47,628 bases of DNA, from positions 1 to 47,628 of IMG/VR virus record IMGVR_UViG_3300025009_000161; one strand, given 5' to 3'. Of the stretch, positions 1 to 47,628 are shown piece by piece. The notes below the pieces were generated by a model that was not told the DNA's origin, ran no database searches, and was given only the letters and a program-made list of their open reading frames with translations. The translations under genes were made by a program, and so were the position numbers. The stretch's first letter is position 1. The number at the start of each line of letters is the position of its first letter. This DNA is from a virus.

Positions 1-177
1 TTCCCCATTCAATTTTGAGGTTAATAGAGAACTCATCAGTATGTACAATACTACATTAGATGAATTACAAGAAGTTCTCAGTGGTGCTAGAGTTGATTCT
101 TCCTCCATTATTGGCCTAATGCAACAATTGCGCCATCATACAGGTAGAATGAAAGTAATGTCTGCTGCAACATGGGT
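1..177. repeat. Left copy of the 177-bp terminal overlap
   Basis: These bases are repeated at 47452-47628 with two differences, both transitions (T at 100 here against C at 47551; A at 127 against G at 47578). An overlap of this kind is what an assembler leaves when a circular or circularly permuted phage genome is written as a line. The two mismatches point to sequence variants in the sampled population. Both substitutions fall at third codon positions of the helicase and are silent. Confidence 0.9.
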
Positions 178-715
178 GGATTCATTTATGACCTGTTATC
201 CTAATGAAAAGATATGTGTTGGAATCCACCATATTTTCGTTCGTGAGGCTTTAGCCAAGCTTTTAAGCCATAAAAATCCCCTTCAAATGTCCTCTGAAGA
301 TCCCAAAACTAAGGATGAAATTGAAAACGCGTTTCGTAATGGTAAGTCCAATCTACTTATTGCCAATATTGGTAGTGCAGGAGTTGGTAGAAACTTTCAA
401 TTCTGTCGTAATGCCCTAATCCTTGAACGTCAATGGAATAAAAGTAAAGAGGACCAATTCGCCCAGAGATTTTGGCGAATTATGAAAGATCCCGATGGAC
501 GTGTCCGCTCAAATTTTGGCCCGAATGACACTGTTCATATTACTACACTCAATCTCCAAAGTTCATTGGATGAATTTATGGACGCGATGGGAGATTTGAA
601 AGAAGTTATTTGTGATTCAACAGATGAATCCGTCGAAGAACTTCCACCTGAAGATACAATGATTGAGCTTGCTAGGAAAGTTGTTCAGAAGAGAATGAAG
701 TTTGTAGGAGTATAA
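1..715 (+). CDS. SNF2-family DNA helicase, C-terminal part (gene crosses the contig ends)
   Basis: This is the 3' part of a superfamily 2 helicase. Its frame is open from base 2, so translation does not begin here: the ATG at 41 is an internal methionine, codon 341 of the gene that starts at 46472. Joined across the terminal overlap, the protein is 564 aa. The segment holds the second RecA-like lobe. It contains an NLLIANIGSAGVGRNFQF stretch (motif V-like) and QFAQRFWRIM, which occupies the place of the usual QRIGRIGQ motif VI, with the arginines kept but the glycines lost. An acidic stretch (DESVEELPPED) lies near the end. SNF2 proteins are ATP-driven double-strand DNA translocases; in phages they are often linked to replication or to remodelling DNA-bound proteins. 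The next gene starts 1 base after the stop. The family call is firm; the role is inferred. Confidence 0.85.
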   Translation, partial: SPFNFEVNRELISMYNTTLDELQEVLSGARVDSSSIIGLMQQLRHHTGRMKVMSAATWVDSFMTCYPNEKICVGIHHIFVREALAKLLSHKNPLQMSSEDPKTKDEIENAFRNGKSNLLIANIGSAGVGRNFQFCRNALILERQWNKSKEDQFAQRFWRIMKDPDGRVRSNFGPNDTVHITTLNLQSSLDEFMDAMGDLKEVICDSTDESVEELPPEDTMIELARKVVQKRMKFVGV

Positions 716-716
716 A

Positions 717-938
717 ATGATTAAACGTACAGTAACACTAGATAAATTTCAAAGAGAATTAGGTAGTATAAAAGAGGCTGGTTGGAATTCTCTTTCAACC
801 TGGATGTCTGTTATTGAAAAGAATAGACGCTACAGAGATGATGAAGCTTTGAAGACAAATGTAGATTGTGCCATCAAAGCTACAAATGCAACCAAGAAAC
901 TTATAGATGAATATATTGATTTGGTAAATGTAGTATGA
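717..938 (+). CDS. Hypothetical protein, 73 aa
   Basis: A small soluble, mostly helical and basic protein that I do not recognise. It starts 1 base after the helicase stop, with a good ribosome-binding site (GTAGGAG, about 6 bases upstream), so it is probably co-translated with the helicase. No cysteine motif, signal peptide or membrane segment is visible. Its stop overlaps the ATG of the next small membrane protein (ATGA). The reading frame is real by context; the function is unknown. Confidence 0.7.
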   Translation: MIKRTVTLDKFQRELGSIKEAGWNSLSTWMSVIEKNRRYRDDEALKTNVDCAIKATNATKKLIDEYIDLVNVV

Positions 939-1033
939 GATTTAAACAACATTTAGATGATAATGCTGGAATTCTGTTGTTTATTGCTCTCATTGTAGTA
1001 ATAGTTCTAAATATGATAATCGAGGATATATAA
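935..1033 (+). CDS. Single-pass small membrane protein, 32 aa
   Basis: A very short gene that begins in an ATGA overlap with the previous stop and ends in a TAATG overlap with the next start. A polar N-terminus (MRFKQHLDDN) is followed by about 18 hydrophobic residues from AGILLFIALI onward, then a short acidic tail. The two tight overlaps and the clean membrane segment argue for a real gene. Small early phage membrane proteins often act on the host envelope or in superinfection exclusion, but nothing here shows which. Confidence 0.6.
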   Translation: MRFKQHLDDNAGILLFIALIVVIVLNMIIEDI

Positions 1034-1170
1034 TGACTCTAGGTGAATTTGTGGTGTTTATAGTTAAAGCAATTGCTGATTTCAAACTAGTTGAAATAGG
1101 AGTAGGTCTTCTATTATTCCTAATTTTCTTTGCTATAATTAAAGCACTATTATGGTTTGTGGAGAAATAA
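1033..1170 (+). CDS. Small membrane protein, 45 aa
   Basis: It starts in a TAATG overlap with the 32-aa membrane protein upstream. There is a weakly hydrophobic first segment (FVVFIVKAIA) and a strong membrane span (VGLLLFLIFFAII) followed by ALLWFVEK. The pair of adjacent tiny membrane proteins looks like one functional unit. The last codons contain the GGAG that serves as ribosome-binding site for the next gene. Function unknown; an antiholin, exclusion or envelope-binding role is possible but not shown. Confidence 0.6.
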   Translation: MTLGEFVVFIVKAIADFKLVEIGVGLLLFLIFFAIIKALLWFVEK

Positions 1171-1171
1171 A

Positions 1172-1438
1172 ATGGCACAGCAACGCTCACGTCCTGTTCA
1201 CAATACAAATAGTCCAAACTTCATTAAGTTGGATTATCAAGACCTGACTTACATTAAGGAATGGGCTTCAAGTTACTTGAAAGAAAGAACTACTGATGGA
1301 ATGGAACTTACCAAGTTCACGGATATGGAAGTTACTATTCAACGAGTAGAACTTATGATGAAGTTCATGGAGGAAAAAAGAGAAACAGATTTACAAGATT
1401 GGAAAGTTAATCCATATAAAGATAACGAGGAACTCTAG
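1172..1438 (+). CDS. Hypothetical protein, 88 aa
   Basis: The ATG at 1172 is preferred over an in-frame TTG at 1157 because GGAG lies 7 bases upstream of it and the preceding gene stops at 1170. The product is hydrophilic, with a basic N-terminus (MAQQRSRPVHN) and a helical, charged C-terminal half. No recognisable domain. It is followed by 52 non-coding bases, the first real break in the run of overlapping genes after the helicase. Confidence 0.65.
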   Translation: MAQQRSRPVHNTNSPNFIKLDYQDLTYIKEWASSYLKERTTDGMELTKFTDMEVTIQRVELMMKFMEEKRETDLQDWKVNPYKDNEEL

Positions 1439-1447
1439 TGAACCTTC

Positions 1448-1476
1448 TTGACATCACTTATATGAATTAGTCTAAA
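1448..1476 (+). promoter_or_regulatory. Possible sigma70-type promoter
   Basis: A perfect TTGACA hexamer (1448-1453) is followed after exactly 17 bases by TCTAAA (1471-1476; four of six bases match TATAAT). It lies in the short gap before the nuclease gene. Against it, transcription would start almost at the ATG at 1491, giving a very short leader. The 12-mer AGTCTAAAAGAT covering the -10 recurs just before the helicase gene at 13778-13789. Confidence 0.35.
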
Positions 1477-1490
1477 AGATATAAAATAAC

Positions 1491-2300
1491 ATGAAATATA
1501 CACTAGCTCTCAACTCACATCAGTTGAGTAACTTTCAACTATGTGAAACCAAATATCTTTATTCAGAATTAATACGTATTCAGCCTATAGAAATGGGTTT
1601 AGGAATACGTAAGGGTAATATATTGGGTCGGTGGCTTAACCTTTATTACTATAACAAAATCAAACCACGAACGAGTTTTGGTAGAGTTCTCTATAATCCT
1701 ATGTTATGGATTGAACTAATCAAGAAGGAACTCAATTGGGGACCACAAGATGCTTTCAAATTATATGCTGTTCTAACCAGATATGGGACAGAATATAAGA
1801 ATGAATCTTGGCACCCTGTTGCCATTGAGAAAGGTTTCTCTAAGATTCTTTATGAAGATGCTGAGAATCTTTTCGTCTATGAAGGTAGAATAGACCTTTT
1901 AGTAGAGAACGAAGGAAAACTTTTAGTCGTAGACCACAAATCCCAAAAGATGAACTATTCCATCTATGAGTTCAATAATCAAGCAATTGGTTATTTATGG
2001 GGTTGTGATGCTGCTGAGTTTGTTTACAACTATCTAACCCTCACAAAAGATCCCAAATTTCATCGGGCAGTTCATCCTTTCAATTCTGGACAAATTGAAG
2101 CATGGAAACAAAATACCATTAAGTGGTTCTTCCGTGTAAAGGAAGTTCTTCAAAAACGAGAATTCCTGCCATCATTGAACTGTAGTACAAAATTCGGAGT
2201 GTGTGACTTTCACCGAATATGTGAACAGCCAAACGAATTAGTTAAGCTGCACATTATCCGATCTAACTTCAAAAAGAAAATTTATAAGGGAAGTTGGTAA
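1491..2300 (+). CDS. Cas4/RecB-like PD-(D/E)XK exonuclease with Fe-S-type cysteines
   Basis: A 269-aa nuclease of the PD-(D/E)XK superfamily. Catalytic residues can be read in order: E113, D135 in EGRIDLL, D148 and K150 in VVDHKSQ, and the RecB motif QxxxY at Q164/Y168. One early cysteine (C18) and a C-terminal trio (C231, C238, C244) match the four-cysteine arrangement that holds a 4Fe-4S cluster in Cas4 and AddB enzymes. Members resect DNA ends to give single-stranded tails. Here the gene lies upstream of a Sak4-like ATPase and an SSB-like gene, which suggests phage recombination rather than CRISPR adaptation; no CRISPR array or other cas gene is present. Family call strong, pathway inferred. 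Confidence 0.8.
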   Translation: MKYTLALNSHQLSNFQLCETKYLYSELIRIQPIEMGLGIRKGNILGRWLNLYYYNKIKPRTSFGRVLYNPMLWIELIKKELNWGPQDAFKLYAVLTRYGTEYKNESWHPVAIEKGFSKILYEDAENLFVYEGRIDLLVENEGKLLVVDHKSQKMNYSIYEFNNQAIGYLWGCDAAEFVYNYLTLTKDPKFHRAVHPFNSGQIEAWKQNTIKWFFRVKEVLQKREFLPSLNCSTKFGVCDFHRICEQPNELVKLHIIRSNFKKKIYKGSW

Positions 2301-2488
2301 TGGAACCTTTAACTTGCTCCCAATGTGGTAAAGAACTACCAAGTGTTATCTACGACTTTTGTAGCAATATAGAATATTGTTGCTTACCAGAAGAATTCAC
2401 TGATAACTTTGAATCTACTTGTAGTTGTGGAAGAACTCATATAATTCAAGTAGAGGTTAAGTTTAGAATTAAAGGAGATCCCCAGTAA
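2300..2488 (+). CDS. Small zinc-ribbon protein, 62 aa
   Basis: It starts in a TAATG overlap with the nuclease stop. Cysteine pairs are CSQC near residue 6 and CSC near residue 43, with further cysteines between (FCSNIEYCC), giving a likely zinc ribbon. The C-terminal half is beta-rich. It is the first of many small cysteine-pair proteins in this arm. Function unknown; a nucleic-acid-binding or inhibitor role is typical of such phage proteins. Confidence 0.65.
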   Translation: MEPLTCSQCGKELPSVIYDFCSNIEYCCLPEEFTDNFESTCSCGRTHIIQVEVKFRIKGDPQ

Positions 2489-2790
2489 TGCTTACTTTTA
2501 AAGACCTTGTTTTTAAATCTCATCCTAATATTCCCTGTATGAGAACACGGGCAGTATTAGAATTTCCAAATGGGTATAGAGTTTCAGTAATTACTAGAGA
2601 ACGTGCCTATACTTCCAATGATAAACCTTATAAAGTAGCTATTATCCACGAGGGTAGTCTATGCTATTCTACTCCCATTACAGGAAATGTGATTGGGTAT
2701 AATACAGAAGATGATGTCACTGAAATTATGAAAAAAGTACAAGAATTACCAGAAGATACTGACTGTAATCACAACAAACCTCAGGAGTAA
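2488..2790 (+). CDS. Hypothetical protein, 100 aa
   Basis: Unrecognised soluble protein, beta-rich in its first two thirds (short strands such as GYRVSVITRE and YKVAIIHEG), with an acidic helical end. It overlaps the previous stop by one base and is followed after 2 bases by the next gene. No metal-binding motif or membrane segment. Confidence 0.65.
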   Translation: MLTFKDLVFKSHPNIPCMRTRAVLEFPNGYRVSVITRERAYTSNDKPYKVAIIHEGSLCYSTPITGNVIGYNTEDDVTEIMKKVQELPEDTDCNHNKPQE

Positions 2791-2792
2791 AA

Positions 2793-3152
2793 ATGCCTTT
2801 AGAAGAAATAAAATGTGAACGTATTCTCACTATAATGAGAGGTCTTGACATTGAGGCCAAACTAAAGGCTATCAATGAAGCCCGAAAATTATTCAAGGAA
2901 TCATTTACTGAGGGAATGAGTGAGAAAGATTACGCATATTCTGCTCACACTATTGAAACCTTCTATAATCTGATTCGGGAAGAATTACGGGTCTCTCAGA
3001 TTAGGGTTAAGAAGGATACTCAGGCTTCAGCATCTACTTCAAAACCTAGTAAAGCTAAGTCAAAAACACCAAAGCCTGCAATGACAATGGACTTTGGTCA
3101 AATGATGGCTGAATTTGCAAAGTTTAAGAAAGGTCCAGAAAGTACAAGTTAA
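2793..3152 (+). CDS. Hypothetical protein with Ser/Thr/Lys-rich linker, 119 aa
   Basis: An N-terminal helical domain (about residues 1-70) is followed by a low-complexity Ser/Ala/Thr/Lys/Pro linker (around 75-97) and a short C-terminal helix (MDFGQMMAEFAKF). Domain, linker and terminal peptide is a common layout for proteins that tether a partner, but no partner is identifiable. An AGGAG site sits just upstream of the ATG, and the stop overlaps the next start. Confidence 0.6.
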   Translation: MPLEEIKCERILTIMRGLDIEAKLKAINEARKLFKESFTEGMSEKDYAYSAHTIETFYNLIREELRVSQIRVKKDTQASASTSKPSKAKSKTPKPAMTMDFGQMMAEFAKFKKGPESTS

Positions 3153-3367
3153 TGGAAAATTCTACTTGGGGAATGTTGATTCAGCGGGATTGTGTAATCT
3201 CTATTAACTTATCCTTTAATAGTGATTATGAACCTACCCCTTGGACTGCTGAAATATCCATGATTAATTCATATGTTATGAGAGGATTTACTGAAAGAAC
3301 CGAAGCTAAGTTGTTTGTAGTTGTTAGAGCTTATATAGATAAATTCGAGGAACCCAAGAATGGCTAA
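3152..3367 (+). CDS. Hypothetical protein, 71 aa
   Basis: Small mixed alpha/beta protein with no recognised family. It overlaps the previous gene by one base and the next by eight, typical of the translationally coupled run here. GAGGAA in its last codons probably serves as ribosome-binding site for the gene at 3360. Confidence 0.6.
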   Translation: MENSTWGMLIQRDCVISINLSFNSDYEPTPWTAEISMINSYVMRGFTERTEAKLFVVVRAYIDKFEEPKNG

Positions 3368-3548
3368 AGATAGAGAATTACTACTTGAGATTGCCAAGAT
3401 CATCAAGACTGAACTCCGTCAATGGAAAGACTCGATGGAATATCCTACCATTGAAACTTTCGTGGGTTGTGTATTAGCAGATCTTAAAGCTAAACATATT
3501 ATAGATGCTTGGGAAGAAAGTATTCTCAGGCAAAAGCTGGAGGAATAA
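3360..3548 (+). CDS. Hypothetical helical protein, 62 aa
   Basis: Short, almost wholly helical, charged protein. The start overlaps the previous gene by eight bases and has GAGGAA upstream. No domain recognised; the context is the early operon of small accessory proteins. Confidence 0.6.
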   Translation: MAKDRELLLEIAKIIKTELRQWKDSMEYPTIETFVGCVLADLKAKHIIDAWEESILRQKLEE

Positions 3549-3549
3549 A

Positions 3550-3702
3550 ATGTCAGACTACAAATACAGTATCCAAATGCTTGCTGAAGAAATTGCTGAG
3601 GATAAGTACCTAAAGTCTTTTAGTGAGCTAACCAAGGATGAACAAGAAGCTGTCTATACTCAAGCTGAAAAAGAGTATTGGGAATCAAGAGCAATAAAAT
3701 GA
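3550..3702 (+). CDS. Hypothetical acidic helical protein, 50 aa
   Basis: The ATG at 3550 follows the previous stop by one base and has GGAGG in the preceding codons. The product is acidic and helical. Its stop overlaps the next ATG (ATGA at 3699-3702). No family recognised. Confidence 0.6.
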   Translation: MSDYKYSIQMLAEEIAEDKYLKSFSELTKDEQEAVYTQAEKEYWESRAIK

Positions 3703-3875
3703 AACAATACTTAGGTGATGGTGTTTATGTAAGAATTGATGAGTATTTTCAAATTGAACTTACAACAGAAAATGGTATAAGTGTAACTAATACAGTATAT
3801 TTAGAGTTACAGGTTCTTAGTAATTTTCTAGAATACTTGAAGAGAAATAAACTTATTCCAGCTAACTTTACATAG
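3699..3875 (+). CDS. Hypothetical protein, 58 aa
   Basis: It begins in the ATGA overlap with the gene before. Small beta-rich protein ending in a helix (FLEYLKRNKLIP). No metal motif or membrane segment. Three bases separate it from the zinc/coiled-coil gene downstream. Confidence 0.6.
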   Translation: MKQYLGDGVYVRIDEYFQIELTTENGISVTNTVYLELQVLSNFLEYLKRNKLIPANFT

Positions 3876-3878
3876 ATT

Positions 3879-4553
3879 ATGAATCACATTCACTCATGGA
3901 GACGTTTTAAAGGAAATAGATTCCAATGTTGTGGGGCAACCTGCTATACTAAAATGGAATTGAAGTTTCTAGAGGGAAAACTCGCAGAGTGCCCTTTATG
4001 TTTTTCCAAGTTTCTTATTCGGGGGAAAGATGTAAAGGACACAGATAGTATACTCTCCTGTCCACAATGTACTAAAGGAGAATTTGAGTTAACTGTTGAA
4101 GGGCGGGCTACAATTATTCAGGATTTAGCTAAACTAAGCATAGAGAAATCCTATCAAGCTAAGTTTAAAGAACTTCAACGGTATGAACAGAATCTTAAGA
4201 GTACAAGTGAACGATTAGATCTTGAGTTTAAAAAAGTAGCTCTCAAATCTAATGAGTTTGATAAAGTTAAGGATCATTTTCTGGAAGAATATAAATTAAA
4301 ATACGACAAACTACTAGCCCGTTATCATGAACTAAAACTAACTAGAGGTCGAATTTCAGATTCTGTGAATAGACGTAGATCAGAGATTAGGAAAGCAAAA
4401 GAACTTTTTGAGGAGGAAAAAAGAGCTTTCCGAATTAAGAAAGAGGCTTTGCCAGTTCAAAACGAAGTTATTCTGACTGAAGTTGGAGAAACTTCTCATG
4501 ATGTGATTGAGCAATCAATTAAGATTACACTAAGTAAGATATTGGAAGGATAA
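3879..4553 (+). CDS. Zinc-binding coiled-coil protein, 224 aa
   Basis: The first third carries cysteine groups CCGATC, CPLC and CPQC (about residues 17-65), enough for one or two zinc ribbons. From about residue 85 to 205 the sequence is a long charged helix rich in K, E, R and L with heptad character, so a coiled coil is likely. The layout, a zinc head on a coiled-coil rod, suggests a dimeric scaffold or nucleic-acid-binding factor. It stands two genes before the Sak4-like ATPase, so a recombination partner role is possible. Not recognised as a named family. Confidence 0.65.
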   Translation: MNHIHSWRRFKGNRFQCCGATCYTKMELKFLEGKLAECPLCFSKFLIRGKDVKDTDSILSCPQCTKGEFELTVEGRATIIQDLAKLSIEKSYQAKFKELQRYEQNLKSTSERLDLEFKKVALKSNEFDKVKDHFLEEYKLKYDKLLARYHELKLTRGRISDSVNRRRSEIRKAKELFEEEKRAFRIKKEALPVQNEVILTEVGETSHDVIEQSIKITLSKILEG

Positions 4554-4554
4554 A

Positions 4555-4737
4555 ATGCTTGAAAATCCAACCGTTAAAGAGTTTGAAGAACTAAAAGCTA
4601 AATTTGATAAATATCATGAATGGTTTAAGGTCGCTTATCCCGGATCAGATATACAACATGAAAGTCTTATGGTAGTACAACAGGCCATTCAATATGACCT
4701 AATGAGAGCAAAAGAGTGGGAGAAATATCAACGATGA
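4555..4737 (+). CDS. Hypothetical helical protein, 60 aa
   Basis: Short helical protein whose stop (TGA 4735-4737) overlaps the ATG of the recombination ATPase. It starts one base after the coiled-coil gene, with AAGGA close upstream. No domain recognised; the coupling suggests it is made in step with the ATPase. Confidence 0.55.
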   Translation: MLENPTVKEFEELKAKFDKYHEWFKVAYPGSDIQHESLMVVQQAIQYDLMRAKEWEKYQR

Positions 4738-5594
4738 AAGCCTTAGACCTATTCGATAAACAGGGAGATAATTACTCCCTTAAGATAACTAAAGGTCAGC
4801 GAATGTTATTTGTAGGTAGAAGTGGTTCGGGTAAAAGTAATGCTATGGTAAGTTTTCCAAAAGATATGTATGAATTTGACATTGACAATAGATTCCGTGG
4901 AGCTGCGTCAGCTATTAAATGGGTTGGGCTTGAAGATTTTCGAAGAATTGAGTTTGACTTCTACAATCCCAAAGATGGATTTGATGCCCTTGACGCAAAA
5001 CTTAACCAGTTGGCAAATGATATTGAGTCCAAAAGATCCAGAGTTCAAACAATTGGTGTTGAATCTGTGGGAGCACTTATATTTCTCCTCGTCCTTGATT
5101 CGCAGCGAAAAAGAGGTATTAAAGACACTCCTGGAGGATTTAAAGGTAAAGTTAGAGGAAAAGTTGAATTCTTACATCCTGACGATTACAATTACTGTTC
5201 AACTGCACTCAGACTCATTATGTTCAATTACATTTTCCCTTTAAATGAGATGGGAATAAATACTATTTTCTCAGCCTGGATTGCTGATAAGTGGGGTAAA
5301 GCTAAAGATGCAAAAGAATTTGATCCCGCTGTTGTTATTGGAGAGAAACTTCTTGGGCCTGGAAATATGGTAGAAGAATTTATTGGATACTTTGATGAGA
5401 TGTATTACTTCCGGAAACATAATCCGATTATTCCAAGTAAGCCCCCAAAGTATACTGTAGAGTTTAATGGTGGGTTTGCTAAAACAGCCTACCCATTAAG
5501 TCCCGGTGAAATTGATGTAACTGGGAAATCGTTCTTTCCAACATGGAAGAGCCTGGTAGAAGCAAGTCTGGTAATTAAGGAAAATAAAGTATGA
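4734..5594 (+). CDS. Sak4-like / RecA-fold recombination ATPase, 286 aa
   Basis: A P-loop ATPase with Walker A GRSGSGKS at about residues 28-35 and a Walker B-like strand QTIGVES at 105-111, where glutamate replaces the usual aspartate. The N-terminal layout (a short beta segment, then KGQRMLFVGRSGSGKSN) matches the phage 'AAA/Sak4' proteins, which are RecA-like single-strand annealing or strand-exchange helpers. The ATG at 4734 sits in an ATGA overlap and is preferred to the in-frame alternative six codons upstream. The gene lies between a Cas4-like nuclease and an SSB-like gene, a classic phage recombination set. Confident as a P-loop ATPase, fairly confident as Sak4-like. Confidence 0.75.
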   Translation: MKALDLFDKQGDNYSLKITKGQRMLFVGRSGSGKSNAMVSFPKDMYEFDIDNRFRGAASAIKWVGLEDFRRIEFDFYNPKDGFDALDAKLNQLANDIESKRSRVQTIGVESVGALIFLLVLDSQRKRGIKDTPGGFKGKVRGKVEFLHPDDYNYCSTALRLIMFNYIFPLNEMGINTIFSAWIADKWGKAKDAKEFDPAVVIGEKLLGPGNMVEEFIGYFDEMYYFRKHNPIIPSKPPKYTVEFNGGFAKTAYPLSPGEIDVTGKSFFPTWKSLVEASLVIKENKV

Positions 5595-5743
5595 GCTTAG
5601 ATGAACTAGAATATCGCCTAATGGCGGACTTAGAAGATGATACTGAAGATGATGAAGGATATAAAGTATGTCCTAATTGCAAAGAACCTCTAGAAGATTG
5701 TTGTTGTGATGATGATGAAGATGACGATGAAGATCCATTTTAG
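5591..5743 (+). CDS. Acidic mini-protein with zinc-knuckle cysteines and SSB-like tip, 50 aa
   Basis: It begins in an ATGA overlap with the ATPase stop. The protein has CPNC at residues 27-30, a CCC cluster at 37-39, and then an almost unbroken run of Asp/Glu ending in EDPF. SSB proteins end in an acidic tip finishing IPF, and T7 gp2.5 ends in acid residues plus phenylalanine; those tips dock partner proteins. Here the tail is a separate gene placed directly before the SSB-like gene, whose own C-terminus (ASAIPF) lacks the acids. The comparison is inference. The frame is supported by overlap, composition and position. Confidence 0.6.
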   Translation: MSLDELEYRLMADLEDDTEDDEGYKVCPNCKEPLEDCCCDDDEDDDEDPF

Positions 5744-5775
5744 TGTGTTAGAATCATGAAAGGTTGGATAATTTA

Positions 5776-6201
5776 ATGCCGATTCCGTTGATTACTGCCG
5801 AGATCATGGCGAAAGCCAAGACTTGTGATAATGGTTGGTCTTTTTTAGAATTGTCTGGTGTTAAGAGTCAAGCTGCAAAGAATGGTAATAGCACTAACAC
5901 ATTCTTTGAATTTACTGCTCTTTCAGGTCCAGGTAATTCAAATGACAATACTGGTCGTAGTGCGACCTTTATGGTTAATAGTTCTGCCTTGGAGTATGGG
6001 ATTGCAGAAGTAATTGCCCCATATATGCAATTACTTTGTGCACTTTTGGAAGTTAGTCAAGATGAACTTATAGGTCTTGAAGTTAACGAAGAGAAACTTC
6101 TTGGTCTTAAAGTTTGGGCAGATATTGGGGAAAAGCCTGTTGATGGGAAGTTGCAAAAGGAATTTAAGTGCTTCTCCCCCGCAAGTGCAATCCCCTTTTA
6201 G
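5776..6201 (+). CDS. DUF669-like single-strand DNA-binding protein, 141 aa
   Basis: The beta-rich first part, a central helix (YGIAEVIAPYMQLLCALL) and the ending LLGLKVWADIG...KEFKCFSPASAIPF resemble the DUF669 group of phage ssDNA-binding proteins. The ATG at 5776 is chosen over an in-frame TTG at 5764, because GAAAGG at 5758-5763 abuts the TTG but lies 12 bases before the ATG. A 6-codon ORF (5756-5776) ends in a TAATG overlap with this start. The C-terminus keeps the IPF of SSB tips without the acidic residues. It follows the Sak4-like ATPase and the acidic mini-protein, so it likely coats ssDNA during recombination and replication. The family call is tentative. Confidence 0.55.
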   Translation: MPIPLITAEIMAKAKTCDNGWSFLELSGVKSQAAKNGNSTNTFFEFTALSGPGNSNDNTGRSATFMVNSSALEYGIAEVIAPYMQLLCALLEVSQDELIGLEVNEEKLLGLKVWADIGEKPVDGKLQKEFKCFSPASAIPF

Positions 6202-6308
6202 TATCCCTAGAATATGAGTTCGGGATCTCATTATAAATAACCTGGATTGTTCCTCGGGGTTTCTGTTCCTTAAATCATGAAATCCTTTATTCTAATTAGG
6301 AGATTGAA

Positions 6309-6731
6309 ATGCCCTCTACCGAAATGAAGGTTAAGTCCGGTGCTAAGTATCCTGTGAAATATAGTGTTGCGGGTGCTCTTTCTGATTTGACTCGTGAACA
6401 AGTTGAATCTCTGGCAATCAAGCAATTGCGTATGTCTGCCAGAAATTTCTGTGTTCAGAAGTTGAATGAAGCAGAACCTGCTATTGTTAATAATCAAATT
6501 ATGTTGAATAACATGGTTGCAGCAGGTCTTACGGATCAAGAAACTGCTGTGAAATTCTTTGCGGCTTCTAATATGCCCCTTGAAATTCCCAGTGTTTTTG
6601 AGATTCCACTTTCAGAATTGCTCCCTAGTGATTCTGGTCGTGGTAAAAAGGCTGCTAACATTTTCTCTCTAGAAGCAGAAGAAGGAGAGGATGATACTGA
6701 TGATGATGCTGACGAAACTACTACTGAGTAG
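6309..6731 (+). CDS. Hypothetical protein with acidic tail, 140 aa
   Basis: An alpha-helical body (about residues 20-110) is followed by a strongly acidic tail from about 121 to 140. AGGAG lies 7 bases before the ATG. Unlike its neighbours it does not overlap other genes: about 107 untranslated bases precede it and 125 follow, both with possible hairpins, so it is probably a separately controlled, abundant protein. An acidic tail next to ssDNA-metabolism genes hints at an SSB-associated or DNA-mimic role, but I do not recognise the fold. Confidence 0.65.
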   Translation: MPSTEMKVKSGAKYPVKYSVAGALSDLTREQVESLAIKQLRMSARNFCVQKLNEAEPAIVNNQIMLNNMVAAGLTDQETAVKFFAASNMPLEIPSVFEIPLSELLPSDSGRGKKAANIFSLEAEEGEDDTDDDADETTTE

Positions 6732-6739
6732 TTAAGTCA

Positions 6740-6836
6740 TCCGGTGCATCTGGTAGCAGAAGTTAAATGGTGTGACTAGCAATACTACCCTTTATTTTCT
6801 CCTCCGGGGGACTAATAACTTAGCACACCAGCCGGA
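6740..6836 (+). ncRNA. Candidate structured RNA element in the intergenic gap
   Basis: In this 125-base gap the outer TCCGG (6740-6744) can pair with CCGGA (6832-6836), and TGGTGTG plus CT (6768-6774, 6776-6777) can pair with AG plus CACACCA (6822-6830) with one bulged A. GGTAG (6752-6756) is complementary to CTACC (6785-6789) across the inner stem, so a pseudoknot is possible. The next ATG is 20 bases downstream at 6857. This could be an mRNA leader or processing element; covariation has not been tested. Confidence 0.35.
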
Positions 6837-6856
6837 ATTTTACCTTAAGGAATACA

Positions 6857-7081
6857 ATGAACACTTATGAATATATTAAAGGAATTAGAAAAGTGAAGGA
6901 TACTATAAACGCTGGGAATCCACCTAAAGATTTGATCTGTGACACTTGTGGGAAACCCTTCCGACGCCGGATTAACATTTCCCGGAAACCAGATGTAAAC
7001 TTTTGTTCAGTCCCCTGTAAAAACAAATGGTTTAGTAAGAACAGACGACCAATTGAATCGCATTTAAGTGGGAGGATTTAA
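6857..7081 (+). CDS. Zinc-finger protein (CxxC...CxxxC), 74 aa
   Basis: After a short helix comes CDTCGKPFRRR followed by FCSVPCKNKWFS, so four cysteines in a treble-clef or FCS-like finger, with a basic C-terminus. This pattern is common in small phage DNA-binding proteins and in the zinc part of HNH nucleases, but no HNH catalytic histidines are present. AAGGAA stands 8 bases before the ATG. The stop overlaps the next start (TAATG). Confidence 0.65.
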   Translation: MNTYEYIKGIRKVKDTINAGNPPKDLICDTCGKPFRRRINISRKPDVNFCSVPCKNKWFSKNRRPIESHLSGRI

Positions 7082-7275
7082 TGTACTTGAATCGCATTAT
7101 TTCTCTAAAAGAACTAGAATCTCTTGTAGATGGTCTTGCTTCATATATTATAGTCAGAATAGTGAATGAAATGCGAGCACATTTCAAACCTGTAGAAGAT
7201 TCAACCATACTAAAGATTCAAGTTCATGGGGTATTTCTTAGACTGACTATGTTTCTTCCAGAGGATATAGAATAA
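7081..7275 (+). CDS. Hypothetical protein, 64 aa
   Basis: It overlaps the previous stop (TAATG; GGAGG upstream at 7071). Alpha/beta protein with hydrophobic strands but no membrane segment. No family recognised. It is coupled to the next small gene by another TAATG. Confidence 0.6.
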   Translation: MYLNRIISLKELESLVDGLASYIIVRIVNEMRAHFKPVEDSTILKIQVHGVFLRLTMFLPEDIE

Positions 7276-7451
7276 TGGAAGTATACCAACTAATACGAGG
7301 AATTGGTGTAGGCCCTAATCCAATTACACTCAAGACTTCTACTAATAAAGATAAACTTTTGGAGCTTGCAAGTGAATTTAATGCCGAGGCTAAAAAACTA
7401 GATAATGATCTTTGGTATATAGTAATAAATCTTACAGTAGATGAGGAATAA
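7275..7451 (+). CDS. Hypothetical protein, 58 aa
   Basis: Short gene in a TAATG overlap with the gene before. A beta strand (MEVYQLIRGIG), then a helix (KDKLLELASEFNAEAKK), then strands (WYIVINLTV): a compact beta-alpha-beta layout. No family recognised. Its last codons (GAGGAA) form the ribosome-binding site of the next gene. Confidence 0.6.
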   Translation: MEVYQLIRGIGVGPNPITLKTSTNKDKLLELASEFNAEAKKLDNDLWYIVINLTVDEE

Positions 7452-7452
7452 C

Positions 7453-7713
7453 GTGGAACCCAAAAAGTTAGGAACCCATCAGTTTGGAAAAGATCACTGT
7501 AAATCCTGTATGTTTTTGGACCCGCTTAAACATTACAGCCAAATTACAGGATATTGTAGAAGATTCCGGGAATACTTATACCCTGATCCAAATTCCCCGG
7601 AAACTTTTCGCGGAGTAGATTGTAAGAAAGACGAAGTTAAAGTTGGGGACATACTATATCCTCAAATGAAAGGTCGGTATTATGTCGATCCCCCTAAAAA
7701 CACTTCATGCTGA
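7453..7713 (+). CDS. Cysteine-rich small protein, 86 aa (GTG start)
   Basis: The GTG at 7453 is preferred because GAGGAA lies just upstream; an in-frame ATG at 7441 would overlap the previous gene by 11 bases and has no ribosome-binding site. The sequence HCKSCMF...GYCRRFREY, with a later cysteine in GVDCKKDE, matches the loose pattern of small CxxC proteins that carry Zn or Fe-S. Function unknown. Confidence 0.55.
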   Translation: MEPKKLGTHQFGKDHCKSCMFLDPLKHYSQITGYCRRFREYLYPDPNSPETFRGVDCKKDEVKVGDILYPQMKGRYYVDPPKNTSC

Positions 7714-7900
7714 AATAAGAAAGTTCCTAAAGTGTTTTCCCACTGATAAAGAACTTCACAATATCAAATTCTACTTTCCTGAGGAACTAAGGAATGGTCC
7801 GTTTATAGAATTGGAGATTCAAAGAGCCCCCGAAAAACATTGGGAACTTTATCGCATTGACTTTAGTGTAACCTCGGTCAAAAAACTTAAGAGAAATTAA
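7682..7900 (+). CDS. Hypothetical protein, 72 aa
   Basis: Overlaps the previous gene by 32 bases in another frame. Mixed alpha/beta, no cysteine pairs, basic end. It is the last protein gene before the tRNA. I do not recognise it. Confidence 0.55.
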   Translation: MSIPLKTLHAEIRKFLKCFPTDKELHNIKFYFPEELRNGPFIELEIQRAPEKHWELYRIDFSVTSVKKLKRN

Positions 7901-7912
7901 CTTGAAAGGAAT

Positions 7913-7999
7913 CCCCAAGTGGCGGAACTGGCAGACGCAACGGACTTAAAATCCGTTTCTCGTAAGAGAGTGAGAGTTCAATTCTCTCCTTGGGGACCA
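7913..7999 (+). tRNA. tRNA-Leu (anticodon UAA)
   Basis: A complete 87-base cloverleaf with encoded CCA. The 7-bp acceptor is 7913-7919 with 7989-7995, A discriminator at 7996, CCA at 7997-7999. The anticodon stem ACGGA/TCCGT encloses loop CTTAAAA, giving anticodon UAA. The T arm is GAGAG-TTCAATT-CTCTC (7972-7988). A long variable arm (about 7957-7971) is as expected for leucine. It reads UUA codons, which AT-rich phage genes use often. It lies between two protein genes of the early operon with no promoter of its own visible, so it is probably cut from the mRNA. Confidence 0.95.
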
Positions 8000-8004
8000 A
8001 ACTA

Positions 8005-8634
8005 ATGTCTTATACAAGCTATGGTAAACCCTCTGAATGTACTATTCACTCTATTAGATATGTCTACTCGTGTAGACTGTGTGGAATAACTCATCAAACT
8101 TTGAATCAAGCACTAGATTGTGAGACTACTCATATGGATAGAATACCTGGAACTTTATATGGTTCACTAACGAAGTATCCTTGTAATAAATGCAAGAAAG
8201 AATATTATTATGTTCAAGATGCTCTAAATTGTGAGAAAAGTCATTCAAGAAGAAATTGTATGCCTATTCCAAAAGATCTTCCAGTACACGGGGTAAGAAC
8301 AATAAATACCTCATTAGGCCCTTATTTTCAATGTGATCACTGTTATAAGCAGTACACAAGCTTTACCGAAGCGGAAATGTGTCCCTGTATAATTAACGAG
8401 TATTTTAAATCAAAGGAAAACAAAATGTCCCTACCCAAAATTGAAGTCCTGCAAAGATCTTTTGAGTTTAATGAGAGAAAAACTCTAAAACTCAGGGTCA
8501 AAGAGTCAACCCCGTTAATTAGCGCTATTAATGATGCAAGAGAGTTTCTTGCAGATAATCCTGAATACTCTCGGATTGAGTTTGCCTATGACAGAATGTA
8601 TTACGTAGTAGCTAGATTAAAGGATAAGGAGTAA
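8005..8634 (+). CDS. Triple zinc-finger protein with separate C-terminal domain, 209 aa
   Basis: Three fingers of one type, CxxC-x12-C-x3-4-H or a cysteine variant, start near residues 15 (CRLC), 59 (CNKC) and 112 (CDHC); each has an aromatic residue just before the first cysteine. From about residue 141 a different alpha/beta domain follows. An internal ATG at 8425 with AAAGGA 7 bases upstream could yield that domain alone (69 aa). The ATG at 8005 is used rather than an in-frame TTG inside the tRNA 3' end. The next gene carries the same fingers. DNA, RNA or protein binding is possible; the function is unknown. Confidence 0.7.
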   Translation: MSYTSYGKPSECTIHSIRYVYSCRLCGITHQTLNQALDCETTHMDRIPGTLYGSLTKYPCNKCKKEYYYVQDALNCEKSHSRRNCMPIPKDLPVHGVRTINTSLGPYFQCDHCYKQYTSFTEAEMCPCIINEYFKSKENKMSLPKIEVLQRSFEFNERKTLKLRVKESTPLISAINDAREFLADNPEYSRIEFAYDRMYYVVARLKDKE

Positions 8635-8638
8635 ACTA

Positions 8639-9136
8639 ATGGGAACGGAAGAATATTACTGTCCAACTTGTTTTAAGTCTTTTCTTACAAGAGAAAAGGC
8701 TGACAATTGTATTTTCTGTAACAGGGAAAAATCAGAAATGGAAACTGTCACTATCAAGTGCTGTGCATGTGGTAAACCCTTTAACACAGTGCAAGAAGCT
8801 ACAAATTGTGGATTAAGTCATCAACCTAAAGTTGGGGCTAAGAGAAACCCTGTTGAATGCCGCTACGACTTACTAATCCCCGAATTCTTACAAGAAATGG
8901 CAAAGTTGGCCGGAATTGGTGCTAAAAAGTATGGTGATAGAAACTGGCAACAGTCTCGCCTAGAAGGAGATAAGTCACCATTAAATCACGGAATTGACCA
9001 TATTCTCAGATATCAGAAAGGGGTACCTTCAGATGTTTTAGACGGAAAAGAAGGTCAGTTAGTAAGTTGTGCTTTCAATTGTATGATGGAATGGTGGTAT
9101 GAACGGAACATGGAAAGGGAAATAGAGGAAAGTTAA
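8639..9136 (+). CDS. Zinc-finger / DUF5664 (dNTP pyrophosphohydrolase-type) fusion, 165 aa
   Basis: The N-terminal 65 residues carry two fingers like those of the gene upstream (YYCPTC...C; KCCACGKPF...CGLSH). The rest (from about residue 75) matches the DUF5664 pattern: a KYGDRNW block, then HGIDHILRYQKG, DGKEGQL and CAFNCMMEWWYER. This all-alpha MazG-like group is linked to dATP/dGTP diphosphohydrolase activity. Such enzymes trim nucleotide pools during phage replication. GGAG is well placed before the ATG. Domain call good; substrate unknown; the fused fingers are unusual. Confidence 0.7.
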   Translation: MGTEEYYCPTCFKSFLTREKADNCIFCNREKSEMETVTIKCCACGKPFNTVQEATNCGLSHQPKVGAKRNPVECRYDLLIPEFLQEMAKLAGIGAKKYGDRNWQQSRLEGDKSPLNHGIDHILRYQKGVPSDVLDGKEGQLVSCAFNCMMEWWYERNMEREIEES

Positions 9137-9328
9137 ATGAGTACTTCACACCCATTTTTTAAACCAGTTCATCGTTCCATTTGGGATGAATGGCTTTTGG
9201 ATAAGCTAAAGGAGAAGAATCTTGACTTTGCAATCACAGAAAAAATTAGCCGTATCGAAAGATATTGGTACAATGGATACTCGATGTCCTGTATGCAACC
9301 TGCCATTAGGCGCACACAAAGTAAATGA
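9137..9328 (+). CDS. Hypothetical protein, 63 aa
   Basis: Starts immediately after the previous stop, with AGAGGAAAG upstream. Helical, rich in aromatic residues, basic C-terminus. Its last 56 bases overlap a second small frame (9273-9389), so its C-terminal residues are less certain to be under selection. No family recognised. Confidence 0.5.
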   Translation: MSTSHPFFKPVHRSIWDEWLLDKLKEKNLDFAITEKISRIERYWYNGYSMSCMQPAIRRTQSK

Positions 9329-9389
9329 CCAACAGCAGTATGTACTATGTAATGGAGAAAAAGTAGATGTCATTTCTACAGAAATTTAA
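9273..9389 (+). CDS. Possible zinc-knuckle mini-protein, 38 aa
   Basis: A short frame beginning MDTRCPVCNLPLGAH, with a further cysteine in YVLCNGEKVD, giving a CxxC-x6-H-x10-C set. It overlaps the gene before by 56 bases and the next by up to 23. No strong ribosome-binding site. It is supported mainly by its protein-like composition and resemblance to the many CxxC proteins in this arm. Confidence 0.4.
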   Translation: MDTRCPVCNLPLGAHKVNDQQQYVLCNGEKVDVISTEI

Positions 9390-9573
9390 TGTTCTTTGTA
9401 ATAAAATGTCCGAGTCTCAAAACCATAGACCTAAAGAACCAGAATGTGAACATATATTTGAGCCTACTGGACATACTTTTCAGGATAATTTCTTGGGTTA
9501 CCCAAATAAACCACGAATTTTCACAGTATCTCTTTGTTCTAAGTGTGGAAAACCAAAAAGGATATACGAATAA
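9367..9573 (+). CDS. Small zinc-ribbon protein, 68 aa
   Basis: Contains ECEH and a C-terminal CSKCGKPKRIYE, the usual two halves of a small zinc ribbon. The ATG at 9367 has GGAG about 9 bases upstream; an alternative ATG at 9406 would remove a poorly conserved-looking first 13 residues. The stop overlaps the next start. Function unknown. Confidence 0.6.
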   Translation: MSFLQKFNVLCNKMSESQNHRPKEPECEHIFEPTGHTFQDNFLGYPNKPRIFTVSLCSKCGKPKRIYE

Positions 9574-9752
9574 TGTTAAATCTAAATGATGTCCTCGCGT
9601 TATTATTGGCCTTTTGTCTAATGCTGTTTATCATATGGAACAACTGGCCGGATCTTGTTGAACGTATTGGAATCTTTCTTATTGCCCATGCTCAAGCTAT
9701 TCAGGCACGAAAAGGTTTAGTGGTATCTATTCGTAAAAGGTGTGAAACATAA
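9573..9752 (+). CDS. Small membrane protein, 59 aa
   Basis: Starts in a TAATG overlap. A clear membrane segment near the N-terminus (VLALLLAFCLMLFIIW), a second weaker hydrophobic stretch (IGIFLIAHAQ), then a basic tail (ARKGLVVSIRKRC), so an N-out or hairpin inner-membrane protein is likely. Its location among replication genes rather than lysis genes suggests a membrane anchor or host-interaction role, but this is only inferred. Confidence 0.6.
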   Translation: MLNLNDVLALLLAFCLMLFIIWNNWPDLVERIGIFLIAHAQAIQARKGLVVSIRKRCET

Positions 9753-9952
9753 TGCCCATTAAAAAGTTTGCAGCTAAGATATCCTTCGAAATTGAGTTTG
9801 AATCCAGTGATGATGAAGATGACACTCTATTCAAACTACTTAATGCTAACCTCTATAGAGGTACTTTTTGTGTAAATTCAGTTAAAGGTATCCTCTTAGA
9901 CGAAATTAATAGTGGACATTTTCATTTCGTAGAAGGTTTAGAGGAAAGGTAA
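9752..9952 (+). CDS. Hypothetical acidic protein, 66 aa
   Basis: Starts in a TAATG overlap with the membrane protein. Beta strands flank an acidic loop (ESSDDEDDTLF), and the C-terminal half resembles a small alpha/beta domain. No family recognised. Its stop overlaps the ATG of the exported protein. Confidence 0.6.
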   Translation: MPIKKFAAKISFEIEFESSDDEDDTLFKLLNANLYRGTFCVNSVKGILLDEINSGHFHFVEGLEER

Positions 9953-10227
9953 TGCAACGACGAAATTTCCTACAGTTATTAACAGCAGTTCCGTTAATTC
10001 CTCTTCCAATTGCAGCAGAGGAAAAGAAAACCCTAGGTGAACTTAATCCGGATGAATGGATTAAAGTATTTGACAATGGGGATATTCCTCAAAGTCCTTC
10101 TGTATATATTAGAACCAACCTGACAGGATTCAAGTCTTTACATCCTAGAGAACAAGTATCCTTAGAGTGGTCTGCTGTTCGTGTTTATTTTCACAAAACT
10201 TCAGAAAGGATCATATTTCAAGTATGA
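9952..10227 (+). CDS. Exported protein with twin-arginine-like signal, 91 aa
   Basis: The N-terminus reads MQRRNFLQLL followed by a short hydrophobic, proline-containing core and AxA-type end (IAAEE), closely matching a Tat signal peptide (RRxFLQ). The mature part would be only about 65 residues, with a TGFKSLHPREQ stretch and beta strands. Tat substrates cross the inner membrane folded. A Tat-type protein in the replication arm is odd. A lipobox is absent. Alternatively the segment could serve as an uncleaved anchor. AAGG lies upstream of the ATG. Confidence 0.55.
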   Translation: MQRRNFLQLLTAVPLIPLPIAAEEKKTLGELNPDEWIKVFDNGDIPQSPSVYIRTNLTGFKSLHPREQVSLEWSAVRVYFHKTSERIIFQV

Positions 10228-10442
10228 AACCACCTAAACCAGAGGTTATTGAATGTGTTCCTGTTTTTTATGAGGATGGAACAATAGTTTATGAGAGTGT
10301 TCCTCCTGAGACTATTGTAATGAAGACATCTCTTAATACTAGTAAAGAGTATAGAAGGATGCCACTGACAGCTACGGCAGCTGGATTAAGAGAGCAGTAT
10401 ATGTATGATTATCCTATTCCAAATTGGAAACCACGTAAATGA
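10224..10442 (+). CDS. Hypothetical protein, 72 aa
   Basis: The ATG at 10224 lies in an ATGA overlap with the exported protein's stop and is preferred to an upstream in-frame start inside that gene. Proline-rich and basic at both ends, no recognised domain. Its stop overlaps the DNA polymerase start (ATGA at 10439), so it is translationally coupled to the polymerase. Confidence 0.6.
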   Translation: MKPPKPEVIECVPVFYEDGTIVYESVPPETIVMKTSLNTSKEYRRMPLTATAAGLREQYMYDYPIPNWKPRK

Positions 10443-12877
10443 AATTAATTAATGGAAAAGGTTCTCCCGGACCCCTAATGATTATTGGAGATTATCCTAC
10501 TGCCAATGAATATACTGGAAGAGAATCTTTTTCAGGTTCAACAGGTAATCTCCTTACTAATTTGTTTCAGCCGTATTCTCAGGTTAGTACCAAGAATATC
10601 TATAAGACACATTACTTCAAAGTACCCATCCCTGGATATTCTTCCCCAATTAAGAAACTTCAAAAAGAAGCAGTAGAGCGAGTTAATGCTCTGGATAAGT
10701 GGGACTGGTATATAAAAGAAGAAATTGACAATGTTGAACCTAATGTAATCATTTCCTGTGGTGAACTTGCCCTTCAATATTTGACTGAGGAAAAATCAAT
10801 CGGGAAATGGAGAGGCTCCTTATTACATTTGCACCCAAGATTTGGTAGGACTAATATAAAGGTCGTACCAATACATTCTCCTAGAGAAATCTGGGAACAA
10901 AATGAGGCTCCTTTCGTATATACACAGTGGGATATTGGACGGGCAGTTAAGTACAGAGATCTTAAAATCCGGTTCAAGATTCCCGAAACTCTATGGATTG
11001 CTAAGAGTTATATAGAATTACTTAATTGGTGGGAGCGTGGACAAAGGGGGGAATTCTTAACCCTGGATATTGAAACTCACCATGGATTTATTACCTGTAT
11101 TTCTTTCTCTCATAATGGTACCGAAGCTTTAAGTATTCCACTCTTAGTTGGAAGTAAATTGTCAGATTGGGAACGGGGAAAGTTATACCAGCTAATCAAT
11201 ACCATTCTACGATCCAATGTCCCCAAGGTAAATCAGAACATTAAGTATGATTGGACCGTGTTGCAGGATTATGGGTTTGATATCCATAATATTATTGGCG
11301 ACACTATGTTAATGGCTCATACTATATATCCTGAATATCCTAAGGGGCTAGACTTTCTGACCTCAGTGTATACAGACGTGCCCTATTATAAAGACGAAGG
11401 GCGCAAGTACGACCCTAAGATACACTCCCCAGACCGCCTATTGCTCTACAACGCCATGGATTCACTCGTCACATGGCAGGTATGGAAGGCCCAACTAGAA
11501 GACGCTGAGGCTCTAAAAGTTAAATCTTTCTATTTTAAGTACGTACATCCTACGTTCTTTACATACAAGAAAATGGATGATGTAGGAGTTAGAGTAGATG
11601 ATTCACAACGTAAGAAACTAATAGTTAAATATCAACCTAAGCTGGATGAAATTGTACAAACAATCTCGCTAATTGCAGAAGAACACATTAATATTCTATC
11701 CCCGGCTCAGGTTGGCCGATTTATTTATGATGTTTTAAAATGTCCCAAGCAAACACATACAACCGATGCAGGTAAGATAACTTATTCAACGGATGAGGAT
11801 AGTATTGAGGAGTTATATGTCAATAGAGTTACCAATGAATCTATCAGAAAACTTCTTAAGGAACTTATTGTCGGACGGAAAATCGCAAAAATTATACAAT
11901 TTCTTGAGAGTCCCATATCCCCAGATGGAAGAATGCGAACAAGTTACAAACTTCATGGAACTAAAACCGGGAGAACTAGTGCCGGAAAAAGTATTGAACC
12001 ATATTTCTACATTGACGGATCCAAAATCAAAGAAAAAGACTGTGGTGGGAGTTTTCAAACAATACCAAAACATGGTTATGAATTTGGTTCGGAGAGAATT
12101 GGTGGTGAGTTACGGACAATTTTCACTCCATCTCCAGGATATTGTCTTATTGAAGGAGATCAAGGTCAAGCGGAAGATAGAGTGGTATGTATTCTCGCAG
12201 AAGACTGGGAAGGTCTTTCTATTCTTAATAAGACGGACTTTAAACACAATCACTTCGGACTTAAGGATGATAGACATACCCTAACAGCAGTTCTAATTAC
12301 TTCTAAAACCTTTGAGAATATAACTAAAGATGATAGACAAAATCTTGGTAAAAAGCCCAGACACGCTGGTAATTATAACATGGGGCCTGGAATGCTGGCA
12401 TTATTCACTCATATGTCACCTGGAGAGTGCAAAAGAATACTTGAAAAGTTCCACTCTACCAATCCTAAAATACGAGGAATATTCCACGCAGAAATTAAGC
12501 ACATTATTGACAAAAGACGATTCCTTGTATCCCCTCATGGTAGAAGAAGGGATTTTTTTGGCAGGATATCTGAAGACACTTATAAGCAAGCTTTCTCAAC
12601 GATACCCCAAGCTACTGTTAGTGACCACAACAAATTTACGATCTTATCAAAAATGGCAGGACAGTATAAATACCCAGATTCAATTCCCTTGGCAGAGTCT
12701 CATGATTCGTTAACATTTGAGGTAAAGTTGGAGCTTAAAGACCAATTCATTGAGGACTTCAACGCCGCAATTAGAACGCCGATTAACTTTATGGGCTGTT
12801 CATTATCACGGGATTATGATCTTGTAATTCCTGGTGAGATTGGCTGGACTACAGAAAACTGGGGAGAATTGAAATGA
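10439..12877 (+). CDS. Family A DNA polymerase with N-terminal UDG-like domain, 812 aa
   Basis: The replicative polymerase. Residues about 1-190 resemble family 4 uracil-DNA glycosylases (GDYPTANE, then FSGSTGNLL, and a late HSPREIW), a fusion known from phage SPO1-type polymerases. The 3'-5' exonuclease follows: Exo I LDIET near 212, Exo II NIKYD, Exo III YNAMD near 337. Polymerase motifs: TGRTSAG, motif A GDQGQAEDR near 572, motif B RQNLGKKPRHAGNYNMG near 635, motif C SHDSL near 754. Motif C has serine where family A usually has glutamate (HDE). Both catalytic aspartates are present, so it is probably active. A GC-rich patch covers Exo III. Confidence 0.9.
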   Translation: MKLINGKGSPGPLMIIGDYPTANEYTGRESFSGSTGNLLTNLFQPYSQVSTKNIYKTHYFKVPIPGYSSPIKKLQKEAVERVNALDKWDWYIKEEIDNVEPNVIISCGELALQYLTEEKSIGKWRGSLLHLHPRFGRTNIKVVPIHSPREIWEQNEAPFVYTQWDIGRAVKYRDLKIRFKIPETLWIAKSYIELLNWWERGQRGEFLTLDIETHHGFITCISFSHNGTEALSIPLLVGSKLSDWERGKLYQLINTILRSNVPKVNQNIKYDWTVLQDYGFDIHNIIGDTMLMAHTIYPEYPKGLDFLTSVYTDVPYYKDEGRKYDPKIHSPDRLLLYNAMDSLVTWQVWKAQLEDAEALKVKSFYFKYVHPTFFTYKKMDDVGVRVDDSQRKKLIVKYQPKLDEIVQTISLIAEEHINILSPAQVGRFIYDVLKCPKQTHTTDAGKITYSTDEDSIEELYVNRVTNESIRKLLKELIVGRKIAKIIQFLESPISPDGRMRTSYKLHGTKTGRTSAGKSIEPYFYIDGSKIKEKDCGGSFQTIPKHGYEFGSERIGGELRTIFTPSPGYCLIEGDQGQAEDRVVCILAEDWEGLSILNKTDFKHNHFGLKDDRHTLTAVLITSKTFENITKDDRQNLGKKPRHAGNYNMGPGMLALFTHMSPGECKRILEKFHSTNPKIRGIFHAEIKHIIDKRRFLVSPHGRRRDFFGRISEDTYKQAFSTIPQATVSDHNKFTILSKMAGQYKYPDSIPLAESHDSLTFEVKLELKDQFIEDFNAAIRTPINFMGCSLSRDYDLVIPGEIGWTTENWGELK

Positions 12878-13125
12878 CACTTGGACTATCTGAATATCAC
12901 AGATTCTTAGACTTAATGTTAAGAGAAGTTGAAAGTTTTCATCGGGATGTAAAACATGAAATGACAGTAAATTGGGAAGGTAGAATTTTCCCAATTACAA
13001 TAAAGGAAGCTTTGCCAATTCGACTTTGGAAAGCTAGACAATTACTTAAAGGGAAAGAGTATTCCTTAACATCTAATGGAGTTACTCTTAGATATTATGA
13101 ATATGGTATACGATACTCCTCCTAA
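12874..13125 (+). CDS. Hypothetical protein, 83 aa
   Basis: Begins in an ATGA overlap with the polymerase. The N-terminal half is helical (LGLSEYHRFLDLMLREVESFHRDV); the second half holds short strands. Coupling to the polymerase suggests an accessory replication protein, but no motif supports a specific role. Confidence 0.6.
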   Translation: MTLGLSEYHRFLDLMLREVESFHRDVKHEMTVNWEGRIFPITIKEALPIRLWKARQLLKGKEYSLTSNGVTLRYYEYGIRYSS

Positions 13126-13405
13126 ATTTCCAAAATGCTTGTGGGGAACACTATCTAATGGAGTGGTCGTTTGTTTTTTACCCCATACTGGATACAACAA
13201 TGGTATAAAACAATATAGTGTTATAGCCTATAATAGGGTTTTTCCAATATACGATTATAATGAGTTCTCTATAGAACAGTTAAAGGGAACTCCACTAGAT
13301 AAAGAACTTAAAGACTTAGTAAAGGAATTAGAAATTATAGAAGACAAAAGAAGTTGGGTATATATGACAAATAATGGACCATTTAAATTACTAAGTGAGG
13401 TATAA
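13097..13405 (+). CDS. Hypothetical protein, 102 aa
   Basis: Overlaps the previous gene in another frame. The start is uncertain: ATGs at 13076, 13097 and 13103 are all in frame; GGAG at 13078-13081 favours one of the latter two, with long spacing. Beta-rich protein with aromatic residues; no recognised domain. Confidence 0.5.
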   Translation: MNMVYDTPPKFPKCLWGTLSNGVVVCFLPHTGYNNGIKQYSVIAYNRVFPIYDYNEFSIEQLKGTPLDKELKDLVKELEIIEDKRSWVYMTNNGPFKLLSEV

Positions 13406-13407
13406 AA

Positions 13408-13632
13408 ATGCGAGGAATCTACAAAACTAAAAATGATCTAACTGCAACAGTAACTCAGTATGCTCCAAAAGTAAGACAATACTTTGGTCACATATTGATT
13501 AGAGGTTATAAAAAAGAAACACAATGGGATACTGATGGGATGAATTTAGAAAATCCTGAATGGGATATTGACCGATTGGAATTTCATGGAGCTAAAAATG
13601 CCAACCCCGTTAACAAATCCTCCGAAACTTAA
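13408..13632 (+). CDS. Hypothetical protein, 74 aa
   Basis: Two bases after the previous stop, with GAGG upstream. Basic, beta-rich, ends with Asn/Ser-rich residues. Its last 35 bases overlap the start of the next zinc-motif gene. No family recognised. Confidence 0.6.
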   Translation: MRGIYKTKNDLTATVTQYAPKVRQYFGHILIRGYKKETQWDTDGMNLENPEWDIDRLEFHGAKNANPVNKSSET

Positions 13633-13777
13633 ACGGGGACCAACACCCAATTGCGAATGTGGTAAATGCCCCACTTGTAAGAATCGATTAAGACAAAAGA
13701 GATATTATGAGAGAAATCTAGTTAAAGTTCGTGGGGGAGAAGATAAAGAATATTTCGAAGAAGAGGAAGAAGAATAG
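13598..13777 (+). CDS. Small zinc-motif protein with acidic tail, 59 aa
   Basis: The ATG at 13598 has GGAG 7 bases upstream; an in-frame earlier start at 13568 lacks one. The sequence CECGKCPTCKNRLRQKRYYERN gives four closely spaced cysteines followed by a basic helix, then a run of glutamates at the very end. A zinc knuckle plus basic region suits nucleic-acid binding, while the acidic tail suggests self-masking or partner docking. It sits directly before the helicase. Confidence 0.6.
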   Translation: MPTPLTNPPKLKRGPTPNCECGKCPTCKNRLRQKRYYERNLVKVRGGEDKEYFEEEEEE

Positions 13778-13787
13778 AGTCTAAAAG

Positions 13788-15002
13788 ATGAAATTCAATT
13801 TTGTGGAAAAACTTCTAGAGTTAACTAAGATAGTTGAATCCCCTACCTCCTATTTGGAATGGGCCGCTTATGCTACAATTGCAGCTGTGTTAAGACATAA
13901 TGTTTATTATAACTTTCCAGCTAGACGTACTAAGATCATGCCTAATCTCTATGTACTTATAGTAGGCGATTCAGGATCTACCCGAAAAAGTACCCCACTT
14001 AAAGTATCCAACTTTCTCTTAAAGCAGGTTGGAAATACGAAACTTATTGAAGGTAGAGTTTCAATACAAGGAGTCCTAAGAGATTTAGCGGAGATTAAGC
14101 AAGTCGAGAAACCCATTCGGAGATCAATTAAATATGCTAGTGGTATCTTGTATAGTGAAGAGCTAGCCGCATTTTTTGTTAAAGATCCTTCCGTAGGCTC
14201 CATTCTAACAGATATCTACGATTATAAAGAAGAGCATCCTATTGTCCTCAAAACACAGGATACCGTAAAACTTGAAAAAGTATGTGTTAATATGCTATCT
14301 GCAACTAACTCAGCTTTTCTTCAGGATATGTTTACGAAGACTGACTTGTATGGGGGATTAGTAGGTAGAACGATCTTCATCATGGAAGATAAGGCACGTC
14401 ATAAGGATCTAGGTTTGCGAGATACAGGGAAGGATGAGGATTGGAATGAACTAATCTCTCACTTATTTTATTTAAGTAAGTTAGAAGGCCCAATTCAATT
14501 AGCCGAAGATGCTTTGGATTTTATGGAAGATTGGTATAATAATACTGACTTTACATTATCAGAGAGTAAGACTGGATTTGAACCCCGTGCCCATACTCAC
14601 GCTTTAAAGTTGGCCCTAATATATGCAGCCTGTGAAGAGGGATTTAATCTGAGTGTAACTAAAGCTCATTGTGAGCGGGCAATTGATACTGTAACTGGAT
14701 TAAGAAAGAATTATCATAAGCTAGTTATTTCAGTAGGCTATTCTCAGAACGATACCAGACAAGCAATGAACGATATAGCTAAGATCCTCTTCTTGAGTCC
14801 CGATGGTGCATTGAGCCGTGAGGAGATCATGCGCCGTATGTTTGGACGGGTGGATGCGGAATCCTTCGAGAAAGCCATCGCTACACTGTCACAGAGCAAT
14901 CTAATCGAGTTGATGGGCGCTAACAGACCCCAGTATCGCCTATCCGCGATTGGACGACAGACGATACTAGGGGAACTGATTATTACTGGGAAGGCTCAGT
15001 AA
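13788..15002 (+). CDS. DUF3987-like replicative helicase/ATPase, 404 aa
   Basis: A P-loop ATPase with Walker A GDSGSTRKST at about residues 60-69 and a Walker B-like GILYSEEL at 119-126, followed by LSATNSAFLQ and GLVGRTIFI segments. This is the pattern of DUF3987/primase-C-like ATPases used as replicative helicases by phages and plasmids. There is no recognisable primase domain in the protein. The C-terminal 70 residues look like a winged helix (LSREEIMRRMFGRV) and are encoded by visibly GC-richer DNA (93 of 180 bases G or C in 14821-15000). It is the last gene of the plus-strand arm, ending one base from the late operon's last stop. Confidence 0.75.
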   Translation: MKFNFVEKLLELTKIVESPTSYLEWAAYATIAAVLRHNVYYNFPARRTKIMPNLYVLIVGDSGSTRKSTPLKVSNFLLKQVGNTKLIEGRVSIQGVLRDLAEIKQVEKPIRRSIKYASGILYSEELAAFFVKDPSVGSILTDIYDYKEEHPIVLKTQDTVKLEKVCVNMLSATNSAFLQDMFTKTDLYGGLVGRTIFIMEDKARHKDLGLRDTGKDEDWNELISHLFYLSKLEGPIQLAEDALDFMEDWYNNTDFTLSESKTGFEPRAHTHALKLALIYAACEEGFNLSVTKAHCERAIDTVTGLRKNYHKLVISVGYSQNDTRQAMNDIAKILFLSPDGALSREEIMRRMFGRVDAESFEKAIATLSQSNLIELMGANRPQYRLSAIGRQTILGELIITGKAQ

Positions 15003-15003
15003 T

Positions 15004-16530
15004 TCAATTGAATAAATTATCGGGAATCTCTGTAGACTCTTCAGTTTGACTATTATTTACTGGACTTGGTTTTAAAGTTTTAGGATTTATTGTAACATCC
15101 ATACCTTCTGTTGTTTTAAAAGATATACCATTTTTCCAAGCCCAAGCTACAATTCTTTTAAAAGTGGGTACATTAGCTGGATGTCCTGCTTTATTAACCA
15201 TGAGTTTAGTTAGCTGATCTACAATTTCAGGATTAGAGAAAGCTTTACCAACAGCTGGCCCAACTAAAGTATACTTTACTAAACTAGCAGCTCCTCTAAC
15301 AGCAGGATAGCTATCTGCTCCTAATAGAATTAATCCAGCACCACCAGAAACTCCACCTTGTGCCGCTGCAATTTCCATACCCCTAGTAGAAACCTGAGTA
15401 CCCCTATTCCTCAGTAAGTTAGCGTACATAAACCTATTCCATGAAGCTTTCAAGTCAGAAGCTTTTGCTCCACCAGATTTTTCAGAGTTCTTAGCAGCTA
15501 AATTAAAAAGATCCCTCTTTTCCTTGTAGATGTTAAACATTTTATTTGCATCAAATACTCCCTCTTTCTCCAGAGATTTTTCTAGCATATCCTTTATTAA
15601 AACATATTTAGATTTTTCTGGACCTACCATTTGAGTAAATTTAGTAAAGTCATCTAAAGTAGAAACCTGTTTACGAATCCAAGCTTCTCCACTAGTTCCT
15701 TTAGGGATTATATCCTCTGCTATAGGTGTAGTACGCCTTAGCCAATTAGCAGTTTCCCCATATCCTCGATTTATACCCAACTCTCTCATTTGTTTGGATT
15801 GCCAAGATATGTTTTTATTACCTTCAGTTAAAAGATCTTGACCCATACTCTTAATCATCTCTGCTTGCTTAGCAGCAATTTCAGGATGATTTTTAGCCAT
15901 CTTCTCGAATTCTAACAAAACGGGACTTGCAGTAGCTTGTCCACTGGTAACTGGAAAACCTTTTGCTCTTAGTTCTTGAATAGCTCCTAAAGGATTCATA
16001 GGATCAGTCGGTCTAAGAGGATTAGCACTGATCTGAGTTTCAGGGGATTGTCCAAAGTATTTAAGAAGTTTTGCTTGTAAATTTCTGCGAGAAGAAGTAG
16101 AAACTGTGGAGGGAAGTGCTTTTAAGATTCCCCCTATAACTTTAGATAATCCAATTCCACTTAAATTAGCAGCAGAATCCAGTGCAGCTGTAGATTTTGG
16201 ATCTGCTGAAGGCTGACCTAAAATAGAAGGTAACCACGATTGAGCTTCATTTACTAATCTATTTCCAACATAACCACCATAACCCATTCCAGGAACTGCA
16301 CCTAATCCTCCTGCACCTGTACCTAAAAATCCACCACCAACAGCACCCAACATTGTTCCATAACTTCTAAGCGCAGAGGCTCCTAATAAATCTTCGCCTA
16401 ATGGGATTTTAGATAAGACTCTTTCTCTAGCTGTCAGTTCCCTAATCTTAGAAGTTTTGTTAACACCAGGTAAAGGTTCAGAGGATTTGTTGGAGAAGAG
16501 ATCATCTGGAATTTGATATTCTTCCGGCAT
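15004..16530 (-). CDS. Putative internal virion / DNA ejection protein, 508 aa
   Basis: The last gene of the late operon. After a polar N-terminus there is a Gly/Ala-rich hydrophobic stretch (about residues 55-95, GTMLGAVGGGFLGTGAGG), then a long helical body and a second Ala/Gly-rich membrane-like segment near 390-430. The pattern and the position with two similar proteins at the end of a short-tail phage's structural block resemble P22-type and T7-type ejection proteins that form a channel for DNA. No lysozyme or transglycosylase motif is visible. Assigned by layout, not by sequence match. Confidence 0.5.
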   Translation of the reverse strand: MPEEYQIPDDLFSNKSSEPLPGVNKTSKIRELTARERVLSKIPLGEDLLGASALRSYGTMLGAVGGGFLGTGAGGLGAVPGMGYGGYVGNRLVNEAQSWLPSILGQPSADPKSTAALDSAANLSGIGLSKVIGGILKALPSTVSTSSRRNLQAKLLKYFGQSPETQISANPLRPTDPMNPLGAIQELRAKGFPVTSGQATASPVLLEFEKMAKNHPEIAAKQAEMIKSMGQDLLTEGNKNISWQSKQMRELGINRGYGETANWLRRTTPIAEDIIPKGTSGEAWIRKQVSTLDDFTKFTQMVGPEKSKYVLIKDMLEKSLEKEGVFDANKMFNIYKEKRDLFNLAAKNSEKSGGAKASDLKASWNRFMYANLLRNRGTQVSTRGMEIAAAQGGVSGGAGLILLGADSYPAVRGAASLVKYTLVGPAVGKAFSNPEIVDQLTKLMVNKAGHPANVPTFKRIVAWAWKNGISFKTTEGMDVTINPKTLKPSPVNNSQTEESTEIPDNLFN

Positions 16531-17708
16531 TACTTACCTCCTCTCGTATATTTCTCCATACCTGGAACATACAAGCCATACATCCTAGTCAATCTAACTT
16601 TTTCTTCTGGAGTAGCCGCATTAGCTAAATGTTGCTTTATTTGATTAGCAAAACTTTTAACAAGTTGATCTTCCAATTCGGTATTCCGGGTAGTTCCCCA
16701 AGTTGGGAATAACTTCTTCATTATAGTGTTTTTGAGACTAGTAGGAATACCCGACTGAAGTAATTTAATGTCATTATCAGACAATCTACCTAAAGCGGGA
16801 AATTGTGCCCCTAGTGTCCCGATTTGTTGGTACAAAGCACCCATAGTCCCAGAAAGTCGCGCCCAATCTTCTTCGGTCTGAGGATTAGCCCTTAAAGCTT
16901 TTTGTGCAAGTTGAACAAACTGAGCAGTAGATCCTAACTTTTTACTCTCCTCTATAAATTTAGGAGATTGAATAAGAATACCTCTAGATGCAGCTGCGGA
17001 AGTTAATTTTAATCTCGTCTTTTGATCTAACTTATTTACATCTACCCCACCTAGTTTAATCCCCTCTATTAAACTTTCAAAATCATTGGAGTTTTCAGAG
17101 ATTCCTCCACCTCTTGAAGCCATCCCTTCAATTCTAGCTAATGTAGTTTCAGTTCTATTTTGAGCCCTAAGAGCCTCAATTTCTCTTCTATTTTCTGATC
17201 TAATAGTTTCGAGGTCATTTCTTCCACCCATTAATAGCTGTTGCATTTCCATAGTGGGAGCAAAAGCAGCCCGCTTTTCAGCTTCTATTCTCTGAAGTCT
17301 GGCTTCAGGACTTTCAACTTCATTAGGATTAACCTGAATACCTAATTCTGGAACCTGATATGGATCTGGGGTTTCCTGCCCCTCTTGAAGAAACATCTCT
17401 CTACCTTTTTGAGAAGTAGGATATTTTAATTCTCCAGAAGATAATTTAGAACCAATAGCTAACTTAATATTGAGTTTGGCAGTTTCATTCTTTAATTGTC
17501 GATCTTTCTCTTCAAGTTTATATTGCTCATCCCTAGCCTTAAAGTCGGCTTCCCAACGCTTTTGAGCTTCAGCTATTTGTGTCTGTCTATTCTTCTGTTC
17601 TTGCTCATACCTTTTCTGTTCTTCAATAATACGAGCTTTTTCTATCTTTTCCTGAAGACCAACATTGTAAGCTCCAATTAAATCCTTGGCGAAGTTTTGA
17701 ATTGGCAT
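16530..17708 (-). CDS. Putative internal virion protein, coiled coil, 392 aa
   Basis: Residues about 15-80 are an extended, highly charged helix rich in E, K, Q and R (coiled coil). Further helical segments follow, with a Gly-rich break (ASRGGGIS) near 200. No enzyme motif. It overlaps the genes on both sides by one base. Together with its neighbours it probably forms the set of proteins ejected with the DNA. The alternative is a tail tape-like or scaffold role. Confidence 0.5.
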   Translation of the reverse strand: MPIQNFAKDLIGAYNVGLQEKIEKARIIEEQKRYEQEQKNRQTQIAEAQKRWEADFKARDEQYKLEEKDRQLKNETAKLNIKLAIGSKLSSGELKYPTSQKGREMFLQEGQETPDPYQVPELGIQVNPNEVESPEARLQRIEAEKRAAFAPTMEMQQLLMGGRNDLETIRSENRREIEALRAQNRTETTLARIEGMASRGGGISENSNDFESLIEGIKLGGVDVNKLDQKTRLKLTSAAASRGILIQSPKFIEESKKLGSTAQFVQLAQKALRANPQTEEDWARLSGTMGALYQQIGTLGAQFPALGRLSDNDIKLLQSGIPTSLKNTIMKKLFPTWGTTRNTELEDQLVKSFANQIKQHLANAATPEEKVRLTRMYGLYVPGMEKYTRGGK

Positions 17709-18505
17709 TAGTAACCTCCATCAACATTATAAGGAATGCTCTTTCCAGCTCCACCACCAAAAGCTCCCTTACCATAAAGATTAGCTAACATTGTGGCTAA
17801 GGATTGGAAGCCCCCCGCTGCCATATTGGAGGGGGTAGTGTTTGAACCTACCATGTTTGAAGTTCCACTTTGCTGCTGGTTTTGTGATCCCCAGGTATTC
17901 TGGAATCCTTCATTCTCACTACTAGTCAACTGCTGTCCGAGTAACTGTTGCATTAACTGCTGACGTTGATTCTGAATAGTTTCATTCTCTAACATAGTCT
18001 GGCGTTCAATTTGTGGAAGTTGATTAGCATAACCAATTCCCTGTTGAACTCTATTCGCATCAGCATTAGCTAACATTGTGGCGCCCATAGGAGAATAAGC
18101 TAAACCTCTTTGGCGCATAGCATTCTCAATGACTTTTTGCTGGAGCTGAGCCTGGTTGTTTAATCCTTGGATATTCTGAGTAACTTGGGATTCAGCAAAT
18201 TGTCTGGGATCTACTACTCCAGCATTAACACGTCCCATAGCATTTTGCAACATTTGAGCATTATACTGCCCAGACATTGGGTCTGCATAATTATTACGTG
18301 TCTGTCCATAGTAGGTATTATTACCTTGAGTAGTACCATTCATAATACTACTCGTATTTTGTTGCTGTTGTTGCTGAGTAGTTTGTCCTTTACTACCTAA
18401 AGCCCCACCTAAAGCAGCAGCTCCAGCAGCTAAAAATGGTCCTGCCACTGGAATTGCACCTAAAGCAGCAGTTCCAATTGACTTAAAGAGATTTCCCCAT
18501 CCCAT
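17708..18505 (-). CDS. Gln/Ala-rich putative ejection protein, 265 aa
   Basis: Begins MGWGNLFKSIG followed by an Ala/Gly-rich hydrophobic segment of about 30 residues (ALGAIPVAGPFLAAGAAALGGALG). A poly-Gln tract follows, then a body rich in Gln, Asn, Met and Ala (about 110-210) and a Gly-rich C-terminus. This layout is common in small internal virion or ejection proteins of short-tailed phages, where the hydrophobic N-terminus enters the membrane. GGAG lies before the ATG on the minus strand. Confidence 0.5.
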   Translation of the reverse strand: MGWGNLFKSIGTAALGAIPVAGPFLAAGAAALGGALGSKGQTTQQQQQQNTSSIMNGTTQGNNTYYGQTRNNYADPMSGQYNAQMLQNAMGRVNAGVVDPRQFAESQVTQNIQGLNNQAQLQQKVIENAMRQRGLAYSPMGATMLANADANRVQQGIGYANQLPQIERQTMLENETIQNQRQQLMQQLLGQQLTSSENEGFQNTWGSQNQQQSGTSNMVGSNTTPSNMAAGGFQSLATMLANLYGKGAFGGGAGKSIPYNVDGGY

Positions 18506-18514
18506 AATTGACTC

Positions 18515-18703
18515 CTATGATTCCGAGATTTGCCATTCAGGATAATATTTTACTCGAAGATATTCAACATAATTGTGATCAATTTCAACTCGCTCTTCCG
18601 TGTAGCTAAACCATCTATAATTATTAAGTGGATCATCATGCTCAATATAGGGACCATCTATTAAAGTGGTCATGGCATCAGCTACTTGAACTTCAATGTT
18701 CAT
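18515..18703 (-). CDS. Hypothetical protein, 62 aa
   Basis: Small acidic protein with several aromatic residues, overlapping the lectin-like gene upstream by 11 bases. No recognised domain. The location between fibre-like and ejection-type genes implies a virion or assembly role. Confidence 0.5.
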   Translation of the reverse strand: MNIEVQVADAMTTLIDGPYIEHDDPLNNYRWFSYTEERVEIDHNYVEYLRVKYYPEWQISES

Positions 18704-19808
18704 CTATTCCACCAAAATTTAAATCTTCCAAAGCTTCAACAGTCCAATAATTCTCAGTACCAGGAATTCTATCTTGAGTATCCGTTACAATTATTGGGCT
18801 TCTATTTATGGCCAGACTATCACCTACTACTCCCCCGTAAAGTGTTCCCAACTTTAAGGTAGCGCCTGGATCTTTCTTTCCCAGTAAAACTCCCTGGACT
18901 GCAATAACTTCATCTACTTCAATAGGCTGCTCAATAGTACAAATCTCAGGAGTAGATGTACTACCTATGGCTTTGGACACTTTAGGATCAGTTGCTTGTA
19001 ATAACTTTTTAACAGCTTCCCAATTCTGACCAAAGGAAGGAGTCCATCCAACTTGAAAATTTCCATCTGGATCAAGATATCCTACTTCTAAATCTCCTAG
19101 AAAATGTTTAGAATAGTAAAGATCATCATAATACAGTTTGTAAATAGGGGTTGTAAATTCTCCCCAAGACCAACCTGCTCCCAATTTGAAAGATCTAGGA
19201 TACACTAAGGATGTAGGATATAAATGGTCAGAAGGTATTCCAGTGCCTAATTCATGAGTCCATGAATAAGCAATTTCATTTATATACGTAATAGTTTCAA
19301 TTTCACAACGATAAGTATTAGGAATATCCGATACTAGTGTAAATTTAACTTTTAAACTTAAATGAAACCAAGTTTTCTTAGGTAAGATTACTCCAGTATT
19401 ATTTCTAGTTGTATTTAATTCCCAAGGAAAAAATCCTAAAACAGAACCAACCTCTGTGATTAATTCCCCTGTACTAGAGATTCCAACTCTTGCGTTAATT
19501 AAATGTAGATCCCCATAAAGAACTGTTCCTTCTCTTGAAGAGATTTCTATTAGACCTTGGGAGGGATTTGGAGTATTTCCTGGGTCTATATAAACAGCAC
19601 AACTGACACAATGGTAAGAATTATCCCAACGGGGAATTCCCTTTATTACTCCAGTTCCTCCGTAGGGGACTAATAAACTTCTATTCTCCGTTCTAGCAAT
19701 CTCAGTAGAAGTAACCGAATCTCCAACTGCATTCCACTTACCAAAGCAGTCACTTTTCGAGGTCCACTTCTCAAAAGAATCCATAAAGTATACTTCTCTT
19801 GTTCTCAT
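18693..19808 (-). CDS. Lectin-like (LamG/jelly-roll type) virion protein, 371 aa
   Basis: The N-terminal 230 residues are beta-rich and begin MDSFEKWTSKSDCFGKWNA, a concanavalin/LamG-like opening common in phage surface proteins; KLYYDDLYYS marks its end. The C-terminal part (GDLEVGYLDPDGNFQVGWTP onward, through an AVKKLLQATDP region) is a second domain also found in the protein at 27107-28144, so these are paralogues. A role in surface binding or fibre assembly is inferred. The in-frame ATG eight codons downstream (MDSFEK) is an alternative start. Confidence 0.55.
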   Translation of the reverse strand: MRTREVYFMDSFEKWTSKSDCFGKWNAVGDSVTSTEIARTENRSLLVPYGGTGVIKGIPRWDNSYHCVSCAVYIDPGNTPNPSQGLIEISSREGTVLYGDLHLINARVGISSTGELITEVGSVLGFFPWELNTTRNNTGVILPKKTWFHLSLKVKFTLVSDIPNTYRCEIETITYINEIAYSWTHELGTGIPSDHLYPTSLVYPRSFKLGAGWSWGEFTTPIYKLYYDDLYYSKHFLGDLEVGYLDPDGNFQVGWTPSFGQNWEAVKKLLQATDPKVSKAIGSTSTPEICTIEQPIEVDEVIAVQGVLLGKKDPGATLKLGTLYGGVVGDSLAINRSPIIVTDTQDRIPGTENYWTVEALEDLNFGGIDEH

Positions 19809-20566
19809 CCTAAAGAGTATCCTTCCTCCAATGGAACATCTGAAAGTGCCATATCTTTAAAATAAGCATCTACACTAACTCCCCCTTGTAGAGTTATATA
19901 GTAAGGATATCCCCACATTACATAATGTTGATTCCCATCTACACTAGTTATATTAGTAGTAAGGCCTACATTATAAGAGTTCATTGGGTATAATAGTATG
20001 GATTCTCCATTTACTTTAATGGAAGTAGATGCTGTAACAATATGATATGGATTAATCCCCGGTAAAATTATTTTATCGCTGCACTCGGTAGTTACTGTAA
20101 TATTAAAGTGATACCAAGTGTCTTCCTGAAGTTGACAAAGAGTATGAAGTGAAAGCATCTTAAGAGTAGTTACTTTCAACCAGGGGGGCTTTGGATACTC
20201 TGCTAGATCCTTTCCATATTTATCATACTGGCAAATTAATTCCCCAAAAAGTTGACCAGAAAGGGATACAAACCATCTTGTACCAGCGAAAATTCTATGC
20301 CTATAAGTATACCATCCATCTCTATATCTATTATTAGAGGCAATCTCACAAATAGGTATTTTAACTACCCGATTTTGTCTACGCTGAAACTTATAGTAGA
20401 AAGAATTGTAAGTAATAGAAGATTCATTATAGCATTTATAAACTAGAGTAGGTTCGTATAGCCCCTTTAAAGCAGCTGCCCCGTATTGAGTTGGATCATT
20501 AAATATAATACCTGGACTTTGAATTACAGCCCCTATATTACTCCTAAATCCAGTAGTAAACAACAT
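19805..20566 (-). CDS. Putative virion surface protein, 253 aa
   Basis: Beta-rich, Tyr/Asn-rich protein with the feel of a jelly-roll domain: it starts MLFTTGFRSNIGAVIQSPG and ends ISLQGG...YFKDMALSDVPLEE, similar in style to the following LamG-like protein. It overlaps that gene by 4 bases. Likely a fibre or tail-surface component; not matched to a named family. Confidence 0.5.
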   Translation of the reverse strand: MLFTTGFRSNIGAVIQSPGIIFNDPTQYGAAALKGLYEPTLVYKCYNESSITYNSFYYKFQRRQNRVVKIPICEIASNNRYRDGWYTYRHRIFAGTRWFVSLSGQLFGELICQYDKYGKDLAEYPKPPWLKVTTLKMLSLHTLCQLQEDTWYHFNITVTTECSDKIILPGINPYHIVTASTSIKVNGESILLYPMNSYNVGLTTNITSVDGNQHYVMWGYPYYITLQGGVSVDAYFKDMALSDVPLEEGYSLG

Positions 20567-21130
20567 TTAAATTTCCTTAACATATAATTCTACTGTAATT
20601 TTGCTAACTCCGGAAGTCGAGACAACTTCTAAAACTAGTGTATCGTCGATTTCAAATGTTATAGGGGAGCTTATAAAGTCTGTAGAATTAACTACTTCAA
20701 GAGACGCAGCTGTAGAAGGTAGAATAATGTCATTAACTAGAATGTTTACTCCATTGTGTTTTAAATTAAAACGAGCATCTCCCGAAGTAGGAGGACTTAC
20801 AGCACTCACAGATACAATAAGGGAAGAAGATTTCCGCTTAAAGATATAGGGACCACTTGCCTGAGTAGCTACTTTAATGGCCCCGGAATTACTAAAAACA
20901 ATTACATAAGAACTCTTAGTAGCTATGGCAGTAGCTTTTGATTCGGGAATATTTTCAAAAGCATCAAAGAGTTCTTTTCTAACTACATAATCATAGGAAT
21001 CTTTAGAGGGGGAGGCATTAACTACACGCCTCTTTTCCATGTTTAGATCTTTAGAATTTAAGCGATCTAGTTGATTGTAAAGCTCTCTAAAGAGTACATT
21101 ACAATCCTCAAATGATGCTGCATTTCTCAT
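20567..21130 (-). CDS. Putative tail/fibre-associated protein, 187 aa
   Basis: A short N-terminal helix (NAASFEDCNVLFRELYNQLDRL) is followed by a beta-rich domain (about residues 70-187). The helix-plus-beta-sandwich layout suits a small fibre or adaptor joined to the large tail protein whose stop overlaps its start (ATGA). No named family. Confidence 0.5.
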   Translation of the reverse strand: MRNAASFEDCNVLFRELYNQLDRLNSKDLNMEKRRVVNASPSKDSYDYVVRKELFDAFENIPESKATAIATKSSYVIVFSNSGAIKVATQASGPYIFKRKSSSLIVSVSAVSPPTSGDARFNLKHNGVNILVNDIILPSTAASLEVVNSTDFISSPITFEIDDTLVLEVVSTSGVSKITVELYVKEI

Positions 21131-24100
21131 TGAAGTGGAAATTCCTGATTATCCGTATTTAATCCACTAATTGTAACTCTAACCTTAGTCCAGTATCTGT
21201 GAAAAACATCTGTAGGCCCATAAACTATTCTGAGTGATGTACCTTGAACAGTTTTAGGTACTCGCATTACTTCATAGATCTGTAATGTATTTGGAACTGT
21301 AACAAAGCTCCCAGACCATACTTCAGTATCTTCTGTATATATCTTAAAAGGTATTGAAGTTCCAGTAGTATAGAGCTTGGTTCTAAATCCCATTACACGT
21401 CCAAGTCTATCTAACTCTAATGGCCCAGCTTGATCAAATTTTCTACCAACAGGAAGAACTTCCACATCTAAGGGAGTCGCAAGCCCGTAAAATTCAAAAG
21501 GTTCTGCCCCAAGAAGATCTCCCGAGAAATCAATACCGAATTGATCATCTGTAAAGTAGTGAAGGACAGTTTGCCTGTGGGCTGTATTGAATATTGAAGA
21601 AACTCCAGACACTCCATCCACGATTGGGGTGAAACTGACATTTGAGCCATCTGTATTAATCTCCATTGGCATTGTACGGATTCTCTTTTTAGCAGGTAAT
21701 CCGTAATTGTTTTCGGGTATTCTAAAGTAAGTTAAACGGGGAGGTAAAACTTCTACCTCCTGGGGTTTAATTACTCCGTAAAACTCAAAGGGGGTGTCTG
21801 TGAGAGATTGTAGAGTTCCACCAATATCAATTCCAATAGTATCTACTCCAAAGAAATATTCAACTGTCAATTTCTCAGATGTGGAAAAGTCAAAAGAAGT
21901 ATAAGAAACTCCATCTATACGGGGAGTAAAACGTACTAAAGATCCTCTAGAGTGAATCTGAAACTTGTAAGAGGAATGTCTTTTCCGGTTAGGTGTACCA
22001 TAGTCTTCTGAGGGTATAATCAGGAATTTTGTCGGGGAGGGTAACTTTTCGCTGACAATTTCCTCGGAATTAAGTCCATAAAATTCAAATGTTCCACCAC
22101 TAAGTATTCCCCCAATGTCTGTTCCTACCACTTCTTCATTGAAATAATGTACATAAGTTTCTTTAGCTGAATTACTAGCTTCAGAAGTTGTAGCACTAAC
22201 ATTATCAATAAGAGGAGTAAAAGTGATGTTATTCCCCAAAGTATCAATAACCATGCCATAAGTAATAAATCTCTTTCTACTAATGGAACCAAGGTTATTT
22301 GCTGGAAGTCTTAAATAATTTAATTGTTCTGGTCTAGGATCATATTCAATAGTAAAGTTGTAAATCTTGCACTCGGTTAAATTAGTGCCCGAAATCTGAA
22401 GTTGGTATCTAAATCCAAGACCAACTGTAGTAGCGATCTCAATAAGCTTCTCTTCAATACCATTAAAAGCATATGTTCCTAGATTAATTAGACTCCCATT
22501 ATCTTTTCCCAGATAAATAGTTACTGGGGTATTTGCAGTATCCGCTGTGATTTTGAGGGTGAAAACATCTTTCCGATTACGTGGTTGGGCATTATCATCG
22601 AAGACAGTCTTTAAGAAAACATTCTGACCAACACCCTTCAATGTTGTTCCGGTCCACAATTTCCTGATAAATCCATCTGCATAAGCCCCTAAAAGGATAT
22701 CATCTTCCTCAGCATAAATAAAAGTTGGATCAGTATCCCAGAGGAACCAAAGTTGATTTTTGATATCATAAACAAAAGTCCTTTTATTTCCATCTCTGAG
22801 AGTACATGGAAACCATAATTTACCTTGTGAAACTTCTAATGCAAATTCCCAGCTACCAGTTCCAGCTTTATATACAGAAAAGACTCCATGCCTATCCTCT
22901 TCTCTAAATAAGAGATCTAATTGAGGGGAAATAAGTTGTGACTGACTTCCTGCAATAGCTCTAATACCGTCTGCTGCAAGATAATAAATAATATTATGGT
23001 CACAAGCTACAGCTCTATGCCACGGAGGATATTCAACACCAATAGGAGTAATTCTAATGTCAAGAGTAAGATCGGGTAATTCCTGACAAGTACCACTTAT
23101 TTCATAAATATCAGAAGTGGTCCCAACTACTAATTGATTATTGCTTACCTTCTTAATCCATAAATTAGTCTCAGTAGTATCACCACTAAGCTTAAGAGTC
23201 CAAAGATTTGAATAAAGTCCGTAGTCATCTGGATAGGTTATATAGATATTCTTACTACCCATTAAGAAAAGACGACCATTAAAAGGTTCACTTACATCCC
23301 GAATCTCCTCATCAAGATATCCACCAGAGGTTTGAATAGTTACAGACCAAGGATCTACTGGAAAAGTGATGCCAGTAAGAAGTGCTTCTTCATCCGACAT
23401 ATTATCCACGAAAGGAGTTCCAAAGTCAGATGTTAAAACCTTTACTTGATACCACTTATCTAGTTTTCGAGCTTCCCCTAATTCTCGGACATCATCTAAA
23501 TATGTAACATCCCTGCGATAAAACCAGATCTCATTTACCTGAGTATCCGTAGGAACAATTGGAGTAATTTGTGCTGCACCATTAACCAGAGTAACATAAG
23601 GACTTTTGGGAGAAGCCGGACTACGGAAAGTGGCCGTACCCGAATTGTGTACATTAACTTGAATATATTCATACCAGCCATTCAATGGGTTGGTATTAGA
23701 GCCAATAAAAAGAACTCCATTTTCTCCAATTTGAAATGTAAATTCTCCTGTAGATTCTACAATAATCTTGAAGCTCTTTATGGACTCCCAACCCAATGCC
23801 TCTGTTGTACTTACTTGAATAAAGTCTTTTCGTGAACATTTAAGTACAGTCCATATATCTGTACCAGCATTAAACTGTCCATCTACTACATTATCCCACT
23901 GATAATAGAAATAATTTCTAGGATGAGCAGTATCTGTATCACTAAAGATTACCCGAACAGATTTAAGAAGTGAAGTATCAGAAGCCCTAAATACTAGCCA
24001 GAATGAATCATTAGGCTCACCAACACCCCCAGCCCCCATACTCATAGTATTCCAGGGAGTACCCGGAGTATATTTAGCGGAACCTATATTCTTGACAGTA

Positions 24101-24627
24101 GTTAGTTGATAATAGTTAGAAGAGTTTACCTCACTCATCCCTATATCAGAGGTCATCCCCGAAAAGTCGGTCGTCAAAAAGAAGAAATCGTTTTTTGCAG
24201 CTTCTACTATAGTAGGATGATCAGAGGGAATCTCAGGAGTAATGTTAGTAACATCAGTCCCGTTATACTTCATCCGCTTATTACCAGAAAAGCAATAGAC
24301 AAAACCTAACCCAGAAGTACAAGCATTGTAACCAATAGATCCTCCATTAAAAAGTTCAGAAAATGAACTTCCAGTACTCGCATGAACTGTTCCATCTGTA
24401 AGCCCAAGAATTCGATGCTTATCCCCATTAATTTTCTTAGAGTATACAGTATGAACGAAATTACCAAAAGCTGAACTATTAATATTCTCTGAACCTCTTG
24501 CTAGTGAAAGTATTCCATTTTCATCATAGCAAAGATTATCCATTCTCAGTAATCCTTGAGGATCACCATTTGTGTCATCGTCAGAAGGTCGCCAACCTTT
24601 AGGCCAATTGATCCTTGTTAAGTTCAT
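21127..24627 (-). CDS. Large tail protein (nozzle/hub type) with three C-terminal repeats, 1166 aa
   Basis: The biggest gene. The N-terminal half begins with a grounded structural opening (NLTRINWPKGWRPSDDDTNG...LRMDNLCYDENG) and repeated short beta blades typical of the beta-propeller tail nozzle/stabilisation proteins of short-tailed phages. From about residue 765 three tandem repeats of roughly 90-100 aa follow, each containing NN(Y/L)G...KR, FTP(L/R/I)(I/V)D(G/N)VS, G(I/T)D(I/F) and FEFYG. A final beta domain closes the protein. It follows two connector-like genes and precedes fibre-like genes, consistent with the tail tube end. Function inferred from layout. Confidence 0.6.
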   Translation of the reverse strand: MNLTRINWPKGWRPSDDDTNGDPQGLLRMDNLCYDENGILSLARGSENINSSAFGNFVHTVYSKKINGDKHRILGLTDGTVHASTGSSFSELFNGGSIGYNACTSGLGFVYCFSGNKRMKYNGTDVTNITPEIPSDHPTIVEAAKNDFFFLTTDFSGMTSDIGMSEVNSSNYYQLTTVKNIGSAKYTPGTPWNTMSMGAGGVGEPNDSFWLVFRASDTSLLKSVRVIFSDTDTAHPRNYFYYQWDNVVDGQFNAGTDIWTVLKCSRKDFIQVSTTEALGWESIKSFKIIVESTGEFTFQIGENGVLFIGSNTNPLNGWYEYIQVNVHNSGTATFRSPASPKSPYVTLVNGAAQITPIVPTDTQVNEIWFYRRDVTYLDDVRELGEARKLDKWYQVKVLTSDFGTPFVDNMSDEEALLTGITFPVDPWSVTIQTSGGYLDEEIRDVSEPFNGRLFLMGSKNIYITYPDDYGLYSNLWTLKLSGDTTETNLWIKKVSNNQLVVGTTSDIYEISGTCQELPDLTLDIRITPIGVEYPPWHRAVACDHNIIYYLAADGIRAIAGSQSQLISPQLDLLFREEDRHGVFSVYKAGTGSWEFALEVSQGKLWFPCTLRDGNKRTFVYDIKNQLWFLWDTDPTFIYAEEDDILLGAYADGFIRKLWTGTTLKGVGQNVFLKTVFDDNAQPRNRKDVFTLKITADTANTPVTIYLGKDNGSLINLGTYAFNGIEEKLIEIATTVGLGFRYQLQISGTNLTECKIYNFTIEYDPRPEQLNYLRLPANNLGSISRKRFITYGMVIDTLGNNITFTPLIDNVSATTSEASNSAKETYVHYFNEEVVGTDIGGILSGGTFEFYGLNSEEIVSEKLPSPTKFLIIPSEDYGTPNRKRHSSYKFQIHSRGSLVRFTPRIDGVSYTSFDFSTSEKLTVEYFFGVDTIGIDIGGTLQSLTDTPFEFYGVIKPQEVEVLPPRLTYFRIPENNYGLPAKKRIRTMPMEINTDGSNVSFTPIVDGVSGVSSIFNTAHRQTVLHYFTDDQFGIDFSGDLLGAEPFEFYGLATPLDVEVLPVGRKFDQAGPLELDRLGRVMGFRTKLYTTGTSIPFKIYTEDTEVWSGSFVTVPNTLQIYEVMRVPKTVQGTSLRIVYGPTDVFHRYWTKVRVTISGLNTDNQEFPLQ

Positions 24628-25304
24628 TCAACTACCTTCCCAAAGTTAATAGGTAATCTGGGACGTGCAATAAATCTACCACCAAATACCTGGGGTTGCA
24701 TTTCGTTGACGATGGATTTCGGGAGACTAGCTTTTACCAATCTAAGTTGTTCTATAGAGAATTGATACTTCTGTTTAAAGTAATCTGAAGCATCAGTGTC
24801 TTGGCTAGGGCCTTCTTTACCATAAGACTTGGTGTTGATATAGTATTTAATAAGCCGTCTACGAATAAAGTCTGGAAGTCTAAATTCTGTTCCCGTAGGA
24901 TCTGCAATTCTCCAACAACTAATAATTACTCTATTAGAGATATCTGCTCCCCAGATTCCACTATCATCAAGTCCAATACTTTCATCGGGGACTGGCCAAA
25001 AGTGAATCTTATCGAATCCATAGTTATGTTGAAGATAAAGATAAGGTGTTCCAGTTATAGTTTCGGTGAGTGGATCTATATTAAGATTCCCTATTATAGC
25101 TGATCGTTGTTCAAAAGGCCATACTTTATCCCCCTTCCATGTAACTCGGGAAATAGATAAAAGGCCTTCGGGTAAACTGTATGTAGAAGTTCCACTGACA
25201 ATATCTAGTGAAAAACGGTCAAAGATACAAGGAACATCCGTAGTGAGTTCTATTTCACCCCTGTTAGCCAAATCAATAATGTAGGCGTCATCCCATATTG
25301 GCAT
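24624..25304 (-). CDS. Head-tail adaptor/connector-like protein, 226 aa
   Basis: Starts MPIWDDAYIIDLANRGEIEL, with a beta-rich middle (YSLPEGLLSISRVTWKGDKVWP) and a C-terminal helical bundle: the layout of the DUF-type adaptor proteins found just before the tail nozzle in short-tailed phages. Overlaps both neighbours. Likely part of the neck between portal and nozzle. Call rests on pattern and position. Confidence 0.55.
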   Translation of the reverse strand: MPIWDDAYIIDLANRGEIELTTDVPCIFDRFSLDIVSGTSTYSLPEGLLSISRVTWKGDKVWPFEQRSAIIGNLNIDPLTETITGTPYLYLQHNYGFDKIHFWPVPDESIGLDDSGIWGADISNRVIISCWRIADPTGTEFRLPDFIRRRLIKYYINTKSYGKEGPSQDTDASDYFKQKYQFSIEQLRLVKASLPKSIVNEMQPQVFGGRFIARPRLPINFGKVVE

Positions 25305-25929
25305 TTATTTGTACCATTAGTTGCTTAACTCTATCTGAGTTTTGTCTTCTATTCATCTCTAATTTGATTCTTGCTACTCCCTTTATATAATCCTGATAAA
25401 TACGAAGAGACTTTTTAAACTCTAATCCCTGCTCTAAAAGATCTCCAACAACATAATCTTCTAGGCAAGACTGATGATTAGAGGGAAGTTCCAATGTACT
25501 AGAGGAAGTAAAGTCAGGAGCCTGTGCAGAATAGAACACATACATATTCTGCGTAGGAGCCACCGTGTAATATGGATAAAGGGCTATATATTTGAAGTCA
25601 ATAGGAACAAACCACTGGGGAGTCCCCGATTCAGTTTCCCACTTATCGCTAATTGATTCCAAATGTTTGAAGCCTACTGGTGTAAGGAATTCTTTACGAT
25701 TAGGATTATATATTGCAAAGACTTTAAAGTAGTCTGGAATAATTGAAACCATATCTACATACGCGGTTAAAGGAAATGCAACTGAAACTACTTTTTCGAT
25801 ACATTCAGTGGTCAGCGCAAGTTCATCATAACCATCTTGAAGAGAATCAAATATATCCTCATCCGTATAGAAGATACCTTGGTCATCCAGTTCCTTTTTT
25901 ATTTTAGCAATTACAGTTAGAGTAGTCAT
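25288..25929 (-). CDS. Head-tail adaptor/connector-like protein, 213 aa
   Basis: An N-terminal helical region (MTTLTVIAKIKKELDDQGIFYTDEDIFDSLQDGYDELA) precedes a beta domain with 'Y.S.P...' style strands and a C-terminal helical region (about 165-213). Very similar in style to the following gene, so the two may be paralogous adaptor layers. Overlap of 17 bases with that gene. Neck component inferred. Confidence 0.55.
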   Translation of the reverse strand: MTTLTVIAKIKKELDDQGIFYTDEDIFDSLQDGYDELALTTECIEKVVSVAFPLTAYVDMVSIIPDYFKVFAIYNPNRKEFLTPVGFKHLESISDKWETESGTPQWFVPIDFKYIALYPYYTVAPTQNMYVFYSAQAPDFTSSSTLELPSNHQSCLEDYVVGDLLEQGLEFKKSLRIYQDYIKGVARIKLEMNRRQNSDRVKQLMVQINANMG

Positions 25930-25957
25930 TTGTCGTTCAAGTGCCTTCTGTAATACT

Positions 25958-27097
25958 CTAATTCATCCATACTGCTACCTCATCTCTTAGAGTCATTCTA
26001 TCACAATGGAATGTCTTTAACTCTCCAATCATTAAGTTCCTATCATCCAAGTATCTCCTGTAGTAGTCATCCTCGTAGGTAGATAACCTAACCTCTATAT
26101 AGTCCGCCATAGACATTGTGTCGGCTACAGCATTTGGAACCCAAGTTGAAAGACTTAATGAAATAGAGTCATCTAAAGTTAAAGTATCCGCGATGGGTTG
26201 GAAAGTATTAAACCTAATTTGTTGAGAATCTGAAAGTACTAAAGTGTCATTAAGTAAAGCGAGAAGTAAAAAACTCACTTGGATTTTATCATCTAGAACC
26301 ATTCTATCCCCAAATGATAAGGCCCAATTTCTAACTAAACTTACTGCATCTCCCCAATTATTTAGAGTGTCAGCAACCAGTCTAGAAAGAAATTCGATTT
26401 GTTCTAAGACATCTTGCCAATTATTTAGTGAATCTCCTACTTGAATCTGGTGATCTAGAGTAACTACTAATATATCTGATAGATATAAAGTATCCCCCAC
26501 TTCTACTGTAAGTTCATCTGCAATTGCCAAAAGTATTGAATCAGATAAAGTAAAATAATCACTTACTTGTTTAAATACAAGTTGTGGACTAAAAACACTA
26601 AAACTATCTAACCAACTATTTAATGTAGATGCAACTGAAGCTTCCAATTGAACCGGAAGTAAAACTTCTAATGCGTCACTTAGATCCAGAGTATCACTAA
26701 CTTCTTCTCCTAAATGTCCAATAACATACTCTAGGATACTATCATCCAAATCTAATTGAGAGGCAACTTCTTGGAAAAGGTTACCTATTAAGCCTAAATT
26801 AATTGAGTCTGCCCACGTATTAAGATCATCTGCAATAACCTGAGTTAACGGAGCAGAGGGTTCTTCTGAGACTACTAGATCTACTGCAACAGCATCAGAA
26901 AAGCTTAATGTATCAGCAAAAATACCAACAAGGTTATATACAGTTGGGGCAGAAATCTCAATAATTAACTGTGTAATTCGGGCACTAGGAATTTGTCCTG
27001 AACCAGATAACTCAGTGATAAGTTGAGTAATTCTAGCATTCGGGACTTGTCCTGAACCAGAAATTTCAATGGGTAATTGTGTTACTCTTCCTGCCAT
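25958..27097 (-). CDS. Repeat-rich virion protein (DTLxLSDS repeats), 379 aa
   Basis: Two repeat families can be seen. Residues 1-50 hold three copies of ARITQLIxEISGSGQ-like units. From about residue 60 to 340 there are about ten units of roughly 25-30 aa around the motif (A/G)DTLxLSDxI or DTLNNWxDS, alternating the LSD and NNW forms. The ending is charged (YYRRYLDDRNLM). Aspartate-rich regular repeats suggest a fibrous or calcium-stabilised beta structure, although no RTX nonapeptide is present. It lies between lectin-like and connector genes, so a surface or fibre protein is likely. Confidence 0.6.
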   Translation of the reverse strand: MAGRVTQLPIEISGSGQVPNARITQLITELSGSGQIPSARITQLIIEISAPTVYNLVGIFADTLSFSDAVAVDLVVSEEPSAPLTQVIADDLNTWADSINLGLIGNLFQEVASQLDLDDSILEYVIGHLGEEVSDTLDLSDALEVLLPVQLEASVASTLNSWLDSFSVFSPQLVFKQVSDYFTLSDSILLAIADELTVEVGDTLYLSDILVVTLDHQIQVGDSLNNWQDVLEQIEFLSRLVADTLNNWGDAVSLVRNWALSFGDRMVLDDKIQVSFLLLALLNDTLVLSDSQQIRFNTFQPIADTLTLDDSISLSLSTWVPNAVADTMSMADYIEVRLSTYEDDYYRRYLDDRNLMIGELKTFHCDRMTLRDEVAVWMN

Positions 27098-27106
27098 TAT
27101 AGCCTA

Positions 27107-28144
27107 CTACGAAGATATATTAACTCCCCATTCAGCTGCATTTACTTCAGCTTCTTCCCATGCTGCTGTTGTAGCTGGAGAAACTAACCATTGTTTTTCT
27201 AAATGAACATAGGCTGAACCTAAAATTAACTCATCACTAAGATAATCTGTTCCACTTATTTTGGAAAATAGTTTAATCCCTACTGCGGTTGCATCATCCC
27301 TCCGAGCAGCCGCAATTAAATTAAGAGCGTCTACTGTTACTGTAGGAATATCATCAATTACAACACTATTTTTATGACCTACGGTAGCGGAATTAATATA
27401 GTCAGTGTCATCATTTTTTGGATTTTCGTCTTGACAGGTATATCTAGCTCCTGTACTTGCTGTAAAATCTATATTTGATCCATCCCCTGTGGGTAAGAAA
27501 TAATAGACTCTGCGCTCAATACTTAAAGCATCCCAAGGTGCTGCATCAGCTCCATCATAAATGTGAACATTATCTATACTAATATTGTTTCCTCCAAAAT
27601 GACTAAATCCTATCTTAGTTGCGTAGGCATTAGCAGTTTCCATTGTGTCAACGGCATCACCGGAGACAATATTAATATCAGTCACATTGTCATATCCAGG
27701 ACCAGTAATAGTTAAAGTGATAACACCAGCCGAGGCATGAATATAGACTTTACCTGCAATCCAATAAGTAGTGTTAGCCGCTAGTGCATGAGTTCCTGTG
27801 GCCAATAAAGTTGCATTTCTATATACCTTAATAATTCCAGCCGCGGTAATCCTAAAATTAATTTGATTAGTAGTTCCATCTAAAATATTAATACCCTTTT
27901 GGGTGTCATTCCCGGGTGTAATACCTAAAGTTATATTATACCCAAAATAGATGGTTTGCCAATTTGCAGTAGCTCCAGTTATATTAGCAAAGGTTTTGTA
28001 AATAGAATTTCCATCTAGTATAATGGATCTTCCATAGCTATATATGCCAGAACCCACATTAGAAAAACTATTTGCATTAGATCCAGCATCCCATCTTTGG
28101 GTAATAGCAGTATAGAAGTCAAACCCATCCATAAACAGCGACAT
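27107..28144 (-). CDS. Lectin-like (LamG type) virion protein, 345 aa
   Basis: Residues 1-205 form a concanavalin/LamG-like jelly roll (MSLFMDGFDFYTAITQRWD..., ending ISIDNVHIYDG). The C-terminal 130 residues (YFLPTGDGSNIDFTASTGARY..., TVTVDALNLIAAARRDD) are a second beta domain widely seen at the end of phage surface proteins and shared with the protein at 18693-19808. It follows the fused glycosyltransferase-methyltransferase gene. Likely a glycan-binding or structural surface protein. Confidence 0.6.
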   Translation of the reverse strand: MSLFMDGFDFYTAITQRWDAGSNANSFSNVGSGIYSYGRSIILDGNSIYKTFANITGATANWQTIYFGYNITLGITPGNDTQKGINILDGTTNQINFRITAAGIIKVYRNATLLATGTHALAANTTYWIAGKVYIHASAGVITLTITGPGYDNVTDINIVSGDAVDTMETANAYATKIGFSHFGGNNISIDNVHIYDGADAAPWDALSIERRVYYFLPTGDGSNIDFTASTGARYTCQDENPKNDDTDYINSATVGHKNSVVIDDIPTVTVDALNLIAAARRDDATAVGIKLFSKISGTDYLSDELILGSAYVHLEKQWLVSPATTAAWEEAEVNAAEWGVNISS

Positions 28145-28145
28145 T

Positions 28146-29309
28146 TCATTCTCCTAATTTAGTTGCTGTTAATAAGATATTATAGAAATCATCTGTAATA
28201 CAACTATCCACTTTGCAATTCAAATTCCTAACTAATGCACTTAAAGTTAAGGGTGTAAATCCAGTCTTATGAAAATCATAAGGGTTTGATTGAGCACCAT
28301 AAAGAACGTTCATTACATCATTGTCTACTATACCTTCAACAAGTTTTTTAGCTGCCCATTCAATTGAGGGGACAACTATTCTAACTTCACCTTCTGGTTT
28401 TAACACCCGGAGCCATTCTTTTAATAACTGAATATGCTCTTCCCGATCAAAATGCTCTAAGACGTGCGAAGAGAAAATGATATCAAAAGAGCCGTTATCA
28501 AAAGGCAACTGCCTAATATCACAGCGAAAGTCGGGTTGACATTCCTCTCGAATATCCACCCTAGTAACCTCTCCATCTGGATCCTCACGGTAAACTCCTC
28601 CACATCCTATATCTAGGATTTTCTTGGTTCCCGTAGAAACTAATCTACGCATTGGTAATGAGTTGGGAGGGAGTTCATAAGCTCTATGGTTTATTGAATC
28701 CCAATGTTTGCACATAACTGTGGCATCTGCAAAGATTTTGTACTCTGTATTATCTAGTACATTCTTGCAGAAATATAAATCCTCTGTCCACATTTCGGCA
28801 AAATTTCTGTTATCTAGAAAATCGTCTTTATCTATTGTCTTGAACCAGGGTTTAGGCAACTTCTTCAGAATCTCTGTTCTAATTAAAGTACAATCCATAC
28901 CTAGTCCACTAACTTCAAAATACTCACCGATTTTCCAATCCCAATAACTCCCACTACCATTACCTCGAAACACTAAAGGTGCTGGAGGTTCAGATTTAGA
29001 ACAGTAAATTCCGCCCACAACTCCTAAAGTGGGATCATTTTCCATTCTAAAAATAAATTGTTTCAATGCATGAAGTGGAGGCTCAGTATCGTCTCCAACA
29101 AAGAAAACATAACGTGTGTTAAGTTTTATAGCTTCTTCACAGATTCTATTTCTGGCAGCTGCAACTTGCTGTCCAGGAACTATCATCATATTAGCATTAT
29201 AGTTAATAGGGGGTGTTTGTCCCCGCAAAGCTAATGCCCATTCAATTGTAACAGGTCTATATAAAGTAGGGATTCCAATTAGAAGACCAATACCATGTTC
29301 GAATTTCAT
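28146..29309 (-). CDS. Bifunctional glycosyltransferase (GT-A) - SAM methyltransferase fusion, 387 aa
   Basis: Residues 1-220 are a GT-A fold glycosyltransferase: RNRICEEAI, then YVFFVGDDTEPP with the acidic DxD-type motif near 73, and TEDLYFCKNV near 175. Residues 228-387 are a class I methyltransferase: LDIGCGG at 232-238 (SAM loop), VDIR at 251-254, and SHVLEHF at 281-287, the UbiE/Methyltransf_11 signature. The two activities would add a sugar and methylate it, or modify a partner glycan. The gene sits within the virion operon rather than in a wall-synthesis cluster, so the target may be a capsid or fibre protein. Domain calls firm, target inferred. Confidence 0.8.
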   Translation of the reverse strand: MKFEHGIGLLIGIPTLYRPVTIEWALALRGQTPPINYNANMMIVPGQQVAAARNRICEEAIKLNTRYVFFVGDDTEPPLHALKQFIFRMENDPTLGVVGGIYCSKSEPPAPLVFRGNGSGSYWDWKIGEYFEVSGLGMDCTLIRTEILKKLPKPWFKTIDKDDFLDNRNFAEMWTEDLYFCKNVLDNTEYKIFADATVMCKHWDSINHRAYELPPNSLPMRRLVSTGTKKILDIGCGGVYREDPDGEVTRVDIREECQPDFRCDIRQLPFDNGSFDIIFSSHVLEHFDREEHIQLLKEWLRVLKPEGEVRIVVPSIEWAAKKLVEGIVDNDVMNVLYGAQSNPYDFHKTGFTPLTLSALVRNLNCKVDSCITDDFYNILLTATKLGE

Positions 29310-29320
29310 TTAAACTTCCT

Positions 29321-29779
29321 TTAATTACTAACTGTATAAGAGATGGAAAATGTGTTTGAAGTTGTCTTATTTATCGTTGTAAAAGTGGCCCGACCTAACA
29401 TTACTCCTGAACTATCAGTCACGAATAAGGCTACTTCCCCTAATGTAGTGTTAGCCTGATTAGTGGCCCAAGAAGCTTGCGCTTGCCAAGAAGGTGGATT
29501 AGAAGTAAGATTAGCAGTATTAAAAGATTGGATTGCAATTCTTGAAGATTCACCACCTAAAGCAGTATCACCTGTTGCAGGGGCCGATGTTCCGGTTCCA
29601 ACAGCCATGTAAGCAATACTTTCAGCAGTATTAATTTCAGAACTAGCTATCTGTTGAAGAACCCATCTTCGGCCCGCTATTACGATAGTATTGTTAATTA
29701 CTTGTCGATCCAAGACTTTTCCATTAGAATCGCCTAGGACAATCTCTAAACATCCACGCATCCTGATTACGTCTTGCAT
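29321..29779 (-). CDS. Putative virion structural protein, 152 aa
   Basis: Beta-rich protein: an N-terminal strand region (RGCLEIVLGDSNGKVLDRQVINNTIV), then AYMAVGTGTSAPATGDTALG and a TLGEVALF...GVMLGRATF ending. This pattern is common in small phage tail or fibre-base proteins. It stands between the HELRH protein and the fused transferase. Assigned by style only. Confidence 0.5.
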   Translation of the reverse strand: MQDVIRMRGCLEIVLGDSNGKVLDRQVINNTIVIAGRRWVLQQIASSEINTAESIAYMAVGTGTSAPATGDTALGGESSRIAIQSFNTANLTSNPPSWQAQASWATNQANTTLGEVALFVTDSSGVMLGRATFTTINKTTSNTFSISYTVSN

Positions 29780-29788
29780 TTGATCTCC

Positions 29789-30457
29789 TTACTTAAAACT
29801 CTTCAGTAACTTAAAATATAACTCTTTAGCTTTCTTACCTAATTCCTCAGCTTTGTAAGCTTCAATTTCATGAGGAATATTTTTGTTGGTTCCCTCGGCT
29901 AAAACTCTTTCTGCTGGATAGGGACCTAGTTGCTTAATCCCTCTAGGAAATCGGGGATCCTTAAATTGAACTGCGTGTCTAAGTTCATGGAGTAAAGCCC
30001 CTGTACGATCTTGAACATCCCCAAAAGATGTTTTAATGGTATTGGCTACACTATCACTAGGATTTATAGTAACATGATCTACTTGAGGATAGTAGCGTCC
30101 CTTAGATCCTGGAGTAATTAAATTATTTATTGCTCTGGGATTGGCCCTAGCTAAAAATGAGGGGTATCTGGTATTAATAAAAGAGAGTGCCTCTATAGTA
30201 TCATCAGTTAAATGAGGATATGCTTTAGCTGTTTCAGGAATGTTAGCAAAAAAGGCTTGTTTAAATTTTCCAATAGTCTTAGGATTCAAAACCATCGCCC
30301 CAACAGAACCCATTGGACCTAAAGGAGTATCCGCATAAGGCTCTCCACCACTTAATTTAGTAAATTCAGCCATAGCTTCAGGACTCCGCATAGCAGCCCA
30401 AATCTGATTACGAAGTCTATCTTTAGGATTAGAAGCTTTTAGCTGCAACTGAGGCAT
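29789..30457 (-). CDS. Zinc-metallopeptidase-like protein (HELRH), 222 aa
   Basis: The helix GALLHELRHAVQF (H157, E158, H161) is a zincin HExxH motif. An upstream conserved-looking stretch (GRYYPQVDHVTINPSD) may supply an edge strand. A third ligand could be E192 or a histidine further on (IPHEIEAYKAEELG). It overlaps the methyltransferase gene by 29 bases. Possibilities are a virion-borne peptidase acting on coat or host cell-wall protein, or a maturation protease for the capsid or scaffold. No known endolysin is otherwise visible. Motif clear, role unknown. Confidence 0.55.
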   Translation of the reverse strand: MPQLQLKASNPKDRLRNQIWAAMRSPEAMAEFTKLSGGEPYADTPLGPMGSVGAMVLNPKTIGKFKQAFFANIPETAKAYPHLTDDTIEALSFINTRYPSFLARANPRAINNLITPGSKGRYYPQVDHVTINPSDSVANTIKTSFGDVQDRTGALLHELRHAVQFKDPRFPRGIKQLGPYPAERVLAEGTNKNIPHEIEAYKAEELGKKAKELYFKLLKSFK

Positions 30458-30968
30458 TTAACGTCTCCATCATAGCCTGTTGATAGGTAAACTTTTTCAT
30501 TTTGATGGCTTTAATAACTGAATTATGCTTTTCCATAGGTTCAGGATCACAAACTACAATACCAAAACCACCCCTTACAAGCTGTCTGGCAACAACTTCC
30601 CGCTCCATTATACAAACATGATAATCATTCGCGGAAGCTTGTCGTCCATAGAGTGTTGCTTCCCAAAAATCTTTCATACCACGATAATTTGACTTCCAAT
30701 ACTCATAGCAGATACTAAATTCTGGGAAGCTTAAAGTTAGAGAAGCATCTGGCTGGAGTACTCGATAAATCTCATTATAAATGAATTGGTGTGCAGATTT
30801 CGGGATGTGCTCTAAAACATGATATGCAACAATCTCTTCTACTTCATCGTCCTTATATGGGAACTTCCCAGTAAAATTAAATACCTTATCAGGCTCGACA
30901 GCAGGGTCTATATCCACATTAATAAAACCTGGAATCTTATTGAATCCACAACCTAGATTAAGTTTCAT
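30429..30968 (-). CDS. SAM-dependent methyltransferase, 179 aa
   Basis: Class I methyltransferase of the small phage type: LNLGCGFNKIPGFINVDID at the N-terminus (SAM-binding loop and acidic strand end), then HVLEHI near 50 and a YRVLQPDASL strand. It overlaps the upstream glycosyltransferase by 4 bases (ATGA), so the two form a pair mirrored by the fused protein at 28146-29309. Small stand-alone members of this type are often glycan or capsule modification enzymes. Substrate unknown. Confidence 0.75.
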   Translation of the reverse strand: MKLNLGCGFNKIPGFINVDIDPAVEPDKVFNFTGKFPYKDDEVEEIVAYHVLEHIPKSAHQFIYNEIYRVLQPDASLTLSFPEFSICYEYWKSNYRGMKDFWEATLYGRQASANDYHVCIMEREVVARQLVRGGFGIVVCDPEPMEKHNSVIKAIKMKKFTYQQAMMETLNASVAAKSF

Positions 30969-31735
30969 AATGAATCCCCAAAATCCATTTTATCACTTAC
31001 ACTTACTTGAATAGCTTGAACCTGTTTGTGATATTCTTCTCCACGATCTCCCCGTACATTATTTTCAACTGTATCCTTTGGTTTATAAAACTCTCTAAGT
31101 TTCTCTACATTGCATTGGGATACGAATTCGGGATCAAGTTTGTGGTGAGTTGGTACTCCAATATGAGTGTAGATCCCAACGTGTTCTCCTATTTCTTGTT
31201 TACACCGTAGACAGAAATAAATGTCCTCTGTCCCATTTGGCCCAGTAATGAACCAAGGAGGATCTAGCTCTTTGAGGAGGGATGTTTTGATTGCAACTGT
31301 TGCAAATCCGATAGCATAAACTTCACAAAGATCCTCTTTAGCTTTCTCAATAACTTCATTTTCATGAACTAACTTAATGTCCGCGAGATCATTTGTTGGC
31401 TCCCGTTTAAAAGACATTGCATTAAAGGGATATCCCCTAATATAAGTATGAGCCATTACAATATCTTTATCCGCATCAATTAAAGTTTCTATTGTTTTGA
31501 CATCGAGCAGCATGTCATCATCAATAAAAACTAAATAATCACATTCGGATTGAAGTGCCATTTTAGCAGCTTCATTCCGCATCCTATCAATGGATAGACG
31601 TGTAGGAGCCATTTGTAAAAACTCCCATTTACGTTGTTCTGCAATTCTACCCAAATGGTAATAAAGAGCAGTATGATTCGCGTAAACGGAAGCGTTAACT
31701 TCAGTGAGTAGATTAGTGCCTAATAAGATTCTCAT
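30965..31735 (-). CDS. GT-A glycosyltransferase, 256 aa
   Basis: GT-A fold: MRILLGTNLLTEVNASVYAN, RMRNEAAKMALQSECDYLVFIDDDM with the metal-binding acidic cluster at 72-74, and a TEDIYFCLRCKQ segment later. The start at 31735 is chosen after the hairpin at 31749-31770; an in-frame ATG at 31762 lies inside that hairpin. Overlaps its methyltransferase partner by 4 bases. With that gene it mirrors the fused GT-MTase. Likely a virion- or host-glycan-modifying enzyme; acceptor unknown. Confidence 0.75.
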   Translation of the reverse strand: MRILLGTNLLTEVNASVYANHTALYYHLGRIAEQRKWEFLQMAPTRLSIDRMRNEAAKMALQSECDYLVFIDDDMLLDVKTIETLIDADKDIVMAHTYIRGYPFNAMSFKREPTNDLADIKLVHENEVIEKAKEDLCEVYAIGFATVAIKTSLLKELDPPWFITGPNGTEDIYFCLRCKQEIGEHVGIYTHIGVPTHHKLDPEFVSQCNVEKLREFYKPKDTVENNVRGDRGEEYHKQVQAIQVSVSDKMDFGDSL

Positions 31736-31748
31736 TTTGGTATAAGAA

Positions 31749-31770
31749 GGGAGAGTTCTCATCCTCTCCC
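31749..31770 (-). terminator. Hairpin after the capsid/decoration genes (attenuator or weak terminator)
   Basis: GGGAGAG (31749-31755) and CTCTCCC (31764-31770) form a perfect 7-bp stem with an 8-base loop, in the 50-base gap between the decoration protein stop and the glycosyltransferase start. Read on the minus strand it is followed by TTCTTAT, a poor U tract, so partial termination or RNA processing is more likely than a full stop. It would make capsid-gene messages more abundant than downstream ones. Confidence 0.5.
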
Positions 31771-31785
31771 TGATTAGAATAAAGT

Positions 31786-32295
31786 TTAAGCTAAAGCTCT
31801 CAACCAAACTTTAACCATTTGGGTTTGAACAGTTGAAGCATTAGCGGTAGAAGAAGCAGAACCCGCAATAGATGCAAGTGCTTCTGCCATTACAATAGCG
31901 TGAGGAGCCAATGCAGCCGCACCTACTGTAGAATACCCAAAGGCATTATTAACTGTATCAATAGTCAATAAATTACCGAGGGCTTGTGCAGCAATAGAGG
32001 ACCAGCTATCAGTGGAAGCCGCACGAGTACGGTTCACAAATTTAGCCTGTGCACAATAACCAGCAGCAACAATTTCTACAATCTGTCCTGGAGCAGTTTC
32101 TTTAGCAGCTACTCCAGCAAAGAAAGGATGTGCAATTGTAACTCCGCCTGCTGTAGATGGAAGTTTCACTTGACTTAAATCACTTGTATTTAAGACAATA
32201 GGTGAACCTGCTGGAATAGTGACAGAAGATTCTGCACTAACAGCGCTAATACGACCACGCCAGGGACGATTTTTAGTTCCTAATGGGGAATTCAT
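31786..32295 (-). CDS. Capsid decoration/stabilisation-like protein, 169 aa
   Basis: Beta-rich, Ala/Ser/Val-rich protein immediately after the major capsid gene. VTIPAGSPIVLNTSDLSQVKLPST and FFAGVAAKETAPGQIVEIVAAGYC match the style of DUF2190-like or lambda D-like head decoration proteins. The start has GGAG-type sequence upstream (AAAGGAGACGAAAC before ATG). Position supports the call. Confidence 0.55.
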   Translation of the reverse strand: MNSPLGTKNRPWRGRISAVSAESSVTIPAGSPIVLNTSDLSQVKLPSTAGGVTIAHPFFAGVAAKETAPGQIVEIVAAGYCAQAKFVNRTRAASTDSWSSIAAQALGNLLTIDTVNNAFGYSTVGAAALAPHAIVMAEALASIAGSASSTANASTVQTQMVKVWLRALA

Positions 32296-32313
32296 GTTTC
32301 GTCTCCTTTCCTA

Positions 32314-33372
32314 TTAAGTAAGCGATCGGGCAATTTTCCCGATAACGCCTTGTTTACGCCTATTACTCATAACCACAGAACCCATCCACAGAATATGCTT
32401 GTATTTAGCATCCTGATTAATGGGCCGTTGGAAATCTGTGGATACAAAGTTTGTTTCAGATTCATAAATGCATTTGAAGAATTTGGTATTCAGAAAATAG
32501 GCAGTTCCACCAGTAGTAGTAGTGGTATCAGCAGTTCCCGCAAAAACATTGGGAACCCACTCATCCCAGACAACTAAACTATTCCAGAATTTAAGATTCG
32601 GGAAGGGGAAGTTACCATCAGACGATGAATTATTCTGATAGTATTCGCGGTAAGCCGCATGAAGTAATTCCCACGTTGTCATATCTGTGAGAATCAAGTC
32701 AGGAGCACCACCAGGACCTTTAGAACAATTGTTGTACATGGTCAAAAATTCGGCCATAAGTTCAACATATGTAGTAGCAGCAGACACCTTAGTATTATTC
32801 CTCCACCATGACTGGGTATTTTGATTAATCCCACCAAGTGTTAAGGAAGCAGTAGGGTCATACTGAACTAAGTCAGGTAATGGAGTAACAAAACTAGATC
32901 CATTAACCGGGGAAGTATATGGACTAATGATGCTAGATCCACCACTAACAAGAGAACCTTGAAGGAAAGCTTTTCCCCAAAATTCCTTGAATCCTAACTC
33001 CGCTTGCATAATCTTAGCAGTAACTAAGTTTACAATACGGTGTTTGTTCTGCTTGCGTTCTTTTTCTGAAATAGAAATTGGCGCAGCTGCTTGTGCCCAT
33101 TGCCAAGTAGACTGCGTAATTCCTTCAGTAGGAGTTAACGGAAGCTCATCATATCCCTCATAGGTATCTGCGGTACCCAGAGCATATAAAAGATCTTCCG
33201 CGATATACAAACCACCATCTTGACTTTCCCAGGGAATTTTGTGAAAAAAGGCATTGGACCTAGAGATATTGTCCTGTAAAGTTTTCCGGTAATTTGCAAG
33301 TGAAGTCGAGACTAATGCGTCATAATTAAGAGTATTCGCATTAGGCTGATTCGCTGCACCGAAAGTAGCCAT
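32314..33372 (-). CDS. Major capsid protein, 352 aa
   Basis: Placed after portal and scaffold-like genes. The N-terminal arm (residues 1-60, helical, LVSTSLANYRKTLQDN), a spine-helix region around 105-125 (EKERKQNKHRIVNLVTAKIMQAELGFKE) and a TTWELLHAAYREYYQ P-domain-type segment suit an HK97-fold capsid protein. Size is typical. The ending contains HILWMGSVVMSNRRKQGVIG, as seen in many capsid proteins where strands close the A domain. A maturation protease gene is not obvious. Confidence 0.75.
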   Translation of the reverse strand: MATFGAANQPNANTLNYDALVSTSLANYRKTLQDNISRSNAFFHKIPWESQDGGLYIAEDLLYALGTADTYEGYDELPLTPTEGITQSTWQWAQAAAPISISEKERKQNKHRIVNLVTAKIMQAELGFKEFWGKAFLQGSLVSGGSSIISPYTSPVNGSSFVTPLPDLVQYDPTASLTLGGINQNTQSWWRNNTKVSAATTYVELMAEFLTMYNNCSKGPGGAPDLILTDMTTWELLHAAYREYYQNNSSSDGNFPFPNLKFWNSLVVWDEWVPNVFAGTADTTTTTGGTAYFLNTKFFKCIYESETNFVSTDFQRPINQDAKYKHILWMGSVVMSNRRKQGVIGKIARSLT

Positions 33373-33381
33373 TATTTTTCC

Positions 33382-34146
33382 TTAATCTAATAACTCGCCA
33401 CGAACAGCAGCTTCTACTGCTTCTCTGGCTGAGATTTTTCCAGATCCACGCTTTACCCGATCATCATTGGTTTCAGTACCAGATATTTCGGCTCTACGTG
33501 AAAGATTTTCTTTTTGCCGCTGACGTTTATCAATCTCTGATTTAGTTTCAGCAGCTTCTAACCTGTGATACTTTAAGAGTTTCTTCAGGTAATTAGGTAA
33601 TGGATCTTTGCCGGAAGGAGGCATTTCTTCAACCAGCTTACTTAATGCGCCAGCTTCCTCATCGGAAACTTTTTCTTCTACAAGAAAACTATTATATTGA
33701 GTAATTAACTGTTCCTGGGTACGTTGTGCTTCCCGCCCAAGCATTTCAGAACGTACTTTATCAGTGGATTCACGCAGAATTTCTTCTAGTGCGTCCCCTA
33801 ATTTATCGGAGATAAAGGAAAAATCATCCCCCATTTTTTCCTTGAGAACAGCTTTAATCGTTCTCTCAGCAGCCTTTTCTTCTTTCTTGGTTTCAGGGGG
33901 TTCGATCCCAAGTTGGTTCATTAAAGACTTTACAACATTACCAGCAGTTTGGGGGTTCTCTAAAGCGTCCAATAGTGCTAAAGCTTGAATAGTCCGGGGA
34001 TCGGGTTTAGAGATTTCTGCTTCTTTGGCCGCTGATTTTGAAGTTTCAACTTCATCTGATTGATTCTCTTCTGTTGTAGCCGAAGCTTCAGTCGCCATTG
34101 ACTGTGCAGCAGTATTAACCGCATTTTCAAGAGCATCTTGTGACAT
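33382..34146 (-). CDS. Putative scaffolding protein, 254 aa
   Basis: Highly charged, helical, Glu/Lys/Ala/Ser-rich protein directly upstream of the major capsid gene. An acidic disordered N-terminus (about 1-55), coiled-coil middle and a basic C-terminus (RRAEISG...VKRGSGKISAREAVEAAVRG), which fits scaffolding proteins whose basic helix-turn-helix end binds the coat protein. Begins in a TAATG overlap with the tiny gene upstream. Confidence 0.65.
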   Translation of the reverse strand: MSQDALENAVNTAAQSMATEASATTEENQSDEVETSKSAAKEAEISKPDPRTIQALALLDALENPQTAGNVVKSLMNQLGIEPPETKKEEKAAERTIKAVLKEKMGDDFSFISDKLGDALEEILRESTDKVRSEMLGREAQRTQEQLITQYNSFLVEEKVSDEEAGALSKLVEEMPPSGKDPLPNYLKKLLKYHRLEAAETKSEIDKRQRQKENLSRRAEISGTETNDDRVKRGSGKISAREAVEAAVRGELLD

Positions 34147-34232
34147 TATTTACCTTTCTTTTTAGAAAACAATTTAACTAACTTATCTTGCAGTTCTGCC
34201 TTCTTCATACCTTTTTTAGTTTTACAAGCCAT
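34146..34232 (-). CDS. Basic mini-protein, 28 aa
   Basis: A short frame starting MACKTKKGMKKAELQDKLV, ten lysines in 28 residues, with a stop/start overlap (TAATG) into the scaffold gene. AGGAA lies upstream. A translated leader coupled to scaffold production, or a small DNA/assembly cofactor, is possible. Size limits confidence. Confidence 0.45.
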   Translation of the reverse strand: MACKTKKGMKKAELQDKLVKLFSKKKGK

Positions 34233-34241
34233 TAGAATTTC

Positions 34242-34604
34242 CTACTTTACCATTGGAACTACAACTGAAGCTCCAACGCTTAACTTTCTTATAGTTATAG
34301 ATTCAACTGTTTGTCCAGAAAGTGAGAGAGATGTGGTTGTTAAGTGAGACCAATTTTCAATTCCAATTGTAACAGGATGAGTAAAAACTGCGGTATGATT
34401 ACCTTGTGGAGTGACCACAGTTAGTTCACAATAAATTACAGTAGCAACTGGTCTACCATAAATTAAAATTTGTGTGGGAATCTTGGCTCCCGCAGTAGTA
34501 GCTACAGTACCACTATCAGTCAAAATAAAAGCAACATAGTCTGAGGCTGTAGCTTGCCCAAAGACTAGTGAAGTTAGAAAGAGAAACAGCGCAGTTAATT
34601 TCAT
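34242..34604 (-). CDS. Secreted protein with Sec signal peptide, 120 aa
   Basis: MKLTALFLFLTSLVFGQATASDY is a clear Sec-type signal peptide with a plausible cleavage after AxA near residue 20. The mature part is beta-rich (VIYCELTVVTPQGNHTAV...). No lipobox. A secreted protein between portal and capsid genes is unusual; it may act in the periplasm or envelope during late infection (spanin-like or superinfection-blocking), or ride on the virion. No family recognised. Confidence 0.6.
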   Translation of the reverse strand: MKLTALFLFLTSLVFGQATASDYVAFILTDSGTVATTAGAKIPTQILIYGRPVATVIYCELTVVTPQGNHTAVFTHPVTIGIENWSHLTTTSLSLSGQTVESITIRKLSVGASVVVPMVK

Positions 34605-34614
34605 TTGGATACCC

Positions 34615-34896
34615 CTAATGTAGATCTTCTACTTTCTTTTCATTTTTATACTTCTGATACCACTCTGCCTCGGCTCTAATATAGTCCATCATAGCCCCTT
34701 TTACACGAAAACTAGCAAAATGTTTAAATTTAGCTTCGTGAGTGTCGTCATACCTTAAAGATGCTCGATATAGTCCATATAGCCCCTCTGCGAACAAAAT
34801 AGCATAATCAATATTTGGAGGAGACTTTAAAAAAAAGATTCTAGCTAAGGTTTTTACAAGGGGAATATTTTCCTTAACAAGTTGTTCTGGATTTAT
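34615..34896 (-). CDS. Sigma-factor region-2 protein (FliA/SigB-like), about 93 aa, no ordinary start codon
   Basis: The frame reads as sigma70-family regions 1.2-2.4: NIPLVKTLARIFF, then IDYAILFAEGLYGLYRASLRYD, then FKHFASFRVKGAMMDYIR followed by AEAEWYQKYK. This matches the FliA/SigB pattern (PLVR..A, DL.QAG..GL..A..RYD, FxTYA..RIRGAMLD.LR..DW). Regions 3 and 4 are absent. The similarity extends upstream of the first TTG (34797), but no ATG, GTG or TTG lies there. Candidates are AUA at 34894-34896, overlapping the portal stop, or a -1 shift on the portal's GGGGG run (34904-34908). A stray region 2 could bind core RNA polymerase. Domain likely; expression mode uncertain. Confidence 0.65.
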   Translation of the reverse strand: MNPEQLVKENIPLVKTLARIFFLKSPPNIDYAILFAEGLYGLYRASLRYDDTHEAKFKHFASFRVKGAMMDYIRAEAEWYQKYKNEKKVEDLH

Positions 34897-36692
34897 TGTG
34901 GTACCCCCATAGTATTCATTTGATTTTCAATTTGGGCTTGATCTGGGGGCATCATTTGTTCAGCAGTCATTTGAGCCATATTATTAGGTTGTGGAGGTTG
35001 ACCCAAATTTTCTTGACCTTGAGCAACTTGACCCACCATCTGAAGAAGCGCAGCTTGTTGGAAAGCTTTAATAACCTTGTTATTCTTATAGTCTAACCTG
35101 AAAGCAGCTTCCCGAATAAGATCTGGGTTTGTCGCAAGTTGGGGATATTGATTCATAATAGCCAAGAATTCCAAGAACTTCTTTTTCTCGATATCGTTTG
35201 CAATCGGACTCAAAGATTCCACAGTGACATTAACCTTATAGTCTATATAACCCAAATCTTCTTTCTGGAGCATTTTCCATTGGTACTCTAGTTCAGGAAC
35301 ATCCTTAAAGAATCCCCCTAAATCAGAAGTAATTTTAGTCCAAATTGGAAGAGTTGTACGCTCGATTACTTGATAAAGAATCTCAAGTCCAATCCGGCAG
35401 ATCCATTTGGCTACAATCTTTCTTTCTTCATTCTCTCTAATCGTAGCTCTTTGATTAGATACATTAGTTTGGGTAGCCGTAACACGATCTGCTTCACCCC
35501 TTTGTTCAGCTGTAGTTCCGGCTGAAACATTGAAGTCATCTTTTGAAGTCTGTAATACTATTCCCAGGGTAGCATCAAGGGGAGGATTAGGAACAACTCC
35601 AATAGCATTATCTTGATTAGTCCAAATCGTAATACCATCACGACCATTCATTAATTTATCTACTTCATCATTATCTACATTTCCAGTCTTAATCTGGTAA
35701 GCTCTTTTAGCTCTACGACGGGCTGCCCGGACTTGTTCTCTAGTTTCATTAATCTCATCCTGAGGAGATTTCCAGTTATAACTAAGAGGAATAGGATACC
35801 AACCTTTTCTCCGCTTGAAAAACCGAATATCAAAAAGTGGAAGTCGATCAAAAGGACGTTCATAAAGGATTACAGAAGTATCATTGGTGATAATATAAAA
35901 CTGCTTCTTTCTGTTGTCCCAGATTTTCCAAACCTTAACAAGATCTCCCGAAGTTTCTAACTGATTCTCTTCATCATTGTATTCAGTCTTAAACTCATCC
36001 GTATGTGTTCCAGCATATTCAAGTTCTTTTACATTCTTGAATCCAAGTTTCTTCTGCTGTAAATCTTGAGTTCTATAAAATTCGTAGTAGCCACACCAAT
36101 CAGCCCTACGTAAATCTGAACAATCGTTTCCACCAACTCGAAAACGGTGAGCTGGAATACGTTTTACGAATATATGTTCCTGCTCAGGAATCTCCTCGGG
36201 TTCATCTGACTTTTCCTGCTTTAGAGGATCCAGAGGATCAATTGGCTTATTCGCATTGGGATTGATTGTCCAATTGGCTGAATAACCTACCTCTACAATA
36301 CCAAAATAAGGGAGTGCATCTACGATAGCTAACTCTAACTCTTCTCCATAATTGAGTTTGTCAGAAGTGACGAATGTGTTTAAAACATCAGATGCATTTT
36401 GGGCCCAATTATACGCTTCCTCTGGCATTGAATCGTAGGAAACTGGCATCGGTTCAATGTAATAGATTGGTTGTGTAAAAAGAAGCGAAGGTCTCTTTGT
36501 AGCAAATGTAGCAAAAAACAGATTCAAGACATAAGGTTCATAAGTTTCGTCTGCATCTGTCCACTGAAAACCCTCCATATACTTTTCAAGTGTCTTACAT
36601 TTGAATTTTCTTTCCCACTTCTCAAAATAGATTTGGGCAGCACTAATCTTATGCTTCCAAATATTAGATAATAGTTTTTCTTTGTCAGTCAT
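34893..36692 (-). CDS. Portal protein, 599 aa
   Basis: Follows the large terminase with a 4-base overlap. Size, a helical opening (KLLSNIWKHKISAAQIYFEKWERKFK), the central KSPQDEINETREQVRAARRRAKRAYQ helix with a later GTTAEQRGEADRVTATQTNV stretch, and a Gln/Met-rich C-terminal tail are typical of the P22/'head-tail connector' portals of short-tailed phages. It forms the dodecameric ring for DNA entry. The last codons carry the GGGGG run discussed with the sigma-like gene. Confidence 0.8.
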   Translation of the reverse strand: MTDKEKLLSNIWKHKISAAQIYFEKWERKFKCKTLEKYMEGFQWTDADETYEPYVLNLFFATFATKRPSLLFTQPIYYIEPMPVSYDSMPEEAYNWAQNASDVLNTFVTSDKLNYGEELELAIVDALPYFGIVEVGYSANWTINPNANKPIDPLDPLKQEKSDEPEEIPEQEHIFVKRIPAHRFRVGGNDCSDLRRADWCGYYEFYRTQDLQQKKLGFKNVKELEYAGTHTDEFKTEYNDEENQLETSGDLVKVWKIWDNRKKQFYIITNDTSVILYERPFDRLPLFDIRFFKRRKGWYPIPLSYNWKSPQDEINETREQVRAARRRAKRAYQIKTGNVDNDEVDKLMNGRDGITIWTNQDNAIGVVPNPPLDATLGIVLQTSKDDFNVSAGTTAEQRGEADRVTATQTNVSNQRATIRENEERKIVAKWICRIGLEILYQVIERTTLPIWTKITSDLGGFFKDVPELEYQWKMLQKEDLGYIDYKVNVTVESLSPIANDIEKKKFLEFLAIMNQYPQLATNPDLIREAAFRLDYKNNKVIKAFQQAALLQMVGQVAQGQENLGQPPQPNNMAQMTAEQMMPPDQAQIENQMNTMGVPQ

Positions 36693-38257
36693 CTTGTGGG
36701 CATTCCATATGCGTCAAAATATTCTGAAGCTTTCAATGCTTTAATTCGTCTACGAACTGCTTCGAAAGAGTTTGGTTTGTACTTTTTGGGAGCTTCAGTA
36801 ATAGGTCCCAAATGTGATGCACAATAATATCTTGCAGAATCGTATGCATGATCTGTTACTTTTTTATCCCGTTCGTCAGAATAAACGGGCTTACCATTAA
36901 TGGTATCTAAAAGCATCTTCTTTTGCGAAGAAATTTCTTTAATAACATTAACACATCCTTGGGGATAATAATTGCTACGTTTAATAAAGAAAAGTCTTGG
37001 TGAACCTTTTTCACCTGTAACTGGATGAACGAGATCGGGATCAACTCGAAGTAACTCATTTATGCGATTTCGCGTTGCAAATTCATTATTATCTGCAGGA
37101 TTCCATAAAAGAGTGGGGGCTTCTAGACGCTGATCCCGATATTCGTCTGCCACAGTCCAAAATCCACCATATTTCTCCAGGTGCTTTTTGAAAATATCCG
37201 GATCTGCGACATTAGACGAGTAAATCTCAGATTCTGATAGTTTCGTTATATTGGCTCTATGGTACGATATGGTTTTATCTGGAACGTAGTACTCACGATA
37301 ATTGATATAATATTGTTTGAAAGCTGACCACCAAAGACAACAAGTTGGTGCAGTAGCTCCATGATCCAAAGATCTACCTAAATTCCCCTTCTTGATAATC
37401 TCCTCTATAAATTTTTGGGATACTTTGAAAGGGGATTTAGAATCGGGATCTGTTTCTAAGATACTTTCAGGAGAAATGTCGTGAATTGCACCAGCCCCGC
37501 GAGTGAATTCCCCATAAACATATCTCCGAACCCACTCTTGATCGCGGGTCATCATAGTAGCCAAATTTTCAGGGGGAAGTGCTTTATTCTCGGAGGATGC
37601 AGATTGGAAATACGAATGAGAATTTTTATACTTCTCTTGATGCTCTGGAGAATCAGGATGAAACCGCTGCCAACTCCAATGGAAAATACCCTCATCAGGG
37701 GGATTAATGAGGATCATATGATATGCGGGAGCCATTGGCTTTCCAGTAAATGCATTCATCGGCCAATTTGGATTTACTTTTAACAAATCGGGGGGTATCT
37801 CTACATTATCCCATCTACCAACACGTGAGTCAAGTGTGAGATACACGGATTCTGGTATTTCTTCTGCCTGATCTATTAGTGCTGAATTAAGCTCCAGCGA
37901 ACGAAGGGCACTTTCATCGTATTGATCGAAGTGCATCCAATATACTCTGGATTTGTTGAAAAGATCACAGTACCCAAGTGAATCAACTCTGTGACCTCCG
38001 TATTCTTCAGAATAAAGTTCGGGAGGGCAAACTTTAAAGAAGGTTTGCATTGTTGTTCTTTTAAGTTCGACACTTGAATATCTCCCAATTGCAATACGGT
38101 AACCGGGAAACTTACACAACAGTGCTAAAGCTTTTTGACAAGCTGTATAAGTTTTCCCGGCACCATATCCCGAATTCCAACACTGATTTCGCTTAGAGTC
38201 ATTGAAGAACTTTTCAGCGGTAGGTGATGAAAATCGAAATTTTAGATCAATGTTCAT
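36689..38257 (-). CDS. terL: Large terminase subunit, 522 aa
   Basis: Packaging motor. Walker A GYGAGKT at residues 30-36, Walker B ALIDQAEEI at 126-134 ending in the catalytic acid pair, and a nuclease-domain start GRSLDHGATAPT with D298. The late nuclease acids cannot be fixed by eye. It starts in a TAATG overlap with the previous gene and overlaps the portal start by 4 bases. The terminase type would suggest whether packaging is headful; the permuted-looking contig ends agree with headful packaging. Confidence 0.9.
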   Translation of the reverse strand: MNIDLKFRFSSPTAEKFFNDSKRNQCWNSGYGAGKTYTACQKALALLCKFPGYRIAIGRYSSVELKRTTMQTFFKVCPPELYSEEYGGHRVDSLGYCDLFNKSRVYWMHFDQYDESALRSLELNSALIDQAEEIPESVYLTLDSRVGRWDNVEIPPDLLKVNPNWPMNAFTGKPMAPAYHMILINPPDEGIFHWSWQRFHPDSPEHQEKYKNSHSYFQSASSENKALPPENLATMMTRDQEWVRRYVYGEFTRGAGAIHDISPESILETDPDSKSPFKVSQKFIEEIIKKGNLGRSLDHGATAPTCCLWWSAFKQYYINYREYYVPDKTISYHRANITKLSESEIYSSNVADPDIFKKHLEKYGGFWTVADEYRDQRLEAPTLLWNPADNNEFATRNRINELLRVDPDLVHPVTGEKGSPRLFFIKRSNYYPQGCVNVIKEISSQKKMLLDTINGKPVYSDERDKKVTDHAYDSARYYCASHLGPITEAPKKYKPNSFEAVRRRIKALKASEYFDAYGMPTR

Positions 38258-38742
38258 TAGAACTTAGAAAATGTGTAAGTAATCGTATCTTGTACAGGTT
38301 TCAAACAGAGGTAGTAGAGACCTAATTGAGTATTAGATAAACCAAACATCTGTAAGAAAGACTCCACCATTGAACGTCCAGAACCAGAAAGGGATCTACC
38401 TAAATCCGCAGCGAATGCAGAAATAGATAGTTCATATTCTGTAAAGGAAAAATTAAATCCTTCGGTTCGTTGAGGAACAACCAAAGTCCCTTCAATGGAT
38501 AACTGGAGTGGAAGATCCTTATCTGGACAATTATTTTCCAGCCACTTCAAATCAACAGATCCACTTCCCTCAGTAGAGTTGGCTAAAATGTTGAGAGTGC
38601 TCCTGATTTGAGGGAACTCACTTAAATACTGCAAAATAGATTTGGCGTCAGTAAGTGAACAACCTTTTTCAGGGTTGGTAGGTAAATAGGGTCCCAATAC
38701 TTGAGACTCAGGTTTGGTAATGGAAGTTAATTTAAGGGGCAT
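38257..38742 (-). CDS. Hypothetical protein, 161 aa
   Basis: The ATG at 38742 is used because a strong GGAGG lies upstream of it and the preceding gene ends at 38744; an in-frame earlier start (38790) would overlap that gene. The protein starts MPLKLTSITKPESQVLGPYLP and ends with a beta-rich part. It lies directly before terL, the usual place for a small terminase subunit, but the sequence lacks an obvious helix-turn-helix. Possibly a virion or packaging accessory. Confidence 0.5.
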   Translation of the reverse strand: MPLKLTSITKPESQVLGPYLPTNPEKGCSLTDAKSILQYLSEFPQIRSTLNILANSTEGSGSVDLKWLENNCPDKDLPLQLSIEGTLVVPQRTEGFNFSFTEYELSISAFAADLGRSLSGSGRSMVESFLQMFGLSNTQLGLYYLCLKPVQDTITYTFSKF

Positions 38743-38743
38743 C

Positions 38744-38998
38744 TTATTTTCCCACCTCCAGAATAGGTGTAGAGGTTTTAAAGACTCCAAGCTTATTGAG
38801 CACAGTAACTACTAGGTCAATAACTTTAGTAATGGAAGAAATTAATTCCTTAGAATCTCCTCCTGAGTCTTTAATAACATCAATAATTAAATCTTTCTTA
38901 GCCTCACCCAATCCGGGACCAGGAAAAGCTTTTTCAATTGCTGTTATTGTTTCAATAATACTTGGAAGTAATTGAAGAACTATCAGTAGAATTCCCAT
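38744..38998 (-). CDS. Small membrane protein, 84 aa (holin candidate)
   Basis: The start at 38998 (MGILLIVLQLLPSIIETITAIEKAFPG) gives an N-terminal hydrophobic segment; an upstream in-frame start at 39040 would add a polar 14-residue leader. A second hydrophobic helix (ITKVIDLVVTVLNKLG) lies near the end. Two membrane helices and small size make it a holin candidate, but no endolysin neighbour supports this. Confidence 0.5.
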   Translation of the reverse strand: MGILLIVLQLLPSIIETITAIEKAFPGPGLGEAKKDLIIDVIKDSGGDSKELISSITKVIDLVVTVLNKLGVFKTSTPILEVGK

Positions 38999-39014
38999 AC
39001 ATACCAGCTTTCTA

Positions 39015-39278
39015 TTAGAATTCAATCTCAGTTGTCCCATACCAATTTTCTGGAAGCTTATCTACAAAAACAACAAGGGGAATTTCATCTCCTGTATAAG
39101 CTTCTAACCAGTCAAGAATCACTCTACTAAACTGATACTCAATTAAACATCTACCATCCGGGGAAATTGCAGGTTCTTCCTGTAAGAGAATCGGGGCCTC
39201 ATTTTCAACTAAAGGGGTACAAACAATGTCATCTCTAAGGCGGTTGTAAGTAGCCAGATCCTTGAATATAAGTATCAT
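39015..39278 (-). CDS. Hypothetical protein, 87 aa
   Basis: Alpha/beta protein with acidic character, starting MILIFKDLATYNRL. Overlaps the previous stop (ATGA at 39275-39278). No recognised domain or metal motif; its location upstream of terminase genes suggests a packaging or virion accessory. Confidence 0.5.
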   Translation of the reverse strand: MILIFKDLATYNRLRDDIVCTPLVENEAPILLQEEPAISPDGRCLIEYQFSRVILDWLEAYTGDEIPLVVFVDKLPENWYGTTEIEF

Positions 39279-39442
39279 ACTTTGCCCTTCAAGAATTTCC
39301 CGTGAGCTTTTTCGTAGTCAGCAACTCTTTCGGTTCTAAGTTTGTCCTGGTCAGCCTTATTCTTTGGCTTACTCCAGGCTTTTAATCTTTCAATTTTAGC
39401 TTGAGCATCCGAAAGGTTTTTACCGGGATCTTCTAATTTCAT
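39275..39442 (-). CDS. Basic helical mini-protein, 55 aa
   Basis: A short frame that fills the gap between two genes exactly, with ATGA overlaps at both ends. MKLEDPGKNLSDAQAKIERL followed by a Lys/Arg-rich helical stretch and a basic end (HGKFLKGKV). The dual overlap supports a real gene. A nucleic-acid or assembly role suits the charge, but no family is recognised. Confidence 0.6.
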   Translation of the reverse strand: MKLEDPGKNLSDAQAKIERLKAWSKPKNKADQDKLRTERVADYEKAHGKFLKGKV

Positions 39443-40371
39443 GGGATGAGTCCCCCAGCAGCATTTATCCGGGATTTAAGATATTGGGTTACTCTATAAA
39501 CTTCCCCATGTGTAAAAACTCTGTTATATCTGTAGAATCCTGTTAGGATTCCCACATACGCTCCTACTGTTTCTAATGCCCATTCAGCACCAGAAGTATT
39601 AGACACTCCATTAATATACTTTGTACCAATTGAAGTAACACAATGAATTTCAGTATCTGAACAATTAAAAGTTGTCCATGCAGTACCTTTAGCGGGTAAT
39701 CCGGCTACTCTGTCCCCGGAATCTAAAGTCCAACCTAATAGAGAAACTGTGGGATCATCAGTTGAAGCACCTGTATTTGCTCCTCTAACCAAAGATCCAG
39801 ATCCTGGAGGAATTGAAACTATTGATTGCAGGTCCGTCGTGGCGACGTAGGAAAGGGCCGTGGGGCCTTCGTTGACCATGCCTCCCCACACGATCAGGGT
39901 ACCTGTGCCCGTCGAGTTACGACTAAGGTAAACGTAAATACTAGTACATCCTGCGGGCGTCGTGAACGCAGCAAGCACGCGGCTAAACGTAGAACCGTTA
40001 ATACTTGTAGCGTAGGAGGTTGAAGCCGCAATATCGGCCCCGTTTGAATTGTCATAGATAGAATATTTTGGAACCGATAAGGTGTCTGATTTTGCGTAAA
40101 ACGAAAAAACGTATACAGTCGATGGGATTACTTTTACTTCTTGCGTTATATAGTTTGCGCCACTAGTATCAACAGTGATCGTATCCGCAGTTTGCCCTTC
40201 ATTTGGGTCAGTCGCGTTGTTAGCAGCTACAGACAAGCCAGATTTTACCCACGCCGCGTTATCCAGCGCCTCCGAATACCGCAGCAAATTCGTCTGCCCC
40301 GTCTGCACCCCCAGCGTCAGGCCGGGACGAATTAAACCATGTTTCTTAAAAATTGGAACCTTAGACCGCAT
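39439..40371 (-). CDS. Lectin/CBM-like virion protein, 310 aa (mosaic)
   Basis: NLLRYSEALDNAAWVKSGLSVAAN followed by a TADTI(T) segment and a beta sandwich to about residue 180 is the carbohydrate-binding jelly-roll seen on many phage surface proteins. The C-terminal 130 residues form a second, lectin-like domain (FYRYNRVFTHGEVYRVTQYL). The first domain is encoded by GC-rich DNA (100 of 180 bases in 39841-40020) while the ends are AT-rich like the rest of the genome, so the domain was probably swapped in by recombination. Role: surface binding. Confidence 0.6.
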   Translation of the reverse strand: MRSKVPIFKKHGLIRPGLTLGVQTGQTNLLRYSEALDNAAWVKSGLSVAANNATDPNEGQTADTITVDTSGANYITQEVKVIPSTVYVFSFYAKSDTLSVPKYSIYDNSNGADIAASTSYATSINGSTFSRVLAAFTTPAGCTSIYVYLSRNSTGTGTLIVWGGMVNEGPTALSYVATTDLQSIVSIPPGSGSLVRGANTGASTDDPTVSLLGWTLDSGDRVAGLPAKGTAWTTFNCSDTEIHCVTSIGTKYINGVSNTSGAEWALETVGAYVGILTGFYRYNRVFTHGEVYRVTQYLKSRINAAGGLIP

Positions 40372-40693
40372 TTGTAATAATCCCTAAAGTTCTCGCAGCC
40401 TCTTGTGTTACAGCCGAAGCAGTAGTTCCAGATCTTACTTTAAGAAATCTGATTGACAGGAAAGGAACAACATCATCATTACAATGAAGTTTCCCAGCTA
40501 CTACTGTCCAGGAGATTTCTGATCCGTATCTATCATAGAGATCATAGAAGGTGGTTCCATCTTCTGATCCCTGAAATGTAATAACCGCAGCAGTCCAGGC
40601 CGCTGACATTTGAATCCCAGCAAGTTTTCCACCACCTAAATTTATGGAATCACTTAAGGAAGCGTTGATAGCAATTGTTGCAGATATTGACAT
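40361..40693 (-). CDS. Putative small virion protein, 110 aa
   Basis: Beta-rich: MSISATIAINASLSDSINLGGGKLAGIQ, AVITFQGSEDGTTFYDLYDRYG, then VVAGKLHCNDDVVPFLSIRFLKV. This is the pattern of small phage head or tail surface proteins found next to lectin-like genes. Overlaps the next gene by 11 bases. Assigned by style. Confidence 0.5.
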   Translation of the reverse strand: MSISATIAINASLSDSINLGGGKLAGIQMSAAWTAAVITFQGSEDGTTFYDLYDRYGSEISWTVVAGKLHCNDDVVPFLSIRFLKVRSGTTASAVTQEAARTLGIITNAV

Positions 40694-40699
40694 TTATTT

Positions 40700-40828
40700 T
40701 TACCTTAGTTTGATAATACAAGCGTCTCGATAAAGTTGACAGGCTACTTTATTTGTTCCTTCTACCTCTCTGTCGCAGTTAGGGCAGTCGGAGGTGATAA
40801 AGGGGGCGTAGGGGGTAAAGTTGCTGTC
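40700..40828 (-). other. Frame continuing the FN3 gene in -1, cysteine-rich; possible frameshift extension
   Basis: This open stretch of 42 codons has no start codon. It reads SDCPNCDREVEG...VACQLYRDACIIKLR, four cysteines in protein-like context. It is -1 relative to the FN3 gene, whose stop is at 40762-40764. The overlap contains two C-runs (CCCCCTA and CCCCCTTTA on the minus strand, plus-strand 40809-40815 and 40798-40806) on which ribosomes could slip. A -1 shift would replace the FN3 tail with this cysteine-rich end. The alternative is a decayed gene fragment or a sequencing indel in a homopolymer. Confidence 0.35.
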
Positions 40829-41115
40829 TCAATTTTAATTTCTGCTTTGTTAGAATAAACTGACTCAACTCCAGCACGTGAAGCCGTAACTGCATAACAG
40901 TAAGTTCCTGCAGCCACATTAAGATTAGTATAAGTCTTTGCAGAAATACTAGTGATAATCTTAACAAAGGCTACTGCCGAACTACAAGGTGAAGTAGACC
41001 TATAAACAGAATAAGTAGTTCCTGCTGCATTTACATTATCTTCCCATTTAAGATCTACGGTTCCTGCCAAAGTTGTTCCAACTGATAACAGTAAAACTAA
41101 AAGTAGCTTAAACAT
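40762..41115 (-). CDS. Secreted fibronectin type III domain protein, 117 aa
   Basis: A signal peptide (MFKLLLVLLLSVGTTLAGTVDLKW) precedes one FN3 domain (VDLKWEDNVNAAGTTYSVYRST..., AKTYTNLNVAAGTYCYAVTASRAGVES), then a Pro/Thr-rich linker. The ATG at 41115 has GGAG 10 bases upstream; the ATG at 41124 in frame has it only 1 base away. FN3 and Ig-like domains are common on phage surfaces, but a Sec signal on one is unusual. The C-terminus may be extended by frameshifting (see 40700-40828). Confidence 0.6.
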   Translation of the reverse strand: MFKLLLVLLLSVGTTLAGTVDLKWEDNVNAAGTTYSVYRSTSPCSSAVAFVKIITSISAKTYTNLNVAAGTYCYAVTASRAGVESVYSNKAEIKIETATLPPTPPLSPPTALTATER

Positions 41116-41353
41116 TAGTTTCATGCTCCGCCATTTCATCTAGATTAAATAACCAAGGGTTAACATATACATAGCGAAGTTGTTTCTTTTCACAGTATTT
41201 ACGTCCTTTTTCCATAGCCTCTTCCTTATCCTTAGAACGGAAATGAATATAGCTAAGAATATTACCCTTCTTATATACTAGTTCAAAAATACCATCAAAC
41301 GTAGTATCGGGGGGATTCCCAGGTTCAGGAACAACCATTGAAGTAGCGGGCAT
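41108..41353 (-). CDS. Hypothetical protein, 81 aa
   Basis: Starts in a TGATG overlap with the gene before. Proline-rich N-terminus, then an alpha/beta region (FELVYKKGNILSYIHFRSKDKEEAMEKGRKYCEKK) resembling a small single-strand-fold. No known family. Its end overlaps the secreted FN3 gene. Confidence 0.5.
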   Translation of the reverse strand: MPATSMVVPEPGNPPDTTFDGIFELVYKKGNILSYIHFRSKDKEEAMEKGRKYCEKKQLRYVYVNPWLFNLDEMAEHETNV

Positions 41354-41688
41354 CAAAATTTCCTTTCAGGAGCAAAGACATTATTTAAATTTGTATTTCC
41401 TTCACTAACAACTTGAATAGTAATTTGAGGAATAGCCCTTTGACCACCTTCTACCTCAAAATTAATTCCATGTATATTAGCCGCTTTAATGATAGCTTGC
41501 AACTTTACTCCGTCTCTACCACTCCGAGCCAAGTTTGCAAGTTCACACATAAGACTATCAAGGTCAGCCCCGCTAGCATTAAGTGCCTCTACTGCTGAGT
41601 CCCTCGAAGATATTACTCCGGTCTTTATTAAAGCGGACTCTACAGCCTCGGAAACTGGATCAGGAACTTGATGTATTGGAAGTGGCAT
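41353..41688 (-). CDS. Possible small terminase subunit, 111 aa
   Basis: Helical protein with PDPVSEAVESALIKTGVISSRDSAVEALNASG and LARSGRDGVKLQAIIKAANIHGINF, a helix-turn-helix-like layout found in some small terminases, and a charged C-terminus. It lies eight genes upstream of terL in the late operon, which is farther than usual. Given only as a candidate. Confidence 0.35.
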   Translation of the reverse strand: MPLPIHQVPDPVSEAVESALIKTGVISSRDSAVEALNASGADLDSLMCELANLARSGRDGVKLQAIIKAANIHGINFEVEGGQRAIPQITIQVVSEGNTNLNNVFAPERKF

Positions 41689-41690
41689 TT

Positions 41691-41996
41691 TTAATCTCCT
41701 GATACTTCCTCAGGGGAATACTTAAGGGGGACTTTTCTAGGCGCTCTCTCACAAGATTTTCCGTTAACTTGAAAATAGGCGCATCTTCCATCAATTGCTT
41801 TAATGTCCCCCCGCATTGAAAAGAGTTCATTTTTAACCTCGTCCTTAAACTCTGAAAAAGATTCTTTGAATTCTATGAAGGCTTCTTTAAAAGATTTCTG
41901 TTCTGCCTTTAAAGAGCCATACATAACTCCAAATGTAACTAAGGCCCCACCAGCAGTAAACATTAGTGCAAGAGAAGCTATAATTTCTGAGGACAA
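41691..41996 (-). CDS. Membrane-anchored coiled-coil protein, 101 aa
   Basis: MSSEIIASLALMFTAGGALVTFGVMYG is a clear membrane segment, followed by a charged helical coiled coil (LKAEQKSFKEAFIEFKESFSEFKDEVKNE), with cysteines in GRCAYFQVNGKSCERAP at the end. The layout (one TM then coiled coil, plus C-terminal Cys) resembles spanin- or antiholin-like membrane proteins. It lies early in the late operon. Confidence 0.5.
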   Translation of the reverse strand: MSSEIIASLALMFTAGGALVTFGVMYGSLKAEQKSFKEAFIEFKESFSEFKDEVKNELFSMRGDIKAIDGRCAYFQVNGKSCERAPRKVPLKYSPEEVSGD

Positions 41997-42022
41997 TTTA
42001 TATACCTATCAATAATACTGCA

Positions 42023-42052
42023 GGGTACCCAATTCTTTCAAAATGAGTACCC
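42023..42052 (-). other. Intergenic hairpin in the late leader
   Basis: GGGTAC (42023-42028) and GTACCC (42047-42052) form a perfect 6-bp stem across an 18-base loop in the 72-base gap between genes at 42069 and 41996. No U tract follows on the minus strand, so it is more likely a processing or stability element than a terminator. Confidence 0.3.
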
Positions 42053-42068
42053 CTTCTTACTTGAAAAA

Positions 42069-42344
42069 CTACTCTACTGGAGGGTTATTAACTTCAAGGG
42101 CAGCCGATAAAGCTTCCGAAGAAGAAGAGAATCTTGCCGTAACAGCAGCAATAGCTTCATTAGCGGCAATAACACTAGCCTCATCAGCAGCATTATCTTC
42201 TGCTAAAGCAGCATCAACCGCTTTAGTAATTTCTTGGGCAAAACCCTGAAGAAGAGCAATAGCACTAGCTTCTACTCCTTCAGTTCTTTCTACCTGTGCA
42301 GTCAATGCAGTTACAGCCGCATCCAAACTAGATAAATTCGCCAT
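42069..42344 (-). CDS. Ala-rich coiled-coil protein, 91 aa
   Basis: Nearly all-helical, Ala/Glu-rich protein (LDAAVTALTAQVERTEGVEASAIALLQGFAQEI). This type is widespread in phages near lysis or structural genes and is of unknown function. Followed 72 bases on by the membrane/coiled-coil gene. Confidence 0.6.
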   Translation of the reverse strand: MANLSSLDAAVTALTAQVERTEGVEASAIALLQGFAQEITKAVDAALAEDNAADEASVIAANEAIAAVTARFSSSSEALSAALEVNNPPVE

Positions 42345-42358
42345 GGTTTTTCTTTCCT

Positions 42359-42535
42359 TTACACTTCTTTTTGTAAATTTTCACTGGAACTAGCTAATGT
42401 TTCAGTTAGTTCCTTTACTTTCACTTCAAGTTCATCAATTTCCTGCTGTTGATTTGTTTGAGTATTCAGATACTCATTAAAAGCATCTAGAGCAGGAAAA
42501 TCAATGTGAACTACCAGTCTTATGGAACGTTCCAT
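42359..42535 (-). CDS. Coiled-coil mini-protein, 58 aa
   Basis: A short gene filling the gap between its neighbours. After a strand (SIRLVVHIDF) the rest is a charged heptad-like helix (QQEIDELEVKVKELTETL). Possibly paired with the neighbouring coiled-coil proteins. Real by position and composition; function unknown. Confidence 0.55.
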   Translation of the reverse strand: MERSIRLVVHIDFPALDAFNEYLNTQTNQQQEIDELEVKVKELTETLASSSENLQKEV

Positions 42536-42546
42536 TATTTTAACCC

Positions 42547-42795
42547 CTAAGGGATTTCTGAGTTTTCAGCCTTCCCTTGTAATAACCCCTTAGCATATTC
42601 AGATTCTCCAGTAATACGTACTAAAGCATCTTTCATGGAGTTGGTATGTTTCTCTAAAGAAGCTATAGATAAATTGGATTTTGATTGTTCTTTTCCTAAT
42701 CTATGAACTAAATAAGTATTAAGTATACTAATTCCAGCAGCAAATATAGAAGCTCCCGCTGCTATTAAAGCTATTAGAACATGCTCAGTAAACAT
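42547..42795 (-). CDS. Small membrane protein, first gene of the late operon, 82 aa (holin candidate)
   Basis: N-terminal transmembrane helix (VLIALIAAGASIFAAGISILNTYLV), then a polar helical tail with HTNSMKDALVRITGESEYAKG. One-TM protein with a cytoplasmic tail, like some holins or tail-associated membrane proteins. It is the first gene after the late promoter at 42838-42866, about 36 bases downstream of the predicted start point. Confidence 0.55.
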   Translation of the reverse strand: MFTEHVLIALIAAGASIFAAGISILNTYLVHRLGKEQSKSNLSIASLEKHTNSMKDALVRITGESEYAKGLLQGKAENSEIP

Positions 42796-42837
42796 AATAC
42801 TTTTTATAAATTATCTAGAACTTTCACCTTCAACTAC

Positions 42838-42866
42838 AGTGTAGCACACCTTGGAGAAGCTGTCAA
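42838..42866 (-). promoter_or_regulatory. Late operon promoter (sigma70-like)
   Basis: On the minus strand TTGACA (42866-42861) is followed after 17 bases by TACACT (42843-42838; four of six bases match TATAAT). The predicted start near 42831 leaves a short leader to the ATG at 42795. It is the only strong hexamer pair before the late operon and mirrors the early promoter at 44771, with the same -35 and spacer. Confidence 0.55.
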
Positions 42867-43032
42867 ATGTATATCTGGCCTGTTATCAAGGGGTTACAGA
42901 CTTTCTGAAACGAGACATAACCTAACGCTACTCCCCAAAATTATATTAGGAGAAAAATATTGAACTTTATATGTAAGTAAAAGAAGAAAAGGCGAAGGGA
43001 ACTCCAGAATTCTGGGAATATATTTGGTGGCA

Positions 43033-43054
43033 CCCCCAATTTGCCCCCAATTTG
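43033..43054. repeat. Two tandem 11-bp repeats (CCCCCAATTTG)
   Basis: Two perfect copies of CCCCCAATTTG (43033-43043 and 43044-43054) are followed by a partial third (CCCC). Head-to-tail 11-mers put two equal sites on one face of the helix, as for a cooperatively bound regulator or origin protein. The function is unknown. Confidence 0.5.
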
Positions 43055-43112
43055 CCCCATTGGTCAAGTATATGATATACATTCTTACATGAAGTAGGGG
43101 CAAAAAATTTAA

Positions 43113-43164
43113 CATTAATTATTATTAATGGGGGAGTACGGGTAGGTCATTAATTGAATTAATG
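43113..43164. repeat. Nested ATTAAT palindromes
   Basis: CATTAAT-TATT-ATTAATG (43113-43130) and CATTAATT-G-AATTAATG (43148-43164) are perfect palindromes of 7 and 8 bp. The second overlaps the left arm of the large inverted repeat at 43157. Together they form a 90-base stretch of symmetrical AT-rich sites. Confidence 0.55.
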
Positions 43165-43204
43165 TATGGGCACTGTGTGCTATAACAGTGCCCATACATT
43201 AATT
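43157..43204. repeat. Perfect 20-bp inverted repeat with 8-base loop
   Basis: The left arm 43157-43176 and right arm 43185-43204 are exact complements (core TATGGGCACTGT / ACAGTGCCCATA), separated by GTGCTATA. It lies 18 bases after the stop of the minus-strand gene at 43223. Without a U tract it is a weak terminator; alternatives are an RNA 3' protection hairpin or a protein-binding or cruciform site at an origin. Confidence 0.85.
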
Positions 43205-43222
43205 ACTATTTAGCTCTTGTTA

Positions 43223-43729
43223 TTACTCTTCACCTTCAGTCTCTTCAGTCTCTTCAGTTCCAAGAATCAATGCATCATTGATAACCCAATGAAGCCTCAA
43301 TGATTCGGTAGGATCAATTCCCGTTTTGGCAATGACATCCTGCTTTTGAAGCTCAACAAACATGTCACGCACTGCCATATTGAAGGATGGATTATCCTTC
43401 TGAGCATCAATGCGCGCCATTGTGTCATTCCATCCCGATGTTACAGGGCCGTACTCTTGGAAGTACTTAGTTGCCGCAGTCTTTAGAATGGCCAGATAGC
43501 CTGTCCTAGAGACTCTCAGAAGGGATTCAAGAGACAAGCTGGTAGGATCACACTCGAATGTGATCTTGAACGCTGTAGTCTTATCCAGAGTCACTGTCAT
43601 CCTATTAGATGCTTTCTTCCCTCTCTTCTTGATCTCAGTGACTCCAAGAGTCGTTACCACATTGTTGTTCACTTCATTGTTAGCAGATTCTTCAACCTGC
43701 GGAGTCGGGATGTTCTTAGGCTTCGCCAT
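43223..43729 (-). CDS. Stand-alone hypothetical protein in the control region, 168 aa
   Basis: An isolated gene with its own AAGGAAAG ribosome-binding site. A polar N-terminus (MAKPKNIPTPQVEESANNEVNNN), a basic patch (EIKKRGKKASNRM), a mostly helical body from about 50, and an acidic end (EETEETEGEE). Base composition differs from the genome (87 of 180 bases G or C in 43381-43560), suggesting recent transfer. It is flanked by repeats on both sides and may encode a control protein for this region, but no helix-turn-helix is evident. I do not recognise it. Confidence 0.6.
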   Translation of the reverse strand: MAKPKNIPTPQVEESANNEVNNNVVTTLGVTEIKKRGKKASNRMTVTLDKTTAFKITFECDPTSLSLESLLRVSRTGYLAILKTAATKYFQEYGPVTSGWNDTMARIDAQKDNPSFNMAVRDMFVELQKQDVIAKTGIDPTESLRLHWVINDALILGTEETEETEGEE

Positions 43730-44210
43730 GATATCACTTTCCTTATTCTATAGATTACTATCCTGTAAGTAGGGTTTAGTCCGACTGCACCTTTACATTT
43801 ACTTTCCGCGCCAATTGGCACTCTAGCAGATGGTAGCATTGTTATGGCCATGAAATGTTATGGTGAGAGTTCAACCCACTCACGCTCACATATTCAGTTT
43901 TCAAGGAACTATGCGGAGACAATAGATAGAGCAATCCCATGACCAAACCAAAATTTCATTGTTTTCAACACTTTAGCTTTCAACATTTACCGATTCTACC
44001 ATTTCTGGGATATGATATTCCATATTTCATATTATTGTCTGTTATCACGATATTCCCCTCAAGGATACTCCTAGAAACGGTATTCCCAACCCCTAATGAG
44101 AACCCCTTATTAATAATGAAAGTTTCTCTTTTAATCCTTATAATAATATAATTAATAATCTAATTAATCTTAATATACACTACATTAAATGTTTTTAATA
44201 ATCCCTCTAA

Positions 44211-44774
44211 AGCGTTAGGTTTCCCCCTAAGGTGTTGATTCTAAACACCTAATTTTAGGGTATCGCGTCCTTCGGACCCTTAAAATCAATACCCCCACCT
44301 ACAATGAATCTCAAAAACACTCAAAAAACTCGTGAATGCCCTAACCTAACGCTATTTCCTGTAGGATTATTCAACACCCGTACTTTGTCCGTAAGTTGTT
44401 GATTCTGGGGGGGTTATCTTATTATATATATATTTTAATAATATAGACTACAACTACTACCCCCAAAAGCGTTAGGTTAGGGTATTTTGACGTTTTCAGG
44501 AGGTTTTTAGGGTATGGTCATGGTTAGACCCTCTCCAAGTGTGATTGTCAATAGACCCTTCCCCAACAATTCCCTAGTGTTTTCAACACCTTAGAGCCGA
44601 TACCCCGATTCCCAGTCCCAATTAATATACATACAAACTCACCATTATTAGATACTACATACATATAAACTCAAGTATTGAAGGTAATGTTATTGATAAA
44701 GGTGTCTCATCAAGGTGTTACACGTTGTAACCTTAGCTGTAAACCGTTGATTCTAAAGTACTTTTAGGTGTTGA
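44211..44774. repeat. Three interspersed repeat families
   Basis: AGCGTTAGG-type sites lie at 44211-44219 and 44468-44476 (plus strand) and 44345-44353 (minus), with a further copy at 42921-42929 (minus). TTAGGGTAT occurs three times (44255-44263, 44477-44485, 44507-44515). GTTGATTCT occurs three times (44234-44242, 44398-44406, 44746-44754), in larger contexts resembling TAAG-TGTTGATTCTAAA. GGTGTTGA is present at 44231 and 44767 (plus) and 44371 and 44583 (minus). These could be iterons or operators. Confidence 0.5.
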
Positions 44775-44799
44775 CACGCCCATGCTCCGGGTGTAGACT
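44771..44799 (+). promoter_or_regulatory. Early operon promoter (sigma70-like)
   Basis: TTGACA (44771-44776), 17-base spacer, TAGACT (44794-44799, four of six bases). The predicted start is near 44806, about 50 bases before the first early gene at 44856. The -35 overlaps a GGTGTTGA repeat (44767-44774), so a repressor or activator bound there would control it. It matches the late promoter in -35 and spacing, so host RNA polymerase with the main sigma factor is the expected reader. Confidence 0.55.
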
Positions 44800-44855
44800 T
44801 AGATAGGGCCATACACTCTATAGGCTACCAGAATCAAATAAAATAGGAATATAAA

Positions 44856-45038
44856 ATGTACTGGAATGTGAAATACAAAATAGATGAAAAGGAACAACAT
44901 ATAGTTGTTTGTGATGCTTGTCTCTTGGAATATGAATTAACTACTCCTGAGATTAGCATCATTGAAAAGAGTCCAATATCTCCTGAAGATATGGACTATG
45001 ATGAAATTAACTGTATGGAATGTTATTGTGATATATAA
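44856..45038 (+). CDS. Small zinc-motif protein, first early gene, 60 aa
   Basis: Contains CDAC near residue 19 and a C-terminal CMECYC. It follows the early promoter directly with AGGA upstream of the ATG. First-transcribed phage genes often encode host take-over or anti-defence factors. The overlap TAATG couples it to the next gene. Not recognised as a family. Confidence 0.6.
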   Translation: MYWNVKYKIDEKEQHIVVCDACLLEYELTTPEISIIEKSPISPEDMDYDEINCMECYCDI

Positions 45039-45478
45039 TGTCACAAGCACCCCAATTCAATAGAAAAAAGGTAGGATCTAAGATTCCTACTTCACTGGAT
45101 TTACGTGACTGTGCCACAAAAGGGTTTGTTGACACTAACACATTGAGAATGGTTCCTTCGGAATTATTGCCACTAGCTGTATCTATATTAGAATCAACTC
45201 GTAAACTTGAACAGCTAATGGCAATCTATAACAAAAAAAGAGCAACAGTTTGTCAGTCATCTGTAGAACATCTTCGTAAAGAGTGGGATGAGAATATTCA
45301 AAAGAATCGCGAAGACAGATGTGCAAAAGAATCTACGGTTCAACGTAAAAGAGCAATAAAGTCTTTAGATCCTACCTCGAAAAGATTTCTCAAAACCACT
45401 GGTAAGACCCCTGAAGAGTTTCAGAAAGAAATGCTAAAAGCTTTTAAACTCTTTCTTGAGACTCAAAACAAATCATAA
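45038..45478 (+). CDS. Hypothetical basic helical protein, 146 aa
   Basis: N-terminal polar region, then mostly charged helix with a run of basic residues (KNREDRCAKESTVQRKRAIK) and a KTTGKTPEEFQKEMLKAF end. Possibly a host take-over or nucleic-acid-binding protein by position as the second early gene. No motif recognised. Followed by about 115 bases and a terminator-like hairpin. Confidence 0.6.
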   Translation: MSQAPQFNRKKVGSKIPTSLDLRDCATKGFVDTNTLRMVPSELLPLAVSILESTRKLEQLMAIYNKKRATVCQSSVEHLRKEWDENIQKNREDRCAKESTVQRKRAIKSLDPTSKRFLKTTGKTPEEFQKEMLKAFKLFLETQNKS

Positions 45479-45593
45479 CATTCATACCCAATTCATACAA
45501 TTCAATTAAGGAGGTAACTTTATGACTTGGTAATGTATTGTCACCCTGAATGAAGTAAATTAAAACAAGATTCGACACCTCATTTTAAAACTT

Positions 45594-45629
45594 GGCTCTT
45601 AGGTCTTCTAGACTTAGGAGCCCTTTTTA
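45594..45629 (+). terminator. Rho-independent-type terminator after the first two early genes
   Basis: A 12-bp stem (GGCTCTTAGGTC, 45594-45605, with GACTTAGGAGCC, 45611-45622, two G-U pairs) with a 5-base loop TTCTA is followed by C and TTTTT. It ends the immediate-early message after 45478. Genes from 45675 on would need read-through or another promoter, giving an attenuation step between first and second sets of early genes. Confidence 0.75.
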
Positions 45630-45674
45630 TGTAGGGTGTTTCATACATTCCTACTATAACATAGGAGAAATAAA

Positions 45675-46016
45675 ATGATGACGAGAATAGATGAAATGGG
45701 AATGGGTAAAACCCCAATGTCAATGACAGGTAAAACAGAAAGCCAATTGAAATATGCTCAACGGAATAACATCCGAGTAGTTTTCCTGGATAACGGAAAG
45801 CTAAAGTTTAAGGCTAGCAGATTTAATAGTGAAAGAAATCAAACTTTTGGAGCATGGTACGCTACAAGTTATCCTCTGAAATTTACAGTAAATTACTGGT
45901 TCAGTGACAGAAAGTGGTATTTCGGAGCTTACAATTTAGTATATGATAGTTATGTTACTATATTCTATTTGGAAGTTTCTCAAAAAGATGCACTGAAACT
46001 CATTAGGGGTAAGTAA
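45675..46016 (+). CDS. Small protein with SNF2-like Walker A sequence, 113 aa
   Basis: Starts MMTRIDEMGMGKTPMSMTGKTESQ. The DEMGMGKTPMS part is nearly the motif I of SNF2 helicases (DEMGLGKT) and of the helicase gene 0.8 kb downstream (SEMGLGKTPMA). The rest, a basic strand-rich body with WYATSYPLKFTVNYWF, is unrelated to a helicase and lacks motif II or III. GGAG lies upstream. It may be a recombination relic or a decoy; no function can be given. Confidence 0.6.
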   Translation: MMTRIDEMGMGKTPMSMTGKTESQLKYAQRNNIRVVFLDNGKLKFKASRFNSERNQTFGAWYATSYPLKFTVNYWFSDRKWYFGAYNLVYDSYVTIFYLEVSQKDALKLIRGK

Positions 46017-46315
46017 TGGCATTTCGAAGTAAAACTACTGGAAGATTCATCCAGACTCCTTGGGCCGGAATGAATGTCAATATCAGTGATTATTCACTCA
46101 CTGAACCAATGACAATTCCATTATCTTCTACAGCTATTCGTAAAGCCTACTTTAATCCATTGGAACGAAGGTTAGAAATTAGTTTCACAGATGGTACTGT
46201 TTATGAATACTATTCTGTAGAACTGGATACATTTCTGGGATTAATTAGAGCATCTTCAGTAGGAAAGTACTTTAATTACCAGATTCGTAACAACTACGAA
46301 TATTCAGGTGGATAG
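46016..46315 (+). CDS. KTSC-domain protein, 99 aa
   Basis: The C-terminal two thirds match the KTSC pattern: PLSSTAIRKAYFNPLERRLEISFTDG, then VYEYYSVELDTFLGLIRASSVGKYFNYQIRNNY. KTSC is a small domain found in phage and bacterial proteins, sometimes fused to lysyl-tRNA synthetase or nucleic-acid enzymes; its activity is unknown. TAATG overlap with the gene before. Confidence 0.75.
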   Translation: MAFRSKTTGRFIQTPWAGMNVNISDYSLTEPMTIPLSSTAIRKAYFNPLERRLEISFTDGTVYEYYSVELDTFLGLIRASSVGKYFNYQIRNNYEYSGG

Positions 46316-46325
46316 GATATAATAT

Positions 46326-46475
46326 ATGAAATATAAACTAAACTGGAACATCGGATTAGATCCTGTACCAATGCAACACTATTTTGCAACTTATGAAGAA
46401 GCAGAAAATTACCTTAAACTTTGGTGTCTTATAGAAAACACTCAAGTTTCATGGTGGATTGAGGTGATTAAATGA
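46326..46475 (+). CDS. Hypothetical protein, 49 aa
   Basis: Short gene (MKYKLNWNIGLDPVPMQHYF...) rich in aromatic residues, with an ATGA overlap into the helicase start at 46472. No strong ribosome-binding site. The coupling supports it; function unknown. Confidence 0.55.
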   Translation: MKYKLNWNIGLDPVPMQHYFATYEEAENYLKLWCLIENTQVSWWIEVIK

Positions 46476-47628
46476 CACGCCGATTAGTTGAGTATTGTGA
46501 TTCCTATCGTCGTAAGTTTTCCCTCAATTCAACAGGTGATACAATTGTTACCTCCACTCTGTGTAACAAGCCCCTCCAAGTTATTACAGAGTGTGATGAA
46601 TTGTTTGACGGAGAAGAAACGGGACGTATTTACCAGATTCTTCAATGTGGACATACACGTTTTGTTGATAAGAGTAAAGCCATTGTCAATTTAGAAAGAA
46701 ATCTCCTCTGGGATAACTTGTTACCTTTTCAAAAGGAATTCGTAGAATTTGCTGAAAAGGCAAACTTAATTTGTATGAACACTTCGGAAATGGGCCTTGG
46801 TAAAACTCCAATGGCTATTTCCACAGTACGTGAGAATGCGGCTGCATTTACAGACAACTTCACGAAGTATTCAATATGGATTGTTCCAGTCGGTGGTATT
46901 TACCAATGGTTAGAAGAAGGAATGTTTTGGTTAGGATTAGATAAACCCACCTCCTTAGAACACATTCAATTACTCCCCCAAGTCATTATCACAAACGGAC
47001 AATTACTCTCACCATTAAGTAAGATTATTATTGTCCCCTGGTCTAAGATTGGGGATAAAAGATTCCTTGAACAAGTAAAGAAACTTGGAGTTGGTTCCCT
47101 AGTTGTAGATGAATGCCATTTCTTTAAGGATGAAAACTCTCAGAGAACCAAAGCATTGATGGAATTAAGTAAGCTTGCTGGTCCTAAAGCCCCTAAATTA
47201 TTTCTCAGTGGAACACCTATTGAGAATCGTGTAATGGAGCTCAAAGTCGCATTGAATCAAATGGACCCCAATTTCTTTTATTCGTGGACTGTATTGGATC
47301 GAATGTGCTTGCACTATAACAATAAGGCACTTGGCATTAGTCCACATTGGAGAGATAGATTCTTTCAACAAGTGGGAAAGTATTGGTTTGCTAAAAAGAA
47401 AGCCGAAGTTAACATACCTCTCCCCTTAATTGAATACCATACAGCTTGGGATTCCCCATTCAATTTTGAGGTTAATAGAGAACTCATCAGTATGTACAAT
47501 ACTACATTAGATGAATTACAAGAAGTTCTCAGTGGTGCTAGAGTTGATTCCTCCTCCATTATTGGCCTAATGCAACAGTTGCGCCATCATACAGGTAGAA
47601 TGAAAGTAATGTCTGCTGCAACATGGGT
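46472..47628 (+). CDS. SNF2-family DNA helicase, N-terminal part (gene crosses the contig ends)
   Basis: The 5' part of the helicase, open to the last base of the contig; the rest is at 1-715 (564 aa in all after joining). Visible motifs: Q motif-like LPFQKEFVEF, Walker A SEMGLGKT (about residues 104-111), motif II VVDECHF with D and E near 212-213 (DECH rather than DEAH or DEGH), and motif III LFLSGTPIEN near 243-252. The N-terminal 100 residues carry scattered cysteines (C9, C31, C41, C59 with H61), possibly a metal site. Start in an ATGA overlap with the 49-aa gene. Double-strand DNA translocase; biological role unknown. Confidence 0.9.
   Translation, partial: MTRRLVEYCDSYRRKFSLNSTGDTIVTSTLCNKPLQVITECDELFDGEETGRIYQILQCGHTRFVDKSKAIVNLERNLLWDNLLPFQKEFVEFAEKANLICMNTSEMGLGKTPMAISTVRENAAAFTDNFTKYSIWIVPVGGIYQWLEEGMFWLGLDKPTSLEHIQLLPQVIITNGQLLSPLSKIIIVPWSKIGDKRFLEQVKKLGVGSLVVDECHFFKDENSQRTKALMELSKLAGPKAPKLFLSGTPIENRVMELKVALNQMDPNFFYSWTVLDRMCLHYNNKALGISPHWRDRFFQQVGKYWFAKKKAEVNIPLPLIEYHTAWDSPFNFEVNRELISMYNTTLDELQEVLSGARVDSSSIIGLMQQLRHHTGRMKVMSAATW
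47452..47628. repeat. Right copy of the 177-bp terminal overlap
   Basis: Equivalent to bases 1-177 with two differences (C47551 and G47578). It keeps the helicase frame open across the join, which shows the overlap is a continuation, not a chance repeat. Genome unit length after removing it: about 47,451 bp. Confidence 0.9.

Follow-up and report, generated by a model that had tools for sequence, protein, structure and literature searches.

A one-domain sigma gene of FliA/WhiG type lacking a standard start codon behind the portal gene of a phage

Gene order in the head operon

The window analysed here, 47,628 bases long, is the whole of one IMG/VR virus record. Its two ends (1-177 and 47452-47628) share 177 nt that differ at two sites, each time by a synonymous third-position transition. 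The record is therefore probably complete and stems from a population in which strains vary to some extent; IMG/VR lists it as linear. Elsewhere in the record, a DNA polymerase I-like protein (10439-12877) begins with a domain that resembles family-4 uracil-DNA glycosylases (TIGR00758, E=3.6e-9, residues 4-154), and a SNF2-like helicase with weak similarity to DISARM DrmD (E=3.9e-5) spans the record ends (46472-47626, continuing at 2-715).

Head genes lie on the minus strand in the order terminase large subunit (TerL), portal, sigma, 120-aa orphan, scaffold-like protein and major head protein. The features of the locus are:

36689-38257, minus strand: terminase large subunit (phrog_2, E=4.8e-15), its stop overlapping the portal ATG (ATGA)
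34893-36692, minus strand: portal protein gene, 599 aa, named by its position between TerL and scaffold/major head; stop TAA at 34895-34893
34927-34929, minus strand: in-frame stop TGA, upper limit of the sigma frame, read from the sequence
34904-34908, minus strand: GGGGG, SD-like, 7 nt before the AUA and also coding for Gly-Val in the MGVP tail of the portal (sequence and comparison with the nearest relative, L052)
34894-34896, minus strand: proposed AUA start codon, overlapping the portal stop by 4 nt (ATAA)
34795-34797, minus strand: first TTG within the sigma frame; starting there would remove region 2.1 and the first part of region 2.2
34615-34896, minus strand: sigma70 region-2-only protein of the FliA/WhiG subfamily, 93 aa (profiles, fold, coding score)
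34242-34604, minus strand: orphan protein of 120 aa whose N-terminus resembles a signal peptide, 10 nt past the sigma stop; it comes second in the variable slot
33382-34146, minus strand: scaffold-like acidic protein, 254 aa (position and composition only)
32314-33372, minus strand: major head protein (phrog_9953, E=7.3e-42)

Pfam and NCBIfam searches with the portal protein gave no match, and the 120-aa orphan has neither a family match nor a relative in the related loci compared. Scans for sigma70-like promoters and for terminators performed no better than on shuffled sequences.

Coding character of the sigma frame

The 93-aa product reads (I/M)NPEQLVKENIPLVKTLARIFF...KNEKKVEDLH. The first ~32-33 codons of the frame are free of ATG, GTG and TTG, with none before 34797. 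On all of these points, namely the coordinates, the frame, the missing standard starts, the AUA overlapping the portal stop and the GGGGG at 34908-34904, the first-pass annotation was accurate. The frame scores 0.32 bits/codon, the five others between -0.44 and -1.16, and its codon use is phage-like in both halves. The 32 codons preceding the first TTG, where sigma homology is also found, look protein coding because they score 0.45 bits/codon, which is inside the range of the large genes of this phage. Among 77 gene calls scanned genome-wide, the sigma frame is the only strong call in which over 12 coding codons precede the first ATG, GTG or TTG; a second such call (44159-43980) is weak and probably no gene. 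The frame ends directly after the last region-2 helix and 10 nt ahead of the next gene.

A complete region-2 domain

The product of the gene is a single, complete region-2 domain that derives from a sigma factor of the FliA/WhiG type. TIGR02479 (FliA_WhiG, NCBIfam) aligned residues 6-83 with model positions 1-77 of 224 (E=4.4e-16), at a score of 59.3 bits versus a curated cut-off of 189.6 bits, so that the protein does not belong to this family over its whole length. PF04542 (Sigma70_r2, Pfam) was covered nearly completely (E=3.3e-7; 30.4 bits, gathering cut-off 24 bits); the sigma70 region 2 profile search that had been proposed for this frame thus returned a match above its cut-off rather than none. 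Among PDB entries, residues 3 to 82 matched FliA (9wsf, E=5.9e-9). An AlphaFold2 model, for which the input alignment included 13 phage sigma regions, has four helices and a pLDDT of 90.7, and its best structural matches in the PDB by Foldseek are the region-2 domains of sigma28, WhiG, SigE and RpoS. Profiles, fold and coding score together bear out the earlier proposal of a sigma protein limited to region 2 and lacking a standard start. Homology ahead of the first TTG, which had likewise been claimed, is real, since the match starts at about residue 3 and hence some 30 residues ahead of that codon. Of the proposed span of regions 1.2-2.4, region 2 was recovered; region 1.2 was not demonstrable, as the match begins at region 2.1. 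Identity to any sigma factor found is only ~27-41%, and the 93-codon frame has stayed intact despite this deep divergence, which suggests selection on the protein.

No match to region 3 or 4 was present in any frame near the sigma gene and PF04545 (region 4) matched nowhere in the record, in agreement with the annotated end before regions 3 and 4. Besides this genome-wide search with the PF04545 model, Pfam scans of about 30 of the genome's proteins yielded no HTH. The point of truncation is the domain boundary. A region-4 partner supplied by the host is possible.

Bacterial and phage-borne FliA/WhiG (sigma28) factors resemble the protein in sequence and fold of region 2, including the block FKxFASFRVKGAMMDYIR. 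In contrast to these factors, which continue beyond region 2, the sigma protein stops there and is devoid of the region-2.2 Asp. This core-contact residue, which we take to correspond to D403 of sigma70, is Asp in all phage relatives aligned and is replaced by Ile33. The position of Q406 is Ala36, and that of E407 is Glu37, the sole one of these positions that is kept. The DNA-facing residues F57, F60, F63, R64, R74 and W79 are kept or conservatively changed, and G67 is also retained. A literature search for D403 and Q406 mutants returned nothing usable.

Related phages and the variable slot

About 70 distinct, distant portal relatives were found, one of them in a MAG contig, and most adjoin TerL-like genes. 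The nearest by portal and TerL is L052 (about 51% and 65% identity, respectively). The slot behind the portal contains different small genes in these relatives, among them basic peptides and KTSC-domain proteins, and similar-looking scaffold-like proteins come after it. A KTSC-domain protein is also encoded at 46016-46315 of the present record (PF13619, E=2.9e-17), and the same domain fills the portal slot in several relatives, for example L018. In L058, a small GerE/LuxR-type HTH protein (PF00196, E=3.7e-10) lies some 100 nt past the portal stop (5547).

None of the records of portal or TerL relatives carries a sigma gene behind the portal. These records contain one ECF-like sigma (L085, in the record of L011 at G010:C1:28526-28690), which combines region 4 (PF04545, E=8.5e-11) with a weak region 2 and is located away from the portal, and besides it one sub-threshold sigma match. 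Close relatives of the sigma protein were not found in viral contigs. An alignment-based scan recovered 15 loci, every one of them a longer sigma, and searching at the DNA level with a degenerate pattern for the FKHFASFRVKGAMMD block gave no match. Phage sigma relatives found by sequence measure 169-277 aa and all extend beyond region 2, most of them with clear regions 3 and 4. In an unrelated phage (L069, 2935-5254), a full-length FliA-like sigma gene stands immediately before a terminase-like gene. As no relative carries a sigma gene behind its portal, the gene is, as far as the collections show, a lineage-specific occupant of a variable slot.

A probable AUA start at the portal stop

The most likely translation start of the sigma gene is the AUA at 34896-34894, as judged from the 4-nt overlap, the GGGGG and the ATGA and GTGA overlaps in this genome and its relatives. 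Ten other genes of the phage begin with an ATG that overlaps the preceding stop by four bases (ATGA), and at the equivalent place the sigma frame has ATAA. GGGG or GGGGG also precedes two of the other ATGA genes (30968, 39442). The comparison with related phages, suggested at first pass, was informative for the overlap and not for the gene: a 4-nt overlap at the portal stop occurs in 19 of the 70 distinct portal relatives (ATGA in 14, GTGA in 5), and the sigma gene in none. L052 shares ATGGGGGTACC with this phage, followed by the ATGA start of an unrelated 43-aa gene. The portal tail MGVP or GVP recurs in relatives and is written with GGGAG or GGAG in others of them. The AUA start raised in the first-pass annotation is thus backed by overlap geometry, an SD-like GGGGG and comparison both within the genome and with related phages.

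Two kinds of precedent make such a start conceivable. Re-initiation at overlapping or adjacent stop and start codons is established in E. coli (PMC2268962), and the Staphylococcus aureus genes infC, ccpN and citZ start at AUA codons directed by an SD at reduced yield, ~10% of that of AUG and up to 30% for ccpN (PMC13009471). The S. aureus genes differ in having extended SDs and proof by ribosome profiling, whereas the features seen here in the sequence are a short GGGGG at 7 nt, the ATAA stop/start overlap and no alternative ATG, GTG or TTG start nearby. A CCCCC at about 34944-34951 can pair with the GGGGG region (34903-34909) ahead of the AUA and might keep it hidden until translation reaches the end of the portal; this fold is no better than in shuffled sequences (z -0.97), and the CCCCC is absent from L052.

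Comparison with one-domain sigma proteins

T4 gp55, which resembles sigma factors in domain 2 only, binds the clamp helices of beta' and recognises a -10-like element (PMC2988020, PMC7892883). This late sigma, which forms a 'split sigma' with gp33, resembles our protein in being a phage product with sigma domain 2 as its only similarity. It differs in its length (185 aa), an extra helix-loop-helix and a sliding-clamp motif, and in the acidic core contacts E70, D74 and E77, which gp55 has kept. Profile similarity between the two is not significant (hhalign probability 0.7%, 22 columns); in this weak alignment, Ile33 falls on gp55 E70, one of three residues whose substitution disrupts core binding. 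Equivalents of gp33 and gp45 were not identified in this phage, and the gp55-like late promoter TATAAATA, sought as a set before late genes, showed no enrichment, with two matches versus about six expected by chance.

Bacillus subtilis RsoA is described as the sigma2 half of a two-subunit sigma with SigO as its partner (PMC10028694). By that description it too is small and made up of sigma domain 2 alone (PMC10028694; sizes given in PMC10141391). RsoA differs in that SigO supplies region 4, whereas a search of the whole record with PF04545 found no region-4 protein in this phage.

Proposed role and alternative explanations

Ribosomes finishing the portal would re-initiate at the AUA, in ATAA instead of the usual ATGA of this phage, with the GGGGG helping, and the yield of sigma protein would follow portal synthesis and reach a modest fraction of what an AUG gene gives. 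During the phase of head assembly, the region-2 face may then dock on the beta' clamp helices of the host RNA polymerase. One option is that the protein would recognise a -10-like element without a -35 in the manner of gp55 and RsoA, perhaps with a partner. Alternatively, it could displace or compete with the host sigma. Holding core RNA polymerase or competing with the host sigma, both suggested at first pass, is plausible given the precedents of T4 gp55 and B. subtilis RsoA; that this would happen late in infection we infer only from the position inside the head operon. Taken together, the domain, an AUA start coupled to the portal and a role at the host RNA polymerase are given a probability of roughly one half, and confidence in function is held at this level mainly because the conserved region-2.2 Asp is Ile33. 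A more specific version, in which a sigma28-type region 2 acts on RNA polymerase without the core-contact Asp or region 4 and AUA re-initiation locks it at a low ratio to the portal as a timer or regulator linked to the assembly of heads, would be a long shot.

Two other explanations concern the start. The AUA could be a strain variant or a contig error, the protein being otherwise unchanged and starting at an ordinary ATG in most of the population. A single transition suffices for this and would also switch the portal stop between TGA and TAA, the usual overlap in the phage and its relatives is ATGA, the differences in the 177-nt end overlap point to strain-level variation in the source, and a near-identical genome for comparison was not found. 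Nevertheless, ATAA is what the record reads, TAA is common as portal stop among relatives as well, and bacteria do have AUA starts, so that we regard a variant or error as a serious possibility that falls well short of an even chance. The probabilities of the alternatives are not exclusive, as a variant or error at the start can be true together with a role at RNA polymerase. The first-pass annotation had also considered a portal-sigma fusion produced by a -1 slip on the GGGGG. From 34926 on, the -1 frame has no stop, and in the P site GGG could re-pair with GGG, but the portal-frame heptamer G GGG GTA leaves an A-site codon unable to re-pair and is no standard slippery site, no stimulatory structure was found (z -0.97), and the predicted downstream stem lies >20 nt past the slip site. 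Furthermore, GGGGG or GGGAG is accounted for by the recurrent MGVP tail together with an SD-like function, also in L052 where the next gene is unrelated, and none of the relatives has a fused sigma; the fusion is accordingly very improbable.

Other explanations concern the protein itself. Perhaps an expressed sigma-fold protein has taken on another job, as an anti-sigma decoy, as a binder of another protein or as a head or portal component made in proportion to the portal. The loss of the core-contact Asp, the location of the slot between portal and scaffold and the unrelated small genes that occupy it in relatives would fit such a change of function, which we nevertheless consider unlikely in view of the retained DNA-facing residues (F57, F60, F63, R64, R74, W79). 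Decay following acquisition is about as unlikely; here a piece of a sigma gene, inserted into the variable slot behind the portal, would no longer have its start or core-binding Asp and would give no useful protein. It would explain why the gene is lineage-specific, lacks a canonical start and the Asp, and is truncated compared with all phage relatives found (169-277 aa). Against this, the 93 codons have remained free of stops and frameshifts despite deep divergence, both halves are phage-like in codon use, the truncation coincides with a domain boundary, the fold is confidently predicted and the geometry of the 4-nt overlap is exact.

Implications

Gene callers restricted to ATG, GTG and TTG would miss the sigma gene or report only a 60-aa fragment of it. 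The gene is a real, unusual variant of the known one-domain sigma proteins, and its function we infer. Such proteins are few (gp55 and RsoA), and they show how little of a sigma factor redirects RNA polymerase. Lying in a phage head operon and with a non-canonical start tied to the portal gene, a one-domain sigma of FliA type would offer a minimal case open to testing.
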